In this document: piece after piece, positions 1 through 46,190 of the stretch
Numbering within the stretch: position 1 is the first letter of the stretch
Layout: each line of letters starts with the position of its first letter
Assembly (NCBI GenBank): GCA_012798695.1
Contig: JAAZMR010000021.1
Coordinates: 1 to 46,190 of the forward strand
Origin: Bacillota bacterium
GTDB lineage: Bacteria; Bacillota; Limnochordia; DTU087
Length of the DNA stretch: 46,190 bases
Reading direction: 5' to 3'
Translations under genes and position numbers: made by a program
The notes under the pieces: model-generated
Told to the model about the DNA's origin: nothing
Seen by the model: only the letters and a program-made list of their open reading frames with translations
The model's database searches: none

Positions 1-661
1 CTTTTTCTACCTCTTCCAAATCGCATACATATTCATCAAAACCTGTTCCCGGCTCATATACCATGATACGGGCTTCCTTATGGGGCTTACCATCAGAGAC
101 AAGGTTGAGCCGGAGCTTGCCAAGACCACCGAGTTCAAGGGTTTTCTCTGTCGTACTCCCACCCACGACCTCAACATCATATAGCTTCTTGTTGGGGAAA
201 CCTGCACCCAGGTTAATCAGCTCAATATCGTAATTGCCTTCCTTGAGCTTATTTTCATAGACCCCTTTTTCTACCTCTTCCAAATCGCATACATATTCAT
301 CAAAACCTGTTCCCGGCTCATATACCATGATACGGGCTTCCTTATGGGGCTTACCATCAGAGACAAGGTTGAGCCGGAGCTTGCCACTATCACCAATATC
401 CAGGGTTTCTTCCCTGAGCTTGCCACCCTTAATCTCGAAATCATAGAACTTCTTGTCAGAGAAGCCTTCACCTAGATGGGTGATCTTGACATCATAACTG
501 CCTTCCTTGAGTTCCAGTTCATATACTCCCTTTTCTACCCTCTCCAGATCAGCCAGGTATTTATCACTATCAAACTCCCGACCGGCAGGATACAGCATGA
601 GCCGCGGATCTCCGCCTGTATAGGGCTTGCCATCAGAGGTGAGCTTGATTCGGAATCTGCC
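1..661 (-). repeat. Tandem protein-coding repeats, about 88-92 codons each, with an exact 122-bp duplication
   Basis: Bases 1-122 and 265-386 are identical, at a period of 264 bp (88 codons). A diverged third unit lies at 386-661 (92 codons). On the minus strand the units begin at 661, 385 and 121 with the pattern G-[KR]-[LF]-R followed by SDGKP, and each contains VEKGVYE and KEG.YD. The leftmost unit runs off the window. The exact copy suggests a recent duplication or gene conversion within the gene. Confidence 0.9.
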
Positions 662-1678
662 GACAGGCTCGAATACCACCTTGACTTCCTTGGTCTCACC
701 AGCCCTAACCTCGAGCTTCTCTAAGGTAAGTGTCTGCACCGGAACACCATCATACTTGGCTCGAATATCGTATGTCCCCGCTCCCATGGAAGCGCTCAGT
801 CTATCGTCTTGAGCTTCAAAGGCTATCTCCTGACCGCTAGTACGGTAAAACCAGGCTTGTACCTTGCGTAAGGAGGCCGGTTTATCTCCAGTCATGGGCA
901 CCAGAACAATTCTCCCCGGAACCTCCACTTCCAGTGTCACATCAGTGATTTGACCAGCTTCTACAGTGACCTCGGCCAGATTGCTTCTGTTTCTCTGGTA
1001 GGTTGCCTGAACTCCATAGAAGCCCGCTGGAATGATGGCAACCAGAAGATCTCCCTTAGGAGACAGCTGCAGTTTATGCTGTTCACTCTGTGCCTTTACC
1101 TCGGACTTAGAAGTAACGTCCTTGTCCCCAGCCTTAACCTTCACCCTAAGGGTCCCGAGGAGATCATCTAGTTCCACCGTTACCTTGGTGATTTCCCCTC
1201 GCTTGAGGATTACGCCACTTATATCCTTATCTACACTGACAGCTCCCATGTAGGTAACCTTGAGATCTACTTCACCAGGGACGCCTTCGTGGTGAAACAC
1301 CTCATTACCTGTGCCATATGATGCATCTCTATCACCACGCCGGATAATCTGTAGTCTCGTATCCTTGGTAATACTGGCACTTCGATACATGACCTCCACT
1401 CTCAGCTTAGCCATGGGATCGACGAAGTCTAGGCGGACCCCCTTGGACTCACCCTCACCTAGCTCAATATCATGTTGGACAGCTTCTAGCACCATAGTCC
1501 CCATCTTGAACACGCCTTTGACGGTATAGACACCTTCTGCCAGGCTCCTTGTCAAAGAGTCACCCTTGGGCTTCAATTCACTGCCAACTGTATCGCCCGA
1601 GGCATCGGTAATCTCAAACACCGTCTGGGATGTAACGTTCTGCCCCCCCGCCCAGGCCTCAATCTCCAAGGTGGAAGG
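1..1678 (-). pseudogene. Continuation of the vWA gene past an in-frame amber codon: beta-domain repeat region, cut by window edge
   Basis: The frame of the upstream vWA gene continues after its TAG (1679-1681) without any further stop down to the window edge, about 559 codons. No start codon with a ribosome site opens it: the first residues after the stop are PSTLEIEAWAGG, in phase. The product is rich in Val, Lys, Glu and Gly and reads as a string of beta-sandwich modules of about 85-95 residues, like those carried by secreted vWA proteins. The last modules are near-identical repeats starting with G-[KR]-[LF]-R. The natural reading is one long secreted vWA-repeat protein in which a Gln codon (CAG) became TAG, so this part is either not translated or made by readthrough. 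A sequencing error is equally possible. The C-terminus lies outside the window. That the frame is open and in phase is seen directly; the function of the repeats is unknown. Confidence 0.75.
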
Positions 1679-2338
1679 CTACACTACCTTGCGCATGATG
1701 GACCCTAATGCCTCACTGAGACTTTTTCTGTCCTTGGCACTGTAGTAGGTCCCGATACAGCTGACTTTAGCTTCATCAGCAGCCGACATCGCAAACCCAA
1801 CTACATAAGGCTTATAGACAATCCCCTGGGACTGTAAGTAATAAGAAACGGCACAGGGGTCGCCTCCACAGCTTTCCTGGCCATCGGTAATCAATACAAT
1901 AATATTACGGTTAGCCTTGCTGGGAAAATCCCGACCCGCTTGCTCTAGTGAATAGGCTATGGGTGTCTTACCTCTAGGTTTAAGCGAGCGAACGATCTCA
2001 AGTATATTGCCCCTCACTGCATCTACTGGCCCGAAGCCCTGCACCAAAACCGAATCATCACACTGGGTATTCCTCGACCCATACACCCTGAGACCTATTT
2101 CCAAACCAGGTCGGTCCTCCAGGTTCTGGATCAAATCGATCATAACCTCTTTAGCCACATCCATACGGGATTTACTTTTTTCCGCTGCTTCATTCATGCT
2201 GAAGGATGCATCAAATACGAACTCTATGTAAGTCTTCTCAGCGTCAGCTGTAACTCCCACTCCTACCCCAACCAACAATGTGATGATGATCATAAACAAC
2301 AGCAGCTGTAAGGAGTTTCTATACTTAAATTGGTTCAT
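1679..2338 (-). CDS. Secreted von Willebrand factor type A domain protein (N-terminal part before the amber codon)
   Basis: This 219-residue product has an N-terminal hydrophobic segment (about residues 10-30) that serves as a signal peptide or anchor, then a vWA domain (about 35-219). The metal-binding MIDAS residues are visible: DASFS at 43-47, the Thr of KTP at 125, and Asp152 in LITDG. Four cysteines (Cys93, 157, 162 and one later) could form disulfides outside the cell. Such domains bind proteins or carbohydrates through a divalent metal. A GGGGGG tract about 8 bases upstream is the likely ribosome site. The gene ends at TAG 1679-1681 directly behind the vWA fold, yet the same frame stays open for at least 559 further codons, so the full gene was probably much longer. 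The ligand is unknown. Confidence 0.85.
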   Translation of the reverse strand: MNQFKYRNSLQLLLFMIIITLLVGVGVGVTADAEKTYIEFVFDASFSMNEAAEKSKSRMDVAKEVMIDLIQNLEDRPGLEIGLRVYGSRNTQCDDSVLVQGFGPVDAVRGNILEIVRSLKPRGKTPIAYSLEQAGRDFPSKANRNIIVLITDGQESCGGDPCAVSYYLQSQGIVYKPYVVGFAMSAADEAKVSCIGTYYSAKDRKSLSEALGSIMRKVV

Positions 2339-2704
2339 TTTTTAACCCCCCGTTTTCCTTGCTTTTCTACCTCATTGGCCGCACTGCAGAGGTTCTTTTG
2401 GTTCACCACCTCCCTGTCACATAACCACTGTAGGCAACGGGGACGTTCAGTACTGCTCTACATTTCAGAAAACACGTAACGGACATATTCATTATGGTGC
2501 ATCCAGTATATCCCGAAAATATCGATAAGTAAATATCTTCCGGAGTTCTTGCAGGTAATTTTGGGAAAACAAGCTGCGGCTATATGACACAGCCGGTAAT
2601 AGTCCCCTAATGTCGCTTTGGGACAGAAAGGAACCAAGGAAAAAACGATATTGACCGGCGGTTTTCCTTGGTTCCTTTTTGTGTATCTGATTTATTGACG
2701 CAAC
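2339..2704. other. Intergenic region without a gene
   Basis: No credible coding frame was found in these 366 bases. The only clear structure is the 17-bp inverted repeat at 2627-2678. The left part must hold the promoter of the vWA gene, but I see no convincing -35/-10 pair. Confidence 0.6.
2627..2680 (-). terminator. Strong hairpin downstream of the ADP-ribosylglycohydrolase gene
   Basis: AAAGGAACCAAGGAAAA at 2627-2643 pairs perfectly with 2662-2678 across an 18-base loop. A-rich and T-rich flanks on both sides allow termination in either direction. It lies 25 bases past the stop of the minus-strand gene ending at 2705. Confidence 0.75.
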
Positions 2705-4816
2705 CTAGCTCACAATGGGCCTAACTGACACTGTATTACAGGCAGCTCGGCCTTCCTGACAGACTAAGGCTACAGCACCGGAGGTAAGGGTTTGGTTCGA
2801 GTCCCTAATGTCAAAAAGACATTGATCCTGGAACCAGCCTTTCAGCCGGTCACCTTGTACCTCTAGCTTGAGATCATAGATCTGGCCGAATTGCCAATTT
2901 ACGTGCACCTCCCCGAGAACCTGAGTACCGTCAAGCTCCTTCACCAGACGAATCATCCCATCGCTGCACAGCAGCAGGGCATAGTAGCGGCGCATACCTT
3001 GAACCCGAGCCGCTACACCGGTAGCTGTACACATGTGAGGCGTCAGATCAGCAGCCACTCTGTAATCAGTCCATTCCCGAGTGCCTTGGATCATGAGACC
3101 CGTCCCTGCATTCTGGATCAAGCGATACGGTTCATCAGTAAAAATCAGCTGATCGAGTCCATCTACCCACGCTCTCTGCCATACCGTGCCTCCTTCAGCA
3201 GGGCGCCTCCAAGTGACTGTGGGGATCCCAGTCCATGTGAGGTAGTCAAGATAAACCGTCCCATCCGCCCGCTCGGCTGATGCCAGCTCTATTCCGATCT
3301 CAGCTATTGGCTGCCCATCCATGTCTGGTATCATCCAGGAAAATTCATGCTCCGCCCCTGGTATTAAGGTAGTATCAGGGCCCTTGATCGTCCGCAGCTG
3401 GTTGCTGCCATCATAAGCCCTTACATAAAGGCAGCACTCCACCGTACGGTTATTGTCTCCGTTTGCACTGACTTGGGCCTGAACTACCTGACCGGGATAA
3501 ATTGTGGGAGAAGCAATCAATGAATAATGGCTAGCTCCTAAGGCATCCGGTGGAATAAAGGTGGGTGTAGCTACCCGAGCACATCGCCCTGTGGCTACAT
3601 GCTGATAGTGAAGAGCGAGGCTCCTTTTCCCCCTACGGCTGTGCCCCAGCACGTTTTCTACTACTAGAGTCCCCTGTGATTCAATGCTCTCTTCGGGCTG
3701 GAAACCTTGGACAGAACCAGGCAGTTCGAAATGGAACCGAGCTCCACCCTTGGGTGCCAAGGGTTCTTGCCCCGCCAAGGCTCTGGCCATGTTGACAACC
3801 TGATAGGTTTCGGTCACTGCGTCAGTGATCGACCTACCTCCATCGGCTGTAGGTAGGTAGAGCTGATCAGCCACTGGTCCACGAAAATCCGGGCCGGCTT
3901 CGATTCCTGCCAGCCCATTTTTGATACCCAAGAGACAACCAACATTGGCCGAATTGCAGTCAGTATCCCAGCCAGCTGTATTGACGATCATCAAACTTTT
4001 CTGGAAGTTATCATCACCATAGAGTAGGCTGAGGATAATCAGCCCATGGTTGGGCACCATATGGCAGTTGCCGCCATATTTATCATAACCATAATTGGTT
4101 TCCAGCAGCTCCCGAGCCATTCGCCAGTCGGGTTCCTTGGAGTGCCAGTCCCTGATGTCGTCAATCATACGGTAAATGACAGAGCTCTTCGGGATTAGGG
4201 CTACTGCCGTATCGAGCAACTGAGTGAGATCAGGTTCTACAAAAGCCTGAGCTTCCATGGCAGCAATCACCTGGGCACCATAAATAGCCTCCCCATCATG
4301 GCTAACCGAACCGGCCCTCCGGGCGAAATCCGCCGCCAGCTCCGGATCCCCGGGGCAAAGCATAGCCCAAGCATCAATAAAGATCTGTGCACCGATTTGC
4401 TCTGATACAACCTTGCCATTTAGTTCCATAGACCCACTTTGGGGAGCAGGGGTGCCGTTTTTTAGCCTCAAATAGGCAGTATGCTCCGTAGAATTGCCCA
4501 TCCCACCCCACCAGAGGATAGTCCGGTTTTCAATTAGGTAATTCAGCCATGTCTGTCCGATCTGCTGAGGCGTGATCTCGCGGTTGTAATGGTAGTCCGC
4601 TAGGGCCCTTACAAAGGTGAATGTCCCTGAAATGTCATCATCAGTGACGACTAAAGGTACACCCAATTTTTCGTGTACGTAATAATTGATCTCCCCCAAC
4701 TCATCCATAATGTGCTGATATGTCCATCCTTCAAAGGGGCGTCCTAGATAAACGCCAATGATTTTGCCTAACACACCCGCATAGACGCGCTCGACATATT
4801 GGTAATCCAGTTTCAT
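2705..4816 (-). CDS. ADP-ribosylglycohydrolase family protein with C-terminal beta-sandwich (LamG-like) region
   Basis: Residues 1 to about 370 match the all-helical ADP-ribosylglycohydrolase (DraG/ARH) family. TDDD at 58-61 and WDTDCNSAN at 283-291 are the two metal-ligand motifs for the binuclear Mg site, and SHDGEAIYGA at 172-181 is the third conserved block. Residues from about 390 to 703 form beta-rich regions, the last of which resembles the LamG/3-keto-disaccharide hydrolase fold. At 703 residues it is roughly twice the length of a plain DraG. Proteins of this long type are common in sugar-utilising bacteria and may act on glycosidic N- or O-ribosyl or other small substrates rather than on ADP-ribosylated nitrogenase reductase; that is inference. 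No signal peptide is visible. ATG follows AGGAGGG at a spacing of about 6. It is monocistronic, with a strong hairpin downstream. Confidence 0.85.
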   Translation of the reverse strand: MKLDYQYVERVYAGVLGKIIGVYLGRPFEGWTYQHIMDELGEINYYVHEKLGVPLVVTDDDISGTFTFVRALADYHYNREITPQQIGQTWLNYLIENRTILWWGGMGNSTEHTAYLRLKNGTPAPQSGSMELNGKVVSEQIGAQIFIDAWAMLCPGDPELAADFARRAGSVSHDGEAIYGAQVIAAMEAQAFVEPDLTQLLDTAVALIPKSSVIYRMIDDIRDWHSKEPDWRMARELLETNYGYDKYGGNCHMVPNHGLIILSLLYGDDNFQKSLMIVNTAGWDTDCNSANVGCLLGIKNGLAGIEAGPDFRGPVADQLYLPTADGGRSITDAVTETYQVVNMARALAGQEPLAPKGGARFHFELPGSVQGFQPEESIESQGTLVVENVLGHSRRGKRSLALHYQHVATGRCARVATPTFIPPDALGASHYSLIASPTIYPGQVVQAQVSANGDNNRTVECCLYVRAYDGSNQLRTIKGPDTTLIPGAEHEFSWMIPDMDGQPIAEIGIELASAERADGTVYLDYLTWTGIPTVTWRRPAEGGTVWQRAWVDGLDQLIFTDEPYRLIQNAGTGLMIQGTREWTDYRVAADLTPHMCTATGVAARVQGMRRYYALLLCSDGMIRLVKELDGTQVLGEVHVNWQFGQIYDLKLEVQGDRLKGWFQDQCLFDIRDSNQTLTSGAVALVCQEGRAACNTVSVRPIVS

Positions 4817-5125
4817 GCTATCCCTCCTAGTACAATCATTATTACTCTACCCTCTTGAGCACCTATTTTGTCATCCATTGACTTTCCTTCAGACTTTGAC
4901 GCCACCTGCTGCTATTCCTTGAACAGAGCCCTGTTTGCATTCGTATCCAGGCGTTTTTCCTTAGCCGTTTCCAGTATATGGAGATCCCTCACCTGTGTTC
5001 TCATCTGAATCCTTGCAGGATATAGAGGGGCTGGAGAGAAAAGGTTCAAATGTGAGACAATTCAACTGTGATTGCCCTACAGGGCTGCCGGTGAAGGTCA
5101 CAAATCGCGATGAGGTGCAATACAC
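4817..5125. other. Divergent intergenic region
   Basis: This 309-bp stretch lies between the divergent ADP-ribosylglycohydrolase and M48 genes and presumably holds both promoters. I see no strong -35/-10 pair, repeat or RNA structure. A GAGGTG ribosome site precedes the M48 start. Confidence 0.5.
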
Positions 5126-6496
5126 ATGCGAACACGCAGGCGTTGGATTACTACTTTAGTCTTGCTAGTAGTCTTGGTGGCTGGCTGCAGTCAAACGCCT
5201 AAGGTTACGAGAATAGCTGGAACCATCATTGATACTGAAGGAAAACCGATTTCCAAAGCCGGACTACTCATAGGCAGTTCCATGACCAAGACTAATTCTG
5301 CAGGTCAGTTTAGCATCAGTGCTCTCTCAGGAGAAAGCCAAGCAATTCTGCTGGCAAAGGGAAGCTGTCCCCAGATCTTGTCCTTGAATTTGGGTCAGGA
5401 TGCCCAGACAGTCACCCTGACGGCAAACCCGGGAAAACCAACAAAGCGCAGTGGCAGTACAGTCGATTACATACTGCTGTTTGACTCCCTCAGAAGCACT
5501 GATATCACTGGTGACTCACGATTTACCTATCTGACAGGAAATGATGTGAGGAAAGCCAGCCTTACACACGCCGGCATCATCAACCTCAATGAAGCAGTGG
5601 AATATTTGAGTCCAGAGGCTCTGCATAGCCTTTGCCAAATTCTCAAGACAAGGCATTTGGTCTGGATTAATCAAGATCTAAAGGACCATCTACAAGTCTT
5701 TGCCGCCGACTCACGCCAGATCAGCAACTTGCCATTCAAGCAACGCAGAGGGGTAAAGCAGATCAATGCCCTGCTTGCCAATAGCCTGCGCGGCCGGGAC
5801 TCATCTCGGGGTCAGTACCCGGAAGGTGCTGAGGCACGACTCGCTCGAGAGGTAAAGTCATATATGGAGCGAATGTATGATGTTACCTATTCCGGTCCTG
5901 ATCTGGAACGAATTAAGCGGGTTGCCAAACCGGTGATCGAAGTCTCAGAGCGTCCGAATTTGTTGTTTACTTTCGGCATATTGGAGGCTCCTGAGTATAA
6001 TGCCTATGCACTGCCTGGAGGATACATATTTATCACTCGTCCTTTACTGGAGATGATGGAATCTGATGCCGAACTAGCGGCAGTTCTCGCCCATGAATCA
6101 GCACATATTACTCACGTCCACGCAGTAAAGAGCTATGAACGACAAGTTGCCCTAACCGTAGCGGGTGTTTTCTTGACAGTGGCCACGGGAGATATTGAAT
6201 CTAGTTTTGATTTCGTCCAAGCTATAGGGGATATTATGACAGTAGGATATAGCAAAGAACAAGAGTACGATGCTGATGCAACCGGACTACGCTACATAAG
6301 CCGAGCCAGTTACGACCCCACTGCTATGCTTTCTTTGCTGACTAAGCTGCAGGATTTGGAATACCGTCTCACCGGTAGGCGCCGAGGCTATAGCCGCACT
6401 CACCCTGCCACAGAGAACCGTATCAAGCAAGTGAAAGCCCAACTATCTACGAACGAATATTATAGGTGCCTAGATGAGTACTTGCAGACACTTTGA
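5126..6496 (+). CDS. M48-family zinc metallopeptidase, lipoprotein with N-terminal carboxypeptidase-regulatory-like domain
   Basis: The N-terminus is a lipoprotein signal peptide with lipobox LVAGC (Cys21), so the protein is membrane anchored outside the cytoplasm. Residues about 28-100 look like a carboxypeptidase regulatory-like beta-sandwich (G.I.D..GKPIS.A.L....T.TN..G.F). The peptidase domain (about 230-456) carries HESAH at 323-327, the HExxH zinc site, and the third ligand Glu380 in EYDAD. This arrangement matches the periplasmic BepA/YfgC and Oma1/LoiP branch of M48, which handles misfolded envelope proteins; the exact role here is inferred. A double-domain M16 peptidase follows 151 bp downstream on the same strand, suggesting a shared envelope protein quality-control role. 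Confidence 0.88.
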   Translation: MRTRRRWITTLVLLVVLVAGCSQTPKVTRIAGTIIDTEGKPISKAGLLIGSSMTKTNSAGQFSISALSGESQAILLAKGSCPQILSLNLGQDAQTVTLTANPGKPTKRSGSTVDYILLFDSLRSTDITGDSRFTYLTGNDVRKASLTHAGIINLNEAVEYLSPEALHSLCQILKTRHLVWINQDLKDHLQVFAADSRQISNLPFKQRRGVKQINALLANSLRGRDSSRGQYPEGAEARLAREVKSYMERMYDVTYSGPDLERIKRVAKPVIEVSERPNLLFTFGILEAPEYNAYALPGGYIFITRPLLEMMESDAELAAVLAHESAHITHVHAVKSYERQVALTVAGVFLTVATGDIESSFDFVQAIGDIMTVGYSKEQEYDADATGLRYISRASYDPTAMLSLLTKLQDLEYRLTGRRRGYSRTHPATENRIKQVKAQLSTNEYYRCLDEYLQTL

Positions 6497-6647
6497 GCAT
6501 CACCTCAAAGATAGTTCTGCCAAACATGAAAGGAATTTCCCAGGACGCTGAGCGTCTACCTGTATCTACGCGCTTCCTATATATGGAAGCCGGGATTGTT
6601 AGAGACTCCAGTGTGATGCCCTGATTAAAAGGAAGAGGTGTCAGCAA

Positions 6648-9524
6648 ATGCATATGAATCGAAAGAGTCTCTGCTCAGAACCACGGCTTAGGCCTTCTAT
6701 CACACGGATAGTAGTTTGCCTATTACTAGCCATCCTCTTAGGCATATCACCAATCCCCCGGATTACACCAGAGAACACTAGTACAGCCTTGGCTGCAACG
6801 AGAGCTGTCGTGGTGGACCACCAAGTCCTCCCGAATGGTTTGGAAGTCTACGTCTATGAGGATCGCACAACCCCTGTAGTATCCGTCAATGTTTGGTATA
6901 AGGCGGGATCTCGGGATGAGCCACCGGGATTATACGGTATGGCTCATCTCTTGGAACACATGATGTTTAATGGCTCGGAGAGTATTCCCAAAAATGGCCA
7001 CGCCCAGCTGATCGACGCCATAGGGGGAGAGCTCAATGCCTTTACCTCCAGTGACATGACTGTTTACTGGAACAAAGTGCCAAGTGACCAGTTAGGGTCA
7101 GTTCTGGAACTAGAAGCTGAGAGAATGGCTAATCTGCTAATTACATCGGCTAAGGTCGCGATCGAAAAAGAGGTAGTCAAGGAAGAGTATCGCATCGGGT
7201 TTCAGAACGATGCGATCGGTGTGGCCTTAGACAAACTGTTGGCAACCAGCCTGCAGGGGACTCCCTATGCCTGGACGCCGGCAGGTACGCTGGAGTGTAT
7301 TGATGCCATTACTGCAGAGGATCTGCAGGGGTTCTATGAAGACTACTATACACCTAGCAATGCAATTCTGGTGATTGCCGGGGATACGGACATTCATACA
7401 GCTACACATCTGGCCCAAAGAGCTTTTGGGTCTATTCGCCGAAGTGAGGCCCCATCCAGAAGCAAAGTCCAGCTGCCCGAGCACAGGCAACCAATCTATG
7501 CAGACATCACCATGCCCCTGCAATTACCCACTATTCTGGGTGGCTATGTGATTCCTGGGACTATTAGTGTGGACAACACAGCACTGCAGATGGCCAGCTT
7601 CATCCTTTCTGCTGGACAGAGTTCACGCTTGCACCAAAGGCTGGTACGGGAAAAAGGTTTAGCCGTCGGTGCCATGGGGTACGCGCAGGCCTTCCGGGAT
7701 GCCGGGCTTTTTCTCAATCTAGCGTTTTATCTAGATAACACTGATACAGATGCTGTGATTCAAGCTATGAGAGATGAGATCGAAGGCTTAGTGATTAACC
7801 CACCGACGAAGATAGAAATGGCGAAGGCACGTAACCAGGTAGCAGCCAGCTATGCCTTTTCCCTAGACTCTCTGGATGGGATCGCTAACGCGATCGGTTC
7901 CGCGGTATTATTGGGCCAAGGGATTGAGGAATTCGAGCAAGGCCTTGACATGTATTTCGAGACCACTGGGCAAGATATCCAGCGTGTTGCCGGCAGATAC
8001 CTGCGGCCGGAGAACCTGACATTGCTCACCATCAAGCCAGGGCCTGTTGCTGAACAAAGCATGATTGCCGAACAAGATAGCAAACCTCAGACGGCAGCTA
8101 TGGCGGAGGATGAAGATACTGCCTTAGAAAAGCCCATCTTGCAGGACTTAGCAGATGAGATAGGCATGTCATCACCCCAAGCTGAGCGAATCTCTTTACC
8201 TCCGATCACACATTTCTGTCTGAGCAACGGCCTTGAGGTTTACCTAATACACCGCCCCCAACAGCCTATAGCTGCCCTCCACCTGGTTTTGCCTATTGGC
8301 AGCTACTCAGACCCGGAAGGGAAAGCAGGGCTAGCCAATTTCACGGCTGCCATGCTCAGACAGGGAACAAAAAACTATACTGCTGAAGAGATTTCCAGCA
8401 TGATCGATACAGTGGGCGGTTCGCTCGGAGCTTGGGCGGATGATAATACGACTACCCTAGCAGCCGAGGTCATGAGTAAGGATTTTCGCCTGGGCCTAGA
8501 ATTGATAGCAGACATAATCATTAACCCAGTTTTTCCAGAACCTGAAGTAGAGAGTCTGCGCCAGCAGTTCCTGGGAAGTCTCTACCGGCGTCAGGATAAT
8601 GCTTCAGCCTTGGCTACTGATGAAGCGATGAGCTATTTCTACGGCAGCAACCACCCACTAGGCAGGCCAGTTAGCATAGATACCATTCAGAGCATCCAGG
8701 TAGATGATATGGTTGCTTTCGCCGAAAAGCATCATAGGCCTGATGGCGCTATATTGATTGCCGCCGGGGATATTGAGCCCTCCGAGCTCCGCAACCTGGC
8801 AGAGACGCAGTTTGGCAAATGGTCGGCCAGTACTAGGAGCCGAAGTCAAGCGATGGGCACACAGCCAGACCCCCCCAAGCAACCACGCTTACTCTTTATT
8901 GAAAAACCTGGCCAAACCCAGGTACAGATCCGTATGGTACAACATGGCCCCACTAGAACCACGCCCGATTGGATAGCTATTGAGCTGTACAATTACATCT
9001 TAGGCGGAGGCAGCTTTTCGTCTAGATTGATGCAGGTAGTTCGCTCTGAGCTCGGTGAAACCTATGGAATTACCACTGGTTATCGGGCCGATGAGCGGAG
9101 TGGACTGTTCATGCTTGCCACCTTTACCAGTAACGAAAAACTATATGAAACCATGTCCGTGATCAAAGCTGAGCTGGAGGAGTTCGCTGCTCATGGAGTG
9201 ACAGAAGAGGAGCTGTATTACGCGAAGGCCAACCGCATTGGCAACTACCCCCTCCGTTTCGAGACGTTAGGAGGTACAACAGCGGCTATTGCCCAAGGTT
9301 TGCGCTTCCACTCTCTGGAGGAGGTCGAAGAATATTCACTGCTGGTTGAGAGGCTGGCCAGAGCGGAGATCCAAGCCGCCATCGCCAGGCACTTCGATCC
9401 CCATAGCTTTGCCATCGTGCTCTTGGGGGATCCATCGATTATGGAGGAAGTGGTTGAGGTAGCTAAGCTCTATGGCATCGAGCCCAGCAGCATTGACCGA
9501 GTCGACTGGCAAACTTTACGCTGA
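6648..9524 (+). CDS. M16-family (pitrilysin-type) zinc peptidase, two M16 units in one chain
   Basis: The 958-residue product starts with a membrane-spanning or signal segment (about residues 20-50). The first M16 unit (about 55-480) has the inverted zinc motif HLLEH at 100-104 and the distal Glu ligand in the EKEVVKEEYR block at about 173-182, so it is the active half. The second unit (about 520-950) keeps the fold, including the R/Y region (GETYGITTGYR), but has no HxxEH and is the inactive half typical of such pairs. Together they form the closed chamber that degrades peptides. Export suggests action outside the cytoplasm. GGAAGAGGTG lies about 7 bases before ATG 6648; a second ATG at 6654 is possible. 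It follows the M48 gene on the same strand. Confidence 0.92.
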   Translation: MHMNRKSLCSEPRLRPSITRIVVCLLLAILLGISPIPRITPENTSTALAATRAVVVDHQVLPNGLEVYVYEDRTTPVVSVNVWYKAGSRDEPPGLYGMAHLLEHMMFNGSESIPKNGHAQLIDAIGGELNAFTSSDMTVYWNKVPSDQLGSVLELEAERMANLLITSAKVAIEKEVVKEEYRIGFQNDAIGVALDKLLATSLQGTPYAWTPAGTLECIDAITAEDLQGFYEDYYTPSNAILVIAGDTDIHTATHLAQRAFGSIRRSEAPSRSKVQLPEHRQPIYADITMPLQLPTILGGYVIPGTISVDNTALQMASFILSAGQSSRLHQRLVREKGLAVGAMGYAQAFRDAGLFLNLAFYLDNTDTDAVIQAMRDEIEGLVINPPTKIEMAKARNQVAASYAFSLDSLDGIANAIGSAVLLGQGIEEFEQGLDMYFETTGQDIQRVAGRYLRPENLTLLTIKPGPVAEQSMIAEQDSKPQTAAMAEDEDTALEKPILQDLADEIGMSSPQAERISLPPITHFCLSNGLEVYLIHRPQQPIAALHLVLPIGSYSDPEGKAGLANFTAAMLRQGTKNYTAEEISSMIDTVGGSLGAWADDNTTTLAAEVMSKDFRLGLELIADIIINPVFPEPEVESLRQQFLGSLYRRQDNASALATDEAMSYFYGSNHPLGRPVSIDTIQSIQVDDMVAFAEKHHRPDGAILIAAGDIEPSELRNLAETQFGKWSASTRSRSQAMGTQPDPPKQPRLLFIEKPGQTQVQIRMVQHGPTRTTPDWIAIELYNYILGGGSFSSRLMQVVRSELGETYGITTGYRADERSGLFMLATFTSNEKLYETMSVIKAELEEFAAHGVTEEELYYAKANRIGNYPLRFETLGGTTAAIAQGLRFHSLEEVEEYSLLVERLARAEIQAAIARHFDPHSFAIVLLGDPSIMEEVVEVAKLYGIEPSSIDRVDWQTLR

Positions 9525-9604
9525 GCAGATAATCAAGACTCAGGGGCCAACAAGTCTCCCATCATCCCGGGTCTTCTCTGTCCTGCTCACATTACGTTCC
9601 TACC

Positions 9605-9622
9605 ATCCGATCCGGATTTTTT
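9605..9622 (+). terminator. Short hairpin with T-run after the M16 gene
   Basis: ATCCG (9605-9609) and CGGAT (9613-9617) pair around a 3-base loop and are followed by six T. The stem is short, so termination is only moderately likely. It lies between two convergent genes. Confidence 0.4.
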
Positions 9623-9687
9623 CTCGATCGTCAAACTGGGGGACGTATGGCTTAGTATCCAATAGGGGAATTCCACCTACGCCGGCT

Positions 9688-10374
9688 CTACAGTCCTCGG
9701 ATAATGAGTTGCTCTGTATGGCCTTGAAAGATTTCTTTTGCCTTTTGGAACCAGGCTTTTGCATATGGTCTTACTCTCCCGAAGGCCGGGTCTAATGTCT
9801 GTCTAGGCCGAAACTGCTGCAGAGCGAAACGGCCCATTGGCCCTAGCAGCTTGGCGATCATCTCCAAATCCCCTAAGTCTACAAGGCCTGGGACCACCGT
9901 AGTACGCAGTTCATAGGCGGTCCCACTATTTCTCACGAGTCCCACGCTCTTTGCCACTGTGGCAAACTCCAACCGGCCTCCCGTAGCCTGCCGATACCGG
10001 TGTGGTGAGGATTTGATATCAATAGCCACATAATCCAACAATCCCTCACTCAGAAGACTTAGCAAGACTTCAGGTCTAGAGCCATTGGTATCCAGCTTCA
10101 CACTATATCCTAAGGCCCGAACTTGCCTAATGAACTCATCTAAATCAGATTGGATAGTCGGCTCACCACCACTTATACAGATGGCATCCAGCTGATCTCG
10201 CCTTTGCCGTAAGAACTTCAGTACTGCCTCCTCAGTGTCCCCTTCCTTCCCGATTACCAACTCACCATTATGGCAAAAGGGGCAGCGCAGATTGCAGCCC
10301 CTCGTGAAAACAGTGATCGCAGGTTTGTGAGGATAGTCCACCAAACTTAAGGGAATATACCCACCGATCCTCAT
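9688..10374 (-). CDS. nrdG: Anaerobic ribonucleoside-triphosphate reductase activating protein (radical SAM)
   Basis: This 228-residue radical SAM enzyme uses S-adenosylmethionine and a [4Fe-4S] cluster to place the glycyl radical on NrdD. The CxxxCxxC cluster motif is at Cys27, Cys31 and Cys34 (TRGCNLRCPFCHN), with SGGEPT about 45 residues later as the SAM-binding GGE motif. Length and sequence fit the NrdG2 branch common in Firmicutes and archaea. Its ATG overlaps the nrdD stop by four bases (ATGA), so the two are translationally coupled and co-transcribed behind the cobalamin riboswitch. Confidence 0.95.
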   Translation of the reverse strand: MRIGGYIPLSLVDYPHKPAITVFTRGCNLRCPFCHNGELVIGKEGDTEEAVLKFLRQRRDQLDAICISGGEPTIQSDLDEFIRQVRALGYSVKLDTNGSRPEVLLSLLSEGLLDYVAIDIKSSPHRYRQATGGRLEFATVAKSVGLVRNSGTAYELRTTVVPGLVDLGDLEMIAKLLGPMGRFALQQFRPRQTLDPAFGRVRPYAKAWFQKAKEIFQGHTEQLIIRGL

Positions 10375-12455
10375 TGAGCTAGCTCAGCAGGAACAAATGT
10401 ACGCCGATCCTGAAACTCACTTTGTTTGCCTAAGTTCCAGTTTTTCACCGGTCGATAAAAACCAACGACACGGCTCCAAACCTCTGTCGCCTCACTGCAG
10501 ATGGGGCACAATGCCTGCTCTCCCCGCAAATACCCGTGGCTGGGACATATACTAAAGGTGGGGGTAATGGTAAAATAGGGGATTCGATACTGGGAGAACA
10601 CCGTCTGCAGCAATATCTTGAGTGCTGCTAGATCGTCGATCTGCTCTCCCATAAAAGCATGGAATACCGTACCACCTGTATAGAGAATCTGAAGAGGTTC
10701 TTGCAGATCCAAAGCTTCAAATAGATCATCAGTATAACCCACCGGCAGCTGAGTGGAGTTTGTATAATACGGCGCTTCTGCCTCCCCCGCCGTAATCATC
10801 AGGGGGTAGGCCTTTTTATCCAGCTGTGCCAGGCGGTAAGATGTGCCTTCCGCTGGAGTTGCTTCCAGATTGAAGAGCTGGCCTGTTTCTGTCTGAAAAT
10901 CCACCAGCCGCTCTCTCATGTAGTTCAGCACTTCCTTAGAAAACGCTTGTCCTGCACGTGAGGCTAGACCACAATCCATGAAATTCAGCAAGGCCTCATT
11001 CATCCCCACCAGGCCAATCGTATTAAAGTGATTGTCCCAATACTTACCAAACCTCTGGTAAACATCATGGAGATAAAAACGAGAATAGGGGAAAAGACCT
11101 TTGATGATCAGAGCCTCCAGTACCCGCCTTTTCAGAAGCAGGCTTTCTTTAGCCAGTTCCATCAAAACACTTAGGCGTTGGAAGAACTCCTCCTTGGTCT
11201 TGCTCAAATATCCGATCCGGGGCAGATTGATGGTGACCACCCCGATAGAGCCAGTGAGGGGGTTAGCGCCGAATAATCCACCACCTCGCTTACGCAGCTC
11301 TCTAGCATCCAAACGAAGCCGGCAGCACATACTCCGCACATCGTCAGGTGAAAGATCGGAGTTAACGAAGTTGGCAAAATAGGGGATCCCATATTTCGCA
11401 GTCATGGCTAGAACCCGCTCAAATACAGGTGATTCCCAATCCAGATCATCAGTGATGTTATAGGTCGGAATCGGGAAACTAAAGGTTCGGCCCTTAGCAT
11501 CGCCTTCCATCATGACTTCGCAAAAGGCCATATTCAGCATATCCATTTCCTTTTGGTAATCACCATAGCAGGATTCCTGGTATTCACCGCCGATGATTAC
11601 AGGGCTGTTGGCTAAGGTCCCGGAGGGTGTAAGATCCATAGTAATATTGACAAAGGGGGTCTGAAAGCCAACCCTGGTAGGTACATTTAGGTTGAAGACA
11701 AACTCCTGGAGGGCCTGCCTAGTCTGGGCATAGTTGAGACCATCATGAGCGATAAAGGGCGCCAGATAGGTATCGAAATTGGCAAACGCCTGTGCACCTG
11801 CTGCTTCTCCCTGGAGTGTATAGAAGAAGTTGGCTACCTGGCCCAGGGCAGTGCGAAAATGTCTGGCTGGCGTGCTTTCTACTTTCTCACTTACTCCACC
11901 AAAACCCTTAAGCAAGAGATCTTCTAGGTTCCAGCCACAGCAATAGGGTGCCAGCAGTCCTAAATCATGAATGTGAAAATCCCCTTGGATATGGGCTTCT
12001 CTGATCTCCCTGGGGTAAACCTCCTCCAGCCAATACTTCGATGAAACTGCAGAGATGATGTGATTATTCAATCCTTGTAGGGAATAGTTCATATTGCTAT
12101 TTTCATTGACCCGCCAATCAGCTCGGCCCACGTATTCTCTGATCATCTGCTCAGCATCCACAAGGGTGCTTTTGAAGCTCCTCAATTTGCTTCTTTGCTC
12201 TCTGTAAAGGATATAGGCTTTGGCCATGGCGGCTTGCCCGTTTTCAATGAGGACCTGTTCTACAATATCCTGTACACCCTCTACCGTAGGTAATTCCTCT
12301 GGTGATAGCTTCGCCACCACCTGTACAGCGAGCCTTTCGGCCAGCTCCTTATCTGGATGGCCTACAGCGCGCCCTGCTTTATAGATAGCCGTAGCAATAC
12401 GCTCCCGTTCAAAAGACACGATTCTGCCATCTCTTTTTCTGATGTTGTCTATCAC
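10371..12455 (-). CDS. nrdD: Anaerobic (class III) ribonucleoside-triphosphate reductase
   Basis: NrdD reduces ribonucleoside triphosphates to deoxyribonucleotides without oxygen, using a glycyl radical and formate. An ATP-cone regulatory domain occupies the first 90 or so residues (IRKRDGRIVSFERERI). The C-terminus holds the zinc site (CPSHGYL and CPIC) and the glycyl radical loop RVVGFY with Gly near residue 665. The frame is open further upstream, to a GTG at 12545, but that stretch overlaps the riboswitch terminator. I therefore place the start at GTG 12455, which has AGGGGGA 5 bases upstream and gives a normal 694-residue protein beginning at the ATP-cone. nrdG follows with a 4-bp overlap. 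Confidence 0.95.
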   Translation of the reverse strand: MIDNIRKRDGRIVSFERERIATAIYKAGRAVGHPDKELAERLAVQVVAKLSPEELPTVEGVQDIVEQVLIENGQAAMAKAYILYREQRSKLRSFKSTLVDAEQMIREYVGRADWRVNENSNMNYSLQGLNNHIISAVSSKYWLEEVYPREIREAHIQGDFHIHDLGLLAPYCCGWNLEDLLLKGFGGVSEKVESTPARHFRTALGQVANFFYTLQGEAAGAQAFANFDTYLAPFIAHDGLNYAQTRQALQEFVFNLNVPTRVGFQTPFVNITMDLTPSGTLANSPVIIGGEYQESCYGDYQKEMDMLNMAFCEVMMEGDAKGRTFSFPIPTYNITDDLDWESPVFERVLAMTAKYGIPYFANFVNSDLSPDDVRSMCCRLRLDARELRKRGGGLFGANPLTGSIGVVTINLPRIGYLSKTKEEFFQRLSVLMELAKESLLLKRRVLEALIIKGLFPYSRFYLHDVYQRFGKYWDNHFNTIGLVGMNEALLNFMDCGLASRAGQAFSKEVLNYMRERLVDFQTETGQLFNLEATPAEGTSYRLAQLDKKAYPLMITAGEAEAPYYTNSTQLPVGYTDDLFEALDLQEPLQILYTGGTVFHAFMGEQIDDLAALKILLQTVFSQYRIPYFTITPTFSICPSHGYLRGEQALCPICSEATEVWSRVVGFYRPVKNWNLGKQSEFQDRRTFVPAELAQ

Positions 12456-12480
12456 ATTAATCCCCCTAGCCGCTACCGAA

Positions 12481-12510
12481 TAACAAAACCCCACCACCTG
12501 AGATGGGGTT
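12481..12510 (-). terminator. Intrinsic terminator forming the expression platform of the cobalamin riboswitch
   Basis: Read on the minus strand, AACCCCA (12510-12504) pairs with TGGGGTT (12493-12487), followed by TTTTGTTA. It stands between the riboswitch aptamer and the nrdD ribosome site, where a ligand-controlled terminator is expected. Confidence 0.75.
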
Positions 12511-12565
12511 AATCTAGCACTAAAAACACCCACCTCTCTTCCCACTGAAGACGGTGTTGCTGCTG

Positions 12566-12740
12566 CCAGACCCGGTCTCCGGACTTCCAGGTCTTCCTTG
12601 GCCGATGCCTTCTCAGGAATTGCCCAATGGCTGTTATCGGCTTTGTCGCTGGTTACCGTAGCAGGGGCTGTACCGGATTTGCACCGGTTTCCCTTACGAT
12701 CTAGCAGATGATGAGTTTCTCTTTGTTATATGTCCTGGGC
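12566..12740 (-). promoter_or_regulatory. Cobalamin (adenosylcobalamin) riboswitch upstream of nrdD
   Basis: The minus strand carries the conserved cobalamin aptamer elements in order: GGGAAACCGGTGCAAATCC, then ACAGCCCCTGCTACGGTAA, and the 3' element GAAGTCCGGAGACCGG. The outer stem can form between CCAGGAC near 12740 and GTCTGG near 12566. The aptamer is followed by an intrinsic terminator and then by nrdD. By analogy with other cobalamin riboswitches, ligand binding should switch the operon off. The boundaries are approximate. Confidence 0.88.
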
Positions 12741-13065
12741 CAAAGCATGAGCCGTTAGCCCTCCAAAAGATGCTTGCGGCTCCACCTTCAACCTATGGAT
12801 TATTATTCTGCACATATGATCGATTCCCTTTGCGGAGAATCAGAAGGTGTTCAGGTATTGCCAAGTGGGGCTAGGCATTTCGTCCTGCGCTCAGACTTGA
12901 GATTGGGCTAAGTGTCGGGCCTGCCTATTCGGCTCAACTAGCTGAACATTCTGCAACTCTTGCCAGGATTTTCCGCTCCAATCACGAATTTAGAGTGTGT
13001 CTGCCTGAGAGGGTGGGCAGCAGATCATTACAGTTAGACAATGTGATCAGGAAGGAGGTTAACTC
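12741..13065. other. Divergent intergenic region upstream of riboswitch and ABC genes
   Basis: These 325 bases separate the minus-strand riboswitch transcript from the plus-strand ABC exporter. It must hold both promoters, but no convincing -35/-10 hexamers stand out. GGAGG lies 9 bases before the ABC start. Nothing else recognised. Confidence 0.5.
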
Positions 13066-14064
13066 ATGCACGAGACACCTGCGCTCCAAGTAAAAGCTAT
13101 GAGCAAGACATATCGGGAAAGGCGCCGCCCCGGAGTCCGGGCGGTAGACAATGTCAGCTTCAGTGTAAAGCAAAATGAAGTGGTGGGTTTGCTGGGACCC
13201 AATGGTGCCGGCAAGACTACGATCATCAAGTGCATCCTAGGGCTCATGCAGCCGGACTCGGGAGAGATCTCAGTCTTGGGGCAGGATGTACAAGCTAACT
13301 ACCCCCGTGTGCTGCGGAACATGAGTGCAGTCCTCGAGGGCAGTCGCAACCTATATTGGAGGCTTACTGTATGGGAGAACATCCTGTTCTTTGCCGGGCT
13401 AAATGGAGTCTCACCTCGGGAAAACCACGATTACTTCCAGTACCTGATTCAGCGTTTTTCCCTGGAAGATCAGAAGGATGTACAGTTGAGGAAACTCTCC
13501 CAAGGCATGAAACAAAAGGCAGCGTTGATCTGTGCTTTGGCCCGACGCACGCCAGTCGTCTTCTTGGATGAGCCCACACTGGGGCTTGACGTGGAGACTT
13601 CCATAGAGCTTCGCCGTATATTAAAGCAACTTGCCCAACAGGAGAATCGTACCATCGTGGTCAGCAGCCATGATATGGATGTCATTCAAGACATCTGTCA
13701 GCGTGTAATCATTCTGTCTTCCGGCAGGATCATAGTCGATGATCAGGTAAGCCATCTTATGAAGCTTTTTGACACGAGATCTTACCGCATTGCACTGGAC
13801 GGGAGTATACCCGAAGGTCTGGAGGAAGCCTTAACCTCCCACTTTACCAGTGTAAACCTAGCTGCAAATGAGACAGGCGTCGAGCTCACCATTGACCTGC
13901 CTGAACGAGATGACATATATCTGCTCATGGACATGCTCAGGAATACGGGAGCCGTCATTGATCATATCTCACATGCAGATATTGATCTGGAACGAGTCTT
14001 CCTGGAAGTCGTAAGAAGGGAGCGAGATAATGATGAGTCTAGGCAGTTTGGGCACTCTCTTTAA
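13066..14064 (+). CDS. ABC transporter ATP-binding protein (ABC-2/DrrA type)
   Basis: This is the nucleotide-binding subunit of an ABC exporter. Walker A GPNGAGKTT is at residues 44-52, the signature LSQGMKQ at about 144-150, and Walker B plus the catalytic Glu (VFLDEPTLGLD) at about 164-173; the switch His lies in VSSHD. After the ATPase core, residues 225-332 form the extra C-terminal domain usual in DrrA/NatA-like proteins. AAGGAGG precedes ATG 13066 by 7-8 bases. The permease gene overlaps its end by 35 bp, showing tight coupling. The substrate (drug, lipid or ion) cannot be told from sequence. Confidence 0.93.
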   Translation: MHETPALQVKAMSKTYRERRRPGVRAVDNVSFSVKQNEVVGLLGPNGAGKTTIIKCILGLMQPDSGEISVLGQDVQANYPRVLRNMSAVLEGSRNLYWRLTVWENILFFAGLNGVSPRENHDYFQYLIQRFSLEDQKDVQLRKLSQGMKQKAALICALARRTPVVFLDEPTLGLDVETSIELRRILKQLAQQENRTIVVSSHDMDVIQDICQRVIILSSGRIIVDDQVSHLMKLFDTRSYRIALDGSIPEGLEEALTSHFTSVNLAANETGVELTIDLPERDDIYLLMDMLRNTGAVIDHISHADIDLERVFLEVVRRERDNDESRQFGHSL

Positions 14065-14821
14065 GACTGTGTTTCGACGAGAGTTGACGATGCTGACGAG
14101 ATATGCAATTAATACCGTCTCCAGCCTAGTGTCAATCTACTTCTTTTTTGTCATGATCTTCATGGGCATGCAAAAACTATCAGCTCCCATGGCAGGAGAC
14201 ATGCTTAGTGACAGCTTGGAAGGGACTATTATTGGGTTCTTTGTATGGACCTTCACCATCTTTGCCTATTCTAATCTGTCGTGGACTCTAATCGGTGAAG
14301 CACAGGCCGGTACATTGGAGCAGTTATATCTAGCCCCTCTGGGATTTAAGTGGGTATGTACATGTACGGTCGTAGCCCACTTCCTACTCAACCTGATCCC
14401 CCACATGCTATTCTTAGTTGCCATGATGGCCACCACCGGACACTGGCTCCAGATCGATTTGCTCAGTCTGATGCCATTACTCGCCATTACTGTGCTCGGT
14501 GCCTATGGCTTCGGTTTCGCTCTGGGAGGGCTAGCCCTGGTTTTTAAACGTATTCAAGCCCTTTTTCAGATCGTGCAATTCGTTTTCTTGGCATTTCTGC
14601 TGATACCCTTTAGAGTGCCTTGGGCCAAATTCGTGCCTCTTTCAGCGGGATTTAGCCTGCTCTATGACGTAATGGTCGAGGGAGTACGGCTGTGGGAGCT
14701 GCCAATCCAGAGTGTCTTCACCGCTACTGCCGTTGGTGCTGCTTACCTGGCCATCGGTCTTGTCATCTTCTCTAAGTGTGAGCAGATAGCTAGGCATCAG
14801 GGGCTGTTGGGACACTACTAA
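14030..14821 (+). CDS. ABC-2 type permease
   Basis: This 263-residue integral membrane protein has about six hydrophobic segments (first near residues 28-48) and belongs to the ABC-2 permease family that pairs with DrrA-type ATPases. Two adjacent ATG codons (14030 and 14033) lie inside the end of the ATPase gene behind GAAGGGAG, so translation is coupled. It is the membrane half of the exporter. The EamA gene converges from the other side with only 18 bp between stops. Confidence 0.88.
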   Translation: MMSLGSLGTLFKTVFRRELTMLTRYAINTVSSLVSIYFFFVMIFMGMQKLSAPMAGDMLSDSLEGTIIGFFVWTFTIFAYSNLSWTLIGEAQAGTLEQLYLAPLGFKWVCTCTVVAHFLLNLIPHMLFLVAMMATTGHWLQIDLLSLMPLLAITVLGAYGFGFALGGLALVFKRIQALFQIVQFVFLAFLLIPFRVPWAKFVPLSAGFSLLYDVMVEGVRLWELPIQSVFTATAVGAAYLAIGLVIFSKCEQIARHQGLLGHY

Positions 14822-14839
14822 TCTTGCTGGTCAGTCAGA

Positions 14840-15790
14840 TCATGAGCCAGTCACAGCTGGCTCTGCCCGCCTTCTATTTACTAAAGCAATGCCAACGGAA
14901 ACCATGGCCAGGGCCCCAATCGTACTGGCCCCTATGCTTTCTCCTAGGAAGAATGCGGATAGCAGCGTGCCCCAGATCGGGATGAGAAAACGATATACCG
15001 CCACCTCCCCCGCTTTGTTATATTTCAAAATGGAATACCATATGGAAAAAGCTGTAGCGGAAGCGAAGGCTAGGTACAAGACGAGGAGCCCGGAACGCCA
15101 ATCAAAGACTACAGCACCCATCCCTGAGACTAAACCTCCAGTGAGGATTAATAGGATGGAGCCAAAGAACATCTGATAAGCGGTAACCAGGAAGGGATGG
15201 ATTTGGGCAGATAATTCCTTGGCCAATATAGTTCCTAGGGCTCCGACAAAGGATGAAATCAGCAGAAAGCCCTCACCAAAAAATGTAAGAGAAAGATCTA
15301 GTGCTCCCTTGGAGACATTCGCCACCATCACTCCGGCGAAGCCGATGAGCAGGCCAAATATCTTCTCTGAGGTCAAAAGATCGTTCTTGTAATATAGTCG
15401 TGATAGAATCACAACAAACAAACTGCCCGCAGCACCGATGATGGAGCCCTTGATGCCTGTACTATATGCCAGACCGTTATAGAAGAAAAAGTACTGCAGG
15501 GTGGTCTGCAAGAGACCCAGGAGGAATGTCCATGGCACCATCTTCTTGGGTACTCGCAGGTCTTGCCGCAATCCCAATGAGGTCACTAGTATAAGCAGCA
15601 GCGAGGCCAGGAAAAAACGGTACCCTGCAAAAAGCACCTTGGCACCCCAGTCACCGGCGGGCAGATGCAGCAGTTCATAACTAATTTTGAGAAATGGGAA
15701 AGCGCTCCCCCAAAGGAGACAAGCAAAGGCTGACAAGGCCAATACCACGGGTTTCTGCTGTAAGCGTTGCTTGATCTGGTTTTCCTTCAA
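14840..15790 (-). CDS. EamA/DMT superfamily transporter
   Basis: The protein has 316 residues with ten hydrophobic segments in two homologous halves, the pattern of the drug/metabolite transporter superfamily. The first segment contains the usual LLWGSAFPFLK start motif. The likely role is export or uptake of a small metabolite; the substrate is unknown. The start is TTG at 15790, with GAGAGGA about 8 bases upstream. It lies 59 bp downstream of the Fe-S aldo/keto reductase gene and probably shares its transcript. Confidence 0.88.
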   Translation of the reverse strand: MKENQIKQRLQQKPVVLALSAFACLLWGSAFPFLKISYELLHLPAGDWGAKVLFAGYRFFLASLLLILVTSLGLRQDLRVPKKMVPWTFLLGLLQTTLQYFFFYNGLAYSTGIKGSIIGAAGSLFVVILSRLYYKNDLLTSEKIFGLLIGFAGVMVANVSKGALDLSLTFFGEGFLLISSFVGALGTILAKELSAQIHPFLVTAYQMFFGSILLILTGGLVSGMGAVVFDWRSGLLVLYLAFASATAFSIWYSILKYNKAGEVAVYRFLIPIWGTLLSAFFLGESIGASTIGALAMVSVGIALVNRRRAEPAVTGS

Positions 15791-15849
15791 TGGCCTTGTC
15801 CTCTCTTAAGCATCTTATGTTTCAGCTGTATTTGGCCGCAGATGACAAC

Positions 15850-16995
15850 CTACTCAAAAAGCTGAGTTGCTGCTTGCATATGTTCGACTACCTTTACGCC
15901 AAAAGGACACTTCTCTTCACAGCTGCCGCATTCGATGCATTCCGAGGCCTGATGATTACTGGCACTATATTGCTCACGAATACGTGTGGGGATATTGCTG
16001 GTATCGAGCTTGGCAATATCAAGCATCCTAATGGTGGCAGCGATGTCAATCCCCACAGGACACGGCAGACAATGATTGCAGTACATGCAGTGCCCACTCA
16101 ATGACCCTTTGGGAGTCTTGATTGCCTCACCATAATCTCGTTCTGCATCAGATAGGTTCAGATAGTTGACTGCCTCGAGTACCTGTGCTCGTGTATTGCA
16201 GCCAATCATGGTACTGACTACTGCCGGACGGGTTAGAGCATAGTGTATGCACTGAGCTACAGTTAAGGGCTTCTGGAAAGGCGAGAAATCCGGTGATAAT
16301 AGTTTGCCCGCCCCGAGGGTTTTCATGGTGGTTATGGCTATACCCTTGCTTTCACAGAGTCTGTATAAGTAGGCCCTATCTGGGTCCATGCCATCATACT
16401 GTGATCGATCTATTTTCCCTTCCATCGCAGCCCCGATATCCGCATCCGCGGCCAGCATATCATAGGCCGGATTGGTGGCGAACATTAGAAGGTCAAGTAC
16501 TCCTGTTTCAACTACTCTGGCGGCAGTTTTGGGGTTGTGGGAACTGGCACCGATAGCCCGAATCTTGCCTTGTTCCTTCAATTTGAGCACATAATCAATA
16601 TACTCTGTTTCGAAAACACCCTGGTAATCATCTTCAGTGTCAACAAAGAAGACCATGCCAAAATCGATATAGTCTGTTTTGAGGCTCCTGAGCAGATTCT
16701 CAAAGTACTTCTGACAGGTTGGCACATCTCGGGTCCGATCATATTGCTCGCGGAGATCCACAGACCCGACGTGACCTTGGATCAGCACTTGGTCTCGTCT
16801 GCCTTTGAGTGCTCTGCCTATGTTCTCTCTCACCGGTGTGCCCGGCATGAAGAGATCGAGTATGTTTATATCATGCGCAAGGGCTGCATCAATAACTTCT
16901 TCGCACACCTCATATGGTTTGTTATCTAGATGCTCTGTACCAAGTCCAATTATGCTGGCCGACATTCCTGTTTTCCCTATCGGTCTGTAAATCAT
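15850..16995 (-). CDS. Aldo/keto reductase with C-terminal ferredoxin-like [4Fe-4S] domain
   Basis: Residues 1-280 form an aldo/keto reductase TIM barrel (starting RPIGKTGMSASIIGLGTEH). Residues about 290-381 carry two cysteine clusters, CMYCNHCLPC and CIECGSCEEKCP, which can bind iron-sulfur centres, so electrons may come from ferredoxin rather than NADPH. In the usual FDTA..YG position the sequence reads LDLFMPGTPV: the Asp is kept but the catalytic Tyr is missing, and the usual Lys of the TKL motif is also not seen (LIQGHVGS). The chemistry may therefore differ from a standard AKR. AGGAGG precedes the ATG by 7 bases. It follows the FAD oxidoreductase gene by 81 bp on the same strand. Confidence 0.88.
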   Translation of the reverse strand: MIYRPIGKTGMSASIIGLGTEHLDNKPYEVCEEVIDAALAHDINILDLFMPGTPVRENIGRALKGRRDQVLIQGHVGSVDLREQYDRTRDVPTCQKYFENLLRSLKTDYIDFGMVFFVDTEDDYQGVFETEYIDYVLKLKEQGKIRAIGASSHNPKTAARVVETGVLDLLMFATNPAYDMLAADADIGAAMEGKIDRSQYDGMDPDRAYLYRLCESKGIAITTMKTLGAGKLLSPDFSPFQKPLTVAQCIHYALTRPAVVSTMIGCNTRAQVLEAVNYLNLSDAERDYGEAIKTPKGSLSGHCMYCNHCLPCPVGIDIAATIRMLDIAKLDTSNIPTRIREQYSASNHQASECIECGSCEEKCPFGVKVVEHMQAATQLFE

Positions 16996-17076
16996 TGATA
17001 GCCTCCTAATGCCTGAGATTAATCAATCGTTACTTTATTCCAGCTCCTTGTCAGGTTTCCTGCCTGGTGAAAATGC

Positions 17077-18339
17077 CTATATAGTCCACCCATCCCGGAG
17101 AAATGCGCCTTGCCTGATGAGTTCCCTCTGAACATCACTATCTGGTACATTTCTCGCTGCTGCTTCGGTTTGGGCAGCCAGGCTTGCCGCTACCCCTGCC
17201 GCCTGGCCGATGGCAAAGACGATGGGTATCACCCTTATGGCTGAGTGAGATTCATGTGTGGTAGAAATACACCTTCCCCCGATCAGCAGGTTGTCTAAGC
17301 CTTTCGGTGTCAGACAGCGGTAGGGAATATCGTACCAGGTTCCCGAAGGCACCGTCTTGATTACCGTACCTTCACCGGCTGGGTTATGAATATCTACAGG
17401 ATAGCTACCACATGCAATGACATCATCAAACTTGCAGGCCTCCAAAAGCTCCTCGGCAGTGAGCAGATAGTCGCCTATGACTCGTCTGGATTCCCGCACT
17501 CCCAGCTGGGCAGCTGTTTGCTGTAGGTATGCCTGCTCAAAACCCGGGATGCTATCGATCATCCAGTGGGCGATCTCCCATGCCTGCCTCCGGGCCTCAA
17601 TCTCAGCCATGGTCATAGATTGGGGTTCAGTTGCATCATGTTTGACTACCCGGGTCTGGTTAAAGTGCACGACTCCCGGCTGTGCTGCAAAGAAGTACAA
17701 GATATCCTCTCGTGGGCACTGGATGATACCTTCGGCTTTGGCCTTCACATAAGCATCAGTCATCTCCCGCTTGGCGGGTATGCGTTCGATGTCCACATTG
17801 GCCATGCGGAAATTCAAAGTCATGGGCTGAGCCAATCCATCTTCTTTTCGGCCTTTTTCAATCAAAGCTCCGGCAAAGTAAGAGAGATCGCCATCACCGG
17901 TGGAATCCACAAAGACCTTTGCTGATAGTTCTTTGAGCCCATCCTTGGTAGCAATTGTGATGGACTGGATCTTTCCATCCCTAACTGCCGCATCAGCCAG
18001 GAATACATGGTAAAGCAGTTCCACCCCAGCCTCTAGGCAAAGTCTTTCCGCGGCAATCTTAAAAGCTTCAGTATCAAAAGCCCAGGGTTCTCTCTCTGTG
18101 CCGTACGCCTCCATTTTGGTGAGCTCATCTAGCATGTCCTGAAAAACGCCAAGAACAATCTGTTTGTCTCCAGCATAATAGGTCATAAAAGGGTTGACTA
18201 ACATGGCGGTAGCGCCTCCTCCTAGAAAGCCATACCGCTCAATGAGAAGCACATCAGCTCCCCCTCTAGCAGCGCCCACGGCTGCGGCAATACCCCCGGG
18301 GCCTCCACCGACAACCAGCACATCATAGTTGGTTCTCAC
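17077..18339 (-). CDS. FAD-dependent oxidoreductase (FAD_oxidored family)
   Basis: The N-terminus has the dinucleotide-binding motif VVGGGPGGIAAA at residues 9-20 with an acidic residue (LLIERYG) at the end of the second strand. The C-terminus has the matching FAD motif with GRCISTTHESHSAIRV followed by GQAAGVAASLA. Length (420) fits the Pfam FAD_oxidored group often found in carbohydrate and uronate catabolic clusters. The true substrate is unknown. The start is GTG 18339 behind GGAGGGAG. It is the first gene of a minus-strand run with the Fe-S aldo/keto reductase and EamA transporter and is divergent from the VOC gene. Confidence 0.88.
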   Translation of the reverse strand: MRTNYDVLVVGGGPGGIAAAVGAARGGADVLLIERYGFLGGGATAMLVNPFMTYYAGDKQIVLGVFQDMLDELTKMEAYGTEREPWAFDTEAFKIAAERLCLEAGVELLYHVFLADAAVRDGKIQSITIATKDGLKELSAKVFVDSTGDGDLSYFAGALIEKGRKEDGLAQPMTLNFRMANVDIERIPAKREMTDAYVKAKAEGIIQCPREDILYFFAAQPGVVHFNQTRVVKHDATEPQSMTMAEIEARRQAWEIAHWMIDSIPGFEQAYLQQTAAQLGVRESRRVIGDYLLTAEELLEACKFDDVIACGSYPVDIHNPAGEGTVIKTVPSGTWYDIPYRCLTPKGLDNLLIGGRCISTTHESHSAIRVIPIVFAIGQAAGVAASLAAQTEAAARNVPDSDVQRELIRQGAFLRDGWTI

Positions 18340-18573
18340 TTGATCTCCCTCCTAAGGCTATTTGCAGAGTTTTCTACCGAATATCATATATATACTTTCT
18401 GGTTTAGTGGCGTGTATCCTTTAGAGTTGATCTTTGACCCGCTGACACACTGCGTGCATACCAGTTATCCGAATAATGCCTGGCTTTGTGGCAGGGGATT
18501 ACTTAAAGACAAGGAAATATTCTGGTAGGTATGTACATTCAAACTAGCTAGCCGATAGGAGGCACGGCAAGAG

Positions 18574-18990
18574 ATGATTACGGGTATTGCGCATGCAGCA
18601 TTTCGAGTCAACGATTTGGAGGAATCTATACGGTTCTATACAGAGATTCTGGGCTTAACAGAGACATTTCGATTGCTTCACGATAATGGTGAACCATGGC
18701 TAGTATACTTGCAGATCAATGCCAATACATTTATCGAGCTCTTCCCCGAAGGCAAGGACAAGATACCTGTAGCTGCAGATTCCATAGGGTTCATGCATCT
18801 GTGCTTACAGGTAGACGACATTTTCGCAACCATAGAGAACCTACAAGAACGAGGGCTAGAGTGTCCCGGCGCTCCCACGAAAGGCAAGGACGGTAATTGG
18901 CAGTATTGGATCAAGGACCCGGACGGAAATGATATTGAACTGATGCAGATTATGCCTGATTCGCTCCAAGTAAAGCACAGCCAGTTCTAG
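18574..18990 (+). CDS. VOC family protein (glyoxalase I-like)
   Basis: The product has 138 residues with two beta-alpha-beta-beta-beta repeats of the vicinal oxygen chelate fold. The four metal ligands expected for glyoxalase I or related enzymes are visible: His7, Glu55, His75 and Glu122. It may act as lactoylglutathione lyase or as another VOC isomerase or lyase; neighbours do not decide. GGAGG lies about 12 bases before the ATG. A strong hairpin follows at 19032-19066. Confidence 0.85.
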   Translation: MITGIAHAAFRVNDLEESIRFYTEILGLTETFRLLHDNGEPWLVYLQINANTFIELFPEGKDKIPVAADSIGFMHLCLQVDDIFATIENLQERGLECPGAPTKGKDGNWQYWIKDPDGNDIELMQIMPDSLQVKHSQF

Positions 18991-19031
18991 TCTGCAAATC
19001 CACTCTCTCTGATGCCAGGAGCCAATGGCAA

Positions 19032-19066
19032 GGCTGGCCTAATCCATCCTAGGATTCAGGCCAGCC
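19032..19066. terminator. Hairpin between convergent VOC gene and GH51 remnant
   Basis: GGCTGGCCT (19032-19040) pairs with AGGCCAGCC (19058-19066), extended inside by AATCC/GGATT. There is no T-run on either side, so it is only a possible terminator for the two converging units. Confidence 0.4.
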
Positions 19067-19075
19067 TGGTCATGC

Positions 19076-19341
19076 TCAAGCATTCTGGCCCTTGTATTTC
19101 AGGATTTCCCAGTCCAACTCATCGGCAAAACAACCTCCTGGCCAGCGTAAAACCGGTACCTTGAGAGTTCTCAGAGCCTCCACCACATCATTGCGCATGC
19201 CATCCGTGTTGGGAATATCAGAGTCTGGACCTACCCAAATTCCTTCATAGATGCACCTGCCGAGGTATTCGGAGAATGACCATAGATGTTCTTGTTAATC
19301 TTCCCGACTAGCTGATCGGCGTTGATGGTAATCTTGGTCAT
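19076..19341 (-). pseudogene. Frameshifted, truncated remnant of a GH51 alpha-L-arabinofuranosidase
   Basis: ATG 19341 stands behind AAAGGAG at proper spacing, and the frame begins [21 protein letters not shown], the typical start of GH51 arabinofuranosidases. After GH the frame is wrong. Skipping one base (a lost T near 19275) restores a family-like run: SEYLGRC, then [14 protein letters not shown], then [11 protein letters not shown]. The sequence then departs from the family ([13 protein letters not shown]) and stops at 19076-19078. The remaining 400 or so residues with the catalytic Glu residues are gone. In its own frame the ATG reaches TAG after 36 codons. It lies 45 bp behind the sialidase-fold gene, so it was probably part of the same glycan operon. 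Confidence 0.82.
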
Positions 19342-19386
19342 GGAATACTCCTTTCGCTCATTACTTACGAAACGCTTTGCCAGATC

Positions 19387-20403
19387 CTAGATTAGACGAA
19401 TCTGCCAGAAAGCAACTCTCGCTCGTCTCCAGGTATAAGTTAAATAGACCATCTCACCCTGAGCCACTATTGCAGGATAGGAATACTCGCCTTCGCCGTC
19501 TTCTAAGACCATCTCTTCTCTCCAGCTGACACCGTTGTCGGAGGATACGGCCAAGACCAACGGTGAACGAGGTCCCCAGTTAATACCAACAGGATTATAC
19601 ACTAAAGCTAAAAGTTCAGAATCCATCCTCACCAGATCGATGCCACTATTGTTGTTCGGGAGCTCCAATGGGTATGCTGTACACCATGTTCTACCACCAT
19701 CATGAGAATCACTGCGATAGATACGCTCTTCGGTGCTGCGCAGCAGCATATGTACCGTCCCTGGTTTTGATTCCCATAGGGTAGGCTGAATCACACCTTT
19801 CCCTCTAATCAGAGTATCGGCTGCTGCTGTCTGGGGTAACCCGACCTGGGAGCCTTGACCGGAAGAACGCTTGAGTGGCACTCTCTCGCTTTTCGTCCAA
19901 GTTCGCCCTTGATCATGAGAGATATCCACAAAGGCATCCCAATGATCGTTTTCAATAGACGCCGGAGCAAGCCAAGTACCGTCAGCTAGAACAATTGGTT
20001 TATTCTTGACTGGACCACGCCCGCCGATATCTCCTTCTACTAGGGGTTGGGGGCCTGCCCAAGTATGGCCATTGTCCTTAGAGGTCATCACCATCGTCTG
20101 CCAATCCTTAATTCTATGACCTGTCTTGTAAAACAGAAATATAGTTCCATCCGGGTCCTGGAACAACACTGGGTTCCAATGAGGTATACCTTCTTCGTCA
20201 GCAACCTTTGTTGGCGGGGTCCACTTTCCGTGGGTACGGCGGCTCATCCAGATAGCTACATCACCAGCGCTTTCCCGACTCCCGCCAAACCAAGCAACTA
20301 AGATCTCATCATCTGGCAAGATAACCAGGGTGGATGCATGGCAGCTGGCAAAGGGTCGCTGGTCTCCGAAAACGAACTCATGCAAAACGACTTGTTCTGG
20401 CAC
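19387..20403 (-). CDS. Exo-alpha-sialidase-family (BNR/Asp-box) protein
   Basis: Four Asp-box signatures are seen: SKDNGHTW, SHDQGRTW, SHDGGRTW and SSDNGVSW, marking the six-bladed beta-propeller of sialidases and related enzymes. The N-terminal SCHASTLVIL, with LVAWFGGSRE behind it, is the conserved entry of the family often annotated as sialidase or BNR-repeat glycosyl hydrolase. No signal peptide is present, so it acts in the cytoplasm, perhaps on imported oligosaccharides. The frame is open to 20472, but the start is probably GTG 20403, with AAGGAAGG 6-7 bases upstream, giving 338 residues. Enzymes of this family can also act on rhamnogalacturonan or other sugars, so true sialidase activity is not proven. 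Confidence 0.82.
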   Translation of the reverse strand: MPEQVVLHEFVFGDQRPFASCHASTLVILPDDEILVAWFGGSRESAGDVAIWMSRRTHGKWTPPTKVADEEGIPHWNPVLFQDPDGTIFLFYKTGHRIKDWQTMVMTSKDNGHTWAGPQPLVEGDIGGRGPVKNKPIVLADGTWLAPASIENDHWDAFVDISHDQGRTWTKSERVPLKRSSGQGSQVGLPQTAAADTLIRGKGVIQPTLWESKPGTVHMLLRSTEERIYRSDSHDGGRTWCTAYPLELPNNNSGIDLVRMDSELLALVYNPVGINWGPRSPLVLAVSSDNGVSWREEMVLEDGEGEYSYPAIVAQGEMVYLTYTWRRARVAFWQIRLI

Positions 20404-20730
20404 GATGGGCACCTTCCTTGCTGTAAAAAATCTGTGCTTCAAAGCAAAATAGCTTGCCTCGGGCAGAAACATGGCCCGGTCTATTCAGCCCAGTATCGAG
20501 GACAGTCTCTTGATCTATCTTCTTCGGCAGGCTTTGGTGGCTCTCCTTTACACCTGCTTGGCCCATCGGTGATTTGCTCCTCTACCACCTATGGGCGTGA
20601 ATTGTCTCCGACTGTATACCGGGGCAAAGAAAAACGGCCCTTTGCATAGAGCCGCTGCGGGAACGGAGACATCAGCCTCGTACAATTGCCCATAATTCCC
20701 ATGCCTAGGCCAAAACCAGTCTCCCATCAA
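20404..20730 (-). other. Leader/intergenic region between kinase-like gene and sialidase-fold gene
   Basis: This 327-bp stretch contains the terminator of the kinase-like gene (20626-20654). It is followed by about 220 bases of possibly structured leader in front of the sialidase-fold gene. Within the leader GGTGG and CCACC (about 20585 and 20535) can pair and enclose TAGAGGAGC and AAAGGAGAG, and further on come GCCTGCCGAAG and GGGCTGAATAG. It resembles no riboswitch closely enough for me to name one. Confidence 0.35.
20626..20654 (-). terminator. Terminator of the kinase-like gene
   Basis: On the minus strand CGGCTCT (20654-20648) pairs with AGGGCCG (20641-20635) around a 6-base loop, followed by TTTTTCTTT. 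It lies 77 bp past the stop codon at 20731. Confidence 0.7.
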
Positions 20731-21285
20731 CTATCGGGTCTGCGTTTCCAGAAAACGGTCCAAGTATTTCTCCCACCGCGCGTAGGTCTGCGGATAGTGT
20801 GCCTCAACATACTCAAGGAACTCACCATCCACCCCCCGGCGCATTAGACCTTTCAAAAGCTTACGGGGAAAGGATGGGCTCTTTCTCATGGTGTTGACAG
20901 GATCGATTAGCCACAGCTTACCCTTGGGATCAATAATGACGTGGGATAATCTGGTATCAGCTCGGCGAAACCCCAACCGGTGCATGGTTTCTACCATCTC
21001 CACCAATTGCCGAGCTATGTCCAATGTAAATGGGTTACCACGCAAATAGCGGTTTAGAGGAACACCGGGGGCATATTGACGGATGATATAGTCTCTGCCC
21101 CAGTCATATACACGGGGAAAGAAGGGAGCATCCTCCCCCCGCTGAAGGGCGGCTAACTCCAGCCGTAGGTAATGACGTTCCTTGTAGATCTTGATACAAC
21201 GCCGATCATCGATCTTGTAGACCTCTCCGTGCTTGCCTGCTCCGACAAACTCCAACTGCTCGATCTTGACCCCTTCCATCAGCAT
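20731..21285 (-). CDS. Small protein-kinase-like protein (YrzF/RIO-like)
   Basis: The 184-residue product has a compact kinase N-lobe with a glycine-rich loop GAGKHGEVYKI (residues about 16-26) and Lys in IKIYK. The catalytic loop is degenerate (RADTRLSHVIID in place of HRDLK..N), and the metal-binding motif is IDP in place of DFG. Short lipopolysaccharide-kinase/YrzF-type Ser/Thr kinases of Firmicutes have this look. It may phosphorylate a protein or small molecule; the target is unknown. ATG 21285 follows GGGGGAGA by 5 bases. It appears to be transcribed alone, with its own terminator. Confidence 0.72.
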   Translation of the reverse strand: MLMEGVKIEQLEFVGAGKHGEVYKIDDRRCIKIYKERHYLRLELAALQRGEDAPFFPRVYDWGRDYIIRQYAPGVPLNRYLRGNPFTLDIARQLVEMVETMHRLGFRRADTRLSHVIIDPKGKLWLIDPVNTMRKSPSFPRKLLKGLMRRGVDGEFLEYVEAHYPQTYARWEKYLDRFLETQTR

Positions 21286-21445
21286 AGTCTCTCCCCCACT
21301 CTAGTTCTACGATATAGTAAGCACCAGAGGAGGGAAGGTGCAGATGATAGGCTAGAATAGGAGATCAGGGTCAGATGATATTGTCAAGCTAGGCATGGCC
21401 ATCTAGTTTGAGATGTCCCTGAATAGGTGCCCGGGTTCCTGAGCT

Positions 21446-22405
21446 CTATTTGCGCTCTCTTCTTTGCTGCTGCAGCGTATTGCGTTCCCAGAATACGCCA
21501 TTCACATAGCCTTGAATACTATCGTCTTCTTCTGCTAGCTTGAGTCGCTTTTCTGCCCAGGCACAGTAAAGTGGTTCGACCTCAATACCCACATATTTCC
21601 TGCCCAGCTTCTTCGCAACCACAGAAGTTGTACCAGAGCCCAGGAAGGGATCCAAAACTACATCACCAGGATGCGAACTAGCTAAGATCACTTTCGCTAA
21701 AAGCTTCTCGGGCTTTTGGGTAGGGTGATCCGTGTTCTCAGGCATGGACCAAAAGGGAACTGTCAAGTCTGTCCAAAGATTGGAAGGATAGGTCAGCCTA
21801 AACCTCTTATTCTTCACCTGCTGCCAGTCCTTAGGTTTGCCTCTTTCCCTATAAGGCGCAAGCACCTGACGCTTGAGCTTGACCGCATCAGCATGGAAGG
21901 TATAATCATCCGAGACTGTGCCGAACCAAATATCCTCAGAACAGTTTTTCCAATTTGACTTTGACCCCCTGCCCTTCTCTCGTTCCCAGGTGATCCGATT
22001 GCGTACTACTAGATACCTGTCGATCACGCAGTGGATAGCTGCTGATGAACGCCAGTCTCCACAAATATATACAGAAGCTGTTGGTTTGAGGACCCTGAGA
22101 ATCCTTCGAAACCATGATTCGAACCAATCTTGGTATTCCTCAAGAGAGCGTTCCTTGAAGCTATGGCTCTGAAAGGATTTGGTGAGATTATATGGAGGGT
22201 CAATAAATAATAGATCGACAAATGATTCAGGCAACCAGTCTATTGTTGCAAAGAAGCATTGATTGACCGTAGTGTTTTCGAGTTCTGCAAAGGTCACCGG
22301 ACCATCTAGCCTCAAGCAACGCTGACTGTACAGCGTGAACTCATCTTCTAATAGTGTCAACGTCCGGTTTCTTGGTGCTCTGCCTTTTCCCCTTGACACT
22401 GTCAT
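21446..22405 (-). CDS. Solitary DNA methyltransferase, beta-class (N4-cytosine or N6-adenine)
   Basis: Catalytic motif IV DPPYNL is at residues 69-74 and the S-adenosylmethionine motif FLGSGTT at 254-260. Motif IV before motif I defines a beta-class amino-methyltransferase. HPTQKPEKLL just before motif I is also conserved, and the region between (about 140-230) should contain the target recognition domain. The motif DPPY is shared by m6A and m4C enzymes, so the modified base is not decided. No restriction endonuclease gene is nearby, so it may have a regulatory or housekeeping role, or protect against an enzyme encoded elsewhere. ATG follows GAGGAGG by 8 bases. Confidence 0.9.
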   Translation of the reverse strand: MTVSRGKGRAPRNRTLTLLEDEFTLYSQRCLRLDGPVTFAELENTTVNQCFFATIDWLPESFVDLLFIDPPYNLTKSFQSHSFKERSLEEYQDWFESWFRRILRVLKPTASVYICGDWRSSAAIHCVIDRYLVVRNRITWEREKGRGSKSNWKNCSEDIWFGTVSDDYTFHADAVKLKRQVLAPYRERGKPKDWQQVKNKRFRLTYPSNLWTDLTVPFWSMPENTDHPTQKPEKLLAKVILASSHPGDVVLDPFLGSGTTSVVAKKLGRKYVGIEVEPLYCAWAEKRLKLAEEDDSIQGYVNGVFWERNTLQQQRRERK

Positions 22406-22493
22406 TCAAAGGCCCTCCTCATATCTTTCCGACTGTCGCCCAGTACTCGGCTGCAGCTCAATCAATTGAACGTACTGCCTGACGCAAGAGTAC

Positions 22494-22522
22494 GTCAAAA
22501 GGGTGCCTTGTCGGCACCCTTT
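22494..22522 (-). terminator. Terminator of the beta-barrel protein gene
   Basis: AAAGGGTGCC (22498-22507) and GGCACCCTTT (22513-22522) form a perfect 10-bp stem with a 5-base loop. On the minus strand the stem ends in CCCTTTT. It is 34 bp past the stop at 22556. Confidence 0.85.
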
Positions 22523-22555
22523 ATGACCCTTGTAAAGTCGCTCTTCTCAGTAACC

Positions 22556-23212
22556 TTAGAAGTTCATGCTGACTCCAACGAAGAAACCGGAGAATGTAGC
22601 ACTTACTTCATCGTCTTTGAAATCGAAGCCCTGATTTCTATACCCGGCCTTCACACCAAACTGGCCGAAATCATACTTGCCACCTGCTTCGAATGCCACC
22701 ATACTGACATCCTTCAACTCTTTAGACTCACGCTTGGCGGTAACCTTGGGAGCATAGGTAACTTCACCAAAAACTCCGATGCCATCACTGACCTCGGCGT
22801 CTACCGCCGCACCGAGGGTAATACCGGACAAGTTGATATCTGCAGAATGAGTGTATTTACCGCTAAAGAACCCGCCCCGGGCCTTGATCATTGGCACGAT
22901 CTGATACTGTGCAGCAACATTGACACTACTCAGTTCAGCGTGGGCCTTTGGAGCGACTTCTTTGAAATCCTCACTCTTACCGAACACGAAGGAGCCCGCC
23001 ACACCGATCTTATCCGTAATGCTGATTTCGCCTTTCAGTCCGGTCAATCTCGCTGTGGCTTCGATCTTGTCCGAAGATTCCTCGGACTTCACTTCCCAGA
23101 CATGATTCGTAAACCACTGATCTACCGATACTTCTCCCGTTTGAGCCAAGGCCAAGGAGCCGAAGCCCAGTACCATACAAAGCACCAACATGCCTGTCAA
23201 CAGCTTCTTCAA
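22556..23212 (-). CDS. Outer-membrane beta-barrel-like protein
   Basis: The protein has 218 residues, with a clear type I signal peptide ending at LALAQ (about residue 24). The rest is made of alternating polar/hydrophobic beta strands separated by short charged turns, roughly eight strands in the second part (for example SSVNVAAQYQI, GVFGEVTYAPK, FGVKAGYRNQ). The last residues are FFVGVSMNF: a terminal aromatic strand ending in Phe, the mark recognised by the Bam machinery of outer-membrane proteins. I do not recognise a specific family; a small OmpA/OprF-like barrel or porin-like protein is likely. The start is TTG 23212 with AGGAGGGG 7 bases upstream. A TATAAT box lies upstream, and a strong terminator follows, so expression is probably high. 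Confidence 0.78.
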   Translation of the reverse strand: MKKLLTGMLVLCMVLGFGSLALAQTGEVSVDQWFTNHVWEVKSEESSDKIEATARLTGLKGEISITDKIGVAGSFVFGKSEDFKEVAPKAHAELSSVNVAAQYQIVPMIKARGGFFSGKYTHSADINLSGITLGAAVDAEVSDGIGVFGEVTYAPKVTAKRESKELKDVSMVAFEAGGKYDFGQFGVKAGYRNQGFDFKDDEVSATFSGFFVGVSMNF

Positions 23213-23259
23213 ATCTTTCCCCTCCTAGATTTAGATTCCCCACAATGGCAAACTTAGCT

Positions 23260-23287
23260 ATTATACGTTTCGACGAGTTCCAAGTAA
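23260..23287 (-). promoter_or_regulatory. Sigma-A type promoter of the beta-barrel gene
   Basis: A perfect TATAAT (23265-23260) is preceded by TTACTT (23287-23282) at 16 bases. The -35 is weak. The start codon is about 48 bp downstream. Confidence 0.5.
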
Positions 23288-23338
23288 TTCCTTTCGATAA
23301 CTATAGCTTTGCTTGACAATAGGAGGGGCGAGGGTATG

Positions 23339-24145
23339 TCATAAAGTGCTGAGCACCTGTCTTAACGCTGCCAGAGCAGTACGAAACCGTTCTGCACCCG
23401 CAGCTTCCGGCATATACGGTCCCAGATGAGGCTCTACCGAGAGGAATCCCTGCCATTTATTGTTAGCTAGATCGGTCAGGATATTCTCCAGCTCACCATC
23501 ACCTTCACCTACTGGTACAAACTGCTGGAGGCTGTAGACAGCGTCCTTGACGTGAAAATATACCAAATAGTCTTTCACCAGCTGGTAATCGGCATAGCCT
23601 CTATTCGCTCCCAGCATCACTGCATTACCTGGGTCAAAACATGCCCGAAATTGGTCCGAGTCAACCGCCTGCAAAATATCTAGACATCGCTCCCCGATAT
23701 CACCATAAAGGCCCCGATCGTTTTCGTGAACAAAGACTAAATCTGTGCCTGCCAGAAGTTCAGTAAGCCTACCGAGTCTGTCAATGACCTCTGCGCGGTA
23801 GGTCGCCGGTGCCTCACCCTCTGGTATGAAGAAAGAAAACATACGAATATACCTGGCATCCAGAGTATGGGCAATATCAATGACCCGTTTGGCTTTTTCC
23901 ACACATGGCGCAAAATCCTCATTAATAGGAGATTTGCCTATGGGAGAGCCGATAGCCGATACCCCAATGCCGTAGTCATCCAACATCTTCTTTACCTCAC
24001 GCACCTGATCGTTGGATAGATCGCCGACATTGGTCTGGTCTACGGAACGAAACTCCAGATACTTGACGCCCTCTTCCTGCAGCACTAGTAATTGCTCCAA
24101 TAAGCTAGGGGAGATTTCGTCAGCAAAACCGGTTAGTTCAAACAT
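23339..24145 (-). CDS. Sugar phosphate isomerase/epimerase family protein (xylose isomerase-like TIM barrel)
   Basis: The product is a TIM barrel of the AP-endonuclease-2/IolE/UxaE type, which interconverts keto-sugars or epimerises sugar derivatives with a divalent metal. Likely metal ligands are the Glu of VHEND, the Asp of FDPGNA, the His of FHVKDA and the Glu of SVEPHLG. The frame is open to GTG 24163, but that codon lies inside the Shine-Dalgarno GGAGGAGG. ATG 24145, 8 bases after it, fits best and gives 268 residues. It is the last gene of the sugar operon, 32 bp after the Gfo/Idh/MocA dehydrogenase, with which such isomerases often work on inositol-like or amino-sugar intermediates. 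The exact substrate is unknown. Confidence 0.85.
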   Translation of the reverse strand: MFELTGFADEISPSLLEQLLVLQEEGVKYLEFRSVDQTNVGDLSNDQVREVKKMLDDYGIGVSAIGSPIGKSPINEDFAPCVEKAKRVIDIAHTLDARYIRMFSFFIPEGEAPATYRAEVIDRLGRLTELLAGTDLVFVHENDRGLYGDIGERCLDILQAVDSDQFRACFDPGNAVMLGANRGYADYQLVKDYLVYFHVKDAVYSLQQFVPVGEGDGELENILTDLANNKWQGFLSVEPHLGPYMPEAAGAERFRTALAALRQVLSTL

Positions 24146-24177
24146 ACGCATATCCTCCTCCACCCGTAGATCAGAGC

Positions 24178-25206
24178 CTATCCCAGCACGACCTTTTTGC
24201 CGGTACGAGCCGATTCATATATGGCTAGAATGATCTCAACAGCCCTACGTGCCTGCACTCCGTCTACCGCCGGTTTACCACCATTTTGTATCACATCTAA
24301 GACATGCGCAATTTCCGCTGCATGTCCCTCCAAGGCCAGGGCACCCGGATCCGATGTGGCTAGAGTCGCATCCTGTGTATCTAGCAGTTCTTCTTCACCT
24401 TCGATACTCCATCTAGTGATCTTATCTTCTTCTAAAATGATCGTACCTTTGGTGCCATGGATCTCCAATCGACCTGGATTGGCAGGAGTAACAGAAGTCG
24501 TACCTTCTATGACCCCCAAAGCACCATTCTTGAATTTGAGGGTGGCGGTAGCGACGTCCTCCACCTCGATATCTTTGTGAGCAAGTGTAGCTACATTAGC
24601 AGAAAGGCTTTCTACAGGACCCATGATCCACTGTAAGAGGTCAATGAAGTGAACTGACTGGTTCATTAGAGAACCACCGCCATCCAAAGCCCAAGTGCCG
24701 CGCCAATCGCCGCTATCATAATAGGCCTGAGACCTATACCATTTCACATAGGCATCACCCAAAACTAACTTACCTAGACGCCCTTCTTCTACTGCCTGCT
24801 TAATCTTGATTGATGCACTGTTAAACCGGTAGTTGAAAATGCCAGCCAAGATCCGGCCGGTTTCCTCTGCTGTTTTGATCATAGCATCGATCTTGTCCAA
24901 GGTAATGTCCATTGGCTTTTCCACAATTACATGCTTACCAGCCCGCATAGCTGCTATGGCCATATCACCATGCATACCGCTGGGTGTACAAATATTGATA
25001 CACTCAATATCGTCCCGGGCGATCAGCTCATCAAGAGATGTAAGCCATTCCACTGAAAGCTCCTCGCCTAACTTTTGTGCCCTTTCGGGGACAATATCGC
25101 AGACAGCGATCAGCTCTGCACTGGGTAGACTCTTAAGAATACGCGCATGCTTAGGACCTATAACACCACAACCTACTAAGCCACATCTAGTTTTGCTTGC
25201 CATCAT
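24178..25206 (-). CDS. Gfo/Idh/MocA-family oxidoreductase
   Basis: This is an NAD(P)-dependent sugar dehydrogenase. The N-terminal Rossmann fold begins GLVGCGVIGPKHARI (residues 9-23), and the family signature VEKPM stands near residue 95. The C-terminal half (about 130-342) is the substrate domain. Family members oxidise or reduce cyclic sugars, inositols and sugar acids. GGAGG precedes the ATG by 6 bases; a second ATG follows directly. It is part of the operon with the ABC importer upstream and the TIM-barrel isomerase downstream. Confidence 0.92.
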   Translation of the reverse strand: MMASKTRCGLVGCGVIGPKHARILKSLPSAELIAVCDIVPERAQKLGEELSVEWLTSLDELIARDDIECINICTPSGMHGDMAIAAMRAGKHVIVEKPMDITLDKIDAMIKTAEETGRILAGIFNYRFNSASIKIKQAVEEGRLGKLVLGDAYVKWYRSQAYYDSGDWRGTWALDGGGSLMNQSVHFIDLLQWIMGPVESLSANVATLAHKDIEVEDVATATLKFKNGALGVIEGTTSVTPANPGRLEIHGTKGTIILEEDKITRWSIEGEEELLDTQDATLATSDPGALALEGHAAEIAHVLDVIQNGGKPAVDGVQARRAVEIILAIYESARTGKKVVLG

Positions 25207-25243
25207 CTGGTTCCTCCATTCCTGTTCTGAATATGTCTGGATT

Positions 25244-26083
25244 CTAGCCCTTCATCCCTGTCATGACGATGCCTTCGATGAACTGTTTCTGGAAAGTGAA
25301 GAAGACAATGATGATCGGCAATGTTGCTAACGTTGATGCCGCCATCATCAGACTCCACTCTCCGGTATAGGTCTCCTGGAAGAGCCTAAGACCAATGGAA
25401 ATGGTCATGATATCTACATCGTTTACGTAGATCAGAGGCCCCATGAAATTGTTCCAATGTGCAATAAAAGAGAAGATCGCTATAGTAGCCAAAGCTGGCT
25501 TAACTACAGGCAAGAGTATCTGCCAGAATACCCTAAAAAACGAGCATCCATCCATCTTGGCTGCTTCTTCTAGTTCCACAGGAATGGTCATGAAAAACTG
25601 ACGAAGTAGGAAGACATAGAAGGCGTTCCCAAAGAAAGCAGGTACCCATAGGGGTTTAAGAGTATTGATCCACCCCAGTTTATTGAAAATCATATATACC
25701 GGGATCATGGTAACCTGAGAGGGAAGCATGATCGTCCCCAACAAGGCTCCGAACAGGAGCTCTTTACCCTTCCACTCCAAACGGGCAAAGGCATAGGCAG
25801 CCATGGAAGATGATAAGAGATTCCCGATAACTCCCAGAACGGTAACATAGGCTGTATTCCCCATGAACCGGAAAAATGGCAGATATGAAACCATCCGAGA
25901 GTAATTGTCCCACTTAATCGGGCGCGGGATCAGGGTTGGTGGAAAGAGAAATATCTGATCATCCGGCTTCAATGACGTTGAAATCAACCATACCACAGGG
26001 AAAAGCGCGATGAGACTAAAGCAAATTAAAAACGCATGATGAAGGATATTCCCAATCTGCTGGGAGCGTCGCTGACTTTTCAT
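25244..26083 (-). CDS. Carbohydrate ABC transporter permease (MalG family)
   Basis: The inner-membrane permease has six hydrophobic segments and the cytoplasmic EAA loop EEAAKMDG.......I.LP near residue 190, which docks on the ATPase. The frame is open to 26221, but that extension overlaps the preceding permease out of frame. ATG 26083 lies one base after the stop of the upstream permease with GGGAGGAGG 8 bases before it, giving 279 residues. It forms the membrane channel with the MalF-type partner and receives sugar from the binding protein encoded upstream. Confidence 0.93.
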   Translation of the reverse strand: MKSQRRSQQIGNILHHAFLICFSLIALFPVVWLISTSLKPDDQIFLFPPTLIPRPIKWDNYSRMVSYLPFFRFMGNTAYVTVLGVIGNLLSSSMAAYAFARLEWKGKELLFGALLGTIMLPSQVTMIPVYMIFNKLGWINTLKPLWVPAFFGNAFYVFLLRQFFMTIPVELEEAAKMDGCSFFRVFWQILLPVVKPALATIAIFSFIAHWNNFMGPLIYVNDVDIMTISIGLRLFQETYTGEWSLMMAASTLATLPIIIVFFTFQKQFIEGIVMTGMKG

Positions 26084-26084
26084 C

Positions 26085-26984
26085 TTAGGCGCCTCCTCCC
26101 ATTTCATAGTGTACCCAGTACTTTGATGATTTGAACTGCAAATAGGTAAATGCTGCGATGATAATAAACAAGAACCATGCCAAAGCTGAAGCATAGCCCA
26201 TTCTGAAGAAGGCAAATGCATTGTTGAACAAGTGGAGCATGTAGAAATAAGTTGATTCTACCGGTCCACCGCCAGTCATGATAAAGGCCTGTGTAAAGGT
26301 CTGCAAGGTTGAAATCAGCCCCATGACTGCAGTATAGAAAATGCTTGGTGTCAAAAGAGGTAACGTAATGTGTCGGAACATTGCCCACCCACTGGCTCCA
26401 TCAACCTTAGCCGCATCATAAAACTCGTTTGGTATATTTTTCAGACCGGCTAAATAGATGATCATGTTAGGTCCCGTAGCCCAGAGACTCATCAAGATCA
26501 GGGCCGGTTTAGACCAGGCCGGATCGCCTAACCACATCGGCCCATCTATCCCGATAAGGGAGAGGGCACTGTTGAGTAATCCGAACTGTGGCTGCAAAAT
26601 CCATAACCATAGAATCGAGTTAGCTACTGTCGGCACAATAGACGGAAAGTAAAAGAACGTCCTATAGAATCTTACACCACGAATGTCCTTATTGAGAGCC
26701 AGAGCTAGCAATAAGCTGACTATGATCGACAATGGTACCCCAAGTACCATATAGAAAGTGTTGCCAAGGGATTTCCAAACGGTTGGATCCCCAAAAAACA
26801 TGGTCTTGTAATTCTCCAGGCCGATAAATCTCAAAGCTCTCAGCCCATCGTAATCAGTGAAACTCAGAACTATAGAAGCTATAATCGGGCCAAGAGTCAG
26901 GCACAAGAAACCAATCAGCCAGGGTAGGATGAAAACATAGGCTGCTCTCTGCTCCGCTCTTTTCATCGGGCTTAATCTCGCCAC
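26085..26984 (-). CDS. Carbohydrate ABC transporter permease (MalF/UgpA family)
   Basis: This is the 299-residue permease partner with six transmembrane segments. The EAA loop is YDAAKVDGASGWAMF followed by I.LPLL. The start is GTG 26984 with GGGGGGAG 6 bases upstream. It lies between the solute-binding protein gene and the MalG-type permease in the order usual for CUT1 sugar importers. The 10-bp hairpin at 27008-27031 just upstream probably lowers its expression relative to the binding protein. Confidence 0.93.
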   Translation of the reverse strand: MARLSPMKRAEQRAAYVFILPWLIGFLCLTLGPIIASIVLSFTDYDGLRALRFIGLENYKTMFFGDPTVWKSLGNTFYMVLGVPLSIIVSLLLALALNKDIRGVRFYRTFFYFPSIVPTVANSILWLWILQPQFGLLNSALSLIGIDGPMWLGDPAWSKPALILMSLWATGPNMIIYLAGLKNIPNEFYDAAKVDGASGWAMFRHITLPLLTPSIFYTAVMGLISTLQTFTQAFIMTGGGPVESTYFYMLHLFNNAFAFFRMGYASALAWFLFIIIAAFTYLQFKSSKYWVHYEMGGGA

Positions 26985-27007
26985 AGGAAACTCCCCCCTT
27001 GGTTTAT

Positions 27008-27031
27008 GCCCCCGGGGAAAACCCCGGGGGC
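27008..27031 (-). terminator. Intercistronic hairpin between binding-protein and permease genes
   Basis: GCCCCCGGGG (27008-27017) pairs perfectly with 27022-27031 around AAAA. No T-run follows, so it is more likely a partial terminator or mRNA-stabilising hairpin that raises binding-protein over permease levels, as in other sugar operons. Confidence 0.7.
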
Positions 27032-27044
27032 GTTACGCAAGTGA

Positions 27045-28454
27045 CTACTGATCTGCTAGAAGCTTGTCTAAGGCCCGCTGTGCATTTTTCACAGCTAGGT
27101 CTAGGGCTTCTTGTGCTGTCATGGCATGGAAAATAGCGTTGTCAGTTGCCTTAAACTGCTCGGAATAGAGCTCAGCGGCAGCTAAAGTAATCGGACGATA
27201 CCTACTATACGCCATCATCGACTGAGCATAGTCCCAAGCTTCTCTTAGGTTGTCATTGGCTAGTAAGGGGAGGTACTGCTCTCTTCTCATCTCGTCAGCT
27301 GGCTTCAAACCGGTCATAGTCGGTACATAGGGAACATTAATCGACTTATTGTATTCATAATCTCCCTTGGCTTCAGCTGCAAAGCCATCGACACCGGTAA
27401 ACCATTTGACTACTTCCCAAGCTGCTTCGGCATTCTTGGCTCCCTTAGGAATTACCCAAGACCACCCACCTGACCAACTGATGAACTGCGGTTGGCCCTC
27501 AAACCGGCCTCGCTGTTCATATCTTTCTCTCGGCACAGGGATCGGCCCTACGCCGAAGTCGAGATCCGGGTTGTATCTTGCGATATCAGAAATGAACCAG
27601 TTGCCCTGAGCAAGCATTCCTACCTTGCCGGTCATGAAAGGATCCATTTGACCGGTCTGGAAGGAGGATGAAAACGCGGCTATCTTCTTAGCACCACCGA
27701 GTTCATCATAGAGCATGGTCAGATACTCTAGTGCTTCGGTCCACTCTGGGGTGTTCATGGTGATGGTTCTGCCATCTTCACTCAAGAGTTCTCCACCGTT
27801 TTGCCAACCCCAAAGATATAATCGACTATTGCCATACATGGGTATAAACCCTATGCTCTCATAGTTGCCGCGCTTGTCATACTTGGTCAGCTTCAAAGCA
27901 TAGTCTTTTAGCTCATCCCATGTATAGGGCTGGGTCTCCGGGTCAAAACCAGCATTGCGGAAGATATCCTTGTTCCAATAGAGAATGCGTACATCTGTGC
28001 CAAAGGGCATGGCATAGTAACTGCCATTGTACGTCGCTTCATTGATACATGCGGGGAAATACTGACTGAAGTCCAGATTGTCCTTTGCGATGAAATCATC
28101 TAGCGGAGTTAACACACCTCGTGCTGCATATCCAGCCACAACGAAGCGATCCATATAGTAAATATCAGGTGGATTGCCTGCTGCGACAGCTGTCATCAGT
28201 TTTTGCATGGTCTCTGGAGTAACTCCAATGCTGGCAGAAGTCCCAGCTCCACCGATGACTTGAGCTTGAGTCTTGATTTGAATATCTGAATGTGTACGGT
28301 TAAATTCCTCCACCATTTCTCTGCCGCCACCAGGAACGGCGTCATTAAGGCCCCACACTACTACCGTCGTCTTCTTCGCTTGGACTACACCAGTTCCCAA
28401 TACGAGAGCTACGAGCAACCAAAGAACCATAGACCGATACAGCTTACTCTTCAT
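27045..28454 (-). CDS. Extracellular sugar-binding protein of an ABC importer
   Basis: The 469-residue product has a type I signal peptide (about residues 8-26, ending VVQA). It then has the bacterial family-1 solute-binding fold starting KTTVVVWG and carrying AAWEVVKWFTG near the hinge, as in maltose- and multiple-sugar-binding proteins. No cysteine follows the signal peptide, so it is not a lipoprotein. That is unusual for a Gram-positive-type cell, where such proteins must be anchored, but normal for a cell with a periplasm. AAGGAG stands 9 bases before the ATG. It is preceded by the regulator gene and followed by two permeases. The sugar is unknown. Confidence 0.93.
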   Translation of the reverse strand: MKSKLYRSMVLWLLVALVLGTGVVQAKKTTVVVWGLNDAVPGGGREMVEEFNRTHSDIQIKTQAQVIGGAGTSASIGVTPETMQKLMTAVAAGNPPDIYYMDRFVVAGYAARGVLTPLDDFIAKDNLDFSQYFPACINEATYNGSYYAMPFGTDVRILYWNKDIFRNAGFDPETQPYTWDELKDYALKLTKYDKRGNYESIGFIPMYGNSRLYLWGWQNGGELLSEDGRTITMNTPEWTEALEYLTMLYDELGGAKKIAAFSSSFQTGQMDPFMTGKVGMLAQGNWFISDIARYNPDLDFGVGPIPVPRERYEQRGRFEGQPQFISWSGGWSWVIPKGAKNAEAAWEVVKWFTGVDGFAAEAKGDYEYNKSINVPYVPTMTGLKPADEMRREQYLPLLANDNLREAWDYAQSMMAYSRYRPITLAAAELYSEQFKATDNAIFHAMTAQEALDLAVKNAQRALDKLLADQ

Positions 28455-28526
28455 CGATTCTTGCTCCTTTCTGTCCCTTGACGGTATAGACCTAGGTTAA
28501 CCTCTGCGTGATTCGGTCGACATCTC

Positions 28527-29663
28527 TTAGACGGCTCGCACCACCCCCCCAGACATATCCATCCCATTGTTCACCGTTGTATGACTTACTACCAGTTTAG
28601 GCGCAAGCCGCAGTTGTCTCCCTTGAGGGCGTTCGTGCTCAATCTGCTCAAATAAGAAGTCAATTGCGGCCGCTCCGATCTGCCTGAGTTGTTGCTTAAC
28701 TGTGACGAGTTTGAGCCCTTCTACAAAACAGGAATCCAACTCATCAAAACCGGCCAAGGTGAAGTTGGCAGGTAGACTCAGCGATTTGCTTGCTATGTAT
28801 CTTAAGATCGCTACTGTGGTATTGGAGTTGATCGAAAAGACCGCAGTAGGCGGGTTGGGATTCTCAAATAGCTCGTCCAGGATATGGTGAATACTTTCTG
28901 CTAAGGCCGTCCTGGTTGCATACCCGATCAACTGCTGATCTATCGGAAGCTCATATGTATTGAGTGCCGCCATATAGCCCTGCATTTTCTCGGTGACAGT
29001 AGTACTATCACTGCCAGCCCTGGTGATATGTGCTATGCGGCGATGGCCATTCTGAATCAGCATTTCTATGGCATCATAAGTGCCTTGAAAGTTTTCTGTA
29101 CCAACATAGTCAGTAACTAACCCAGGAACATATCTATCCACAAGCACAAAGGGAACATCCATAGTGAGCAAACCTTCGATGAGATTCTTGCTAAAGTCTG
29201 AACCCAAATGCCAGACAACCATGCCTTCTACATTGTTGTCCATCAATTGCTCCAGCTGGCGCCTCTCCTCATCGGGATCCTCATCCGCATAGGCCAGTAT
29301 TAGCTGATAGCCCCTCTTCTGCAGCCCCTCGAGGAATCCCCGGATGAGCTGGAAACAGAAGTAGTCTCTGGGGCCGGCTGGCAATAGTGCGCCAATCAGC
29401 TTGCTGCCAACGATCCTGGTCCGCTCTCGGTAACTAGTGACAAAGGTACCATGACGAGGCCGCCTATAGAGTAGGCCCTCACCGACCAAATCGTCAATGG
29501 CCCTCTTAACCGTAATTGTGCTGACAGACAAAAGCTCAACCAGTTCCTTCTCGGTTGGCAGCTGTTCGCCTGGCTTATATCGGCCAGTTACGATCTCGTA
29601 CTTGATCGCCTCTCTAATCTGTGCATATAGAGGTTTGTCACTAGTAGGATCAATGGTAATCAT
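28527..29663 (-). CDS. GntR/LacI-type transcriptional regulator (AraR-like)
   Basis: Residues about 8-78 form a GntR winged helix (PLYAQIREAIKYEI, then LPTEKELVELLSVS, TVKRAIDDL and RPRHGTFV). Residues about 90-365 form a LacI-type periplasmic-binding effector domain (IGALLP, VDRYVPG, GFDELD). This fusion is the architecture of AraR, the arabinose repressor of Bacillus. It is the first gene of the sugar-importer operon, which it most likely represses until the inducer sugar binds. The inducer may be arabinose or another pentose, but sequence alone does not decide. A good promoter lies 30 bp upstream. Confidence 0.9.
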   Translation of the reverse strand: MITIDPTSDKPLYAQIREAIKYEIVTGRYKPGEQLPTEKELVELLSVSTITVKRAIDDLVGEGLLYRRPRHGTFVTSYRERTRIVGSKLIGALLPAGPRDYFCFQLIRGFLEGLQKRGYQLILAYADEDPDEERRQLEQLMDNNVEGMVVWHLGSDFSKNLIEGLLTMDVPFVLVDRYVPGLVTDYVGTENFQGTYDAIEMLIQNGHRRIAHITRAGSDSTTVTEKMQGYMAALNTYELPIDQQLIGYATRTALAESIHHILDELFENPNPPTAVFSINSNTTVAILRYIASKSLSLPANFTLAGFDELDSCFVEGLKLVTVKQQLRQIGAAAIDFLFEQIEHERPQGRQLRLAPKLVVSHTTVNNGMDMSGGVVRAV

Positions 29664-29692
29664 GAGAAGTCATCCCTCTCTTCCCCATATTT

Positions 29693-29722
29693 ATTATAAT
29701 CAATATCGTAAACTCTCGTCAA
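29693..29722 (-). promoter_or_regulatory. Sigma-A type promoter of the regulator and sugar operon
   Basis: On the minus strand TTGACG (29722-29717) and TATAAT (29698-29693) are separated by 18 bases. Transcription would start about 22 bp before the regulator ATG. AT-rich sequence around the -10 could hold an operator for autoregulation; this is inference. Confidence 0.8.
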
Positions 29723-29805
29723 CTACTATTTCACGATTCGGTGAGTGGAAATCATGTTTCCATACCGGTAGCAGATTAATCCCCGCAGATGGGAGATTGG
29801 ATATC

Positions 29806-29845
29806 AAAAGGCCCCATGCAGCGCTCTTAATGCTGTGGGGCCTTT
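29806..29845 (-). terminator. Terminator after the RbsD/FucU gene
   Basis: AAAGGCCCCA (29807-29816) pairs with TGGGGCCTTT (29836-29845), extended inside by GCAGC/GCTG. On the minus strand it ends GGGGCCTTTTGAT. It marks the end of the HAD-to-RbsD gene run and separates it from the regulator operon. Confidence 0.85.
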
Positions 29846-29908
29846 ACTATCCAGGCACTATTCAAGCAAGATCGGTTCGGCTAGTCTACCCCTATGCCGC
29901 TACTGCCA

Positions 29909-30337
29909 CTATCCCTTCGCTGGAGCTACTACACCAATGGTGAGGAGTATATTGGCAAACACTCTCTGCTCTCCTGTGGCAATAACCAAGGCAGTATCCT
30001 GGCCTCGCGCCGCTGCATAGAACTCAAACCGACCTAGTCCCTGCAGCGGAACCTGCTTACCTAGAACGTCCCGAAACTCCGCGAAAATGGGCGGTTCTGG
30101 ACCGTCCGGAGGAACCATCACATGGGCAGCTTCTACTGGAATAGCGGTAAGCACTACCTTCAACACATCCGTAGCCAGGGGTATCCCTGGGGTTAGGTTC
30201 AAGTACACTCTATGGGCAGCGGGATTAGCCCCCGTAGAGAATGGGTAGTTCCCATCGGCAATCAATACCCGAGAGCCATGGCCTGCTTGAGCGAGGCTCT
30301 GTAATATCTCAGGGTGAGTTAAAGCACTGCGTAACAC
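29909..30337 (-). CDS. RbsD/FucU family sugar mutarotase
   Basis: The product is 142 residues long. RbsD and FucU convert between ring forms of ribose or fucose (pyranase/mutarotase) before phosphorylation. The conserved AGHGSRVLIADGNYP (residues about 18-32), with the catalytic His20, and the C-terminal E.R.FAN.LL segment are present. The sequence looks closer to FucU, but the sugar is not certain. The start is GTG 30337 with GAAGGGAG 8 bases upstream. It is the last gene of a minus-strand run after the MOFRL kinase. Confidence 0.85.
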   Translation of the reverse strand: MLRSALTHPEILQSLAQAGHGSRVLIADGNYPFSTGANPAAHRVYLNLTPGIPLATDVLKVVLTAIPVEAAHVMVPPDGPEPPIFAEFRDVLGKQVPLQGLGRFEFYAAARGQDTALVIATGEQRVFANILLTIGVVAPAKG

Positions 30338-30406
30338 TCAAATCTCTCCCTTCTTTGCCTGGAGGCCTGACTGCCTGCAATAGGCCTATCTGCTCCGCAG
30401 ATCTTG

Positions 30407-31771
30407 CTATGCTGTAGTCTTAGGCCCAATTAGTACCACATCGATATCATTGACATTGGTGTGGCTTTCAAACTCCAGGGAATCCCCCAAACTGTCAAAG
30501 TAGATCTCCGCTTCATGCTTATCTAAATGCCACTTGGCATCAAGCTCGGTGCGGTGCACAGTTCTACAGTCAGCGATAGCCCCGGATTTACCCTGGCCAT
30601 CTTCTCCGTCACTATCGGCTCCGGCAACAACTATGTTCTCCCGGTTGGCTATCTCAATCGCAGAGCCTAAGACAAACTCGCGGTTAGGTCCAAAGCCGTC
30701 CCGCTCCTCCCAACGAAACGTCACCGTCATTTCCCCACCAATGATCAAGGCTGCCGGTGGAGTTATGGGCCGCTGGGTGTCTTGAATCTCTTTGGCAATA
30801 CCCATGATACACTTGGCGATGTATTTAGCCTCTCCGGTGTTTTGGCTAGTTAGGATCATGGTATTAAACCCGGCCTGTTTGGCCACCTTCTCTGCTGCCT
30901 CCAGAGCTCCCATACTGTTACCGATCAGGTAGTTGTGTACATTGGCAGGCAGTTCCCGCGGAGGCTCCATCTCCGGATGGGATAGACCCTTCTCCAAATG
31001 CTTCTGAATCGAAACCGGCATCTCTTCCCATATGCCATACTGTTTGGCTAAGCGAATGGCATCGGCAAAGGTAGTCTGATCCTTATAGGTCGGACCGGAA
31101 GCGATCACACTCAGATCATCACCAACTACATCAGAGAGAATGAGGGAGACCACTGTGGCCCCCTGCTCTGAGCAAAGATGACCGAAGCGTCCACCCTTCA
31201 CTGCAGAAACATGCTTTCTGATGGTATTGATATCGTATATGTTGGCACCACAGTGCATGAGCAGCTCATTCATGCGAAAGAGCTCATCTATACTTATGCC
31301 TTCCGGAGGCACCGAGAAAAGAGCTGAGCCTCCACCCGTAATCAGGAAAAATACCAAGGTACGGCTCTTGGGATCCAGAGCATTGATCTCATCGAGGATC
31401 TTGCTGCTGTACTCCACATTCTCTCGACGGGGCTCGGGATGATAAGCCTGATACACCGGAATCGATTTGACTTCCACATCCCCGATCTCGTCACCTTTCT
31501 TGGTGATCACCAAACCGCCATCACATTCCACGATTTGCTCCAAGGCCGAAGCCATGGGCGCGGCTGCTTTACCTATGCCGAAGACAAGGACCTTATCATA
31601 ATCAGCTAAATCAAAGGTGTCACCACGCACAGTGAGGACATTATCTCTAAGTTGCACACTATCTAGTACTGCCTGAGTGGGATCGGCTGCTCTGACCCCT
31701 GCCATGATCATTTCTTGCGCGATTTCTCTGTATTTTTCGTAGACCATGCAATATATGCCCTTAGAACACAA
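30407..31771 (-). CDS. Glycerate 2-kinase (DUF4147/MOFRL family)
   Basis: The enzyme phosphorylates D-glycerate to 2-phosphoglycerate, feeding sugar-acid carbon into glycolysis. It has an N-terminal DUF4147 domain (about 20-260), with the phosphate loop VLVFGIGKAAAPMA and the FFLITGGGSALF segment, and a C-terminal MOFRL domain (about 330-454) with GGEMTV and GADSDGEDG. A TTG at 31771 lies 5 bases after AGGAGG; ATG 31747 (MVYEKYREIAQ) is the alternative and resembles family starts more, with a weak ribosome site. It lies 37 bp after the alpha-mannosidase gene. Confidence 0.9.
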   Translation of the reverse strand: MCSKGIYCMVYEKYREIAQEMIMAGVRAADPTQAVLDSVQLRDNVLTVRGDTFDLADYDKVLVFGIGKAAAPMASALEQIVECDGGLVITKKGDEIGDVEVKSIPVYQAYHPEPRRENVEYSSKILDEINALDPKSRTLVFFLITGGGSALFSVPPEGISIDELFRMNELLMHCGANIYDINTIRKHVSAVKGGRFGHLCSEQGATVVSLILSDVVGDDLSVIASGPTYKDQTTFADAIRLAKQYGIWEEMPVSIQKHLEKGLSHPEMEPPRELPANVHNYLIGNSMGALEAAEKVAKQAGFNTMILTSQNTGEAKYIAKCIMGIAKEIQDTQRPITPPAALIIGGEMTVTFRWEERDGFGPNREFVLGSAIEIANRENIVVAGADSDGEDGQGKSGAIADCRTVHRTELDAKWHLDKHEAEIYFDSLGDSLEFESHTNVNDIDVVLIGPKTTA

Positions 31772-31808
31772 GGGCTCCTCCTCTCTTGAATCTGGTAATC
31801 AACACACC

Positions 31809-34800
31809 TTATCCATCTAGGGAAGCCTTGATGGTATGGATCTCATAAGGTGTAAAAGACAGCTCGTCAGCTATGGTCTCCCCGAGGGGGCGTTCCATCA
31901 AATCAGTGGTGGATAGATCCTTCACCGGTAGATTGGGTGCTATGTTGGCCTTGACTTCACCACCACCGTATTCGTAAAAGCGAAGGATGAGAGCATCACT
32001 ATCCTCAGCTTTTTTCACCGTCTCCAAGACAATTCCTTCACCCAAATCATCTACCAGACCAAAGACTCGCGGCAACCGACCCGTACCGGCATCTGCCGCC
32101 GGCACTGCCCACAGAGGATTATTCAAGGCATAGGCCTCGGGGACAGTCTGGCCTTTATACCAATCATCAGTGTGAGGATAGAGACTATAGGTGAAACGGT
32201 GCAGCCCCTGGTCGGCATTGGGATCAGGCATGATCCCGGCTTTGATTAGGGTCAACCTGATTACGTTGTCCTTAATATCGTGACCGTATTTGCAGTCATT
32301 CAAAAGGCTTACACCATAGTCTCTCTGGGATAGGTCTGCCCACTTATGGCCCACCACCTCAAACCGGGCCCAATCCCAGCTAGTATTCCAATGAGTGGGC
32401 CTTTCTACGTTACCGAACTGAATATCATAGGTGGCCTTGCTGGTATATATATCGACTGGGAAAGCTGCTTTGAGTAAAGTCTGGTGCTCATGCCAGTCAA
32501 CTTCTGTTTCGAAATCGATGCGCGGAATGCGCCGGTAAAGAATCAACTTCTGGCTGATAGTGGAATCCATGAACCGCCACTTGAGGCCTACTACCGCCTT
32601 CTCGGGGCCATTCTCTAAGACCTTGGCCGTTCTTAGATCCGTAATCTCCCACGATTTCTCCTGGTAGAAAATATCAATATCCCAAGCATCCCAGTTTACC
32701 GGCTTATCCTCAAAAGCAATGAGGGAATTGCCAACCATGCCGGGGGCCAAGATCTCTCGCTGATTAGCTTTATCGAAAATCCGGCATAGTCGGCCGTTTT
32801 CGTCTATGTTAATCAGGAAGAAGTCATTTTCCATACTACTGGTGGTAATCGCCATGGTAGGTCTGGGCATATCCGCTTTTTCCACCTTCAGCACTTTATA
32901 TCCCTTGGCAGGAACATTCTCCACCCAAAATGCGGCTTTAACCTCTCCTTCCACTTCGGTTTTTTGAATGGCCGACCTGTCTCCATCATCATCGATGGCA
33001 ATAGCTCCATCCAGATCGTCTCGCCAGGGCGCCAAAACCAAATCACTTCTCTCCCAGGAAAGAGGGTTAAAGACTACCAGCTCACCAGCAGCGACATCCA
33101 TCTGAGAGATGAGGGCTTGGGAGGCCTCCTGCAAGACATTCTTGCCAAGATACTTTACCTCAGTATACTGTTTCTGGCTATCTTCATACACCGGTCCTAT
33201 AGATGACCCAGGGATAATGTCATGGAATTGATTGACTAACACTAACTCCCATGCCTGGTTAATCTCTGCCTGTGGGTAGCTAAACTCGGGCACCAGAGCA
33301 TGGGCCAAACTGCTGTAGAGTTCGGCGTTACCCAAAAGAAACTCCGATTTGCGGTTAGCCCTCTTCTGTTTGCCTTGAGAGGTATATGTCCCCCGATGCA
33401 TCTCTAAGTAAAGCTCTCCATGCCAGATGGGCAGTTTTGGATCACCAGATACAGCCGCATCTAGTTCTTCAAAGAACTCTCCCGCTTTGCCGGGTCGAAA
33501 CTCTGGCATGAAGTTGAGCTGCTGTATGGCTCTGGCGTTTTCCAACATCTCCTTGGTCACGCCACCACCGCCATCACCCCAGCCATAAGCCGAGAGCAGC
33601 AGATCATTGATATCTTTTTGCTGATAGTTGTTCCAGGCACTCAATACTACATCGGCATCAGTAAACCCATTATAGGTGTAAGCTCTGTCCTCTGGGCGAT
33701 TCTTCGTAGTCATATAATGGGTTAGAACCTCGCTGCCGTCGATACCTCGCCATCGGAATGTATCATAGGGGAAGCGATTGAACTGACTCCAACTGATCTT
33801 GATGGTCATGAAGTAGTCTAAACCGCTCTTCTTGATAATCTGGGGTAAGGCCCAGGAATAGCCAAAAACGTCAGGCAGCCACAGGACATTGGACTTGGCA
33901 CCAAACTCTCTTTCAAAAAAGCGAGTACCAAATAGAAATTGACGCACCAGCGATTCACCGGAAGGTACATTGCAGTCCGCCTCTACCCACATACCGCCAT
34001 TGACTTCCCAATTGCCTGCAGCTACTTGCTTCTTGATCTGAGCATAGATCTCGGGATAATCTTCTTTTACATATTTGTATAACTGAGCCTGGCTCTGGAT
34101 AAAGACAAATTCCGGGTAATCCTCCATGAGCCGCAGGGCAGTACTAAAGGTACGACTGCATTTTTCTCGGGTATGCAAGAGCCGCCACAGCCAAGCAACA
34201 TCGATATGGGAATGTCCCACACCCACCACCACCGGCCGCAAATCACTAGCCGGGATAGTGGCAAGGTTTTCCTTTAACCCCGCTAAGGCCCTGGCAACTG
34301 ATGCATAGAAAATAGGCGACCCTGGCTTGCGGTAATCGACCTCCTGCAAGGCCAGCTCAAGAAATCGGGCCACCTTGACAAAAACCGGGTCGTTCTCATC
34401 CAAGGTTAAGGCTGCCTGAAATGTATTGCGGAGTAGATAATAGAGCTCCTCTGCTGCTGGATTGATCTTGACCAGCTTGGCCTGGCTGAAAGCACCTTCC
34501 CTTTGATTTAGCCCTGTAAAGGCTTTGATCGCCAGATCCAGCTTCTTGCCTCCTTGGCGGTACTGTGCAGGCAGCTCTACCTCCTGATGCCGGGTATCTA
34601 GCCCCTGTAAGGGCTCACCATCTACATAGAGCAAAGCCTCGGAAGCAGTTGCCTCCCACTCCCCCTCCCGACCAAAGAAAAAATAGAGGGCGATCTGATC
34701 TCCTGCCCACTCAACAGGAATGGTACAGTTCGCAAAAAACCAACGCCATTCATCGGGGCCGCCCCAACTATCTCCTATTTGAAACGGCCTTAGCTCTTGA

Positions 34801-34943
34801 GGGCTAAAAGCGGGAATGCAGCGCTCATCCCAAGCGCCATTAGCTATCTTCCAGTCCGTAATCGGAATACTATCCTCATATATGAACCGGGGAAATTCTT
34901 GGATGCGGTTACGAATTTTTTCCTCCCACATAGGGGTAGGCAT
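31809..34943 (-). CDS. GH38 alpha-mannosidase
   Basis: This retaining alpha-mannosidase has 1044 residues. HSHIDVAWLW at 244-253 gives the zinc ligands His and Asp, EADCNVPSGES at 321-331 is the conserved substrate loop, and Asp358 in LPDVFGYS is the nucleophile. The N-terminal 230 residues form the beta-rich domain of long GH38 enzymes, and the C-terminal half forms the beta-sandwiches. No signal peptide, so it is cytoplasmic and works on imported manno-oligosaccharides or glycan pieces. GGAGGTG lies 7-8 bases before the ATG. The operon context is the MOFRL kinase and mutarotase downstream and the prepilin peptidase upstream. Confidence 0.95.
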   Translation of the reverse strand: MPTPMWEEKIRNRIQEFPRFIYEDSIPITDWKIANGAWDERCIPAFSPQELRPFQIGDSWGGPDEWRWFFANCTIPVEWAGDQIALYFFFGREGEWEATASEALLYVDGEPLQGLDTRHQEVELPAQYRQGGKKLDLAIKAFTGLNQREGAFSQAKLVKINPAAEELYYLLRNTFQAALTLDENDPVFVKVARFLELALQEVDYRKPGSPIFYASVARALAGLKENLATIPASDLRPVVVGVGHSHIDVAWLWRLLHTREKCSRTFSTALRLMEDYPEFVFIQSQAQLYKYVKEDYPEIYAQIKKQVAAGNWEVNGGMWVEADCNVPSGESLVRQFLFGTRFFEREFGAKSNVLWLPDVFGYSWALPQIIKKSGLDYFMTIKISWSQFNRFPYDTFRWRGIDGSEVLTHYMTTKNRPEDRAYTYNGFTDADVVLSAWNNYQQKDINDLLLSAYGWGDGGGGVTKEMLENARAIQQLNFMPEFRPGKAGEFFEELDAAVSGDPKLPIWHGELYLEMHRGTYTSQGKQKRANRKSEFLLGNAELYSSLAHALVPEFSYPQAEINQAWELVLVNQFHDIIPGSSIGPVYEDSQKQYTEVKYLGKNVLQEASQALISQMDVAAGELVVFNPLSWERSDLVLAPWRDDLDGAIAIDDDGDRSAIQKTEVEGEVKAAFWVENVPAKGYKVLKVEKADMPRPTMAITTSSMENDFFLINIDENGRLCRIFDKANQREILAPGMVGNSLIAFEDKPVNWDAWDIDIFYQEKSWEITDLRTAKVLENGPEKAVVGLKWRFMDSTISQKLILYRRIPRIDFETEVDWHEHQTLLKAAFPVDIYTSKATYDIQFGNVERPTHWNTSWDWARFEVVGHKWADLSQRDYGVSLLNDCKYGHDIKDNVIRLTLIKAGIMPDPNADQGLHRFTYSLYPHTDDWYKGQTVPEAYALNNPLWAVPAADAGTGRLPRVFGLVDDLGEGIVLETVKKAEDSDALILRFYEYGGGEVKANIAPNLPVKDLSTTDLMERPLGETIADELSFTPYEIHTIKASLDG

Positions 34944-35017
34944 ATATGTACACCTCCATCAAAATTGCCGATGCTTTCCTACCTTACAACTCTATCTTTT
35001 TTCCACACTCACGGTTT

Positions 35018-35737
35018 TTATCCTGTCACTATAACGAGGGATGCCAATAAAGCACCAGTGATCAGAAACGGGCCATAGGGAATCATATCTTTTCTTCCCC
35101 TGATCCGAAAGGCTAGCAGCAAAAGGCCGACAATACCGCCCAGGATAACTCCAATAGTCAGAGAAATCAACATCAGGCGAAGGCCCAGAAAAGCTCCGAC
35201 CATGGCCTGAAGCTTCGCATCACCCATGCCTAGTCCTCCTCGAGTGACTATCGCTGCAACAAAGAGCAGGCCACCACCTGTCAGAGCCCCGATTATCGCT
35301 GATTTAAGCTGTCCTAGGCCAGCCGACAGCAGTAGACCTATCCCAATACCCGGCAGAGTTAGCATATTGGGCAGGCGATGATGCTTTAGATCGATGAAAA
35401 ACAGTGGGATTAGCAGCAACACAAAGCTCAAGAGGCGCAGGACGTCGACAGTGCTCTGGCCTCGCATAAAGGCCAAGACACAGAGAATACCGGCAGCTAA
35501 CTCAACCAAGATATAGCGTAGAGGTACGTGATCACCGCAATAGTGGCACCTACCTCGGGAGAATAGCATTCCCCAAAGGCTGAGCCTCTCTAGCCCTTGC
35601 CAAGGGTGACCACAGTGAGGGCAGATTGGTTGCGGCCCACCACTTGCTTGCTCCTGTGGCCACCAGGAAATAAAGCTGTTTAACATGCTGCCCAGCAAAA
35701 CCCCCAAGACAAAAATACCGATCTTAATCCAACCCAC
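35018..35737 (-). CDS. Prepilin peptidase (A24 family, leader peptidase/N-methyltransferase)
   Basis: This polytopic membrane protein has 239 residues. It keeps the two CxxC pairs of the N-terminal zinc region (CPHC and CHYC) and the two catalytic Asp residues, in IDLKHHRLPN and in GLGMGDAK. It cleaves and often N-methylates type IV pilin or type II secretion pseudopilin precursors. No pilin, ATPase or other pilus gene is near, so it serves substrates encoded elsewhere. The start is GTG 35737 with GGGGGAAGG upstream. It sits between the PfkB kinase and the alpha-mannosidase, on the same strand. Confidence 0.9.
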   Translation of the reverse strand: MGWIKIGIFVLGVLLGSMLNSFISWWPQEQASGGPQPICPHCGHPWQGLERLSLWGMLFSRGRCHYCGDHVPLRYILVELAAGILCVLAFMRGQSTVDVLRLLSFVLLLIPLFFIDLKHHRLPNMLTLPGIGIGLLLSAGLGQLKSAIIGALTGGGLLFVAAIVTRGGLGMGDAKLQAMVGAFLGLRLMLISLTIGVILGGIVGLLLLAFRIRGRKDMIPYGPFLITGALLASLVIVTG

Positions 35738-35784
35738 GGCCCTTCCCCCTTTGTGATGCTATTTGGATGACCTAATCAATGGCG

Positions 35785-36825
35785 TTAGGACTTAGTCCGA
35801 GGATAATACTCCCACTCAGCCAAACGCTGAAGGATCTGCTTCGGCGAAGCAGTACCGGTAGTTCCCAACTGCTGAATGGTAATTGATGCAGTCACGTTAC
35901 CCAAAATGGCGGCTTGCATAGGTAAGGCTTTAGCTGATAGTGCAGAAATGATCGCAGCAGAGACGCTGTCGCCCGCACCCACAGGGTCAATAGGCCCGGA
36001 CACTGCCACAGCGGGGATATGGATGACCTGTTCTTCTGCCACCACCAGAAGCCCTGCTTCTGCCATGGTAACGTAGACAGGATGGCCCAGTCGTTTGGCC
36101 AAAATTATGCCCGCCTCTACGGCTGCATCTGCATCTAACATGTTTGCCTGCAGCCCTGCTGCTTCCACTGCTTCCTGGATATTGATCTTGATAGAAATAG
36201 CTCGAAAACGCTCTATATTGGCCCGAGAATCTGCTAGTATCGGCAGGTCGGGGTGTTTTCGTGAAATCGCCGCCAGCTCTTTGCGCACTCGCGGTGTTAC
36301 GGTTCCACAACCTTCCCATTCTACTTGATCCATGACATGAATGCCATCTACTGCCCCAGCCAAATCCCACAGCCGGCGAATAATCTCATCTTCGAGATTG
36401 CTTGGCAATTGGGTCCGGTTATGGAAATCCAGACGATTCAGCTCTCGCTCCCTCCCTGCTTCCTTGCGCATGGGCTTCGTATAAGTTGGAGTAACTCGTT
36501 CACTACTCCAAAGCATCTCAGCAGCATCGATTTGCCTCTCGGCCATGGCTCTCCTGAGCTCCCATCCATGACCATCGTCGCCCCCTGCCCCTAAGGCAAT
36601 CACCCGTCCTACACCGAGAGCCACCAGGTTATTGGCTACAGTTCCAGCCGCACCCGGGCTGAGACGGGTGCCCACCACTTGATAGGCCGTTAGGCCGGTT
36701 TCTAAGGATGGCTCATCGAGGCCGGCATCGATCTCCAAGTATCGATCCAGGAAGAAATCGCCTAACACCAAAACGGTTTTCTTGGGAAACTCATCAAGGA
36801 GTCTTTCCCAGCCTGCAATTTCCAC
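35785..36825 (-). CDS. PfkB-family carbohydrate kinase
   Basis: This ribokinase-fold kinase is 346 residues long. The C-terminal anion hole and catalytic base are in DPVGAGDSVSA, and the N-terminal VLVLGDFFLDRYLEID, with a GAAGTVANN block behind it, replaces the usual GGxxxN sugar-binding motif. Its start resembles the kinase half of HldE (heptose-7-phosphate kinase), but that assignment is only a hint. The frame is open to 36882 but would overlap the HAD gene; GTG 36825 with GGAAGGTGA 7 bases upstream is preferred and leaves 7 bp after the HAD stop. Probably co-transcribed with the HAD phosphatase, so the pair may make or dispose of a sugar phosphate. Confidence 0.85.
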   Translation of the reverse strand: MEIAGWERLLDEFPKKTVLVLGDFFLDRYLEIDAGLDEPSLETGLTAYQVVGTRLSPGAAGTVANNLVALGVGRVIALGAGGDDGHGWELRRAMAERQIDAAEMLWSSERVTPTYTKPMRKEAGRERELNRLDFHNRTQLPSNLEDEIIRRLWDLAGAVDGIHVMDQVEWEGCGTVTPRVRKELAAISRKHPDLPILADSRANIERFRAISIKINIQEAVEAAGLQANMLDADAAVEAGIILAKRLGHPVYVTMAEAGLLVVAEEQVIHIPAVAVSGPIDPVGAGDSVSAAIISALSAKALPMQAAILGNVTASITIQQLGTTGTASPKQILQRLAEWEYYPRTKS

Positions 36826-36832
36826 TGTAAGC

Positions 36833-37696
36833 TCACCTTCCTTGCTTCCGGGAGGCCTGCTCCTCGGGAAAAAGATAGTCAATCAGCTGCGGCAGTCGGC
36901 CATAATCCGGGATAATCAGATCTGCACCGGCCCCGATCAGGCGCTCTCTTTTCCATTCATTGATACCTGCTCGATGGATCTCATCAGAGGCAACACCGAC
37001 TGCATACCCTCCCACAGACTTGACATTTTCTATCTCGACATAGCCATCACCAAAGCCCAGCAATTCTTCTCCCGCAAGACGATGGCTTGCGATAATCTCC
37101 CGGATTACCTTCTCCTTGCTGAAATCTTCATAGCGATCTAAAGCCCCGTAGATGCCGCCATCAAAAAACTCAGCTACTCCGAGGACGGCCGCTTCATGGA
37201 GGACATAAGGCTCGTCAGTGCCACTCGCCAGGTATAAGGTCAGGCCTTTACTCCTCAGCCTCATAAGCAGCTCTACGGCACCGGGCACGAGCATTGTTTC
37301 TTGCTCTATAGAACCATCTTCTAAGCCGTGTACACGGTGCTCAATCCGCTCCCATAACCGACGCAAATACTCATGTTTGTACTCCAGAGGCGTCAGGGGT
37401 ACACCGCCACGCTTTTTCACTTCTTCCACTAGCTGTATACATTGATAGATCGTTTGCTTGCCAGTGAGAAGATCGACAAATTCCCGGACAACCTCTTCCA
37501 GCGCTTCTCTGCCCTCATGATGAGGGGTTTCCGCCAGCACATCCACAAAGTAGGGGTACATGACATCCTGCCAACCAGCTCTAATTAGGCTAATAGTGCC
37601 ATCGAAATCGAAGATGGCCGCTTTGAACCTACCACGAATGATGTCATCTTGAATTATCTCCACCACTGCTTCCCGGACAATAGCGCCCGGGTCCAC
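36833..37696 (-). CDS. HAD-superfamily hydrolase (phosphatase)
   Basis: The product is a haloacid-dehalogenase-type phosphatase. Motif I FDFDGTIS has Asp30 (nucleophile) and Asp32, motif II is the Ser or Thr of LASGTD, and motifs III and IV are Lys in EKVIREI and GFGDGYVEI. A helical cap (about 45-150) lies between motifs I and II, as in beta-phosphoglucomutase- or Gph-like members. The GTG at 37696 sits inside the likely ribosome site AGGGAGGTGG, so the true start may be a GTG near 37666. It is the first gene of the run HAD-PfkB-prepilin peptidase-mannosidase, and its leader is the structured region at 37765-37880. Confidence 0.85.
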   Translation of the reverse strand: MDPGAIVREAVVEIIQDDIIRGRFKAAIFDFDGTISLIRAGWQDVMYPYFVDVLAETPHHEGREALEEVVREFVDLLTGKQTIYQCIQLVEEVKKRGGVPLTPLEYKHEYLRRLWERIEHRVHGLEDGSIEQETMLVPGAVELLMRLRSKGLTLYLASGTDEPYVLHEAAVLGVAEFFDGGIYGALDRYEDFSKEKVIREIIASHRLAGEELLGFGDGYVEIENVKSVGGYAVGVASDEIHRAGINEWKRERLIGAGADLIIPDYGRLPQLIDYLFPEEQASRKQGR

Positions 37697-37764
37697 CTCC
37701 CTGCGTGTTACTACCTCATTGCCCGACTTAGCTCCCCATCCTGCTTTACGCCTGAGTGCTTTCC

Positions 37765-37880
37765 CGGGTCAGTTGCTCCCTGATGTGCTTTTCGCACCAG
37801 TTGCCCTCCCATTATTCGGTGAAGGGATGGCAATCCCCTTCGCTTTGCAGGCTATATCGCGCAAGCATGCAGTTCACCGA
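37765..37880 (-). other. Candidate structured RNA or hairpin-rich element upstream of the HAD operon
   Basis: TCGGTGAA (37816-37823) pairs with TTCACCGA (37873-37880) and encloses two further hairpins: GGGAT/ATCCC with loop GGCA (37824-37837), and GCTTTGC/GCAAGC (37842-37866). The result is a three-way junction. Next to it CTG-GTGC pairs with GCAC-CAG (37780-37800), and on the minus strand GCAACTG occurs on both sides of this hairpin. No protein frame looks convincing here. It could be the leader of the HAD operon (minus), of the hydrogenase gene (plus), or a mobile-element remnant. The strand is assigned by proximity only. Confidence 0.4.
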
Positions 37881-37970
37881 TTTCTTCAGTCTAAGCAGGG
37901 AATCATAGGTTTACGAATAACGTTCTAGAGTAGGAACATAGGTTCACATAGCACAATGGGAGGAACCACG

Positions 37971-39278
37971 ATGAATAAGCATATGTTTACTAAGCGCATT
38001 CTCATCCGTGTTGCACAAGCTATTCGCAGTGGTGAAAAACCATTTGATAAAGAACGCTTGATTGACGAGATCACCACTGACTGCTTTGCTGAGCAAGCGG
38101 AACGGGAGACTTGGCGACCGATAGTTGCCCAACGAATTGATTTGCTGCTTGCCAAAGAAGGTGCTCTCTTCTTCCATATGCAGGATGTATGCCGCTCCTG
38201 TGAAGATGGGCGCCGTCGCTGTACCCACGTTTGCCCCACTGATGCTATTAGTCATGCCGATGGGGTCACCGCGATCGATTGGGAGAAATGCATCGAATGT
38301 GGCCAATGTGTTGATGCCTGCATTGCCGGAGCTATTGTGGCACGATCAGATTTTGCCCGGGTGGCCTATCTATTGATGAAAAGTGATGAGCAGCCGGTCT
38401 ATGCCATTTTGGCCCCGGCTTTTGTTGGGCAATTTGGCCCCGATGTTACTCCCACTAAGCTCAAGGGGGCCCTGCTCCAGCTAGGATTTAGCGGAGTATA
38501 CGAAGTGGCCATGGCCGCAGATATTATCACATCCCAGGAGGCAGAAGAGCTGGTGCAAAGGTTCCAAAAAGGGGAGAAATTCATGATTACCTCCTGCTGC
38601 TGCCCCGCCTTCATGCGGTTGGTCGAAAAGACCAAGCCGGCCCTCGTGGAGCTCATCTCCCATTCAGTCTCTCCCATGATCGCCCTTGGCCGCCTACTCA
38701 AAGCTCGCGAGAGGTGCCACGTGGTCTTTGTTGGGCCTTGTGTCGCTAAGAAGGCTGAAGCCCAAAGGCCCGATCTCAAGGATGCGATTGACTGTGTCCT
38801 GACTTTCAAAGAAGCAGCAGCCCTATTCGAAGCAGCGGCAGTTGATCTGTCGTCCATAGGGCAAGAAACCGAAATAGAAGACGCTTCCCGCGATGGACGT
38901 ATCTATGCACGAACAGAAGGAGTAACTACGGCGATCACTCGGGGTGTGAACCGCATCGATCCATCAATTGCGGTCACCGCCGTACACGGGGATGGCATCC
39001 GAGAATGCATGACCCTCTTGAAACTAGTTGAACAGGGCAAGCTGGCAGCCAACTTCATGGAGGGTATGGGCTGTGTGGGAGGATGCGTGGGCGGCCCGGG
39101 CACGATCATATCCACTGGCGAAGGGAGAGAATATGTCAACGAGTTTGCGAAAACCTCTCCTTTTTCGGTTGCTTTGGATAATCGAGAGGCAGAGCAATGG
39201 TTGTTAGAGTATGGCACCAAAGTGGACTTTACAACTGGCCGAAAGACAGGTACAAAACCGGTAGAACAACTCAGGTAG
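37971..39278 (+). CDS. [FeFe]-hydrogenase-type protein with two N-terminal [4Fe-4S] sites
   Basis: Two ferredoxin-like sites come first: CRSCEDGRRRCTHVCP (residues 74-89, with an unusual 7-residue gap) and CIECGQCVDAC (107-117). The H-cluster domain follows with L1 TSCCCP (207-212), L2 GPCVAKKAE (255-263) and L3 MEGMGCVGGCVGGPG (363-377). All four cluster cysteines can be placed. It is short (435 residues), has no NADH or electron-bifurcation partner genes nearby, and resembles the sensory or uncharacterised groups C/D more than the HydA catalytic enzymes. It may sense redox or hydrogen, or evolve hydrogen from ferredoxin. The first ATG (37956) lies in the ribosome site; ATG 37971, 7 bases after GGGAGG, is preferred. 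Confidence 0.85.
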   Translation: MNKHMFTKRILIRVAQAIRSGEKPFDKERLIDEITTDCFAEQAERETWRPIVAQRIDLLLAKEGALFFHMQDVCRSCEDGRRRCTHVCPTDAISHADGVTAIDWEKCIECGQCVDACIAGAIVARSDFARVAYLLMKSDEQPVYAILAPAFVGQFGPDVTPTKLKGALLQLGFSGVYEVAMAADIITSQEAEELVQRFQKGEKFMITSCCCPAFMRLVEKTKPALVELISHSVSPMIALGRLLKARERCHVVFVGPCVAKKAEAQRPDLKDAIDCVLTFKEAAALFEAAAVDLSSIGQETEIEDASRDGRIYARTEGVTTAITRGVNRIDPSIAVTAVHGDGIRECMTLLKLVEQGKLAANFMEGMGCVGGCVGGPGTIISTGEGREYVNEFAKTSPFSVALDNREAEQWLLEYGTKVDFTTGRKTGTKPVEQLR

Positions 39279-39302
39279 TATTCCTCTATGGGGGTGGGGA
39301 TC

Positions 39303-40802
39303 ATGTCATTGAAGATAGCTTTCATCGGAGCCGGTAGTATCGGCTTTACTAGGGGATTGCTCAAGGACCTTCTGTCAGTAAAGGAGTTCCATGATATCAA
39401 GATCGCTTTTACTGATATTAATGAACACAATCTGGAAATGGTCACTCAGCTGTGCCAGCGAGATATCGATGCCAATGGGCTGGGGATCAAGATCCAGGCA
39501 ACATTGGATCGAAGGACAGCCATCAAGGATGCCAAGTATGTTTTCAATGTTGTGCGCATTGGTGGGTTAGAAGCTTTTCAACAGGATGTAGAAATCCCAT
39601 TGAGGTATGGTATTGATCAGTGTGTTGGCGATACCCTCTGTGCTGGTGGAATCATGTACGGGCAGCGGGGCATTCCGGCAATCCTGGAATTCTGTAAGGA
39701 CATACGGGAGGTGGCAGCACCAGGCTGTATCATGCTCAACTATGCTAACCCCAATGCTATGATCACCTGGGCCTGCAATCAATACGGGGAAGTGCCTACC
39801 ATAGGTCTTTGTCACGGCATACAGCACGGTCACCAGCAAATCGCCGAAGTGCTGGACCTCAAACAAGAAGAAGTTGATATCATCTGTGCCGGGATCAACC
39901 ATCAGACATGGTATATTCAGATCAAACACAAAGGCGAGGACCTTACTGGGAAGCTGTTGGAAGCTTTTGAGCAACATCCGGAATACCGCGAGACCGAGAA
40001 GGTCCGCATCGACATGCTCCGCCGTTTTGGATATTACAGTACAGAATCCAATGGCCATTTGAGCGAATATGTGCCCTGGTACCGCAAAAGGCCTGATGAG
40101 ATTATGGACTGGATCCATGTCGGTAAGTCTTGGATCAATGGTGAGACCGGTGGGTACCTGAGGGTGTGCATTGAGGGACGCAACTGGTTTGAAACCGATT
40201 TCCCCAATTGGATGAAGGAACCGCCTATGCACTTCGATCCCCATGACCGCAGCCAGGAACATGGCTCCTATATAATCGAAGGTTTGGAGACAGGCAGGGT
40301 ATACCGGGGTCACTTTAATGTGATCAATAACGGTACTATCACTAATCTCCCGGAGGATGCTGTGGTAGAAGTCCCCGGCTATGTCGATGCCAACGGCATC
40401 AGTATCCCTAGAATTGGCGATTTACCCTTAGGATGTGCTGCGGTCTGCAATGCCAGCATATCAGTACAGAGGCTGGCAGTCGAAGCAGCTGTACATGGAG
40501 ATGATATGCTGCTGCGGCAGGCGATGCTGATGGATCCATTGACAGGCGCTGTATGTAATCCACCCGAGATCTGGCAGATGGTGGATGAGTTCCTCGTGGA
40601 GCAAGAGAAGTGGCTGCCGCAATATTCCAAAGCTATTGCTGAGGCGAAACAGCGGCTGACCAAAGGTAAGCGCATTCGGACCCGGGATGACTGGAGAGGA
40701 GCAGCCCGCTTGCCAGTGAAGACGGTGGAGGAAATGCAGCAAGACCGGGAGGCTGCCAGCCGTAACACCGGTGCTGCTGACAAAGCCTCAGAAGACCTGT
40801 AA
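39303..40802 (+). CDS. GH4 family glycosidase (alpha-galactosidase/alpha-glucosidase/alpha-galacturonidase type)
   Basis: GH4 enzymes cleave glycosides through NAD- and Mn-dependent oxidation-elimination. The N-terminus has the NAD motif FIGAGSIGF (residues 7-15). The metal site includes Cys and His in LCHGIQHG and His in GINHQTW, and NYANPNAM holds the conserved Asn. The protein (499 residues) is close in length to MelA and LplD. CHGIQ differs from the CHSVQ of classical alpha-galactosidases, so the sugar specificity is open. ATG 39288 lies in a G-rich ribosome site; ATG 39303 is preferred. It follows the hydrogenase-like gene by 24 bp, probably in one transcript. An imperfect terminator follows. 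Confidence 0.92.
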   Translation: MSLKIAFIGAGSIGFTRGLLKDLLSVKEFHDIKIAFTDINEHNLEMVTQLCQRDIDANGLGIKIQATLDRRTAIKDAKYVFNVVRIGGLEAFQQDVEIPLRYGIDQCVGDTLCAGGIMYGQRGIPAILEFCKDIREVAAPGCIMLNYANPNAMITWACNQYGEVPTIGLCHGIQHGHQQIAEVLDLKQEEVDIICAGINHQTWYIQIKHKGEDLTGKLLEAFEQHPEYRETEKVRIDMLRRFGYYSTESNGHLSEYVPWYRKRPDEIMDWIHVGKSWINGETGGYLRVCIEGRNWFETDFPNWMKEPPMHFDPHDRSQEHGSYIIEGLETGRVYRGHFNVINNGTITNLPEDAVVEVPGYVDANGISIPRIGDLPLGCAAVCNASISVQRLAVEAAVHGDDMLLRQAMLMDPLTGAVCNPPEIWQMVDEFLVEQEKWLPQYSKAIAEAKQRLTKGKRIRTRDDWRGAARLPVKTVEEMQQDREAASRNTGAADKASEDL

Positions 40803-40822
40803 AGCTTTCCTGAAGAACAGCT

Positions 40823-40865
40823 AGGCGGATACCGGCTTTTCATCAAGCTATATCCGCCTCTTACT
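40823..40865 (+). terminator. Hairpin downstream of the GH4 gene
   Basis: AGGCGGATA (40823-40831) pairs with TATCCGCCT (40851-40859), followed by CTTACTT. The loop is long (19 bases) and the T-run poor, but the position right after the stop fits a terminator. Confidence 0.5.
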
Positions 40866-40982
40866 TAGGCTGGTTTGCACTCCGGACCCGCTGCCTCTAG
40901 CAGACGTTCAGAGAACAATTGTTAGGATTTAATGGACAGCTCCCTGGCTCACTAGATCAGCAGCTTGAGAGCATTTGGCCTT

Positions 40983-41852
40983 CTATGACCATTCGATACC
41001 CGAGAACTTGCGAAAAGCTTCCATGCTGACCTTGATGGACTCGATCTCGTCCAGTCGGGTATGATCTTGCTCCAGGATAACATAATCCAGCTCGGGCGCA
41101 GACTGTGCTGCATCTATAATCTCCTGAATCGGCAGGACCCCGGTACCGATCTCCGTAAAACATGACGGATCCAGAGTAGAGGCAAATAGCTCCATCGTGA
41201 TATTCGCTTTGGGATCTACCAGGTTATCGTACATCACCTGCGGTTGAGGTGCATCTTTAGGGAAATCCTTTTGATGGAGTAGTATGAGCCGATCTTGGTA
41301 TTTTTTGATCAGCTCTACGGGATCCTGACCCCCGCGCATCATCCAATAAGTATCCATCTCCATGAATACCAACTCAGGATCGGTGTTTTCCATGATAATA
41401 TCATAGACAGTCTGGTCACCAAAGGTCTGGAACTCTTGATAATGGTTGTGATAGTAATAACGCATGCCTCGTTCCTTGCACATCTCACCAACCTTGTTGA
41501 ACAGCTCACATTGGCGCAAGACAAAATCAATGTCGTTGTACGGGAAAAACTCAATACCAGTACCTATCTGGGGGTTTCCAATAGCTTGGTGATAGTCCAA
41601 GACCTCACCTAATAGCTCTGGTCTGAGCGGTTGAATGTGGCAGCCCACAATGGACATACCCAATCGTTCAAGGGAATCCTTCATCTTATCCGCGGGAACA
41701 CCAAACCCAATGCCTGGATCGTTAGTGGCATCATGGTTGGCCGCCTCAATATACTTATATCCTGCCTCAGCCACCTTGGCCAAGGTGCCGTAGGGATCTC
41801 TCCCCAGGGACTGCCTCACTGAGTAAAGTTGAATACCGACCTTCAATGCCAT
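40983..41852 (-). CDS. Sugar phosphate isomerase/epimerase family protein (TIM barrel)
   Basis: The product is a xylose isomerase-like TIM barrel of about 289 residues. It starts MALKVGIQLYSVRQSLGRDP, the usual entry of this family, and carries the putative metal ligands His in YYHNHYQEF, Glu and Asp in MEMDTYW, His in LLHQKDF and Glu in VILEQDH. It belongs to the inosose/hydroxypyruvate isomerase-like group, and the substrate cannot be named. The frame is open to 41885, but ATG 41852 has AAAGGGTGG about 5 bases upstream and gives the normal family start. It converges with the GH4 gene. Confidence 0.87.
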   Translation of the reverse strand: MALKVGIQLYSVRQSLGRDPYGTLAKVAEAGYKYIEAANHDATNDPGIGFGVPADKMKDSLERLGMSIVGCHIQPLRPELLGEVLDYHQAIGNPQIGTGIEFFPYNDIDFVLRQCELFNKVGEMCKERGMRYYYHNHYQEFQTFGDQTVYDIIMENTDPELVFMEMDTYWMMRGGQDPVELIKKYQDRLILLHQKDFPKDAPQPQVMYDNLVDPKANITMELFASTLDPSCFTEIGTGVLPIQEIIDAAQSAPELDYVILEQDHTRLDEIESIKVSMEAFRKFSGIEWS

Positions 41853-41986
41853 CAAGGCCACCCTTTCTCTAGTTTTGTTCAACAAAAGCCCCGAGGTCTG
41901 TAAACTACTGAACCATACTGCACTCTTTGGCTTCTTCTAGCCTACAGGAACTCATTCCTCCCATATGGGTTGGAAAGAACAGAATA

Positions 41987-42026
41987 GAAAAAGGCGTCAC
42001 ACCTGGTACTACCAGATCTGACACCT
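41987..42026 (-). terminator. Terminator of tRNA-Arg
   Basis: On the minus strand AGGTGTCA (42026-42019) pairs with TGACGCCT (41999-41992), with an inner CTGGTA/TACCAG stem, followed by a run of T (41992-41988). Confidence 0.85.
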
Positions 42027-42029
42027 CAA

Positions 42030-42105
42030 TGGCGCCCCCGGCAGGAATCGAACCTGCGACTAACAGTTTAGGAAACTGCTGCTCTATCCCCTGAGCTACG
42101 GGGGC
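42030..42105 (-). tRNA. tRNA-Arg (anticodon CCT)
   Basis: A full cloverleaf of 76 bases including an encoded CCA. The acceptor stem is GCCCCCG/CGGGGGC, the D arm is TAGCTCAGGGGATAGAGCA, the anticodon arm is GCAGT-TTCCTAA-ACTGT with CCT in the loop, and the T arm is GCAGG-TTCGAAT-CCTGC. It reads AGG codons. It has its own promoter and terminator. Confidence 0.97.
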
Positions 42106-42155
42106 CTAATCTAATGCTGCTTTCTCCTGGTGCACAGGCTTATCGCAGTGTCTCC

Positions 42156-42184
42156 ATTTTATATCAACTCCCTGCTGGAGTCAA
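42156..42184 (-). promoter_or_regulatory. Sigma-A type promoter of tRNA-Arg
   Basis: TTGACT (42184-42179) and TAAAAT (42161-42156) are separated by 17 bases, about 45 bp upstream of the mature 5' end. Confidence 0.75.
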
Positions 42185-42324
42185 CTACGTACCACTGTTC
42201 GGTTAACCCGTTACCTTTCCCGAAAGTGTTACACCCATCCCGCTTCAAATAGTATCGAACAACTCTCCTTATCCCAGCATCTCACACTTCTACCGTTTGC
42301 ATTGGCTAGACCCAAGCAATTCTA

Positions 42325-42354
42325 GCATATGAGCCCTCTCTGGGCCGCACACTA
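42325..42354 (+). promoter_or_regulatory. Sigma-G-like promoter of the spore protein gene
   Basis: GCATA (42325-42329) fits the -35 pattern GNATR, and CACACTA (42348-42354) fits CANNNTA, at the 18-base spacing of forespore sigma-G promoters. Start codon 31 bp downstream. The third -10 base (C for T) deviates from the consensus. Confidence 0.6.
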
Positions 42355-42384
42355 TGGTTAGTCATCAATAGGAGGTGACAAAGG

Positions 42385-42684
42385 ATGGGTACAGGCCAAA
42401 AATCAAATACACCTATCAATGTTAATGCAATGAAGGCACTTGACCAGCTTAAGTACGAAACCGCCAATGAGCTCGGCATTCAGGTCCCACCCAATGACTA
42501 CTGGGGCGATCTATCTTCGCGACAGTGCGGTGCGGTTGGCGGTAACATGGTCCGCAAGATGATTGCTGCGGCAGAACAGTCTCTCATCGAACAGACCGTT
42601 GCCGGGGTTCGCCAGGGCTTTGCGCAGGGGCTGTCTACCACAACAACTAGCCCAAGTGCAGTAAATATCCCTCCTGCCAACTAA
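42385..42684 (+). CDS. Alpha/beta-type small acid-soluble spore protein
   Basis: The product is 99 residues long. SASPs coat and protect DNA in dormant spores and are degraded by the GPR protease on germination. The conserved ALDQLKYETANELGI (about residues 18-32) contains the GPR site (between Glu and Thr in KYETA), and SRQCGAVGGNMVRKMI (about 45-60) is the second family block. It is longer than the usual 60-75 residues because of N- and C-terminal extensions (the latter rich in Thr, Ser and Pro). AGGAGGTGA precedes the ATG by 6-7 bases. This gene shows the organism forms endospores. Confidence 0.95.
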   Translation: MGTGQKSNTPINVNAMKALDQLKYETANELGIQVPPNDYWGDLSSRQCGAVGGNMVRKMIAAAEQSLIEQTVAGVRQGFAQGLSTTTTSPSAVNIPPAN

Positions 42685-42724
42685 CATAGCTCTGGTCAGA
42701 TCTGGGGTAGTTAGATAGTTCCAT

Positions 42725-42752
42725 CTAGGCGGGTTATTTCTGACCCGCCTAG
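42725..42752 (+). terminator. Hairpin after the spore protein gene
   Basis: CTAGGCGGGT (42725-42734) pairs perfectly with ACCCGCCTAG (42743-42752). A second hairpin follows at about 42755-42780. No T-run, so factor-dependent or weak termination is likely. Confidence 0.55.
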
Positions 42753-42814
42753 CCACCCGCAACTATGTGGTCTGCGGGTCTGCATCTTCGAAGACAAGGG
42801 GAGTCAGCCGGAGT

Positions 42815-44095
42815 TCATCGTCGAAACTGTGTCGGAGTCCGGCCCTCCATTTTCTTGAATACCTTAGTGAAATAACTAGGATCTTGATAACCTACAGAGA
42901 GAGCAATCTCGGATACTGTTTGATTTGTGTGCAGGAGCAGCCGTTTGGCCTCATCTATTCTTATTCTGGTAACATACTCGATGAAATTCAGCCCCAATTC
43001 TTCCTTGAATAAACGAGAGACATAATAAGGGCTGAAATGCACTGCTTGGGCAACATCGTCTAATGTAAGTTCTTCCCTAAAATGCTCTCTAATATAACTG
43101 ACTGCCTGACTAACTACTGGCACATTGCGCGTTTCTCGAGTAGCATAGACCTCATCCATAAATGTATCCAATACCTTAACGATCCAGGCACAGATTTCCT
43201 CAAGTGGTTCGGTATTGGCCAGCTCCTGCACATAGGCGAAATTTAGCCCCAATAGACGCTGTAAGCTGGCTCCTCCCTCTACCGCTGCACGGGACAGAAC
43301 TACACTGAGTTCCAGCAGTCTGGCTTTGAGGACCTCGGGCCGGCCAGCGGAGTTAAATAAAATATCTCCCAGGATTTGGTTTAGTATTTCCTTCGCACCA
43401 GAGCGATCCCCCAATCGCACTCTTCCCAACAACTGCCTTTCCTTGTCCAAGGGATAGAAGCTCGAGGACGAGCCCGGTGCCTTGAGATCAATAGACCGCT
43501 TCTTTTCGATAATACTCTCTGCCAGACGAGCTTGTTGATCATAGATATTCCTTTGCTCGTTGAGAATCGCATTATCCTGGGTGCTTAGATATACCGCTAC
43601 AGCAAACAGCAGATCTGAAGCGGCCTGCACATCTTGTGCTTCCTTAACACACAGCTTGACTGCAGCATCAAATAGAGATTCAGAAGATATACCAGAGCCT
43701 TCTGCTAGACGCATCAACTCTCTTTTGGCCATACCATCCAGTTCCCACATCAGTACCTGGCCGGCCACTAACCCCCCCACATATTGGCCCGAAGCGACTA
43801 GTGGTGAGGCCCAAACTATCAACCCGGCTGGACACCGATGAATATAACCCTCGCCAAACAGCATGGCTTGTTTGCCCATATCTAACCTGCAGGATCGGCA
43901 CAGGTGCCGCCCAGATTCTCCCTCCTGGATAAGCGAACAGAGCCGTGCAGGAGGTTCTGACGAGGTCAGTAATATCTTGCCTTCCACATCAAAAGCAGCT
44001 ACATGGACTCCAAGAGCCAGGCCGTAGGCATCGAGCAGCCGCTGCATTTCGTCTATGTTAACCATTTCTCCAATTGAGCTAGTAAACATCGTCAT
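42815..44095 (-). CDS. PocR-domain AraC-family transcriptional regulator
   Basis: Residues about 15-165 are a PocR-type sensory domain with a cluster of cysteines (HLCRSC, then HRCPAGL) that could bind metal or sense redox. The middle (about 195-320) is helical. The C-terminal 100 residues are two AraC helix-turn-helix motifs (LTLDDVAQAVHFSPYYVSRLF and VSEIALSVGYQDPSYFTKVF) with the ending GRTPTQFRR. PocR-AraC regulators control genes for propanediol, vitamin B12 or sugar alcohol use; the target is unknown. ATG 44095 has no good ribosome site; ATG 44065 (MVNIDEM) is an alternative close behind GGAG. It overlaps the small gene upstream by 17 bp. Confidence 0.88.
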   Translation of the reverse strand: MTMFTSSIGEMVNIDEMQRLLDAYGLALGVHVAAFDVEGKILLTSSEPPARLCSLIQEGESGRHLCRSCRLDMGKQAMLFGEGYIHRCPAGLIVWASPLVASGQYVGGLVAGQVLMWELDGMAKRELMRLAEGSGISSESLFDAAVKLCVKEAQDVQAASDLLFAVAVYLSTQDNAILNEQRNIYDQQARLAESIIEKKRSIDLKAPGSSSSFYPLDKERQLLGRVRLGDRSGAKEILNQILGDILFNSAGRPEVLKARLLELSVVLSRAAVEGGASLQRLLGLNFAYVQELANTEPLEEICAWIVKVLDTFMDEVYATRETRNVPVVSQAVSYIREHFREELTLDDVAQAVHFSPYYVSRLFKEELGLNFIEYVTRIRIDEAKRLLLHTNQTVSEIALSVGYQDPSYFTKVFKKMEGRTPTQFRR

Positions 44096-44276
44096 AACGC
44101 CGCTGTATGCGCCGCAGGATATTCATCTGAGTACGAGTAAGCTGTTCACACTCCAGCAACGCGTTCATCAGATCTGCTTGCTTCTTTGCATCAATCTCCT
44201 CCATGGTTTCCTCCAGAAGCTGGAGTTGCAGCGAATAGTGCTCCAAAAGGCGCCAAATAAGGTCCCGCGGATGCAA
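44079..44276 (-). CDS. Small alpha-helical protein of unknown function
   Basis: About 65 residues, highly charged, with helix- and coiled-coil-like heptads (HYSLQLQLLEETMEEI and NALLECEQLTRTQM), no signal peptide, no membrane segment. It sits between ogt and the AraC-type regulator on the same strand, 34 bp after ogt and overlapping the regulator by 17 bp, which supports it as a real gene. The best start is TTG 44276, 5 bases after AAAGGGTGG; GTG 44285 is too close to the ribosome site. It resembles short flagellar-chaperone-like helical proteins in composition only. No function is claimed. Confidence 0.55.
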   Translation of the reverse strand: MHPRDLIWRLLEHYSLQLQLLEETMEEIDAKKQADLMNALLECEQLTRTQMNILRRIQRRYDDVY

Positions 44277-44310
44277 TTGACCCACCCTTTCCAGTTCATT
44301 TACGAGGTAC

Positions 44311-44844
44311 TCAGAGCGAACCTTCTAGCTGCAGTAGACGTTGCTTCAGGTCCAAACCCCCTGCGTAACCACCTAGCCCGTCTGCGGCTATCACTCTGTG
44401 ACAAGGGACTACTATGGAAATCGGATTGCGGCTGTTGGCCTGCCCCACTGCCCGGGCTAAGCCCCGATTACCCAAACTCATGGCCAGATCTCCATATGTA
44501 TACACTACACCCCAAGGGATAGTAAGCAATGCCTGCCAAATCTTGACCTGGAATTCAGTGCCTAGGAGCCGTAAGGGAAGATCAAATTCCTTGCGGGTAC
44601 CAGCTAAGTATTGCTCTAGCTGATCCCATAATTGTTCAGTTGGATCGACGGCTCCCAGCTTAAGGGACAAACCCCACTTTTTGGCAAAGCGACGCAATGC
44701 AGCGGACGGCTCCGACTTACTCATAGATGAGCCTAGTGGAAGTTCATCTGTAAATAGGCTCAAAAAGGCTACTTGGTGATCAAGTACTCCTGTCCAGAAA
44801 TCGCCCCACCCTGGAATATCACATCGATCAGCATAGATAACCAT
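44311..44844 (-). CDS. ogt: Methylated-DNA-[protein]-cysteine S-methyltransferase
   Basis: The enzyme repairs O6-alkylguanine by taking the alkyl group onto its own cysteine. The active site is VVPCHRVIAADG with Cys148, followed by GGYAGGLDLKQRLL; the arginine-finger helix-turn-helix (RGLARAVGQANSRNP) precedes it. The N-terminal half (about 1-85) is a diverged ribonuclease-H-like domain, as in Ogt, and there is no AraC or Ada fusion. ATG 44844 follows GGGGGCGGG. It heads the run ogt-small gene-AraC regulator; whether the regulator controls it is unknown. Confidence 0.93.
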   Translation of the reverse strand: MVIYADRCDIPGWGDFWTGVLDHQVAFLSLFTDELPLGSSMSKSEPSAALRRFAKKWGLSLKLGAVDPTEQLWDQLEQYLAGTRKEFDLPLRLLGTEFQVKIWQALLTIPWGVVYTYGDLAMSLGNRGLARAVGQANSRNPISIVVPCHRVIAADGLGGYAGGLDLKQRLLQLEGSL

Positions 44845-44959
44845 ATACCCGCCCCCTATGCCATGCTTTTCTTAGTACCTACTGATGGGGATTTCTTCAC
44901 ACATAACGGAATTACCTGTCAACAAGGTGACCAATCGGTCGGCAGATATGCCGGGTATG

Positions 44960-44988
44960 AAAAACCGCCCCGAAATGCATCTGGGCGG
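44960..44988 (-). terminator. Terminator of tRNA-Leu
   Basis: On the minus strand CCGCCC (44988-44983) pairs with GGGCGG (44970-44965), followed directly by TTTTT (44964-44960), just past the tRNA 3' end. Confidence 0.85.
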
Positions 44989-44992
44989 CATG

Positions 44993-45083
44993 TGGTGCCG
45001 GAGGCGGGACTCGAACCCGCACGACCTTAAGAGAGATCAACAGATTTTAAGTCTGTCGCGTATGCCTGTTTCGCCACTCCGGC
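44993..45083 (-). tRNA. tRNA-Leu (anticodon TAA)
   Basis: A class II tRNA with a long variable arm. The acceptor stem is GCCGGAG/CTCCGGC with discriminator A and encoded CCA, the anticodon arm is ACAGA-CTTAAAA-TCTGT with TAA, the variable arm is TGATCTCTCTTAAGGTCG, and the T arm is TGCGGG-TTCGAGT-CCCGC. It reads TTA (and TTG by wobble). Confidence 0.97.
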
Positions 45084-45097
45084 AGGTCAGCGAGATA

Positions 45098-45126
45098 ATT
45101 ATACATTACTTCTCGTCCTCGGTCAA
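45098..45126 (-). promoter_or_regulatory. Sigma-A promoter of tRNA-Leu
   Basis: TTGACC (45126-45121) and TATAAT (45103-45098) with exactly 17 bases between, 15 bp upstream of the mature tRNA end. Near-consensus, as expected for a stable RNA. Confidence 0.85.
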
Positions 45127-45163
45127 TGCCCACTGACTGGGGAACTGTGTTCAGCAAATAAGA

Positions 45164-45751
45164 CTAAACCTGTGTCTCATGTCCCCGACAAAATCTCTCA
45201 GCTTCCTGATCATAGCAGAAGACCAACCTCACGCCTTGTTCTGTCAGTAGCCTTGCTACCACCTTACCAATGGGATTTACCTCACCCTGTGGTCTATCAC
45301 TATCTGCTAGATAATGAGCCAGATGCATATGTAAGCACTTGATGCCCCGTCCTCGGGCTCCACCAATGCCGGTTTGCTCAAGTGCCCTTGCTTGGCCCGG
45401 ATAGCGCTGCTTGATTAGCAATAACTCTTCTTGGGGAACCAGTTGAACTCGCTCCCTGGCATATTCGTCATGAGATCTGGCCCACTGCTCTGCTAGGGCT
45501 CTATCTGCTTTCATCCTCTGCTGCAACTTATTAATCCAACCCTCGGTCTCCAAAGCACCTACACTTTGTTTCAATACCGGGCATGTGAGCCAGTACAAGG
45601 TAGGGAATATCTCCGGCGGATCACCCCAATGTATAGGATAAGAGGTAATCACCTGGGGATGTCCGGCCAGACAACGCCTGACAACTCCTACGACTCCTCG
45701 GGGGGGACGACCTAACTGTCGGGTAATCTTCGCCAAATCCTCATCCTGCAT
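45164..45751 (-). CDS. DUF501 family protein
   Basis: The 195-residue soluble protein matches DUF501, with the conserved N-terminal block (QLGRPPRGVVGVVRRC.. ..P.VI..YP), the TLYWLTCP segment and the C-terminal GGARG.GIKCLHMHLAHYLA with a Cys-His-His cluster that could bind metal. The biochemical function is unknown. In many Firmicutes DUF501 lies next to division and sporulation genes and Ppx/GppA phosphatase genes, consistent with the S1 protein here. ATG 45751 follows AGGTGATGAT. Confidence 0.85.
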   Translation of the reverse strand: MQDEDLAKITRQLGRPPRGVVGVVRRCLAGHPQVITSYPIHWGDPPEIFPTLYWLTCPVLKQSVGALETEGWINKLQQRMKADRALAEQWARSHDEYARERVQLVPQEELLLIKQRYPGQARALEQTGIGGARGRGIKCLHMHLAHYLADSDRPQGEVNPIGKVVARLLTEQGVRLVFCYDQEAERFCRGHETQV

Positions 45752-45773
45752 ATCATCACCTGGTAATAACTGA

Positions 45774-45789
45774 GGCGCCGATTGGCGCC
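45774..45789. other. Short GC hairpin between S1-protein and DUF501 genes
   Basis: GGCGCC-GATT-GGCGCC forms a 6-bp stem with a 4-base loop 28 bp after the S1 stop. There is no T-run, so it may only modulate expression or protect mRNA ends. Confidence 0.4.
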
Positions 45790-45816
45790 CCTAGTTCGAT
45801 CAATATGTGAAATATC

Positions 45817-46190
45817 TCAAAACCGCGCTGGTCCCCCTCGGCCTCCTCGCTTCGAATCCAGACTCTTCCGCAAATCCTGTTGTCTTTGTTCGCTCTCTTT
45901 CATAAACTTAGAAAGCCGATCCTCGAAATCCTGACGAGAGATCCTCCGGTTAACGCGGTTGTTACTACTTGTGCCGTTTACCTGTTTGATGGATAGTCCG
46001 ATCTTGTTTCCATTGATATTGATGACCTTGACTTTGATCCGATCATTGTGCTTTAGGTAGTCGTTGATATCCTTGACATAGGCATCGGCCACTTCGGAAA
46101 TATGAACTAAGCCTGTTTTGCCGTCGGCTAGCTCCACAAAAGCGCCAAAATTCGTGATACCGGTGACTCTCCCCTCGACAATGCTGCCGA
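45817..46190 (-). CDS. S1 domain RNA-binding protein (YabR/GSP13-like), N-terminus beyond window
   Basis: The frame is open to the right edge. The visible protein begins GSIVEGRVTGITNFGAFVEL and continues GLVHISEVAD to IGLSIKQV, a complete S1/OB-fold domain (about 75 residues), followed by a basic Arg/Gly/Gln-rich tail. About five N-terminal residues are missing. YabR-type proteins bind RNA or ribosomes and are usually encoded next to divIC and sporulation genes yabP/yabQ, which may lie to the right of the window. The internal ATG at 46137 would cut into the domain and is not the start. Confidence 0.92.
   Translation of the reverse strand, partial: GSIVEGRVTGITNFGAFVELADGKTGLVHISEVADAYVKDINDYLKHNDRIKVKVININGNKIGLSIKQVNGTSSNNRVNRRISRQDFEDRLSKFMKESEQRQQDLRKSLDSKRGGRGGPARF

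Follow-up and report, generated by a model that had tools for sequence, protein, structure and literature searches.

The locus studied here poses the question of what protein is encoded by a reading frame that combines a signal peptide, alternating beta-strands and a terminal phenylalanine, in a stretch of DNA that also encodes a small acid-soluble spore protein (SASP). The sequence-only reading of the window (the whole 46,190-nucleotide stretch analysed, which belongs to a MAG with contamination estimated at about 5%) had combined these features into a lineage-specific outer-membrane barrel in a diderm, endospore-forming member of the Bacillota. According to the evidence presented below, the protein is probably a Sec-exported, BamA-assembled, monomeric ten-stranded outer-membrane barrel of a diderm, LPS-type, endospore-forming Limnochordia. 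The features of the window are listed in Table 1.

Table 1. Features of the barrel locus and of other parts of the window (positions are those of the window).
Feature	Position	Strand	Remarks
CDS, 218-aa predicted outer-membrane beta-barrel protein	22556..23212	-	TTG start at 23212; stop codon 22556-22558
Sec signal peptide, residues 1-23	23144..23212	-	predicted cleavage between A23 and Q24; sequence MKKLLTGMLVLCMVLGFGSLALA followed by Q
Last strand and C-terminal beta-signal, residues 203-218	22559..22606	-	ends in GFFVGVSMNF; AlphaFold2 strand 203-217
Ribosome-binding site AGGAGGGG	23219..23226	-	from sequence; 6 nt before start
Intrinsic terminator hairpin AAAGGGTGCC-GACAA-GGCACCCTTT, then T	22498..22522	-	-23.8 kcal/mol; z=-7.35
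Conserved promoter element AAAGGAATT-N11-GTCGAA	23269..23294	-	sigma-H-type -35; possible -10 overlapping Spo0A-box core
TATAAT, possible sigma-A -10	23260..23265	-	without matching -35
RbsD/FucU-like gene	29909..30337	-	immediately upstream of the barrel gene in most relatives
LacI-type regulator/ABC-sugar/Gfo-Idh/TIM-barrel cassette	23339-29663		between RbsD/FucU-like and barrel genes in the window
DNA methyltransferase	21446-22405		between barrel and kinase-like genes in the window
Small kinase-like gene	20731..21285	-	weak matches only; beside the barrel gene, or close to it, on its 3' side in relatives
Alpha/beta-type SASP	42385..42684	+	PF00269, E=4.5e-26
tRNA-Arg(CCT)	42030-42105
tRNA-Leu(TAA)	44993-45083

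The signals that delimit the reading frame agreed in most respects with those proposed for it. The signal peptide is of the Sec type, its cleavage site (A-L-A before Q) being readable in the protein sequence, and residues A21, A23 and Q24 were invariant in the alignment of ten homologues. The C-terminal residue was phenylalanine in all eight sequences whose 3' end lies on the contig, window included. The ribosome-binding site is good, with GGAGG or GGGAGG kept at its position in the upstream alignment of the homologues. The terminator hairpin is likewise good, and was missing from the list of the consensus scanner because its T-run is only 4 long.

The homologue search of the barrel protein covered 60 related genomes. 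Full or contig-cut homologues were present in 8 of the 10 genomes of the same family, with identities of 56-74% where the match was long (the contig of G001 holds only the first 26 residues), and a remote homologue of 33% identity was found in the same order (G011). Searching with the family profile added weaker relatives from other families of the class, to a total of 21 of 73 genomes, mostly through the C-terminal half. The gene was not found in the single-contig genomes of the class that were searched, at the thresholds used, and an independent scan of named genomes returned MAG matches only (seven named Bacillota bacterium and one Clostridiales bacterium DTU087). The dN/dS ratio was about 0.1 where it could be computed (dN 0.17-0.34), with synonymous sites near saturation; judged by its pattern of substitution, the reading frame is a real gene under purifying selection.

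The AlphaFold2 model, built on a shallow alignment of 10 sequences, was a closed barrel of ten antiparallel strands following the signal peptide (mean pLDDT 86.3, pTM 0.79). The alternation of the beta-strands, which had been claimed from the letters, exceeded that of shuffled sequences: the lag-2 minus lag-1 hydropathy autocorrelation was 0.33 for the window protein (reached by 8 of 5000 shuffles) and 0.39 for the family profile (reached by none of 5000), and the hydropathy alternation of the strand cores was reached by 1 of 3000 shuffles. A cruder first version of the alternation test, run over the whole AlphaFold2 strands, was not significant. The strand cores carried 14 charged residues facing inward and none facing outward, a contrast that is partly built in because facing was assigned by hydropathy. 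On one rim, four turns had a constant length across all homologues, while on the other the loop length varied among homologues at 4 of 5 sites, the loops measuring 0-14 residues (21 in one remote homologue) and 1-11 residues in the model of the window protein. The constant turns are taken as the periplasmic side and the variable loops as the extracellular side, a pattern that is as expected. From the cleavable signal peptide, the closed and even-stranded barrel, the uncharged outside and the aromatic C-terminal beta-signal, together with a BamA gene in the genome, we infer an outer-membrane location. The protein would be exported by Sec and assembled into the outer membrane by BamA, as a ten-stranded monomer with tight turns on the presumed periplasmic rim and short, mostly variable loops opposite.

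The best solved matches of the model were outer-membrane barrels, as anticipated by the sequence-only reading. OpcA of Neisseria meningitidis (PDB 2vdf, 1k24) is also a monomeric ten-stranded barrel, on which the model superposed with Z 21.5 and 1.9 A over 186 residues. Its identity to the window protein, from which the long ligand-binding loops of OpcA are missing, is 13%. The porin I of the Legionella Dot/Icm machine (PDB 9nh1) superposed with Z 20.9 and 2.3 A over 189 residues, again at 13% identity. The omptins (OmpT, Pla, pOmpT) likewise form a ten-stranded barrel (Z 17.8-20.2), compared with which the window protein is much shorter (about 195 mature residues), at 8-9% identity. Eight-stranded barrels ranked lower in the comparison to solved structures (Z about 9-12), and the sequence search against the same structures returned nothing relevant. 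With OpcA and the omptins as the best solved structural neighbours, the protein could be thought of as a surface enzyme or adhesin of one of these types. OpcA and the omptins both have long loops, whereas the loops on the variable rim are short here. The omptin profile was absent among the Pfam matches of the window protein up to E=10, and the family profile matched neither OpcA nor any other chain among PDB sequences up to E=1. Moreover, the columns of the homologue alignment showed no invariant His or Asp pair such as the omptin catalytic Asp-Asp and Asp-His, and we regard an enzyme or adhesin as quite improbable.

Weak profile likeness to three families, OMP_b-brl (PF13505), YfaZ (PF07437) and OMP_w_GlyGly (TIGR04219), was observed in 7-9 of the 10 homologues. 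The window protein reached 21.3 bits with OMP_b-brl (gathering score 28.7), for which homologues attain E=5.7e-9, 16.2 bits with YfaZ (cut-off 23) and 27.2 bits with OMP_w_GlyGly (curated cut-off 105). As no Pfam or NCBIfam model reached its own cut-off for the window protein, the remark that it matches no nameable porin family stands. OmpM of the diderm Firmicutes, in which an SLH domain at the N-terminus is combined with a large barrel of the porin type (PMC10628300), is another outer-membrane barrel in diderm Bacillota; unlike OmpM, the window protein has ten strands and yielded no SLH domain (PF00395) in the Pfam search. The proposal of a lineage-specific barrel was upheld by the homologue searches, and the results support the protein as a lineage-restricted, previously unnamed addition to the outer-membrane barrel proteins. 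A small barrel of restricted distribution and with a clear model would be a convenient outer-membrane marker for uncultured Limnochordia.

The interior of the model was densely filled by charged and polar residues that are conserved (D31, K110, D138, E150, R192). Because of this filling, and because long loops are lacking and no conserved catalytic residues stand out in the alignment, we tentatively favour a small outer-membrane protein with a structural role or a very narrow pore over a general porin. The gene neighbourhood would point elsewhere, to a sugar channel, of the diffusion or the substrate type, that would serve the adjacent sugar-degradation genes: the neighbours include a GH38 alpha-mannosidase, a MOFRL-type glycerate kinase, RbsD/FucU and an ABC sugar transporter, and the order RbsD/FucU, barrel, kinase-like gene, common to most relatives, is kept in several of them. 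The kinase-like gene weakly resembles Kdo kinases (E 0.1 in Pfam and 1.9e-4 in NCBIfam, both under cut-off). However, the 14 inward charges within ten strands leave little space for a pore, the barrel gene is equipped with a promoter element and a terminator of its own, and one of the two copies in G003 (on C48) sits among other genes. A sugar channel is thus unlikely, and the structural or narrow-pore protein remains our preferred reading.

The genome of the window was searched for the machinery that such a barrel would use. BamA was located at G000:C99:18354-19208 and LpxC on the same contig at C99:710-1507, together with LpxD, LptC and LptA. Contig C99 also encodes an LptD orthologue, a 794-residue protein of which about 660 residues aligned (phmmer, 4e-77) with a protein of G018 scoring above the LptD cut-off; the Pfam LptD model (PF04453) misses the LptD of this genome, which is too divergent for it, and also that of most of the class. 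LpxB was found on C54. Spo0A, SpoIVA and SigH were also present, and two SigH-type proteins scored above the cut-off of 208 set for NF006148, an NCBIfam SigH equivalog model (406 and 258 bits). Their genes lie at G000:C124:73673-74257 and G000:C15:65672-66253. Because BamA, Lpx and Lpt genes occur in one genome with Spo0A, SpoIVA, SigH and the SASP, which was confirmed in the window itself, the organism is, by its gene content, a diderm, LPS-type, endospore-forming Limnochordia, as had been suggested. Neither outcome that would have refuted the sequence-only reading, a non-barrel model or a genome lacking BamA and LPS genes, was observed.

This conclusion about the lineage is not new, since diderm spore formers have already been published for the Limnochordia. 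Limnochorda pilosa has been described as Gram-negative and spore-forming (Watanabe 2016, as cited in PMC11456536), the outer-membrane gene cluster was present in all 46 Limnochordia genomes examined (Taib 2020, as cited in PMC11456536), and electron microscopy showed an outer membrane in two further isolates (PMC11456536). The lineage and the envelope type are the same as ours, and those two earlier works, as far as they are presented in the citing article, concern cell structure and marker genes. The lineage type is known; the barrel and its promoter element are the new parts. Whether the ancestral member of the phylum possessed an outer membrane, and how that membrane disappeared, is a question in which diderm Bacillota hold a central place, and the diderm-to-monoderm debate has so far been conducted mostly through structure and phylogeny. 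As a separate observation, none of the searched genomes from families f3 and f7 (e.g., G016, G020, G024, G027) yielded LpxC, although most of them have BamA and a diverged LpxB, and an LptD-like protein is present in G027; these families have possibly lost or replaced some of the lipid A pathway.

The barrel gene might alternatively derive from a diderm bacterium contaminating the MAG and not from the spore former. The contamination estimate leaves room for this, and contig C28 of the same bin is very probably misbinned. The first 127 bases of C28 (1-127) are identical to the last 127 of contig C103 of another MAG (G004, 10321-10447), and because this identity looks like an assembly-overlap length, it probably reflects a contig placed in the wrong bin and an assembly shared by the two MAGs. 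A candidate second gene (paralogue) of this organism at G000:C28:1-231 was rejected on that account. Nevertheless, the SASP lies on the same contig as the barrel gene, relatives within the family also carry the barrel gene along with the genes flanking it, and the window (49.8%) matches the contig bearing the outer-membrane cluster (50.1%) in G+C content. A contaminant origin is therefore hardly credible, and we continue to assign the barrel to the spore former.

The proposed strong -10 proved to be a secondary feature, as the TATAAT is present without a recognisable -35 and is absent in several homologues. The promoter scanner gave no support to a sigma-70 reading for the barrel gene. Alignment of the ten upstream regions revealed a different element, (A/G)(A/G)AGGRATT-N11-GTCGAA, located just upstream of the TATAAT and better kept than it. 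Its spacing was fixed in 9 of the 10 regions, L007 deviating with AGGATT, a longer gap and GTGGAA. Given that synonymous sites have reached saturation at these distances, the element is a strong footprint. The consensus of sigma-H comprises a -35 of RNAGGAWWW and a -10 of RNNGAATWW (PMC8510167). The window sequence AAAGGAATT agreed with the -35 at 9 of 9 positions; at the -10, GTCGAAACG fits RnnGAA only, with A in place of the next T, and the homologue L026 has GTCGAATTT at this position. The Spo0A-box core is TGTCGAA, with contacts at G2, C4 and G5 (PMC3485338). The window has CGTCGAA, which differs from this core by a C in place of the initial T, and TGTCGAA was found in L004, L005 and L008.

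The pattern AGGAWTT-N11/12-GNCGAA occurred 10 times in the genome of the window versus once for the reversed control, and 85 times versus at most 30 over eleven family genomes (rows summed by hand); in G008 it was not above the reversed control. Four genomes had the element in front of exbB and three had it in front of SLH proteins; in several it also preceded an ATPase-like gene (so named on inspection by eye). The other matches fell before metabolic genes or within genes, so that the pattern alone is not specific. The exbB operon runs on into ExbD and TonB in the genome of the window. At L109 (G000:C15:83000-93000), exbB-exbD-tonB sits a short way past sigF and a small gene resembling SASPs, with two AGGAWTT/AGGATAT...GTCGAA copies in front of exbB. 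Similar arrangements, each with a -35-like first half, were spotted by eye upstream of spo0A (GGAGGAACC-N12-GACGAATAT) and spoIIAA (GTATGAATT-N12-GGCGAATAT). With the promoter weight matrix, spo0A and spoIIGA scored no better than shuffles, and the scanned region before sigH contained no such element.

Based on these motifs, transcription of the barrel gene could plausibly, if far from certainly, be tied to the stationary-phase or sporulation switch through a sigma-H-type promoter or a Spo0A box. More speculatively, the genes for the barrel, exbB-exbD-tonB and an SLH envelope protein might be controlled together by sigma-H and/or Spo0A, and commitment to sporulation would then bring a remodelling of the outer membrane. 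Of the two SigH genes, one might serve the envelope specifically. Should the promoter reading hold, it would provide a testable route that couples sporulation to outer-membrane composition, which would be a new link.

Two further observations concern other parts of the window. A cobalamin riboswitch (12553-12718) lies upstream of an apparent anaerobic ribonucleotide reductase gene (10371-12545). A repeat-protein frame with near-identical repeats (2-1669) runs off the edge of the window and is located downstream of a gene for a von Willebrand-type protein (1679-2338).
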